A program made the position numbers and the translations under genes. A DNA stretch of 21,968 nucleotides, taken from positions 1 through 21,968 of IMG/VR virus record IMGVR_UViG_3300046777_001515; one strand, written 5' to 3'. Below are positions 1 to 21,968 of the stretch, piece by piece. How positions within the stretch are numbered: position 1 is the first letter of the stretch; each line of letters starts with the position of its first letter. Under the pieces are notes generated by a model, which had not been told where the DNA came from, did no database searches, and saw only the letters and a list, made by a program, of their open reading frames with translations. The DNA is from a virus.

Positions 1-1
1 G

Positions 2-52
2 ATGGGCAAGATGCCTAAGCGAGCCGCGAAAAAAGCTCCTAAGCGCAAATGA
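2..52 (+). CDS. C-terminal tail of a gene truncated by the window edge (possibly portal)
   Basis: Only the last 16 codons are visible, in the frame starting at base 2 and ending in TGA at 50-52. The peptide is MGKMPKRAAKKAPKRK, very rich in Lys and Arg. It lies upstream of the scaffold and capsid genes on the same strand, where a portal protein usually lies, and some phage structural proteins end in a basic tail. That identity is inferred from position only. The visible ATG codons are probably internal. Confidence 0.4.
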   Translation: MGKMPKRAAKKAPKRK

Positions 53-136
53 CTTTGAATAACTTCATCCGTATTCCCTCTTAACAATGGAACGATTGCG
101 AATTAACGCATGAACTTACATGACGATGTAAACTAG

Positions 137-370
137 GTGAGTTACAAAATAACTCAAATGACACCATTACCAAAACCAACTGTTGCTGAAGCCGTCAATG
201 TTCTGTCCGACCGTGACGAGTTCAAAGCTATTGTCCAGTTCATCCAAGACGAGCGTGAACGATTCTTCGGTGACCTTCGCCAATGTGTAGACAACAACGA
301 AGTGATGAAGATAGTCGGAAGTGTTGCCACCCTGGACGAACTTCTCACTTTGTTAAAAAAACAGGCTTGA
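137..370 (+). CDS. Small phage protein between portal position and scaffold
   Basis: A 77-residue protein if the GTG at 137 is used, or 70 residues from the ATG at 158; neither start has a well-placed Shine-Dalgarno site. It is mixed-charge and mostly helical, with a central FKAIVQFIQDERERFFGD segment and a leucine-rich end (TLDELLTLLKK). I do not recognise a named family. Small proteins of this size often follow the portal gene in podovirus-like genomes, so a virion or assembly role is plausible but inferred. Two rightward terminators follow it at once (377-413 and 431-470), so it probably ends a transcription unit. Confidence 0.7.
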   Translation: MSYKITQMTPLPKPTVAEAVNVLSDRDEFKAIVQFIQDERERFFGDLRQCVDNNEVMKIVGSVATLDELLTLLKKQA

Positions 371-376
371 CAAATT

Positions 377-413
377 AGCGGGAATGTGGTTTCTTTCTCC
401 CGCTGTTTTGTTT
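377..413 (+). terminator. Rho-independent terminator 1 after the small protein
   Basis: AGCGGGA at 377-383 pairs perfectly with TCCCGCT at 398-404 across a 14-nt loop. The T-rich tract GTTTTGTTT follows at 405-413. It sits 7 nt past the stop codon of the gene ending at 370. Confidence 0.75.
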
Positions 414-430
414 CATCTGCTTGTGTTCAG

Positions 431-470
431 GTATCCGTAGGGGGTCAAACCTCTACGGATATTCTTTTTT
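431..470 (+). terminator. Rho-independent terminator 2, overlapping the end of the opposing gene
   Basis: Bases 431-443 pair with 450-462 (13 pairs including two G-U wobbles; the core is ATCCGTAG with CTACGGAT). The loop is 6 nt and is followed by a T-rich tract at 462-471. The right arm contains the stop codon (453-455) of the leftward gene 453-743, so one sequence ends a rightward transcript and also encodes the last residues of a leftward protein. Confidence 0.8.
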
Positions 471-743
471 TATCTTGTCCATTTTCTGATTAGCCAAGCT
501 CAGATCGTCCTCCAGTTGCTTGATGCGCTTCAACTGAGACTCGATAATCCCATCCGCAAGCGCATTGATGAACAGTCGTTTGTTTTTGGCTAACGATTCA
601 TTGAGTCTGTCAAATGCTTCAATGCACTTGATTGCATCGTCGATTGCCACACCGATTGTAGTGGTATCGGGCTGGGGAATACTCTCATCACCTCTGCGCC
701 AATCATTGAATTGACGTAGGATTTCTATTGTTTTTTGGTTCAT
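453..743 (-). CDS. Phage protein with N-terminal FNDWRRGDE motif
   Basis: A 96-residue protein. Its N-terminus ILRQFNDWRRGDE resembles a motif I know from many small phage proteins of unknown function ('...L..FN.WRRG.E...P....lG.AID.AI...'). The following IGVAIDDAIKCIEAFD fits the same pattern. A coiled coil covers about residues 45-92. The ATG at 743 overlaps the upstream stop in an ATGA junction, and the Shine-Dalgarno site GGAG lies in the last codons of that upstream gene. It is the last gene of a three-gene leftward cassette within otherwise rightward structural genes. Function is unknown. Confidence 0.85.
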   Translation of the reverse strand: MNQKTIEILRQFNDWRRGDESIPQPDTTTIGVAIDDAIKCIEAFDRLNESLAKNKRLFINALADGIIESQLKRIKQLEDDLSLANQKMDKIKKEYP

Positions 744-1162
744 TTCAGTTCTCCTTTCACTGCAGTTAGAAATATTGCTGCACGGTCAATGCTTTTTGGA
801 GTTCCATCTTCATTGATAACATCCGTTAAAATATTCACCAGCGCATCGCGTTGCTCTCTGGCTTCCTTGCGCTCTTTCAATAGCGACATCATATTTGGGT
901 GGGACAGATCGAGCATGGACTGCTTCAAGGCATCAAGCTCCTCCGCCATCGTGTCGCGTTGTTCCCGCGCCTCAGCAAGCTCCTTTGATTGAAGTGCGTA
1001 AAGATCGCGGCGGAATTGCAAATCAAATTTCGCCTCGGCAAGCTCGCGTTCGAGTTGCTGGCATACGTCTTCATGCACTACATTGCATGGTCTGCTTGCA
1101 ATCGTGTCTAACCGATCAATCGGCATTGCGGCAGCATCTGTTATTGGTGTGTTCGTATTCAT
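740..1162 (-). CDS. Coiled-coil phage protein with LERELAEA modules
   Basis: A 140-residue protein. The N-terminus is MNTNTPITDAAAMPIDRLD, followed by CQQLERELAEAKFD and AEAREQRDTMAEELDALKQ, a long predicted coiled coil, and a C-terminal AVKGELK. It is a paralogue in architecture of the protein at 12434-13099, and the DNA encoding the LERELAEA stretch (about 1031-1060) is almost identical to copies there. No enzymatic motif is visible. The start has no SD but an A/C-rich leader (AACTAAACAAC). It lies 5 nt after the DUF3310 gene and its last codons carry the SD of the next gene. Function is unknown; a structural or scaffolding early protein is possible. Confidence 0.85.
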   Translation of the reverse strand: MNTNTPITDAAAMPIDRLDTIASRPCNVVHEDVCQQLERELAEAKFDLQFRRDLYALQSKELAEAREQRDTMAEELDALKQSMLDLSHPNMMSLLKERKEAREQRDALVNILTDVINEDGTPKSIDRAAIFLTAVKGELK

Positions 1163-1167
1163 GTTGT

Positions 1168-1380
1168 TTAGTTTGTCATCAGTTTTCGTTTAGCAATCTC
1201 TCTGTCAATATACCATCTCGCCTTCTCTAGATCTTCGATTGCATCGTTCTTTAAGTCAGCTCTCCAGATGTATTTGATTGCATTGCCAAGGCAAAAGTTC
1301 ATGTGTTCCGTGACCTGGATGCACTCAATCTTTGATGGGTGTGCTGTGTAATGTAGTGGGTGATTTACTTTATCATTCAT
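1168..1380 (-). CDS. DUF3310 family protein
   Basis: A 70-residue protein showing the DUF3310 pattern throughout: VNHPLHY near the N-terminus, IECIQVTEHMNFCLGNAIKYIWR in the middle, and DLEKARWYIDREI near the end. DUF3310 proteins are common in phages, often as a domain next to nucleotide-metabolism or replication genes; their biochemical role is not established. The length matches the stand-alone form. It is the first gene of the leftward 453-1380 cassette. A possible 14-codon upstream ORF (1373-1417, beginning MRLTVYRNK) overlaps its start, which could couple translation, but that is speculative. Confidence 0.92.
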   Translation of the reverse strand: MNDKVNHPLHYTAHPSKIECIQVTEHMNFCLGNAIKYIWRADLKNDAIEDLEKARWYIDREIAKRKLMTN

Positions 1381-1654
1381 AGTCGTTCATTTTATTTCTG
1401 TACACAGTTAGTCTCATAACCTCCCTAGGACGCACACGATGAGAAACATTATCTACCATATGCTTTTATGATCCGAAAACCAGCCCCTTAGGAGTCAACC
1501 TCCTGCCACCTCTGCTTAGGCTCATGGTGACAACACGATGGCAGCTTTCCCGCTTTTCGTGCCTAGTGATGAGTGTGGAAGATTCACGTCTTCTCGCGTA
1601 GCCCTTTCTTTTGGTCTGTAATCGGGGAGCGAACAGGGGCATCCATAAAATGAA

Positions 1655-1691
1655 AAACCCGCCCGAGCTAGCCCCTCAGACGGGTTTTTTT
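1655..1691. terminator. Bidirectional intrinsic terminator-like hairpin
   Basis: AACCCG pairs with CGGGTT, and the stem continues inward with CGAG/CTCAG-type pairs interrupted by C-A mismatches. The rightward side ends in seven Ts and the leftward side in five. It would stop a leftward transcript begun near 2230 before it reaches the DUF3310 gene, unless antitermination occurs. GCTAGCCCC at 1667-1675, inside the hairpin, is complementary to GGGGCTAGC at 1727-1735. Confidence 0.6.
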
Positions 1692-1764
1692 GCCCTCCGA
1701 AGATAGGCAGAAATTCTTATCACAGCGGGGCTAGCGCACGGACGAGAGAGAGATAGACGATAAA

Positions 1765-2052
1765 TCAGAACTTGGCAAGAATTATTTTCAAGAAAGTGAA
1801 AAAAATATCCCCCAAGTGTGCTTCAGTGAGAGGCATGGGGGATCTGCTAATAAGGCTGCACCACCCCGCTGAGAACTCCCAACGCATAGATGATGCAGCC
1901 AGTGTGATGTTACCAAGCTGGAGCTTGTTACCATCGGTCGGAGTGAGATCAGGTCGCTCATCCTTCCACTGATTGAGTTCGAGACTCAGCTGATAAAGAT
2001 AGCTCCGTGGATTACGTCTTAGTAACGAGATGCCCTCATTGCTCAAACGCAA
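1765..2052 (-). CDS. Doubtful leftward ORF in the intergenic region
   Basis: An open frame of 95 codons beginning MRLSNEGISLLRRNPRSY. I do not recognise it. For it: it lies downstream of a good leftward promoter (2237-2264) and upstream of a terminator-like hairpin (1655-1691), and its first 60 residues have a plausible composition. Against it: no Shine-Dalgarno site, no known motif, and a C-terminal third that looks random. It could be a real small gene, a decayed one, or chance within a non-coding RNA. Confidence 0.25.
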   Translation of the reverse strand: MRLSNEGISLLRRNPRSYLYQLSLELNQWKDERPDLTPTDGNKLQLGNITLAASSMRWEFSAGWCSLISRSPMPLTEAHLGDIFFTFLKIILAKF

Positions 2053-2236
2053 GGCAATACTATTGCATGGCGCGATATTGTCAATACCTGATCGAGTGAA
2101 TGATTCTCCACGCTAGGTACAAAGTTTTATCAGTTTTAGCATTGCCAACAAACAGCCGAATTAACAAGCCGCGCCTTCTCGCACTCGCAACTCTCAGCAT
2201 TGTGCGCCTGATGAATGGGTGAATCTTCATGCCGCG

Positions 2237-2264
2237 ATGTTAGTGTATCGAGAACGATTGTCAA
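2237..2264 (-). promoter_or_regulatory. Leftward sigma70-type promoter
   Basis: On the minus strand a perfect -35 TTGACA (2264-2259) is followed after 16 bp by TAACAT (2242-2237) as -10. It would start a transcript near 2230 running toward the ORF at 1765-2052 and the 453-1380 cassette. It is back to back with the rightward promoter at 2295-2324. Confidence 0.5.
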
Positions 2265-2294
2265 CATAAGATGAGCATGGGTTGATATTTGCTA

Positions 2295-2324
2295 TTGACA
2301 AGTTAACGGAATTAGTGCTAATTT
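2295..2324 (+). promoter_or_regulatory. Rightward promoter for the head operon
   Basis: A perfect -35 TTGACA (2295-2300), an 18-bp spacer, and -10 TAATTT (2319-2324). The predicted start near 2331 gives a leader of about 34 nt before the scaffold-like gene at 2365. It would re-initiate transcription after the terminators at 377-470. Confidence 0.6.
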
Positions 2325-2364
2325 CCCCTCGATCGCACCGCCGAGCGTAAATGGCGTTTCCATT

Positions 2365-3381
2365 ATGAGTAATCCAGAAGCTACCGCTGAAGCTATTGAA
2401 TCAGTGTCCAACCTGTCATTTGAAGAGCTTGTAGCTCAGAGAACGGCAAGACATAATCCAGAACCCGAATCTAAGGAGCAACCCGAGGAAGCGGAAACCG
2501 AAAGCGAAGAGGAAGAGATTCCTGCCGAGCCAGAGGAAGCCGAAGTCGAGGAAGAAGCCGAGGAGGAAGAAGAGGAGCCAGAAAGTGAAATTGATCTACT
2601 GTCGCTAACTACGGAGCAGATTCAATCTTTAGCCAAAAAGGGTAAGAGCCGATTGCTTCAACGCATTGGCGAGCTAACCGCTCAGAAGAAAGCCCTGGAG
2701 GAGAAGTTGCAATCCCAACCGCCAGTTAAGGAAGTCCCTCAAGAACAGAATCCGTTTCGTGAAATCTCATCCATCGATGACCTTAAAGCGAAATACCAAG
2801 AACTTGAGCAAACCCTTGAGGCTACAGATGCGCTACTTGAGGAATACGAAGATTATCGTGGTGAAGACATAATCCTAGTAGGAGACAAGGAGTTCACTAA
2901 GCAGCAGATCCGTAAAGCTAACCGCAACTCTAGGGACGCATTGACTAAATACCTTCCTGCCCAGCAAGCGCATCTCCAGCAGATCGCCCAGATGGAGCAA
3001 CTGAAGGGACAATACATCGCTGCGGCTCAAGAAGAAGTTCCAGACATCAATGACGAAACCACTGCTGTCGGGAAACAATTCAAGGATTTAATGTCTGACC
3101 CGCTTATCGAAAAGCTACGCAAACAAGTTCCTGAAATTGGCTACCAAATCGAATACATCCTGGCTCATGCGTCAAACTCCATCCATGGAGGAACGAGAAT
3201 TAAGAAGCAATCTGCGGTGGGGAATAAACTGAAAGTCAGTCCATCCTCTTCCCCATTTGGAGCAGGTGCAGCTAAATCCTCTGTTTCCGCCAAGGCTAAA
3301 GGTTCAGATGCGTATTCTCGCTTTGAAAAGAGTGGGAGTCCAGAAGAATGGGTTGCTGCTAGAATCGCCAGATACAAATAA
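2365..3381 (+). CDS. Acidic coiled-coil protein, probable capsid scaffold
   Basis: A 338-residue protein directly upstream of the major capsid gene. Residues about 30-80 are an extremely acidic, Glu-rich, probably disordered region. Residues about 85-170 form coiled coil (SRLLQRIGELTAQKKALEEK and following). The middle is rich in Gln and Lys, and the C-terminal third has a basic Ser/Gly-rich linker and a charged end (PEEWVAARIARYK). High charge, coiled coil and position before the capsid gene match internal scaffolding proteins, which guide procapsid assembly and then leave. The assignment rests on composition and context, not on a conserved motif. No protease motif is visible. Confidence 0.75.
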   Translation: MSNPEATAEAIESVSNLSFEELVAQRTARHNPEPESKEQPEEAETESEEEEIPAEPEEAEVEEEAEEEEEEPESEIDLLSLTTEQIQSLAKKGKSRLLQRIGELTAQKKALEEKLQSQPPVKEVPQEQNPFREISSIDDLKAKYQELEQTLEATDALLEEYEDYRGEDIILVGDKEFTKQQIRKANRNSRDALTKYLPAQQAHLQQIAQMEQLKGQYIAAAQEEVPDINDETTAVGKQFKDLMSDPLIEKLRKQVPEIGYQIEYILAHASNSIHGGTRIKKQSAVGNKLKVSPSSSPFGAGAAKSSVSAKAKGSDAYSRFEKSGSPEEWVAARIARYK

Positions 3382-3400
3382 CTTTTAACCGACTAAAACA

Positions 3401-4396
3401 ATGCCTATCTCAAATACCTACCAACCGTCAGCCCCAGCCGCTAAAACTGGCACGGGTTCCGCCGTTTCCAACCGCGAGGATCTCAGCAATGAACTTGCTA
3501 TCCTTGCTCCAGAAGAAACTCCCATCCTGTCCCTTTGCAGCAAAGGCAAAGCAAGTGCCACCTACACTGAGTGGACTGTTGACTCCCTTGCTTCTCCTGC
3601 TACCACTGGTATCAGCGAAGGTTCGGATGTGACTTCGTTCTCGGACAAGTTCGCAGATCGCGCTCGCCTTGGTAACTACATCCAATTGATGCGCCGTGAC
3701 TACATTGTGTCGAACCTGCAACAAGCTGTGTCGAGCGTTGGTCCTGCTAACGTGGCACAAGCTGAAGCTAAGTCCATGCGCGAAATCAAACGCGACATCG
3801 AAGCAACCATCGCCTCCGACAACGAGATGACGGTTGAAAACGGTGCTGGCACTCCTTACGGAATGCGTGGTCTTGGCAAGTGGATTCAGTCCTCCGCCCA
3901 AGCAACGAACCCAGTTCCTGCTGCATACCGCACTCCCTCTGGTTCGATCATCTCGTCCACCATCAGCGAAAGCTCCTTCAACTCTTTGATTGGTTCGATC
4001 TTCGCTCGTAACGGTGAGATGAACAGCTTGACGCTTGTTGCTAACGTGGCACTTCGCCAGCTTATCAGCAACTTCACCCGCGCCACTCCATCGTCTGCTG
4101 GTGTTACCTACCACGTTAACCAAGAAGCCACGAGCAAGCAGATCACCTTGTCGGTGAACCTGTATGACTCCGACTTCGGTCTGGTTAAGATCGTGAACGG
4201 CAACCCAAGCTGTATGCCAACTGGTTCGACCAACGTAGGCTACGTCCTCAATCCTAAGTATCTGGGCTTCAACACCCTGATCCCAATGGGTGCTACTCGC
4301 CTTGAGAACCAAGGTGGTGGTGAGCGTGGATTCGTCGATGTTGCTGGCACCTTGTGCGTCAAGCATCCCCAAGCCCACGGCAAAATCGCTTACTAA
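3401..4396 (+). CDS. Major capsid protein, SU10/DUF5309-like (HK97 fold)
   Basis: A 331-residue protein. The N-terminal part NREDLSNELAILAPEETPIL followed by SLCSKGKA, and then TYTEWTVDSLA, matches the DUF5309/SU10 major-capsid family that I recognise (start '..R.DLS.ELa.l.P..TPilsL..kGka...'). Further family-like features are the DRARLGNYIQLMRRDYIVS stretch and an REIKRDIEATIASDNE helix, the probable spine helix. The protein assembles the icosahedral head shell. It follows the scaffold-like gene by 19 nt and has an A-rich leader rather than an SD site. Length is typical for the family. I could not run a profile search, so subfamily placement is from memory. Confidence 0.88.
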   Translation: MPISNTYQPSAPAAKTGTGSAVSNREDLSNELAILAPEETPILSLCSKGKASATYTEWTVDSLASPATTGISEGSDVTSFSDKFADRARLGNYIQLMRRDYIVSNLQQAVSSVGPANVAQAEAKSMREIKRDIEATIASDNEMTVENGAGTPYGMRGLGKWIQSSAQATNPVPAAYRTPSGSIISSTISESSFNSLIGSIFARNGEMNSLTLVANVALRQLISNFTRATPSSAGVTYHVNQEATSKQITLSVNLYDSDFGLVKIVNGNPSCMPTGSTNVGYVLNPKYLGFNTLIPMGATRLENQGGGERGFVDVAGTLCVKHPQAHGKIAY

Positions 4397-4424
4397 TCAT
4401 AACTAACCAGAAAGAAAATACATT

Positions 4425-4847
4425 ATGCCTCAATTAGCTAATCAAGAATCGCGTGGGTTTACTCACTACTTCCGCATGAATGCCACAGACCTTGTTGCTG
4501 CTGGCACATCTGCGAAAACCATTGGGCAAATCCCTCGTGGTGGCATCGTCACCAATGCAGCAGTAACTGTCTTGACACCTATCGCTGGTGCCTCTGATAT
4601 TACGCTGACCCTTGGCGTGACAGGAACCGCTGCTGGTTTTATTGCATCGACCGACCTCGATGGTCTTACGGCTACCGCTTACAATAGCGGAACGCTGCTT
4701 GACACTGAGCCTGGTCATGTGAATAACACCACATCTGCTGTTAACATTATCGCTACCCTTGGCGGAACTGTTGCAAGCATCACCGCTGGAGAAATCATCT
4801 TCGGCTTGACGATCCTTGATCCATTTGGTCTTGGTTCCAACGCTTAA
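4425..4847 (+). CDS. Probable head decoration protein
   Basis: A 140-residue protein just downstream of the capsid gene. It is rich in Thr, Ala, Gly, Ile and Val, has almost no Lys or Cys, and alternates short hydrophobic strands (GGIVTNAAVTVLTPI, ASDITLTLGVTGTAAGF), suggesting an all-beta fold. Small beta-rich proteins at this position often decorate the capsid. No named family is recognised, so the role is inferred from composition and position. The strong terminator that follows (4857-4889) makes it the last gene of a probable high-expression head unit. Confidence 0.65.
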   Translation: MPQLANQESRGFTHYFRMNATDLVAAGTSAKTIGQIPRGGIVTNAAVTVLTPIAGASDITLTLGVTGTAAGFIASTDLDGLTATAYNSGTLLDTEPGHVNNTTSAVNIIATLGGTVASITAGEIIFGLTILDPFGLGSNA

Positions 4848-4856
4848 TCCCTAACT

Positions 4857-4889
4857 GGGGAGGGAGGGTAAAATCTCCCTCTCCTTTTT
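4857..4889 (+). terminator. Intrinsic terminator after the capsid/decoration genes
   Basis: GGGGAGGGAG at 4857-4866 pairs with CTCCCTCTCC at 4875-4884 (10 pairs with one wobble) across an 8-nt loop. Five Ts follow at 4885-4889. The next gene's ATG is at 4893, only 4 nt later, so readthrough transcripts carry the hairpin just before the start codon. Confidence 0.8.
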
Positions 4890-4892
4890 CTT

Positions 4893-5171
4893 ATGTTCGC
4901 AGAAGAAGAAATTAACGCAGCACTTATTCGTGAGCTATGCTCTGGTCGCAAGTTCGTCGAGAGCTTGGAGAAACGCAGAGAGATTGAAGCAGCGGCAGAA
5001 GCAAGGAAGATGCGCGAAGTGAAGTCCATCGCAGGTAAGCCTGTCGGTGCTATCCCTCAACGCGAGTATCTACTCCTTGCAAACAAATACGGAGCAGAAT
5101 GCTGGGATGACCGAGGATTCGTCCGTGACTTTTTTAAATCACAATCACACCTAAAAGCAGGTAACATTTAA
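4893..5171 (+). CDS. Small head-module protein of unknown function
   Basis: A 92-residue, charged, mostly helical protein with an Ala/Glu/Arg-rich stretch (SLEKRREIEAAAEARKMREV, about residues 30-49). A more ordered C-terminus follows (REYLLLANKYGAECWDDRGF). I do not recognise a family. It lies between the decoration-like gene and the connector and overlaps the connector start by one base (TAATG), implying translational coupling. A head-completion or assembly role is possible from position only. No SD is visible, because the upstream sequence is the terminator hairpin. Confidence 0.75.
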   Translation: MFAEEEINAALIRELCSGRKFVESLEKRREIEAAAEARKMREVKSIAGKPVGAIPQREYLLLANKYGAECWDDRGFVRDFFKSQSHLKAGNI

Positions 5172-5779
5172 TGCAAACGAAGACCTACGCTGAATTGCTT
5201 TCTCTGATTCAATCACTGTGCGGGGTCGTCTTCGCAACGCTGGAGCTTGGGCGCATCAAGGCACTCATCAATCGTCGTGCGCTGAGAGCATATCGCTCCA
5301 CGAACTACTGGACTCGCTACCTCAAGATCGGGGAAGAGAGAGCAGTGACTGTCGTGCCTTACACCGAAGCTGGCAAAGATCCGATTGATACGTTTCTGCG
5401 TGTTCATCGGCAAGCCCCCTGGATCACCGCTGCTGTGCAGGAATACGACATCATGGTGACCGCTGATGGTGCTACACTTGTCGCTGGCAACAGTAATCCC
5501 ACGGAAGCCTTCGTCACTTACAAGAAGCAGTTCTCCGACACTTACGGTGATGGGCAAGGTGAAACTACAGCAATCCCTGCTGAGTGGTTTCAATACATGG
5601 CGCATGGAACGTATGCTGATTACCTTCGTGCCGAGGGGCAGCAAGAGAAAGCAGTCGTGGCAGACCAAGAAGCCGACCTGCTGCTTCAAGAGGAAATGAT
5701 TCGCATTGATGAACAACATACTTTACAGATGGTGGCAAATAGGATATTTACCAACGCGAACATGCAAATGCGATACTGA
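5171..5779 (+). CDS. Head-tail connector, T7 gp11-like adaptor (probable)
   Basis: A 202-residue protein. The N-terminus has a helical segment with LGRIKALINRRALRAYRSTNYW, the middle is beta-rich, and the C-terminal third has IPAEWFQYMAHGTYADYLRAEGQQEKA. That last pattern ('IP.e.f.Y.ahg.yAD.LR.eGQ..KA') resembles podovirus gp11-type tail tubular or adaptor proteins as I know them. Such proteins form the ring below the portal that joins head and tail. Length matches gp11-type proteins (about 190-200 residues). It overlaps both neighbours by one base. The call is moderately sure. The expected partner, a large gp12-like nozzle protein, is not next to it. Confidence 0.65.
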   Translation: MQTKTYAELLSLIQSLCGVVFATLELGRIKALINRRALRAYRSTNYWTRYLKIGEERAVTVVPYTEAGKDPIDTFLRVHRQAPWITAAVQEYDIMVTADGATLVAGNSNPTEAFVTYKKQFSDTYGDGQGETTAIPAEWFQYMAHGTYADYLRAEGQQEKAVVADQEADLLLQEEMIRIDEQHTLQMVANRIFTNANMQMRY

Positions 5780-7038
5780 TGAATTACTCACTTGGAAATA
5801 TGCTTAGTAATGGCGGGGCGTTGAATCCTGATGGGTTAGCTCTCGACCTTCAGTTCGCTGCTGATAAGACGCTGACCGCTCGTAAAGGTCCGACACCTGC
5901 GTTCACGCGCGCATCCACAGCTACATTCGTGGGTAGTAATGGGCTTATCCAAAGTGCGGCAATCAACACTCCCCGCTTCGATCATAATTCAGTCACGCTT
6001 GCGAGTCGTGGGTTGCTGATTGAGGAGGCGAGGACGAATTTAGTATTGCAGAGTGAAAACCATCCATCAGCGTCATGGAGCAAAACAGGTGCAACTGTCG
6101 CATCAGCTAGCAACACGGCACCAAATGGCTCCTCTACAAGCAACTTGGTGACTGAGGATTCATCAACTGGAGTGCATCGCTTATTCCAATCGACCGCATA
6201 TGTTTCAGGAACATCATATTCCATATCTGTATTTCTGAAATATGCTGGAAGGCAATTTGTTGCAATCACCCATCCAGCTGTTGCTTCTAATGGCACTGCC
6301 ATATTTGACATTCAAAACGGAACAATTACTTTAACTCAATCTGGCATCACTTCTTCAATTACCGCCTATGCTAATGGGTGGTATCGTTGCGTTATTAATG
6401 GAGTTTCTGCCACAACAGGAGGTTCTTCTCACATCATTCAAGGAAGCACAACTGGAAATGTTTTAACAGGCTCATACACTGGATTAAATGGTGCTGCGTT
6501 TTACATTTATGGTTCACAAGTAGAAGCTGGCTCCTTCCCCACCTCCTACATCCCCACCACCACAGCATCCGTGGTGCGCAGCGCGGATGTTTGCAGCATT
6601 ACTGGGAGTGATTTTAGTGGGTTTTACAACCAGAGTGAGGGGGCGATGTTTGCGAATGCGTTCACTCCAGCCAGCGGTGACCGAACAGTTCTTGCGGTAG
6701 ACGATAATACTGCCAATGAAATGATACGACTCAGGACAGAGACTGCTAATCCATTTTTCAAAGTCACGGATGGTGGTAGTGAGGTCGTAGCGATAGACGC
6801 TGGAACAGTAACCGCAAATACTGCATTCAAACTAATTGGCGCATACAAGGTGAATGATTTTGCATCTAGTATCAATGGTGGCAGTGCAGTCACCGATACC
6901 ACTGGAACAATCCCAACGGTAGATCGTATGCGTATTGGTGCAGGGCAAGGTGGAAACACTATGTGCGGTTGCGTCTCAGCGATTCGTTATTTTAAGAAAC
7001 GCTTACCTGACACAAAACTCCAATCTCTCACGGCATGA
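5779..7038 (+). CDS. Tail fibre or receptor-binding protein with lectin-like domains
   Basis: A 419-residue protein starting at an overlapping TGATG. Residues about 40-90 carry the signature FTRASTATFVGSNGLIQ ... PRFDHNS ... GLLIEEARTNL, known from phage fibre and head-spike proteins and usually followed by carbohydrate-binding or concanavalin-like domains. Residues about 90-270 form a beta-rich domain ending in YIYGSQVEAGSFPTSYIPTT, the usual end of this kind of jelly-roll. Residues about 285-415 look like a second laminin-G-like domain. It probably binds host surface glycans. Next to a small fibre-associated gene and the lysis cassette, receptor binding is the best reading. No depolymerase motif is visible. 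Confidence 0.8.
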   Translation: MNYSLGNMLSNGGALNPDGLALDLQFAADKTLTARKGPTPAFTRASTATFVGSNGLIQSAAINTPRFDHNSVTLASRGLLIEEARTNLVLQSENHPSASWSKTGATVASASNTAPNGSSTSNLVTEDSSTGVHRLFQSTAYVSGTSYSISVFLKYAGRQFVAITHPAVASNGTAIFDIQNGTITLTQSGITSSITAYANGWYRCVINGVSATTGGSSHIIQGSTTGNVLTGSYTGLNGAAFYIYGSQVEAGSFPTSYIPTTTASVVRSADVCSITGSDFSGFYNQSEGAMFANAFTPASGDRTVLAVDDNTANEMIRLRTETANPFFKVTDGGSEVVAIDAGTVTANTAFKLIGAYKVNDFASSINGGSAVTDTTGTIPTVDRMRIGAGQGGNTMCGCVSAIRYFKKRLPDTKLQSLTA

Positions 7039-7355
7039 TTGACTATCTCTTGAAATTTCCATCCAAAGCAATCGCTGAACAATTCGGCGTTGCTAATGGA
7101 TTTTCTGCGCCCGACGAAGACGGAGTCATCAAGTCGAGTCTCGCCAGTCATGAACACGCTTTGTGCGTCATTGGCGAGCATAACGGTGCAGACTGGTGGG
7201 TTCTTTTCCGTGACCTTGTAGGCATCCCTGTTCCTGATGGAGCGGATCAATTTATTTACTGGGCTTCCACTTTCACCGTCGATGATGAAGACGGCAATCC
7301 GATCCCTGTTCCAAGACCAATCTCCGATGATGTCCCCAATGTTTGGTGGGCATAA
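7035..7355 (+). CDS. Small fibre-associated protein of unknown function
   Basis: A 106-residue acidic protein rich in Trp near the end (NGADWWVLFRDL, FIYWAST, VPNVWWA). The start ATG overlaps the fibre stop (ATGA at 7035-7038). I do not recognise a named family. Small proteins in this spot, between fibre and lysis genes, are often fibre chaperones or tail accessories; that is inference from context. The C-terminal part is Pro/Asp-rich and looks exposed. Confidence 0.75.
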   Translation: MIDYLLKFPSKAIAEQFGVANGFSAPDEDGVIKSSLASHEHALCVIGEHNGADWWVLFRDLVGIPVPDGADQFIYWASTFTVDDEDGNPIPVPRPISDDVPNVWWA

Positions 7356-7372
7356 TCCAACGCAATACCACT

Positions 7373-7525
7373 ATGAAAACTACCGTATTAGGCATCCTGA
7401 CAATCGTTGCAACTGTTTCCAATGTTGCTATCCAAGTCATCTCGGGAGAATCTCCCGACCTCGCCGCAGCGTTTGCTGCTGTGGTCGCTGGAATTGGTCT
7501 AGTCAAAGCTGCTGACGACAAATGA
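7373..7525 (+). CDS. Small membrane protein of the lysis cassette (holin-like)
   Basis: A 50-residue protein starting at the ATG at 7373; a longer frame from a TTG at 7343 is unlikely because it would overlap the previous gene. Two hydrophobic segments are visible (VLGILTIVATVSNVAIQVI, about residues 4-22, and AAAFAAVVAGIGLV, about residues 31-44), separated by SGESPDL. It ends in KAADDK. Similar short proteins with the 'T..GIL......G.pD......A..aGiGL.kA.D' layout lie next to endolysins in many phages. Its stop overlaps the next start (ATGA). A holin role is likely but inferred. Confidence 0.7.
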   Translation: MKTTVLGILTIVATVSNVAIQVISGESPDLAAAFAAVVAGIGLVKAADDK

Positions 7526-7686
7526 ACAAGGAAATGCTCCCCAGCGCGATTGGAACGATTGCTCCAATCCTCGGCGTGATTACCTCCTTCCAAGAGCAGG
7601 TCGAATACTGGTTGCGTGTTAGCAGCTTAGTAGTCGGCGTGATCGTTGGGTTGCTCAGTATGTGGCAACTCATCAAGAAGCTATGA
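7522..7686 (+). CDS. Second small membrane protein of the lysis cassette (holin-like)
   Basis: A 54-residue protein, MNKEMLPSAIGTIAPILGVI and onward, ending SMWQLIKKL. A first apolar stretch covers about residues 7-22. A clear membrane segment covers about residues 34-49 (SSLVVGVIVGLLSMWQ), followed by a basic tail. Both ends overlap neighbours by 4 bases (ATGA at 7522-7525 and 7683-7686), so it is tightly coupled between the first membrane protein and the endolysin. This arrangement suits a holin or antiholin pair. It is short and easily missed, but its overlaps and composition support it. Confidence 0.7.
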   Translation: MNKEMLPSAIGTIAPILGVITSFQEQVEYWLRVSSLVVGVIVGLLSMWQLIKKL

Positions 7687-8180
7687 GTAAATTCGTTCAA
7701 GAGATTATCCGTATCGCCAAGGCAGAGGTCGGGGTGAAGGAGGTCGGCAATACAAATTGCGGCGAGAGAGTAGACCAATACAAGGCGGCTACATGGCTTA
7801 ACCCAAAGAAGGGATGGGCGTGGTGTGCTGCTTTCGTCTGCTGGGTAGTGCGCGAGGCGATGGCATCCGCTGGGGTGGAGCAAACCAAGACGTTCAAACG
7901 CCCAAGGACTGCTGGTGCATGGGATTTCGAGAACTGGTCAATAGCGCAGGACAAAAGCACATGGACGCTGCGTGATCCTGAGCGCGACATTCTCCCTGGA
8001 GACATCGTGATCTTCACGTTCTCCCATATCGGCTTCGCTATTTCCGCTCCCGACAACGATGGGTTCATCCGAACAGTGGAGGGCAATACTGACACTGCTG
8101 GGTCAAGGGAAGGCGGAGGAGTTTACATCAAGTCTCGCCACATCTCCAAGATTCGCTCCCGCATTCGGTTCACAATCTGA
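7683..8180 (+). CDS. CHAP-domain endolysin
   Basis: A 165-residue protein when started at the ATG at 7683, which overlaps the previous stop; a start at 7662 would run through that gene. It has a CHAP-type cysteine peptidase/amidase layout. Catalytic Cys48 is in GWAWCAAFVCW, His115 in FTFSHIGFA, and a polar third residue in VEGNTD (Glu133 or Asn135). LPGDIVIF precedes the His, as in other CHAP enzymes. These enzymes cleave peptidoglycan peptide or amide bonds to release virions. No signal peptide is seen, so export would need the neighbouring membrane proteins. The protein is a single catalytic domain with no obvious wall-binding domain. Confidence 0.88.
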   Translation: MSKFVQEIIRIAKAEVGVKEVGNTNCGERVDQYKAATWLNPKKGWAWCAAFVCWVVREAMASAGVEQTKTFKRPRTAGAWDFENWSIAQDKSTWTLRDPERDILPGDIVIFTFSHIGFAISAPDNDGFIRTVEGNTDTAGSREGGGVYIKSRHISKIRSRIRFTI

Positions 8181-8229
8181 TTTTTCACACGAAAGTGGGC
8201 AATGCTCACGATAACCGACATTACACGCA

Positions 8230-9030
8230 ATGAAACCAATAAAAAGCAAATCCAAGATTATTGTCCTATTGTCAGACCTCCACATCGGCTCCGTGGTTGG
8301 TCTATGGCTTCCAGACTTCGTGTCCAACGAAGGAATCCCCATCGGTCAGAATGCCTTCCAGAAGTGGTTGTGGGCTTGCTGGCAAGACTGCCATGAGTGG
8401 ATTGCCAAGATCGTGGGAGATGATCCCTATGAGCTTGTCATCAATGGCGACTTGGTCGAGGGCATCCACCACCGCACGACTCAAGTGATGAGTGCCGACC
8501 TAGGCGACCAGTCTGCTGCTGTGATCCAGATTCTTGAGCCTGTGACCAGCAAGGCGGCTGGAGTGCATATCATCAAGGGGACTGAGTGCCACACGCGAAA
8601 CGATGAGATCCGTCTGGGCAAAGTGCTAGGCGCATCGAGGAATCCTGAGAATGGACAGAATGCATGGGACAGCCTCGACATCGAGATCAACGGAACACTT
8701 GTGAACTTTGCTCACCATATCTCCGCGACATCCCGACCGTATCTGGAAGCTGGAGCGCATAGCATTGCCCTGGGTGTCATTACCCATACCCGCGCCCGAG
8801 TAGGCAAGCGTGTGCCTTCTGTCATCTGTCGTGCGCATCGCCATCGCCATGGAATCTGGACGGATGGCAACCAAGCATCGCTAATAACTGGCGCATGGCA
8901 GGGGCTTACTCGCCATGGCTACAAGGTAGTTCCCGATGCTATCTCCGAACCTTCATGTATCATTCTTGATGCGAGGACGACCGACAAAGGCGACCTCCCT
9001 CTGTTTCATCAACGCAAATACGTACCATAA
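8230..9030 (+). CDS. Calcineurin-like metallophosphoesterase
   Basis: A 266-residue protein with the metallophosphoesterase motifs in order: SDLHIG (Asp16, His18), NGDLVEG (Asn72, Asp74), KGTECH where the usual GNHE block would lie (116-121), FAHHIS (His162/163) and RAHRHRHG (202-208). These ligands normally hold two divalent metals for hydrolysis of phosphomono- or phosphodiesters; the substrate here is unknown. The replacement of GNH(E/D) by GTECH is unusual and is discussed as a finding. The gene follows the endolysin by 49 nt and overlaps the next start by one base (TAATG). It may act on DNA ends or nucleotides, but this cannot be told from sequence. Confidence 0.85.
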   Translation: MKPIKSKSKIIVLLSDLHIGSVVGLWLPDFVSNEGIPIGQNAFQKWLWACWQDCHEWIAKIVGDDPYELVINGDLVEGIHHRTTQVMSADLGDQSAAVIQILEPVTSKAAGVHIIKGTECHTRNDEIRLGKVLGASRNPENGQNAWDSLDIEINGTLVNFAHHISATSRPYLEAGAHSIALGVITHTRARVGKRVPSVICRAHRHRHGIWTDGNQASLITGAWQGLTRHGYKVVPDAISEPSCIILDARTTDKGDLPLFHQRKYVP

Positions 9031-9263
9031 TGGCAAAAAGCATACCCAAAGTAACAGGCATGGACTGGATCGTGGAGAAGTTCTCCTATGAACCAATGAC
9101 TCCAGAGGAGTTCACCGCAGAGATGGTAGCAAAGCAATCTGGTGCTAACATCAATACGGTGAGAAGTAAGCTACATCGGATGGAGGTGAATGGCGAGATC
9201 ACCAGTCGGAAGCTGCTCATAGACGGCAGACATTTTGTCGTCTACAAGCGAGCCGAGTCATAA
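9030..9263 (+). CDS. Winged-helix DNA-binding protein
   Basis: A 77-residue protein. TPEEFTAEMVAKQSGANINT followed by VRSKLHRMEVNGEITSRKL looks like a helix-turn-helix with a following wing (residues about 24-66); LLIDGRHFVVYKR would be the wing strands. It overlaps the phosphoesterase stop by one base, so it is coupled to it. It is the last rightward gene and overlaps the convergent leftward gene by 6 bp at 9258-9263. A transcriptional regulator or a DNA-targeting partner of the phosphoesterase are both possible. Family assignment is structural guesswork. Confidence 0.75.
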   Translation: MAKSIPKVTGMDWIVEKFSYEPMTPEEFTAEMVAKQSGANINTVRSKLHRMEVNGEITSRKLLIDGRHFVVYKRAES

Positions 9264-9455
9264 CACATCTTGTGGTAGTATCTCCGTTTCTGGAAACTCA
9301 TACACCTCGTTAATCCGCTCCATGATCGCAGTGTAGACTGCTGCCTCGATCTGCTCATAGGATGGGTCTTCGGTATGTTTGTGCGCCCGAGAGACACCGT
9401 AGCGGCATCCCTCTTCAACGCAGTTGCTTAGTATTGTGTAGTGTTTTGCTCTCAT
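9258..9455 (-). CDS. Conserved-type phage protein, last gene of the early operon
   Basis: A 65-residue protein using the ATG at 9455, which overlaps the upstream stop (ATGA). A start at 9509 would give an 18-residue extension lying inside the upstream gene. The pattern CVEEGCRYGVSRAHKHTEDP, followed by IEAAVYTAIMERINEVYEF, resembles a small protein family widespread in tailed phages ('...c.e.Gi..G..RA.KH...P....I...i...I..e..e.f'), function unknown. It is the most distal gene of the leftward operon. Its 3' end overlaps the convergent rightward gene. Confidence 0.8.
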   Translation of the reverse strand: MRAKHYTILSNCVEEGCRYGVSRAHKHTEDPSYEQIEAAVYTAIMERINEVYEFPETEILPQDVL

Positions 9456-9721
9456 TGGTCTTCTGGTAGTTTGAATTTGATAACGTCTTTCAGTCGTTTG
9501 AGAGTGCAATCATCGCCATCTGCTAAGTGGAGGTTTTCAGCAATGGTGGAGTGAATCGCTTCTTGCAGTTCACGGTATGCGGCAGCGATGATCTCCGCTG
9601 CAACGAGGGTGTAGGACTTTGGCTCCCTCATGATGTCATGAAGGAGTTGCAGGTCTTCGTTAGTCTCTTTGTAGTCGATGTAAGCTAAAGCTGCGTCGAT
9701 TTGTTCTTGTGTTGGTTTCAT
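9452..9721 (-). CDS. Hypothetical phage protein, helical
   Basis: An 89-residue protein if started at the ATG at 9721 (MKPTQEQIDAALAYIDYKE), 1 nt after the upstream stop. An in-frame ATG at 9748 would add MNTKNSPIN and overlap the upstream gene by 26 nt. It is mostly helical and acidic, with Ala-rich helices and no Cys except one near the C-terminus (GDDCTLKRL). I recognise only a general phage-type pattern ('MkPT.EQIdAAL.Y.......D..lL..I......') seen in early-operon proteins of unknown function. Confidence 0.75.
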   Translation of the reverse strand: MKPTQEQIDAALAYIDYKETNEDLQLLHDIMREPKSYTLVAAEIIAAAYRELQEAIHSTIAENLHLADGDDCTLKRLKDVIKFKLPEDQ

Positions 9722-9722
9722 G

Positions 9723-10052
9723 TTAATTGGAGAGTTTTTCGTATTCATCTATGTGTAGCCAAATTGTAGTCTCTGGGCAAACAATCAAGGCTGACCGTTG
9801 GAACGTTTTCTTTAGGAGCAACTCCGCCATCTCTACGGCACGTTGGTAGACTTCAATCGGTAGACTAGGGAATCGAGGGTAATTTAACAGTCCAACAACG
9901 TATCCAGTCTCCTCTCCTCCTGTATAAATAAAAGTAGTTGGTTCAATGGTTACGCATAGAGGCTTTTCAAGAACATTCTCTCGAATCACTTGTTTTGCGC
10001 ATTCGATTGATCCGCTTAAATAAATTCTGACCTGGTATGTAGGAAGTGTCAT
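9723..10052 (-). CDS. Hypothetical early protein
   Basis: A 109-residue protein of alternating strands and helices (YQVRIYLSGSIECAKQVIRE, CVTIEPTTFIYTGGEETGYV, EVYQRAVEMAELLLKK). The N-terminal half looks like a compact alpha/beta fold. I do not recognise a family or active site. Its ATG overlaps the stop of the PAPS-reductase-like gene by one base (TAATG), so the two are probably translated together and may work together, but nothing in the sequence shows how. Confidence 0.75.
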   Translation of the reverse strand: MTLPTYQVRIYLSGSIECAKQVIRENVLEKPLCVTIEPTTFIYTGGEETGYVVGLLNYPRFPSLPIEVYQRAVEMAELLLKKTFQRSALIVCPETTIWLHIDEYEKLSN

Positions 10053-10816
10053 TACTTTTCGCTTTCGGAAAATGATTGTATTTCAGTCATGCAAAAAAGA
10101 CCGCACGATATTTTAGGATCTGCTCCTGTTGGATCTCCTTCGGGGAGTTCGTAAAGCGGGACATCAATCCTCTCACCGTTGCGGGTTATCCGATTGATGC
10201 TGTATCCGATCTCTTTCTCTAGTCTTGCAACTCGCTCAAAATGAACAGGGAAGTGCTTCCTTATTCTTTTCCAGTAGTCAACAGCATCTCTCGCTTTTAC
10301 GCATCCAATGCAGTTGTTGTTGCGGAAACCTAGTCGATACATCACTGGGATCTCAATACCTACTCTCTCAAGCATTCCCAAGCAATCTTCTTTTGTTAAG
10401 TGCTTGTCGATCAAGGGACATTCGATTGTGCGTTCATTATTGTCACGCTTCCACCTTTCCAATCTGTGACGTTCATCTGATGTATAGCCGAAGACCTCAA
10501 TATCCCCAATGCTCCAAATCCCATTTGCTGGTTCTTTTTTCATTGCTCCAGTGCATGGTGCGCCATTCGCCGATGAAAGAAACCGCGCCTTCTCGCATAC
10601 CTCATGGGCATCTTTGTATTTTGTGCTTTTCAGAATGTTGACTTTCCGCCCAAACCATTTCTCGCAATCAGTGATAAATCTCGGATTGTCTTCATGCTCG
10701 ATTCCTGTGTCAGTGTAGTAAATCTCTACGTCACCGTATTTCTCAATGGATAGTTTTGTTGCTACCGCTGACGCAGCACCGCATGAAAACCAAGCAATTA
10801 CTTTATTTTTCTTCAT
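10052..10816 (-). CDS. PAPS-reductase family protein (adenine-nucleotide alpha-hydrolase fold)
   Basis: A 254-residue protein. The start is the ATG at 10816, preceded by a perfect AGGAGG 9 nt away. FSCGAASAVATKL (about residues 10-22) occupies the place of the SGGxDS nucleotide-binding loop of the PAPS reductase/ATP pyrophosphatase fold, with an altered signature. YTDTGIEHEDNPRFITDCEKW, VFGYTSDER and NNNCIGCVKARDAVDYWKRIR follow, all typical of a phage branch of the family as I know it. Several Cys residues (88, 145, 169, 172) could bind an Fe-S cluster or zinc. Related folds activate sulphate, modify tRNA or phosphorothioate DNA (DndC); which applies here is unknown. It overlaps both neighbours by one base and follows the helicase loader. 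Confidence 0.85.
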   Translation of the reverse strand: MKKNKVIAWFSCGAASAVATKLSIEKYGDVEIYYTDTGIEHEDNPRFITDCEKWFGRKVNILKSTKYKDAHEVCEKARFLSSANGAPCTGAMKKEPANGIWSIGDIEVFGYTSDERHRLERWKRDNNERTIECPLIDKHLTKEDCLGMLERVGIEIPVMYRLGFRNNNCIGCVKARDAVDYWKRIRKHFPVHFERVARLEKEIGYSINRITRNGERIDVPLYELPEGDPTGADPKISCGLFCMTEIQSFSESEK

Positions 10817-11397
10817 TATTGTTTCCTCCTGAATGATTCCCATGTGAATGCCAGTTTTGCTCCGTTCTCCTCGATCCGATCAATCACGGCAGGGGATAGC
10901 GTGGATGCTAGTTTCTCCCATGAGTAGTTCGAGATGAGGATCGTCGGCATATCTGCGGCGTATCGCGCATCAATGATGGCAGTGAGTTGTCTGTCTTCGT
11001 ATGGCGTTTCACCACGCTCCTGGACTTCATCAATGACCAGCAATGCTGCCTCGCAGTAGTCCGACACCACTTCCTTCTCTGACTTCTTTGCCCCAGAGAT
11101 GTAGGTGGACTTGATCGTCGAGAACAGATTGACTGCTGTTGTGTAGACCATCGGACGCTTCTTGTATGTCGTCGTCCATCCCTGTTCGCCTGTGCTGATG
11201 TTTGGACGCTTGGACTTATGCGCCCGAGCCACCTCCCATGCCATGCGTGTCTTGCCTGTGCCATATCCTCCGTAGAGAATCGTGATCCCACCTTCATCCG
11301 TGGTGGCGAGTGCCTTGGCATAGTTCGCCAGCCACCCTGCCCCACCTGCTGGTGGAGCGTCATCATATCGTTTCGGAAATCCTCTGAGTATGTTCAT
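10816..11397 (-). CDS. DnaC/IstB-like AAA+ ATPase, probable helicase loader
   Basis: A 193-residue AAA+ protein. Walker A is GGYGTGKT (43-50), Walker B is LLVIDE (119-124), and sensor-1-like ISN is at 155-157. A DR pair in the AVIDRIEE helix fits an arginine finger. Size and layout match phage DnaC-type helicase loaders, which place the replicative helicase on single-stranded DNA. No helicase gene is visible in this window, so it probably recruits the host DnaB or one encoded elsewhere in the phage. It overlaps the upstream ribbon-helix-helix gene by 4 bp, and its last codons supply the SD of the next gene. Confidence 0.85.
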   Translation of the reverse strand: MNILRGFPKRYDDAPPAGGAGWLANYAKALATTDEGGITILYGGYGTGKTRMAWEVARAHKSKRPNISTGEQGWTTTYKKRPMVYTTAVNLFSTIKSTYISGAKKSEKEVVSDYCEAALLVIDEVQERGETPYEDRQLTAIIDARYAADMPTILISNYSWEKLASTLSPAVIDRIEENGAKLAFTWESFRRKQ

Positions 11398-11678
11398 TGC
11401 TCGGGAAGGTTAAGGATTTGTGATACAGTGTAGCCAACACCTTTCTTGAGTAGGTGTGAGTAGTCTACTGGCATTGTAGGTTCGATCTTCTCAGACTCCT
11501 GGGTGCGTATGAGCAACTCCGCTGCCTGACTGATCGAGCATCTCCTGCGATTGGCGAGCCTCCTGAGACGCTGATATGTCTCTTGCTCTAGCCGCAGTGC
11601 CACAGTTGCTTTCTGCTCCCATGGCTTCTTCCGTGGTCGTCCACTGACCATGCTGAATCCTTTGTCGCTGACTCTCAT
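11394..11678 (-). CDS. Ribbon-helix-helix-like small DNA-binding protein
   Basis: A 94-residue protein from the ATG at 11678, which overlaps the upstream stop (ATGA); a start at 11792 would lie inside the upstream gene. A basic N-terminal arm (SGRPRKKPWEQK) is followed by ATVALRLEQETYQRLRRLAN and RRRCSISQAAELLIR, a strand-helix-helix pattern like MetJ/Arc regulators. The C-terminus (YSHLLKKGVGYTVSQILNL) is separate. It sits between an HTH protein and the helicase loader. It may autoregulate the operon or help recognise the replication origin. DNA binding is likely; the target is unknown. Confidence 0.75.
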   Translation of the reverse strand: MRVSDKGFSMVSGRPRKKPWEQKATVALRLEQETYQRLRRLANRRRCSISQAAELLIRTQESEKIEPTMPVDYSHLLKKGVGYTVSQILNLPEQ

Positions 11679-11875
11679 GCTAGGTGGTATTGGGCGAAGG
11701 TTTTGCCGTTGCGGGTGATTGGCGTTGTGCGAATGTCCATCCCTGCTCTCCGCAGATCCAGAATCCGTGCCGATAGTCTCATACACCCCCATTTCTCTAG
11801 GGCTTGCAGAGATGTGATCTTATGCCCCCGAAGGAGCCATGCTTCTATTTTTTTAGTTGTGCTTTGTGTATTCAT
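11675..11875 (-). CDS. Small helix-turn-helix protein (HTH_39-like)
   Basis: A 66-residue protein from the ATG at 11875 (MNTQSTTKKIEAWLLRGHKI), with an A/C-rich leader. The pattern ITSLQALEKWGCMRLSARIL followed by DLRRAGMDIRTTPI is what I know from the phage HTH_39 domain ('it...Al..~g~~RLaari.dLr..G~.I.t'). Near-complete domain length suggests a stand-alone DNA-binding protein. It overlaps the next gene by 4 bp. An inverted repeat (11898-11933) lies just upstream of its start and could be its operator or a leader hairpin. Confidence 0.85.
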   Translation of the reverse strand: MNTQSTTKKIEAWLLRGHKITSLQALEKWGCMRLSARILDLRRAGMDIRTTPITRNGKTFAQYHLA

Positions 11876-11897
11876 TGTGTTGTTCTGTTGATATTCA

Positions 11898-11933
11898 CCC
11901 TGCCCTCCGTAATCAGATTTCGGGAGGACAGGG
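11898..11933. promoter_or_regulatory. Inverted repeat upstream of the HTH_39-like gene
   Basis: CCCTG at 11898-11902 and CCTCC at 11904-11908 pair with GGAGG at 11923-11927 and CAGGG at 11929-11933, with one C-A mismatch and a 14-nt loop. There is no U-tract on either side, so it is unlikely to be an intrinsic terminator. It lies between the stop of 11948-12148 and the start at 11875 in an otherwise gap-free operon. Confidence 0.5.
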
Positions 11934-11947
11934 CTTACCATGCTCCT

Positions 11948-12148
11948 TCAGCACCCACTGAGGGAAATTTTTGCTTCACGGATCTCGCCTGGAGATGCGA
12001 AGCTGCGAATCTCGGTGTAATAGCCTGTGTCCTCCGCCAATGCTGGCGACCAGTCACACCCACATTGCGTGGCAATCTCGATACCATGCTTCTCGCACAG
12101 GTCGGCAAGCTCCGCGACAAAGCGCGTGATGCGTTCTTGCTTAGTCAT
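11948..12148 (-). CDS. Hypothetical phage protein
   Basis: A 66-residue protein beginning MTKQERITRFVAELADLCEK. The N-terminal half is helical, and HGIEIATQCGCDWSPALAED looks like a loop or small sheet with two Cys. The pattern resembles small phage proteins of unknown function ('...fv..L..Lc.khGieI......'). The start is well defined by AAAGGAGG with a 5-nt spacer, and this SD is embedded in the last codons of the upstream gene. The two reading frames overlap by 8 bp. Confidence 0.75.
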   Translation of the reverse strand: MTKQERITRFVAELADLCEKHGIEIATQCGCDWSPALAEDTGYYTEIRSFASPGEIREAKISLSGC

Positions 12149-12437
12149 CGGAGCCTCCTTTCACGGCGGATTTAATAGGCTTGCGCACAATCCACATTAC
12201 TGAACCAAAAGGCCACCAAAGTTGCCAGTATCGAGCAGAGCCATTAGCGCCGCCACCCATACAAGTAAATGTTCTAAAACTGCTGCTATGGATGTCCATA
12301 GTTAATCGTCCTAATGTGAAGCAGAGCAATCTCTTGCCCCAAAAGCAAACATTGATCCACGAACATCCGTATGTTCTTCGATCCATCTCAGCACTGTTTG
12401 GGTTATGTATAGGGCATATCGTTGTTTTTCCGTTCAC
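12141..12437 (-). CDS. Hypothetical GTG-start protein, aromatic-rich, possibly membrane-associated
   Basis: A 98-residue protein starting at the GTG at 12437, which lies 6 nt after a perfect AAAGGAGG and overlaps the upstream stop (GTGA). The product MNGKTTICPIHNPNSAEMDR, continuing to WQLWWPFGSVMWIVRKPIK, is rich in Trp, Phe and Cys. A hydrophobic stretch near residues 70-84 could touch the membrane. It ends AVKGGSDD, where the DNA is the SD of the next gene. No family is recognised. Support comes from the SD, the coupling overlaps at both ends and the lack of another frame filling this part of a gap-free operon. Confidence 0.55.
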   Translation of the reverse strand: MNGKTTICPIHNPNSAEMDRRTYGCSWINVCFWGKRLLCFTLGRLTMDIHSSSFRTFTCMGGGANGSARYWQLWWPFGSVMWIVRKPIKSAVKGGSDD

Positions 12438-13099
12438 GCCGCACCTCCTTTCACTGCTGCTAGAGCTTGCTTGGCGACATAGCGCGGCGAGAAACCATTG
12501 TCGCACTGGTTATCAACTGGATTGTGCGTGGTTACCATCTCCAACGCCTCCGCCAGCGTGTCGCGTTGCTGAATTAGCTCATCCATCGCATCAACAATGC
12601 CATCAGATTTGCATCCCGCTGTCACCAAACGCGTTGCCACTTTCAAGAGCCATTGCCCTGCCGTCATGCTCCGCGCCTCAGCAAGCTCGCGTTCGAGTTG
12701 CTCGCGCTCCGTCGTTTCTTCAGCGAGTGCTTTTGCTAAATCGCCAATCATCTCTGGTATGTTCTCCACCGTGTGCGTTGGGACATAGCCGACTGGCATG
12801 ATCGACAGGCACTGCTTCAGGGTATTCTGCGCCTCGGCAAGCTCGCGTTGCAATTTCGGAATTATTTCTTTTGGTGAAATAGCCCCGTTGTCGTCTGGAT
12901 GCTTTTCACCGCGCAATCTGGCGTTTGCAATCATTGTTTCACGTTTCCATGCTTCAACGTCACCTTGCAAATCGGAAATTTCTTCCCGCGCCTCGGCAAG
13001 CTCGCGTTCAAGTTGGCGACAATCCTCTATCGGGACATATTCCGTTGCTCCAGCCTGCCTAATGCGAGGCAAGGCATCTGTCCTCGGCGTATCACTCAT
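12434..13099 (-). CDS. Coiled-coil protein with repeated LERELAEA modules
   Basis: A 221-residue protein from the ATG at 13099, which follows AAAGGAGGGAGCC; a start at 13153 would extend into the upstream gene. Order: MSDTPRTDALPRIRQ, CRQLERELAEAREEISDLQG (about 30-49), KLQRELAEAQNTLKQC (about 82-97), a less regular middle, REQLERELAEARS (about 134-146), a helical segment with LIQQRDTLAEALEMV, and a C-terminal QALAAVKGGAA. Heptad patterns predict long coiled coils. It is built like the protein at 740-1162, including near-identical DNA for the repeat. Proteins with this layout occur as hypothetical phage proteins; function is unknown. Confidence 0.85.
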   Translation of the reverse strand: MSDTPRTDALPRIRQAGATEYVPIEDCRQLERELAEAREEISDLQGDVEAWKRETMIANARLRGEKHPDDNGAISPKEIIPKLQRELAEAQNTLKQCLSIMPVGYVPTHTVENIPEMIGDLAKALAEETTEREQLERELAEARSMTAGQWLLKVATRLVTAGCKSDGIVDAMDELIQQRDTLAEALEMVTTHNPVDNQCDNGFSPRYVAKQALAAVKGGAA

Positions 13100-13247
13100 G
13101 GCTCCCTCCTTTCTTCTCATTCTGTTCGCATTCCCACTCACGTTCTCTGCCAAGTTTGAACAGATTGCAGAGGAAGAGGGAAACCACCGATGACAAGATC
13201 AGTGCCACGATTAGGAAAACTACATTCAATAATGATAAAACGATCAT
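13092..13247 (-). CDS. Small single-pass membrane protein
   Basis: A 51-residue protein from the ATG at 13247: MIVLSLLNVVFLIVALILSS, then VVSLFLCNLF (a hydrophobic stretch of about 28 residues), then a charged tail (KLGREREWECEQNEKKGGSHE). An in-frame ATG at 13313 would add 22 residues but overlap the upstream gene by 55 bp. One or two transmembrane passes are likely, with a cytoplasmic charged tail. It overlaps the coiled-coil gene by 8 bp, and its last codons contain that gene's SD. Candidate roles such as superinfection exclusion or membrane anchoring are speculative. Confidence 0.65.
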   Translation of the reverse strand: MIVLSLLNVVFLIVALILSSVVSLFLCNLFKLGREREWECEQNEKKGGSHE

Positions 13248-13258
13248 ATTCTTGTTGG

Positions 13259-13639
13259 TTAGATTGCTTCGATATGTGGAATGTCGCCTCCGAAGTGCAT
13301 CGTCCTTACCCATTCGCCATTGTAGCTCTTGTAGTAGATGATCCGATTGTTGAAGAAGCGATATTCTTCGTCTTCAAGATAATCGAATTCACCACGATGC
13401 ACCCAGCGAGTCTTACCCTCTGGCAGCGGTGGTGGTTCGGGGAGATCACCCCATGGCAGTTCCAGTTGTGTGCGGTCTTGCACTTCCAGCTTGGTTATCT
13501 CGGTGATTTCCACTTCCTGATAATAAGGAACCTTACGATCCCTAAGATCACACTCGATCATCATTCCGTAGAACTCGTCTCCGTTTATGTCCTTCAGTCT
13601 TCCTGCGCAAATGATGCGCCCTGTTATGTTTGTATTCAT
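13259..13639 (-). CDS. Hypothetical protein, beta-rich, acidic
   Basis: A 126-residue protein from the ATG at 13639 (MNTNITGRIICAGRLKDING), with an A/C-rich leader (AACACAACACAAGC). A start at 13675 would overlap the RuvC-like gene. Acidic and aromatic-rich, it contains several predicted strands, a proline cluster (PEPPPLPEGK, about residues 66-78) and a Tyr/Phe/Arg-rich segment (YRFFNNRIIYYKSYNGEWV). I recognise no family. It sits between the resolvase and a membrane protein. Confidence 0.75.
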   Translation of the reverse strand: MNTNITGRIICAGRLKDINGDEFYGMMIECDLRDRKVPYYQEVEITEITKLEVQDRTQLELPWGDLPEPPPLPEGKTRWVHRGEFDYLEDEEYRFFNNRIIYYKSYNGEWVRTMHFGGDIPHIEAI

Positions 13640-13652
13640 GCTTGTGTTGTGT

Positions 13653-14078
13653 TTACTTTGTTTGTGTTTGCCCATACTTAGCTATGAGCAAAGAATCTGC
13701 TGTCGCGTGAGTCACTTTGATGCTCGGGAAAAGCTCTTGTGCCTTGCGCTTGGTGATATTTTTATCACCTTTCGTCATACATCCAAGTTCTTTCTGCCAT
13801 ACTTGTGGACGAATTCTAGTAAAAGGTATCCCTGCTGCTGTCAACGCCATCTCTAGATTGCCATATCCGCGCCCGAAGGTGAAGGCGGAGACGACTCCCA
13901 TCTGAGGACTGGAGGAGATTTGCTCTAGGTACGCATGGCATTCACCGTTGCTGGCAATGTCCCGCATTAGCTCCCAGAGGTCTTGGAGGGTGTCTGGCAT
14001 CTTCTCGACGCATGGCTTGCCGTCCATGATCCATGCAATGCCTCCGTTAACCCCTGGATCTATGCCTATCGTTGTCAT
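13653..14078 (-). CDS. RuvC-like Holliday-junction resolvase
   Basis: A 141-residue protein from the ATG at 14078, which overlaps the upstream stop (ATGA). The RNase-H-like motifs are in order: IGIDPGVNGGIA (Asp7), AYLEQ (Glu52), a FTFGRGYGNLEMALTAAGIP helix, PQVWQKELG, then HATADSLLIAKYG (Asp128), which fits the last catalytic acidic block. RuvC-type enzymes cut four-way junctions. In phages they resolve recombination intermediates or debranch DNA before packaging. It belongs to the same operon as the ERF annealase, exonuclease and SSB-like protein, giving a complete recombination set. It is shorter than bacterial RuvC (about 170 residues), as is common in phages. Confidence 0.88.
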   Translation of the reverse strand: MTTIGIDPGVNGGIAWIMDGKPCVEKMPDTLQDLWELMRDIASNGECHAYLEQISSSPQMGVVSAFTFGRGYGNLEMALTAAGIPFTRIRPQVWQKELGCMTKGDKNITKRKAQELFPSIKVTHATADSLLIAKYGQTQTK

Positions 14079-14278
14079 TCTTGCCACAGTTTGATTTTGA
14101 GTTTCTTCGCCAGCCCGACCACGGCATCGATCTCGTTTTCATGCCGAAAGCTGTGCTGCGTCTCGCTTTTGTATGCTACCCACTGGTTGTCTTTGGTCTT
14201 GAGCGTGTGAATGTTGCGCTCTTGCATCCATTTCAGTCGTGGGGACGGCTCCTCGGGGAGGTCTGGGAATAGGTTCAT
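14075..14278 (-). CDS. Hypothetical phage protein
   Basis: A 67-residue protein from the ATG at 14278, overlapping the upstream stop. PSPRLKWMQERNIHTLKTKD and ENEIDAVVGLAKKLKIKLW resemble short phage proteins with an 'SPRL.Wm..~~i.t' start and no known role. It is basic, with no Cys. It ends in a 4-bp overlap with the RuvC-like gene, so it is coupled to it. A small DNA-associated protein is conceivable but not shown. Confidence 0.75.
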   Translation of the reverse strand: MNLFPDLPEEPSPRLKWMQERNIHTLKTKDNQWVAYKSETQHSFRHENEIDAVVGLAKKLKIKLWQE

Positions 14279-14484
14279 AGCAGTTCGATCTTGAGTCTCC
14301 CAACCTCTAGTCCGTAGGCGGATTCGATGATGCAATGCTCCAGCCCGACCATGTCTTGTAAGACTCGTTCTAGCTGTTCCATCTCTCTCTTGCTGCCTTT
14401 AAGGTATGGTGTGGTGATTGATTGATAACCGATCTTCTCAGCATCAACCTGCGTGTATGTTTGTGGTCGTGGTGGTTGTTTCAT
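14275..14484 (-). CDS. Hypothetical protein
   Basis: A 69-residue protein: MKQPPRPQTYTQVDAEKIGY, then helical segments (REMEQLERVLQDMVGLEHC). I recognise no family. The leader before the ATG (ACTTTCCAATATGAAA) closely matches that of the SSB-like gene (ACTTTACCAATATGAAA), although both lack an SD. It overlaps the next gene by 4 bp. Confidence 0.7.
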   Translation of the reverse strand: MKQPPRPQTYTQVDAEKIGYQSITTPYLKGSKREMEQLERVLQDMVGLEHCIIESAYGLEVGRLKIELL

Positions 14485-14496
14485 ATTGGAAAGTTT

Positions 14497-14518
14497 GCCC
14501 TGTTGCGATTCTCAGGGC
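14497..14518. repeat. Small inverted repeat in an early-operon gap
   Basis: GCCCTG at 14497-14502 pairs with CAGGGC at 14513-14518 (10-nt loop). On the plus strand it is followed by a T-rich stretch (14524-14530), which would suit a weak rightward terminator blocking antisense transcription. It lies in a 58-bp gap between two leftward genes. Confidence 0.35.
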
Positions 14519-14542
14519 TTGAGTGTTTTTTACTGTCGCAAC

Positions 14543-14788
14543 TCAGTCTGTTCTTGTGCGGAAATAGCGCGTGTTGTAGCTACTTCCTGGTCTTGCTTCG
14601 CGGAATTCGACACCTTCCAGCAGACTACTGCCGTGGTCGCCTTCCACCTTCTCTCTGGACAGCCAGAGGTCTTTTTTGAATTTAGGAGAGGAGACGAGAT
14701 ACTTCTGAGTCTCAGCATCCCAGCCTATGACGGTTTTGTCATAGTATTGGGTGCCGATCTCCAGAGGAGTGTCATCGAAGATGCTCAT
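14543..14788 (-). CDS. Hypothetical protein downstream of the SSB-like gene
   Basis: An 81-residue protein beginning MSIFDDTPLEIGTQYYDKTV and ending SSYNTRYFRTRTD. It has predicted strands, many charged residues and an Arg-rich tail. I recognise no family. Its ATG is only 2 nt after the SSB-like stop, so co-translation is likely. It could be a partner of the ssDNA-binding protein, but no motif supports this. Confidence 0.75.
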   Translation of the reverse strand: MSIFDDTPLEIGTQYYDKTVIGWDAETQKYLVSSPKFKKDLWLSREKVEGDHGSSLLEGVEFREARPGSSYNTRYFRTRTD

Positions 14789-14790
14789 GA

Positions 14791-15027
14791 TCAGAAGGGG
14801 ATAGAATCCGAATCGTCTTGTGCTGCTCCGCCACCGTAGGGTTTTGGCTCATAGAATGAGATCCACCCGCTCCAGTCTGGGGCTACAGGCATTCCATCGA
14901 GTTTCAGAGACAGCTTGCCTCCTTCACCTTCGAATACTGCGCCCACTGTAAGGTAGCGTTTTTTCTCTGTTCCATCCTTTGCCGTGTATTTGCCCACGGT
15001 AGCCACTGCGTCATATTTCTTTTTCAT
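14791..15027 (-). CDS. SSB-like protein with acidic C-terminal tip
   Basis: A 78-residue protein from the ATG at 15027 (MKKKYDAVATVGKYTAKDG); an alternative start at 15057 adds 10 residues of uncertain value. The body is strand-rich with KRYLTVGAVFEGEGGKLSLK and a GWISFYEP stretch, like small phage ssDNA-binding or DUF proteins with an OB-type fold. It ends in DDSDSIPF, which copies the acidic D-x-x-I-P-F tip that lets bacterial SSB recruit repair and replication proteins. It follows the exonuclease by about 40 nt. SSB function is likely but rests on the tail and context, because the core is shorter than classical SSB (about 110 residues). Confidence 0.7.
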   Translation of the reverse strand: MKKKYDAVATVGKYTAKDGTEKKRYLTVGAVFEGEGGKLSLKLDGMPVAPDWSGWISFYEPKPYGGGAAQDDSDSIPF

Positions 15028-15068
15028 ATTGGTAAAGTGTGCGTGTAGGATGCGCACCCCCCATAGTT

Positions 15069-15875
15069 TTACAGATAAGCAGGTTTCTCGATCATGGTGA
15101 TGCCTTCATGCTGGCGCGTCCAATAGTCGGTCGCACAACACGCTTGCCACTTGGCGAGAGCATTCATGTAACCAACTCTCCCAGCCTCGATCAGTTCGGG
15201 AGAGACTTCCACCCATGCCGTTTCATGCGGCGCATCGACTTCGATGAAGCAGATGACAAAGCGTGTGCGTTTCTCACCGCTGGCAGCGTTCCAGAGGTCG
15301 AGGTAGAGTGCAGCTTGCCAGTGGTAGCCTCGGTCAATAATCGTGCTGGTGATGCTCCGCAGATTACCGATCCGTGCCGTGGTCTTGAGATCCACCAGCA
15401 GGTCGAGGTCGTCTGGCACAAGGTCGATCATGCCCTTGATCTCGGTAGCTCCGATGGTCGCAAATACTGCCACCTCGGATTTGTATCCACCAGCAAACCG
15501 TTGCGCGTAGTCCTCGGAGAAAACTGCCTCGCATCCCGATGCTGCGCGGATGTCGTCATCTGTTGCGATCATCTTGCCCATCTCGCGCTGCTCTGCCTTC
15601 CACTCCTGCGCTGCCTTCGTTCTGAAGTCAGCATAGGGAGAGACTGCTGCGATGTCTTCTAGGGGCAAATTTGGCTCAAGAATGGCAGCATGGATAAGTG
15701 TGCCGAGATCCATTGCCTTGGTGGGTTCTTTTCCAGTGCTGTGTCTCCACTTGTATGGGGATTGATTGAACTCCCAGAGCAGGGATTTCGACACTGGAGC
15801 GTCGAGGTTCCGAGGGTTTGCCGAACGCATGTAATACGCCCGACCCAGATTGTATTCTATCGTTGCGTTTTGCAT
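15069..15875 (-). CDS. RecE/Cas4-like PD-(D/E)XK exonuclease (DUF3799-like)
   Basis: A 268-residue protein with the RecB/RecE-type nuclease motifs in order: LGTLIHAAIL (His62), YKSEVAV (Glu134), EIKGMIDLV (Asp151), LLVDLKTT (Asp162, Lys164) and HWQAALYLD (Gln187, Tyr191). The N-terminal SKSLLWEFNQSPYKWRH is also typical of the PDDEXK-like DUF3799 family. These enzymes resect double-stranded ends 5' to 3', giving single strands for an annealase. It lies 1 nt after the ERF gene, so exonuclease and annealase form a Red/RecET-like pair. All catalytic positions look intact. Confidence 0.9.
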   Translation of the reverse strand: MQNATIEYNLGRAYYMRSANPRNLDAPVSKSLLWEFNQSPYKWRHSTGKEPTKAMDLGTLIHAAILEPNLPLEDIAAVSPYADFRTKAAQEWKAEQREMGKMIATDDDIRAASGCEAVFSEDYAQRFAGGYKSEVAVFATIGATEIKGMIDLVPDDLDLLVDLKTTARIGNLRSITSTIIDRGYHWQAALYLDLWNAASGEKRTRFVICFIEVDAPHETAWVEVSPELIEAGRVGYMNALAKWQACCATDYWTRQHEGITMIEKPAYL

Positions 15876-15876
15876 T

Positions 15877-16485
15877 TTAAGCGTTCGTTTGATTTTCGAT
15901 GTTGCGGTTTACCTGCGCGGATTTCGCAGCGAATGCACGGTCGATGGCAGGGATCTTATCGGTGGTCAGTTGACCAATAGATTTGACTCCATAGTGCTTC
16001 AAGAATGCTGCCTCGTCGATGCCGAGGAACTCGACGTTCTCTTTGATCCGTGCGGCTTCTGCGCTGGTGATGAGTGGGTAAGTGACAGCTGGCTTGTTGT
16101 GTGCTGCGGTGTTGCCGTCATCATCCTCCTGGGCGACTCCACACACTGCGGCGAGGGAGTAGCGTCTCAGATACGTTGTCGCTGCTCCAATGCCCTGCGC
16201 GTCCTGTTTTGCAGGAATGCAGGACATTTTCCCACTGATGTAGCCTCCGCTGCTGTGTGCGATGGTTGTGGTAACGTGGCAAGCCCCATCTTCGAATGAC
16301 GGTGATTGCACGACTGACAATCCATTTGCCGCGAGAACTGGACGGACGGTGTTCAAGACCTCCGCCAGATCTGCGTATCTGGATTTGAAATGGGGATTGA
16401 CGCTCCCCTTGGTGGCGTTTTCCACCTCTCCTTGCATCTTGGCAAGTGCGGTGAAAAGCTCTGGTGTGCTGTGTTCTAGGTTCAT
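15877..16485 (-). CDS. erf: ERF-family single-strand annealing protein
   Basis: A 202-residue protein. The N-terminal domain shows the ERF pattern: LFTALAKMQGEVENATKGSV, NPHFKSRYADLAEVLNTVRP, VLAANGLSVVQSP, then GGYISGKM and GIGAATTYLRRYSLAAVCGV. The C-terminal third (about 130-202) is a variable linker and helical domain. ERF proteins anneal complementary single strands, helping genome circularisation and recombination. The adjacent exonuclease and SSB-like genes complete the pathway. Length is typical. The start at 16485 has an A-rich leader (CACCCAAAAATAAC). Confidence 0.9.
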   Translation of the reverse strand: MNLEHSTPELFTALAKMQGEVENATKGSVNPHFKSRYADLAEVLNTVRPVLAANGLSVVQSPSFEDGACHVTTTIAHSSGGYISGKMSCIPAKQDAQGIGAATTYLRRYSLAAVCGVAQEDDDGNTAAHNKPAVTYPLITSAEAARIKENVEFLGIDEAAFLKHYGVKSIGQLTTDKIPAIDRAFAAKSAQVNRNIENQTNA

Positions 16486-16486
16486 G

Positions 16487-16882
16487 TTATTTTTGGGTGA
16501 ATGAGAGGAGTGCTTTTGCGTGGATCATTGCGGCTTCTTTGGTTAAGTGGACAATTCCAGATTTGAGTCTATTCGTGTCGCAATCGTCATTCCACCAAAC
16601 GGTATCGACGGCGAGTGATGGACCTCCCAAATACGGGATGTAATAGTGAACATCTATTCCCAACGGCTCCCGCACAGGCTCAGGCACTTCGAATCCGTTG
16701 ATGTTAATCGTGCGTGGTTTGCGGCGGTATTCGTTTCTTGTTATCCAAGAAGGATGCATTTCGCATTGTTGCCATTTTTGATTGCATTCTGTGGCGAGAT
16801 ATTCCCACCGTTCCCACGGCTTATCGGTTTCCATAGCGTCTTGCGCGTATGCCAGCATATTTTTTGCGTGTTTGTGTTTCAT
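16487..16882 (-). CDS. Hypothetical phage protein, paralogue A of a tandem pair
   Basis: A 131-residue protein, MKHKHAKNMLAYAQDAMETD, ending HAKALLSFTQK. Layout: helical N-terminus, Trp-rich section, YRRKPRTININGFEVPEPVR core, variable part, then a helix with VHLTKEAAMIHAKALLSF. It is a close paralogue of the protein at 16950-17342. The YRRKP motif followed by short strands is common in phage early proteins of unknown function. It lies 1 nt before the ERF gene. The 24-codon ORF at 16879-16953 bridges it to its paralogue. Confidence 0.8.
   Translation of the reverse strand: MKHKHAKNMLAYAQDAMETDKPWERWEYLATECNQKWQQCEMHPSWITRNEYRRKPRTININGFEVPEPVREPLGIDVHYYIPYLGGPSLAVDTVWWNDDCDTNRLKSGIVHLTKEAAMIHAKALLSFTQK
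16660..16731 (-). repeat. Direct repeat copy 1 (core of tandem paralogues)
   Basis: A 72-bp block differing at only three positions from 17123-17194; it encodes the RRKPRTININGFEVPEPVRE region. Flanking sequence is much less similar, so this block is either under strong constraint or was recently homogenised by recombination. Confidence 0.85.
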
Positions 16883-16953
16883 TTCATTAGTTCGGTGATG
16901 ATTGCGATGCCTTTCGGCGTGCCTTGTTCTATGTTGACGATGTGGTAGTTCAT
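16879..16953 (-). CDS. Tiny 24-codon ORF wedged between the two paralogues
   Basis: The ORF encodes MNYHIVNIEQGTPKGIAIIT plus ELMK. Its ATG (16953) overlaps the stop of the upstream paralogue (ATGA at 16950-16953), and its stop overlaps the ATG of the downstream paralogue (ATGA at 16879-16882). This double 4-bp coupling is the same junction type used by the real genes of this operon. It may be a real microprotein or only a translational bridge. There is no SD and no recognised family. Confidence 0.45.
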   Translation of the reverse strand: MNYHIVNIEQGTPKGIAIITELMK

Positions 16954-17342
16954 GGCTTTTGAGTAAATGATAGCAACGCCTTCGCGTGGATTTCAGCGGC
17001 TTCGCGGGTTAGGTGAATTAGTCCTTTCTTGAGCCATTCATTTTCGTCTTTATCATCGCCCCAACTGATCGTCTCGATCGCATCAAATGCAAGCGATGGC
17101 ATGTAATACTTTTGCTCATTTTCCAACGGTTCCCGCACAGGCTCAGGTACTTCGAATCCGTTGATGTTAATCGTGCGTGGTTTGCGGCGATATTGATTTT
17201 CTTCACTCCATGTAGGATTTTCTTGGGCTTGACGCCATAAATTTTCAATGCGGCTGCAATACTCCCACCGCCCCCATGGCTTGTCCGTTTCCATCGCGTC
17301 TTGCGCGTATGCCAGTATTTTTTCTGCGTGTACGTGTTTCAT
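16950..17342 (-). CDS. Hypothetical phage protein, paralogue B of a tandem pair
   Basis: A 130-residue protein, MKHVHAEKILAYAQDAMETD, ending HAKALLSFTQKP. It shares start, central core (PRTININGFEVPEPVREPL) and C-terminus with paralogue A, while the parts around residues 28-45 and 75-105 differ. The DNA encoding the core is 69/72 identical (17123-17194 against 16660-16731). Both genes start in the same context (CTAATGAAATGAAACAC), so the duplication includes the leader. Function is unknown. Confidence 0.8.
   Translation of the reverse strand: MKHVHAEKILAYAQDAMETDKPWGRWEYCSRIENLWRQAQENPTWSEENQYRRKPRTININGFEVPEPVREPLENEQKYYMPSLAFDAIETISWGDDKDENEWLKKGLIHLTREAAEIHAKALLSFTQKP
17123..17194 (-). 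repeat. Direct repeat copy 2 (core of tandem paralogues)
   Basis: The second copy of the 72-bp block at 16660-16731, in the same orientation and about 463 bp away. Recombination between the copies would delete one paralogue and the small ORF between them. Confidence 0.85.
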
Positions 17343-17391
17343 TTCATTAGTGTCGTGTTTGTGGCGGGGTTTTCATGCCCCTCCGATTGGT

Positions 17392-17709
17392 TTAGTGGTT
17401 TTCTGGTGATTGAGCAAGGATAATTTCTGAGTATTTTTGCAGGATCTTTCTGACCCGCTCCTTCGTTGCTTCGCAGTATTGCAGACGCTCATGGATTGCT
17501 CTCCGTGCGTAGTATGCTGCGGTGTGGTGCGTTCTCCCAACGATCTCGCAGGAATGTTGCAGACTGTGGGAGTCGCTCCAGATTGCCATCACGATCTGCC
17601 GTGCGAGAGACTCGGCGTATCGTTTGCGGCGACCAGTGATTGCCTCGGGAGTGACTCCCATGACAATGGCTGCGGCTGTGATTAGTGCTTTTTCGTCGTC
17701 GACTAACAT
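17392..17709 (-). CDS. DnaA domain-IV-like DNA-binding protein
   Basis: A 105-residue protein without an AAA+ domain. Residues about 10-80 follow the DnaA C-terminal domain: IVMGVTPEAITGRRKRYAES, then LARQIVMAIWSDSHSLQH, then CEIVGRTHHTAAYYARRAI. This corresponds to '..f.v....l.g..R.....ARqiamyl......s...Ig..fg.rdHtTv..a...i' in DnaA. In DnaA this domain reads the DnaA box, with the basic loop (GRRKR) and the His-Thr motif touching DNA. Here it would be a free domain, able to bind the phage or host origin. The start follows GAGGAGG, and its frame overlaps the upstream gene by 7 bp. Confidence 0.8.
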   Translation of the reverse strand: MLVDDEKALITAAAIVMGVTPEAITGRRKRYAESLARQIVMAIWSDSHSLQHSCEIVGRTHHTAAYYARRAIHERLQYCEATKERVRKILQKYSEIILAQSPENH

Positions 17710-17981
17710 GATGTGTCCTCCTCAATGAATTTTTTAATGGTTGTATTGTCGTATTTGTGAAATATGGGTTCCGCGCTAGTGCGTATGATCTTGCCTGAAA
17801 GGATGCTGACCTCTGCAAAGATCACCATTGGTTCAGGCTTGGGGCGGTAGTCGAATTCAAGAAAATCCCAGCATGGAGTTAGTGAATCGCTCCAGACATT
17901 TTTGTTGTAGTGCGACCACTCAACCTTGCCCCCATCTTTGTGATGCTGGATCACCGCAATCATTTCGTCGTGGGTCATCAT
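17703..17981 (-). CDS. Hypothetical phage protein with YRPKPEP motif
   Basis: A 92-residue protein. MMTHDEMIAVIQHHKDGGKV followed by EWSHYNKNVWSD and FLEFDYRPKPEP matches a phage pattern of unknown function ('..ei..vi.h..~G..ve.......W........w.f...~YR.kP.'). It is distantly like the paralogue pair 16487-17342, which also has a Trp-rich part before YRRKP. The SD AAAGGAGG is well placed before the first ATG (17981). The two consecutive ATGs leave a 3-nt ambiguity in the start. Confidence 0.8.
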   Translation of the reverse strand: MMTHDEMIAVIQHHKDGGKVEWSHYNKNVWSDSLTPCWDFLEFDYRPKPEPMVIFAEVSILSGKIIRTSAEPIFHKYDNTTIKKFIEEDTSC

Positions 17982-18229
17982 GGTTGTGCCTCCTTTCTTT
18001 TTGCGAGCATTGCGTCAGCCACCATGTAGGCTTCGGACGCTAGGTTGACGTGTCGGAGCATCACAAACTCATTGCTTGAGTTAGCAAGAAAACCCTGCAA
18101 AGCCGCCGCCGCGAAATAGTCGCGCAGGGTCATGCCTTGCGCTTCTTTTATTTCTTTTTCCGTCGCGTTGGGATTTAGCATGTACGAATCAATCGGAAAC
18201 GCCGCGCCGCCATCGTCGATCTCACTCAT
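17978..18229 (-). CDS. Hypothetical phage protein with GMTLRDYFAA motif
   Basis: An 83-residue protein from the ATG at 18229, after AGAAAGGAGGCGCAATC; a start at 18346 would run through the upstream gene. DDGGAAFPIDSYMLNPN, then GMTLRDYFAAAALQGFLANS, then AYMVADAMLAKRKEAQP match a small protein common in tailed phages ('GG.AFP.......GMtLRDyfAa.Al...l.......~.A...Ad.ml..R'). Its function is unknown. Its last codons contain the SD for the next gene. Confidence 0.85.
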   Translation of the reverse strand: MSEIDDGGAAFPIDSYMLNPNATEKEIKEAQGMTLRDYFAAAALQGFLANSSNEFVMLRHVNLASEAYMVADAMLAKRKEAQP

Positions 18230-18528
18230 GATTGCGCCTCCTTTCTGTAGAATTTGAGCAGCTTTGCGACATCGCGCCTGTCGCAGGTCAAATGTGGTTC
18301 CCTGGAGTGTTTTCCCGTCATCAAAATCATGGCGTATTTGATCCATGTGCTGCGATGGGTGATGATCGTGCGCCCATCCATGCGGTAAGCCTTGCTTCCG
18401 TCTCCAGTGCGAACCATTTTGAATGGCATCGGCTTCCGTGTGGGTTTGGGTTCTGGGTGATCCATTGCTGGGTCGTAGTCCAAGCGTGGCGGTGCTAGTT
18501 CGTATGCTGTTTCGTATATCGTATTCAT
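18226..18528 (-). CDS. Hypothetical early protein
   Basis: A 100-residue protein from the ATG at 18528 (MNTIYETAYELAPPRLDYDP), overlapping the upstream stop (ATGA). A proline-rich acidic N-terminus is followed by KPTRKPMPFKMVRTGDGSKA and RTIITHRSTWIKYAMILMTG, then a basic C-terminus (DRRDVAKLLKFYRKEAQS). The second half may be a small nucleic-acid-binding fold, based only on its charge. No family is recognised. The SD of the next gene is inside its final codons. Confidence 0.75.
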   Translation of the reverse strand: MNTIYETAYELAPPRLDYDPAMDHPEPKPTRKPMPFKMVRTGDGSKAYRMDGRTIITHRSTWIKYAMILMTGKHSREPHLTCDRRDVAKLLKFYRKEAQS

Positions 18529-18668
18529 GGTTTCATTAGTGCTAGGCGTTGGTCGAGTAGTTCGTTGATTTTGTCCATCCAGTGCTGTTTGCGCTCGGGT
18601 TTTGCGTCGAGATAGCATTCGCGCAGGATGGATAGCTTTTCGTCTATCTGTTTAATTTCTGGTTTCAT
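18525..18668 (-). CDS. Small helical protein
   Basis: A 47-residue protein from the ATG at 18668, which overlaps the upstream stop (ATGA): MKPEIKQIDEKLSILRECYL, then DAKPERKQHWMDKINELLDQ and RLALMKP. It is almost wholly helical with heptad-like Leu/Ile spacing, so a helical hairpin or coiled coil is likely. It is coupled at both ends by 4-bp overlaps. Function is unknown. Confidence 0.65.
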   Translation of the reverse strand: MKPEIKQIDEKLSILRECYLDAKPERKQHWMDKINELLDQRLALMKP

Positions 18669-18874
18669 GCGTTGAAATAGATCGTGGCAAGGATTGCGAT
18701 GATAGTGAGCAACAAGACCCACTTGTGCCACCTTGGGCGGCGTGGCGGGTATTGTGCGAGTAGCTTCATGGCGAGCCGATGCTCGATCTGTTTTGCGTTG
18801 AATGGTTTGTGCATTTTGTTTATTGGCTTGTGCCAGACCCCGCAGGGGGTTTCGTCTCTCGCCTGGAGACTCAT
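18665..18874 (-). CDS. Small single-pass membrane protein, basic N-terminal arm
   Basis: A 69-residue protein if started at the ATG at 18874, or 49 residues from the ATG at 18814. The gene-tight layout (8 nt after the upstream stop) slightly favours the first. The C-terminal part has a basic stretch (QYPPRRPRWHK) and then a transmembrane helix at the very end (WVLLLTIIAILATIYFNA). Such C-tail-anchored phage proteins often act at the inner membrane, but no target is evident. Confidence 0.65.
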   Translation of the reverse strand: MSLQARDETPCGVWHKPINKMHKPFNAKQIEHRLAMKLLAQYPPRRPRWHKWVLLLTIIAILATIYFNA

Positions 18875-18881
18875 CAGTGGC

Positions 18882-19247
18882 TTATTGCAGTGCAGCGAGG
18901 GCGCATTGCAGTCGTGCGATGTCTTCCGCCAGTTTTGTCTTGGCGTTGCGCTCGATCTCCTCGGCACGTTTCTGTGCCTCGGTAATGATCCGTTTGCGCT
19001 CCTCCTCCATCGTCTCTCTGCATCGCTCGACCTCTGCATGGATTGCTTCTCGCTGCTGGAGCATTTCCGCACGGTGTTTCGTGAATTCCGCGCGGATTGT
19101 GGCGGGGCTGATCGCGGGGATGTAATCGCATGCGATCTCTCGCTGGATGTCTGGCAGGATGTCGATCAGCCATGGATGCAAGTATGAGTCTACTGGCAGG
19201 GATTGGATGAACGTTTCTAGTGCTTGGATTTCTTGGTTCTTGGTCAT
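18882..19247 (-). CDS. Hypothetical coiled-coil protein
   Basis: A 121-residue protein. The N-terminal 50 residues (MTKNQEIQALETFIQSLPVD and following) look globular and include LHPWLIDILPDIQREIACDY. From about residue 50 to the end is one long, highly charged coiled coil (EEERKRIITEAQKRAEEIER and so on). I recognise no family. The gene lies 6 nt after the upstream gene without a clear SD. Coiled-coil early proteins recur in this phage (also 740-1162 and 12434-13099), but this one lacks the LERELAEA module. Confidence 0.75.
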   Translation of the reverse strand: MTKNQEIQALETFIQSLPVDSYLHPWLIDILPDIQREIACDYIPAISPATIRAEFTKHRAEMLQQREAIHAEVERCRETMEEERKRIITEAQKRAEEIERNAKTKLAEDIARLQCALAALQ

Positions 19248-19253
19248 ATGCTG

Positions 19254-19466
19254 TTATTGGTTCGGCGTGATAGTGGGTTGGTTCTGCTCGTTTGCAAGTA
19301 AAATTTCGTGAAACTTTTCACAAATCATGCCGTCGAGTTTTGCAAGCTCGGTTGCGCTGATTGTGCCGATGTCGTAATGCATGGCGCATCGGTTCTCTGC
19401 TACGTATAATTCCGCGCGGGTTGTTGCCTCGCGGATCATTTTTGCTAGTGCTTGGTATGTTGTCAT
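19254..19466 (-). CDS. Hypothetical small helical protein
   Basis: A 70-residue protein: MTTYQALAKMIREATTRAEL, then YVAENRCAMHYDIGTISATE and LAKLDGMICEKFHEILL. Helical throughout, with a polar tail (ANEQNQPTITPNQ). The layout resembles small phage proteins where a helix pair is joined by a 'G.Is..e...L...~~~k' turn. Function is unknown. A perfect 8-bp hairpin lies in its leader (19483-19504). Confidence 0.7.
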   Translation of the reverse strand: MTTYQALAKMIREATTRAELYVAENRCAMHYDIGTISATELAKLDGMICEKFHEILLANEQNQPTITPNQ

Positions 19467-19482
19467 GATAGCGTGCGATACT

Positions 19483-19504
19483 GGCAGGGGATTCTCCCCC
19501 TGCC
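19483..19504. promoter_or_regulatory. Perfect GC-rich hairpin in the leader of 19254-19466
   Basis: GGCAGGGG at 19483-19490 pairs fully with CCCCTGCC at 19497-19504 with a 6-nt loop. There is no U-tract on either strand, so it is not a typical terminator. It sits in one of the few gaps of the operon (19467-19517), so it could be an RNA processing or stability element, or a protein-binding site. Confidence 0.5.
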
Positions 19505-19517
19505 TGGGGTTGATGGT

Positions 19518-19703
19518 TTACCAGATTGCAGACCACCCTGCGATTTCTGATATTAGGTTATTCTCCCTGATGGTTAGGTCTGATTTATTGTGTTCTGTTG
19601 ATTCGATGCTGATGGTGTCACCATGATCGATTATTGTGACGTTCTCGGCGGCGATAAATCCCTCGTCGTCAAATATTGTTGCGGATGTTGTTATGGTATG
19701 CAT
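19518..19703 (-). CDS. Hypothetical beta-rich small protein
   Basis: A 61-residue acidic protein of regular alternating polar and apolar residues (MHTITTSATIFDDEGFIAAE, NVTIIDHGDTISIEST, DLTIRENNLISEIAGWSAIW), suggesting a small beta-sandwich or barrel. I recognise no family. It lies 25 nt downstream of the putative lipoprotein gene and has no SD. Confidence 0.65.
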   Translation of the reverse strand: MHTITTSATIFDDEGFIAAENVTIIDHGDTISIESTEHNKSDLTIRENNLISEIAGWSAIW

Positions 19704-19728
19704 GATAGTATTTTGTGATAGTGGTTGG

Positions 19729-19953
19729 TTAGTCGATTAGATTTTTGGCGGCGTTTCGTAGTGGCTCTGGCACGTTGGGGGAGTAAAGATCCGCCTCGTT
19801 TACGGTGTCACGTTCCCCCCTGACAAACTCCCTCACACGTTGCGCGGGATTGTCGGTCGGCTCGTAGGGCGTAGGCGTTGGCATGTCGGGGACTATGGCG
19901 AGGCAAGCGGCAAGGGCGGCTGTAATGGCGAGAAATTGAAAAAATGTTTTCAT
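19729..19953 (-). CDS. Small exported protein, possible lipoprotein
   Basis: A 74-residue protein with an N-terminal hydrophobic segment MKTFFQFLAITAALAACLAI. LAAC at residues 14-17 fits a lipobox with Cys17 as the lipidated residue, though the n-region has a single Lys. The mature part is proline-rich at first (VPDMPTPTPYEP), then polar and charged. A plain membrane anchor is the alternative. Small proline-rich lipoproteins include Rz1-type spanins, but this gene lies in the early operon far from the endolysin and without an Rz partner, so that role is doubtful. The leader is CCCCGAACAC without an SD. Confidence 0.65.
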   Translation of the reverse strand: MKTFFQFLAITAALAACLAIVPDMPTPTPYEPTDNPAQRVREFVRGERDTVNEADLYSPNVPEPLRNAAKNLID

Positions 19954-19974
19954 GTGTTCGGGGTGTTCGGGTTG

Positions 19975-20106
19975 TTATCGGTTCACGCAGTGCGGGGTTT
20001 TTGTCTCGGCTTCTAGTTGCAATGCGATTTTGCAAGCGTGGGCGAAACTTTGACAGATCTGGACCTTTTCCCAGCCGTTCGGGGTTAGTTTGTAAACTGC
20101 TTTCAT
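19975..20106 (-). CDS. Very small hypothetical protein
   Basis: A 43-residue protein from the ATG at 20106 (MKAVYKLTPNGWEKVQICQS), continuing FAHACKIALQLEAETKTPHC and VNR. A start at 20163 would overlap the upstream gene. It looks like a short strand pair plus one helix, with three Cys (18, 25, 40). The leader ACACGAACAC repeats that of the neighbouring gene at 19953. I recognise no family. Confidence 0.55.
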   Translation of the reverse strand: MKAVYKLTPNGWEKVQICQSFAHACKIALQLEAETKTPHCVNR

Positions 20107-20159
20107 GTGTTCGTGTGTTGTGTTAGTTGATAGATAAGGCGGCGCTTTGTCGTGCGGTC

Positions 20160-20393
20160 TCATAATAGGTTTATCACGGCGGTGATGTGTTCATACCCGG
20201 GCAACGTGGCGTATTCCTCCCCCATCTCATAAGTGACGGGTTCGAGGCTGTACCGCGTGCGGATTCCGTAGTTTTTCGGCAGTTTGCCGAGGTGCCGCAT
20301 CAGGTCTTCAAATGTCGCGGCGAGGTATAGCGTGCGCCCTGTGCTGAGGGCGTACAGGGCGTAAACGGTGGCGCTTGGTTCTATAGTTTGCAT
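20160..20393 (-). CDS. Hypothetical small protein
   Basis: A 77-residue protein from the ATG at 20393 (MQTIEPSATVYALYALSTGR); the upstream extension to 20465 is proline- and glycine-rich and unlikely. It appears to be alpha/beta: two strands (VYALYALSTG, RTLYLAATF), a helix (EDLMRHLGKLPK) and further strands (RTRYSLEPVTYEMG). No motif is recognised. The leader is ACACCCCGAAAAA, A/C-rich and without an SD. Confidence 0.65.
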   Translation of the reverse strand: MQTIEPSATVYALYALSTGRTLYLAATFEDLMRHLGKLPKNYGIRTRYSLEPVTYEMGEEYATLPGYEHITAVINLL

Positions 20394-20465
20394 TTTTTCG
20401 GGGTGTGCGGGGTGTTTGCTCCGCCCTATGCCCCCCGCGCTAACGAGGGGCAACGGGCGAGGCAA

Positions 20466-20825
20466 TCACGCCGTGAATGCGTTGTGAACTAGGCGCGCGG
20501 CTTGACGCAATGCGCGGGTTTGCACATCGAGCCAGCTTTCGTGGGGGTTTGGTTGACTGTCACCGCCTTTGCATCGTTTCAACTCTGATGGACTGCAGAG
20601 TCTTTCCGCAATGTCTGCATCATAAATAAGCGAGCATCCACCGTATGAGTAAGCGCGCCAATCTGTGGCACCGTTGAGCAATGCGGCGGGTGAATAATCA
20701 CCATCAAGTGATTCGATTAGCTCGACAGCGTAGGCTTTAACGCCCCGCGCCCCTGCGGAGCGTTCGGGAGTCCAGTTGATAAATTCGAGGGCAGCTTGTT
20801 TTGCTTTGTGTTGTTGTGTTGTCAT
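20466..20825 (-). CDS. Conserved-type early protein (YGGCSLIYDADIAERLCSP motif)
   Basis: A 119-residue protein. The C-terminal half has YSYGGCSLIYDADIAERLCS, PSELKRCKGGD and PHESWLDVQTRALRQAARLV. I recall this pattern from hypothetical proteins of phages and plasmids, especially from gut and environmental metagenomes, but know no function. The N-terminal half is helical (AALEFINWTPERSAGARGVK). The leader and first codons form a low-complexity ACAACAC stretch shared with the gene at 20857-21084. Confidence 0.75.
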   Translation of the reverse strand: MTTQQHKAKQAALEFINWTPERSAGARGVKAYAVELIESLDGDYSPAALLNGATDWRAYSYGGCSLIYDADIAERLCSPSELKRCKGGDSQPNPHESWLDVQTRALRQAARLVHNAFTA

Positions 20826-20856
20826 GGTGTGTTGTTGTGTTGTGTTGTGTTGTTGC

Positions 20857-21084
20857 TTATTGTGCGGCGTTGATCTTGTCGCAATCGCCTTGCAGGTTGT
20901 AAGTCTGGAAAACCCATCCAGCCCCGTATTTCTTGCCGCGATATTTCACCGCGCCAAGTTTTCGGGCGATGGATTCGGGCGCAAGGTAGACGGGCAAGTA
21001 GTAGCGAGGATTGCCGTAAATGTCGCTATCAAGGCGGCAAAAGTTTTCTTTCGTGATTTGTATTGTGTTGCGCTGTGTTGTCAT
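20857..21084 (-). CDS. Hypothetical early protein with GNPRYYL motif
   Basis: A 75-residue protein: MTTQRNTIQITKENFCRLDS, DIYGNPRYYLPVYLAPESIA, then KYRGKKYGAGWVFQTYNLQG. The layout looks alpha/beta with a basic KYRGKKYG loop. I recall 'GNPRY...G...G.gwvFqsYnl' in small proteins often near the family of the next gene, but function is unknown. It starts, like that gene, with MTTQ in an ACAACAC-rich context. Confidence 0.7.
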   Translation of the reverse strand: MTTQRNTIQITKENFCRLDSDIYGNPRYYLPVYLAPESIARKLGAVKYRGKKYGAGWVFQTYNLQGDCDKINAAQ

Positions 21085-21116
21085 GGTGTGTTTTGTTTGT
21101 TTGTTGTGTTGTGTTG

Positions 21117-21266
21117 TTACTTTTCAAGACGTGAGATCATCAACTCGCGTTGCCTCGCTTCGCCCAGAGCGATATGATTCGCTGTCATCAATCTCTGAAC
21201 GTTTTTGGAGCGTGGGAGCCGCGCCAATCTCTGTGCTTTCTTTGCGTAGTATTCTGTTGTTTTCAT
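21117..21266 (-). CDS. Small basic protein, first gene of the early operon
   Basis: A 49-residue protein: MKTTEYYAKKAQRLARLPRS, KNVQRLMTANHIALGEARQR, ELMISRLEK. It is strongly basic at the N-terminus and wholly helical. Its start is about 30 nt downstream of the proximal promoter (21306-21334), making it the first early gene. The leader (GCACAG before the ATG) has no SD. The composition would suit a nucleic-acid- or protein-binding helical hairpin. No family is known to me. Confidence 0.65.
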   Translation of the reverse strand: MKTTEYYAKKAQRLARLPRSKNVQRLMTANHIALGEARQRELMISRLEK

Positions 21267-21305
21267 CTGTGCTGTGAGTCGCTTTGTTCGTGGCGACAGA
21301 GAAAA

Positions 21306-21334
21306 AGTATCAAATCATCGCACTTTGTCGACAA
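21306..21334 (-). promoter_or_regulatory. Proximal early promoter with overlapping palindrome
   Basis: On the minus strand TTGTCG (21334-21329) and GATACT (21311-21306) are separated by 17 bp, with a predicted start near 21298. The -35 box lies inside the perfect 12-bp palindrome TTTGTCGACAAA (21324-21335), a good candidate operator. The first early gene starts at 21266. Confidence 0.5.
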
Positions 21335-21467
21335 AATATTTGAATTATTTTTTCACAAGTGCCGTTTTTCTTTATTTTACAAGGCACAGCGGGCGGAAAT
21401 TTCTTGTGTCATACACGCCAGGAAAGCGATTTTTTGGCGAGGAAAGCAAAGCACAAGCCATGCAAGG

Positions 21468-21559
21468 AATCATGCTGCGCAATCACGCAAGGGAATCATG
21501 CAAGGAAATCATGCTGTGTAATCACGTTATGCAAATCACGCCATGGAATCTATTCCCTC
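21468..21559. repeat. Tandem array of 13-bp iteron-like repeats
   Basis: Six units begin AATCAYG at 21468, 21481, 21494, 21507, 21520 and 21534; a seventh, degenerate unit starting AATC is at 21547. Spacing is 13 bp except once 14. The first eight bases read AATCATGC, AATCACGC, AATCATGC, AATCATGC, AATCACGT and AATCACGC; the last five vary. A larger imperfect repeat (21460-21487 against 21498-21526) lies on top. No CRISPR-like spacers are present. Confidence 0.85.
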
Positions 21560-21643
21560 TCTCCAAAAAATCACCGCAACAATCGCCTATCTTCCGATGG
21601 TCACTGCGGCTTAGTCTCGACCGCTCCCGCTGTTGTCTTTTCA

Positions 21644-21672
21644 ATCGTAACCACCGTGTCTACAAGCGTCAA
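21644..21672 (-). promoter_or_regulatory. Distal leftward promoter
   Basis: On the minus strand TTGACG (21672-21667), a 17-bp spacer and TACGAT (21649-21644). Transcription from near 21637 would run across the 13-bp repeat array and give a leader of about 370 nt before the first early gene. Confidence 0.45.
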
Positions 21673-21727
21673 GAAAAAAATGCGACATACGCAAACTTTT
21701 TCCACCTTGCCCAGATTGCCGGACCGG

Positions 21728-21753
21728 AAAACGACCGCTTAAAACGACCGTTT
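21728..21753. repeat. Two tandem 13-bp AAAACGACCG units
   Basis: AAAACGACCG occurs at 21728-21737 and 21741-21750, exactly 13 bp apart, the same period as the AATCAYGC array. The second copy continues into AAACG-AC-CGTTT (21742-21753), an inverted repeat with a 2-bp centre. A related palindrome CAAACGTTTG is at 21850-21859. They are candidate protein-binding sites. Confidence 0.5.
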
Positions 21754-21929
21754 GAAATGCCGGCGACTCCAGGCGGCTGCCATCGCCGGACCACCACCAG
21801 ACCGGACACGACAGCACCAGCACCGGACTATTCAATCGGATGTTTCAATCAAACGTTTGTTTCATGCAATGCGACACCAAACGATGACCGGCACCGGACC
21901 GGACAGTGACCGCTGGCACCGGCAAGCCT

Positions 21930-21959
21930 CGCGTGTGCGTGCGTGCGCGTGCGTGCGCA
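21930..21959. repeat. 30-nt alternating pyrimidine-purine tract
   Basis: From C21930 to A21959 every pyrimidine is followed by a purine, almost all CG or TG steps (GCGTGCGTGCGCGTGCGTGC in the middle). Such tracts can flip to Z-DNA under negative supercoiling. It lies at the window edge, next to several ACCGGAC words. Confidence 0.75.
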
Positions 21960-21968
21960 GGCGGGGGC

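Follow-up and report, generated by a model that had tools for sequence, protein, structure and literature searches.

The virus record IMGVR_UViG_3300046777_001515, whose 21,968 bases (positions 1 to 21,968) are here called the window, carries a row of 13-bp repeats at the point where its early and late operons diverge. The question is whether this row (21468-21559) forms the initiator-binding part of a replication origin, controls early transcription, or has some other function or none. Late genes run rightward (2365-9263) and early genes leftward (from about 21270 down to 9258), so that transcription converges near 9260. The window is probably a fragment of a larger genome. Its nearest named phage is Phage C75C1 (OQ984151), the two major head proteins being 54% identical; the annotated genome of this phage also shows the divergent early/late plan and has the tract GACCCCCTCCCCCCC at the junction, but no CRTGATT row there. 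Bacterial genomes were searched with the major head protein for a prophage relative or host and gave no match, and no paper on comparable regions was found in the literature.

Sequence of the array

On the plus strand the array consists of six AATCAYG words starting at 21468, 21481, 21494, 21507, 21520 and 21534, followed by a degenerate AATC at 21547. Read on the minus strand, the units are asymmetric direct repeats of the form CRTGATT-N6, and all of them face the same direction as early transcription. The spacings are 13, 13, 13, 13 and 14 bp between the six units and 13 bp to the degenerate one; the first-pass annotation had listed the same units and distances, which proved exact letter by letter. 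TRF reports a period of 13 with 4.4 copies and 75% matches. Within the gene-poor stretch of 668 bp, a single 5-mer recurs at 10-16 bp spacing in a chain of up to six members, compared with a maximum of three in 300 dinucleotide shuffles. Six of the ten AATCAYG words of the window fall within the 73 bp of the array, and the other four on that strand are about the number expected by chance.

The differences between the units are not evenly spread. Over the six units, 16 of the 19 variant cells lie in the 6-base spacer and three in the 7-base core (p ~0.006 against an even spread). Since variation is concentrated in the spacer, the core appears constrained, which favours a recognised core over a fresh duplication. 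As the cores are 13-14 bp apart, successive sites turn round the helix and are not stacked on one face.

The control region and its shared plan

Comparison with about 27 relatives places the array in the divergent late/early intergenic region, within the putative untranslated leader of a promoter termed P2. P2 (21672-21644, minus strand) is a predicted sigma-70-like promoter, TTGACG-17-TACGAT, with TTGACA-N-TAKAAT equivalents in relatives. The second promoter-like site, P1 (21334-21306, minus strand), reads TTGTCG-17-GATACT and has a conserved TTGTSGACAA over its -35. Both are predicted from consensus matches. The array thus lies between two leftward promoter-like sites, as described earlier, and the accompanying description of the region as gene-free is correct for the early strand. 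It spans approximately +78 to +169 of the predicted P2 transcript, with 134 bp separating it from the P1 -35 downstream. AT content is 55% in the array and 49% directly beside it. The AT-rich stretch (21313-21384, 71% AT) that was said to adjoin the array does exist, but it is 84-155 bp away and covers the P1 -35 and a conserved element, the CCTTG element CCTTGTARAATAARGGAAAATG (21363-21384, minus strand; CCTTGTAAAATAAAGAAAAACG in the window).

From the late to the early side, the plan shared with relatives consists of the late gene, the tract GACCCCCTCCCCCCC, distal repeats, P2, a leader motif rich in G and poor in C, a tract of variable repeats, in many cases the CCTTGTARAATAARGGAAAATG element, P1, and the first early gene. 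In the window, the conserved leader motif TTGTTGRTGATWWTTTTTRGAGNG..GAATAGRT (21548-21582, minus strand) stands directly before the array. The CCTTG element also precedes internal early promoters in relatives. Nearly all relatives retain the tract GACCCCCTCCCCCCC in their divergent region, and it is found in the same orientation in the distant Phage C75C1 within 13300-13760; the right end of the window (21960-21968) is perhaps cut inside it. In most relatives, RTGAATAGRTT in the P2 leader could begin a leader peptide (with ATG or GTG, followed by AAT AGR); the reading frames that follow differ greatly in length, and in the window GGG replaces the start codon.

The first short ORF after P1 (21117-21266, minus strand) encodes a basic product of 49 aa that belongs to no family and is possibly a lineage-specific regulator. 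The early protein of 20857-21084 matches Pfam Phage_TreK, a terminal-repeat-encoded protein of staphylococcal phages (E 1e-12).

Variation of the array slot among relatives

Scans with the proteins of 20466-20825 and 10816-11397 yielded 91 loci. About 27 distinct loci among them have a first late gene of 84 aa that bounds the divergent region on its left. Many of these relatives are fragments, and the direct comparison of the array region is with one close relative, L002. This phage has the only recognisable version of the array, with GCATSATTCC units spaced 13 bp apart at the corresponding position, followed by YATGCTTTCCGC at 11-12 bp. Scans with a P2 fragment and with a double unit, the latter bringing up 13 loci, gave no further close relative of the region among the loci inspected in detail. 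An exact-motif search of an early subset of the loci found AATCAYG clusters in the window only. In a clade of four phages (L003, G003, L119, and L106), the slot contains a single TTGATTGCC/CATTGCC pair spaced at 13 bp. In the remaining relatives the slot is filled with CT-, TTCC-, TTATATCC- or CATATATAT-type (CATATAT-type) repeats. Relatives with such unrelated, usually C/T-rich, repeats still keep the flanking genes and both promoters.

More distant phages with the CCTTG element carry rows of 11-bp repeats directly upstream of it. Since these rows stand upstream of the element, including at internal early promoters, they appear to go with promoters and not with one unique origin. Such rows were seen in L095/L117, L096, L100, L101, L105, L110, L115, L122, and L126; the repeat types are TAGGGTTTGAC (about 12 copies), CRGACGTATGG, and CAGATTTCCCG, and they also occur inside the early region. 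Among phages with a homologue of the 20466-20825 protein, L020, L021, and L025 have palindromic repeat arrays of TGTATAAAAACTATACA, L034 and L035 have palindromic arrays of TGTCACTCTAGGGTTACA, and L024 has CCCGTGCTTGG about 12 times.

Origin or operator

The window encodes proteins that could serve an origin. A stand-alone DnaA domain-IV-like protein (17392-17709, minus strand) matches the PDB profile of DnaA domain IV with an E value of 3e-8 and the Pfam profile with 8e-5, the latter below the gathering score. A DnaC-like helicase loader (10816-11397, minus strand) is also encoded; both proteins had been proposed from the letters of the window and are supported by the analysis. Adjoining the loader gene is that of a weakly RHH/Arc-like protein (11394-11678, minus strand), which, like the DnaA-like protein, is a candidate DNA binder.

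As an origin, the array would consist of iterons bound by the DnaA-domain-IV-like or RHH-like protein, which together with the loader would open the AT-rich stretch and load DnaB, perhaps with help from the P2 transcript. The repeats are indeed direct, asymmetric, and constantly spaced, they are sited where the early and late operons diverge, both a DnaA-IV-like protein and a DnaC-like loader are encoded in the window, and an AT-rich stretch is in the vicinity. However, the candidate initiators are conserved and the array is not. Relatives keep the DnaA-like and RHH-like proteins and the loader, some of them also the 20857-21084 gene, without an AATCAYG cluster, and only L002 has related units; such a result had been named beforehand as one that would refute an origin here. 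Phages that differ in their tracts show hardly any change in the DNA-contacting portions of either candidate protein, and covariation of the array with either protein, looked for among relatives, was not seen. Cumulative GC skew lends no support to an origin at the array: it is weak, and its minima in complete or near-complete relatives lie elsewhere. Since close relatives lack the array, a local switch is likelier than a replication origin.

A lambda-type origin, with O-protein iterons and an AT-rich tract, likewise has short direct repeats near an AT-rich stretch, an early promoter, and a helicase-loader gene (PMC7466680). In lambda, the iterons are part of the initiator gene and hardly differ between related phages, whereas the array is intergenic and not conserved, and the AT-rich stretch of the window is not adjacent to it.

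A second 13-bp repeat also weakens the case for the array as an origin. The distal repeat CGCTTGAAWCRYY, whose sequence is conserved among relatives, is located upstream of P2, between a C-tract and P2, in most of them, and was seen in G008 (four in a row), G001, G003, L003, and G019; the last of these keeps it although its loader is only 58% identical. The window has five weaker copies, two on the plus strand (CGCTTAAAACGAC and CGTTTGAAATGCC, 21736-21761) and three distal-type units on the minus strand (TGCATGAAACAAA, TGATTGAAACATC, and CGATTGAATAGTC, 21826-21868) at spacings of 17 and 13. The array as a copy of the distal repeat was tried and rejected, since the PWM match failed (p ~0.06), and the two were therefore handled as different repeats. 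The distal repeat is the better iteron candidate. Overall, an origin role of the array is possible but appears less likely than an operator role, and we consider it doubtful.

We tentatively favour the array as a lineage-specific tandem operator-like row controlling early transcription, the most probable of the readings considered but still short of an even chance. The putative asymmetric sites, with the core CRTGATT every 13-14 bp, would be occupied by a DNA-binding protein of the phage (or the host), and the occupied row would block or slow the P2 transcript that crosses the array and/or modulate P1 downstream. That a protein binds the row, whichever protein it may be, and that binding has a regulatory effect are inferred from sequence. 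This reading is favoured because the array is absent in relatives that keep the candidate initiators, because the skew is weak with its minimum elsewhere, and because repeat rows are tied to promoters. It is further supported by an invariant core with a variable spacer, unlike plain slippage, by same-direction units flanked by promoter-like sites with elements that relatives keep, by the 13-bp units of L002 in the same place together with the clade pair TTGATTGCC/CATTGCC, and by conserved replication proteins that do not change with the array. Against it, the units are direct and not dyad repeats, the 13-bp spacing rotates the sites about the helix, and a family search recognised no DNA-binding domain in the early gene products near the array. 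In addition, most relatives have simple low-complexity repeats in the slot, which may thus accept any sequence. The alternative to an origin offered earlier, a multi-site operator that the transcript from the distal promoter would cross, is a better but unproven fit to the data.

The known sites that the putative operator row would most resemble in action are those of Cluster A mycobacteriophages such as L5 and TipsytheTRex. Their operators/stoperators are asymmetric 13-bp sites that follow the direction of transcription and occur at promoters and in small gaps between genes; a block of both initiation and elongation has been proposed for them (PMC9283540). The sites of the array are likewise oriented with transcription and lie after a promoter. 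In Cluster A, however, the sites are scattered through the genome, whereas those of the window form one row; AATCAYG elsewhere, including other intergenic gaps, is near chance level, and relatives show no excess. No repressor or integrase gene was seen, and no sequence kinship has been shown. Because there is a single row, no excess of scattered sites, and no known repressor, membership in this class of sites is not claimed.

Other explanations

The array may also have no function and be a weakly constrained piece of leader that was duplicated in tandem, which we judge unlikely, to the same degree as an origin. Changing simple repeats do occupy the slot in relatives, and the conserved distal repeat is not matched by the array unit. 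However, the concentration of variation in the spacer and the related units that L002 retains at 13 bp speak against a neutral tract.

Slightly less probable again is a compound control locus, in which the conserved CGCTTGAAWCRYY repeats would be the origin, bound by the stand-alone DnaA domain IV, and the fast-changing array would set lineage-specific control of early transcription or replication.

At the RNA level, the array could be the window's version of a C-rich, YC-dense leader tract that acts as a Rho-utilisation-like attenuator of the P2 transcript. In each of the 15 leaders compared, that of the window included, the RNA switches sharply from G-rich to C/T-rich at the slot: the skew is +0.66 in the bin at +90 from the P2 -35 (15/15) and -0.59 in the bin at +150 (15/15), which is 77% pyrimidine. 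The switch region in these P2 leaders extends from +90 to +210 from the P2 -35. In most relatives the tract ranks near the 100th percentile of the early region for YC density, as a Rho-utilisation site should, but in the window C minus G (52nd percentile) and YC density (82nd percentile) are unremarkable. No conserved fold (mean z ~0) and no Rfam family match was found. A Rho-utilisation site would have C over G, dense YC, and unstructured RNA, which the window does not show; its RNA has a folding energy of -22 kcal/mol per 90 nt. An attenuator is therefore improbable.

Least probable by far is a partition array, a centromere of the ParR/parC or TubR/tubC kind. In those systems, RHH or winged-helix proteins bind rows of short direct repeats next to a promoter and also act as repressors (PMC5016525). 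The window does have direct repeats of 11-13 bp next to a promoter, as well as a protein with weak RHH similarity, but the RHH-like gene adjoins the helicase loader far from the array, the candidate proteins being encoded away from it, and no motor protein gene of the ParM or TubZ kind was seen among the annotated genes of the window, which is a fragment.

Implications

If the array is an operator, this uncharacterised phage group would keep the plan of its control region while exchanging the repeat units from one close relative to another, in the manner of immunity systems. Further leads from the comparison are the distal CGCTTGAAWCRYY repeats, as the better place to look for the origin, and a phage protein that looks like a DnaA domain IV standing alone.
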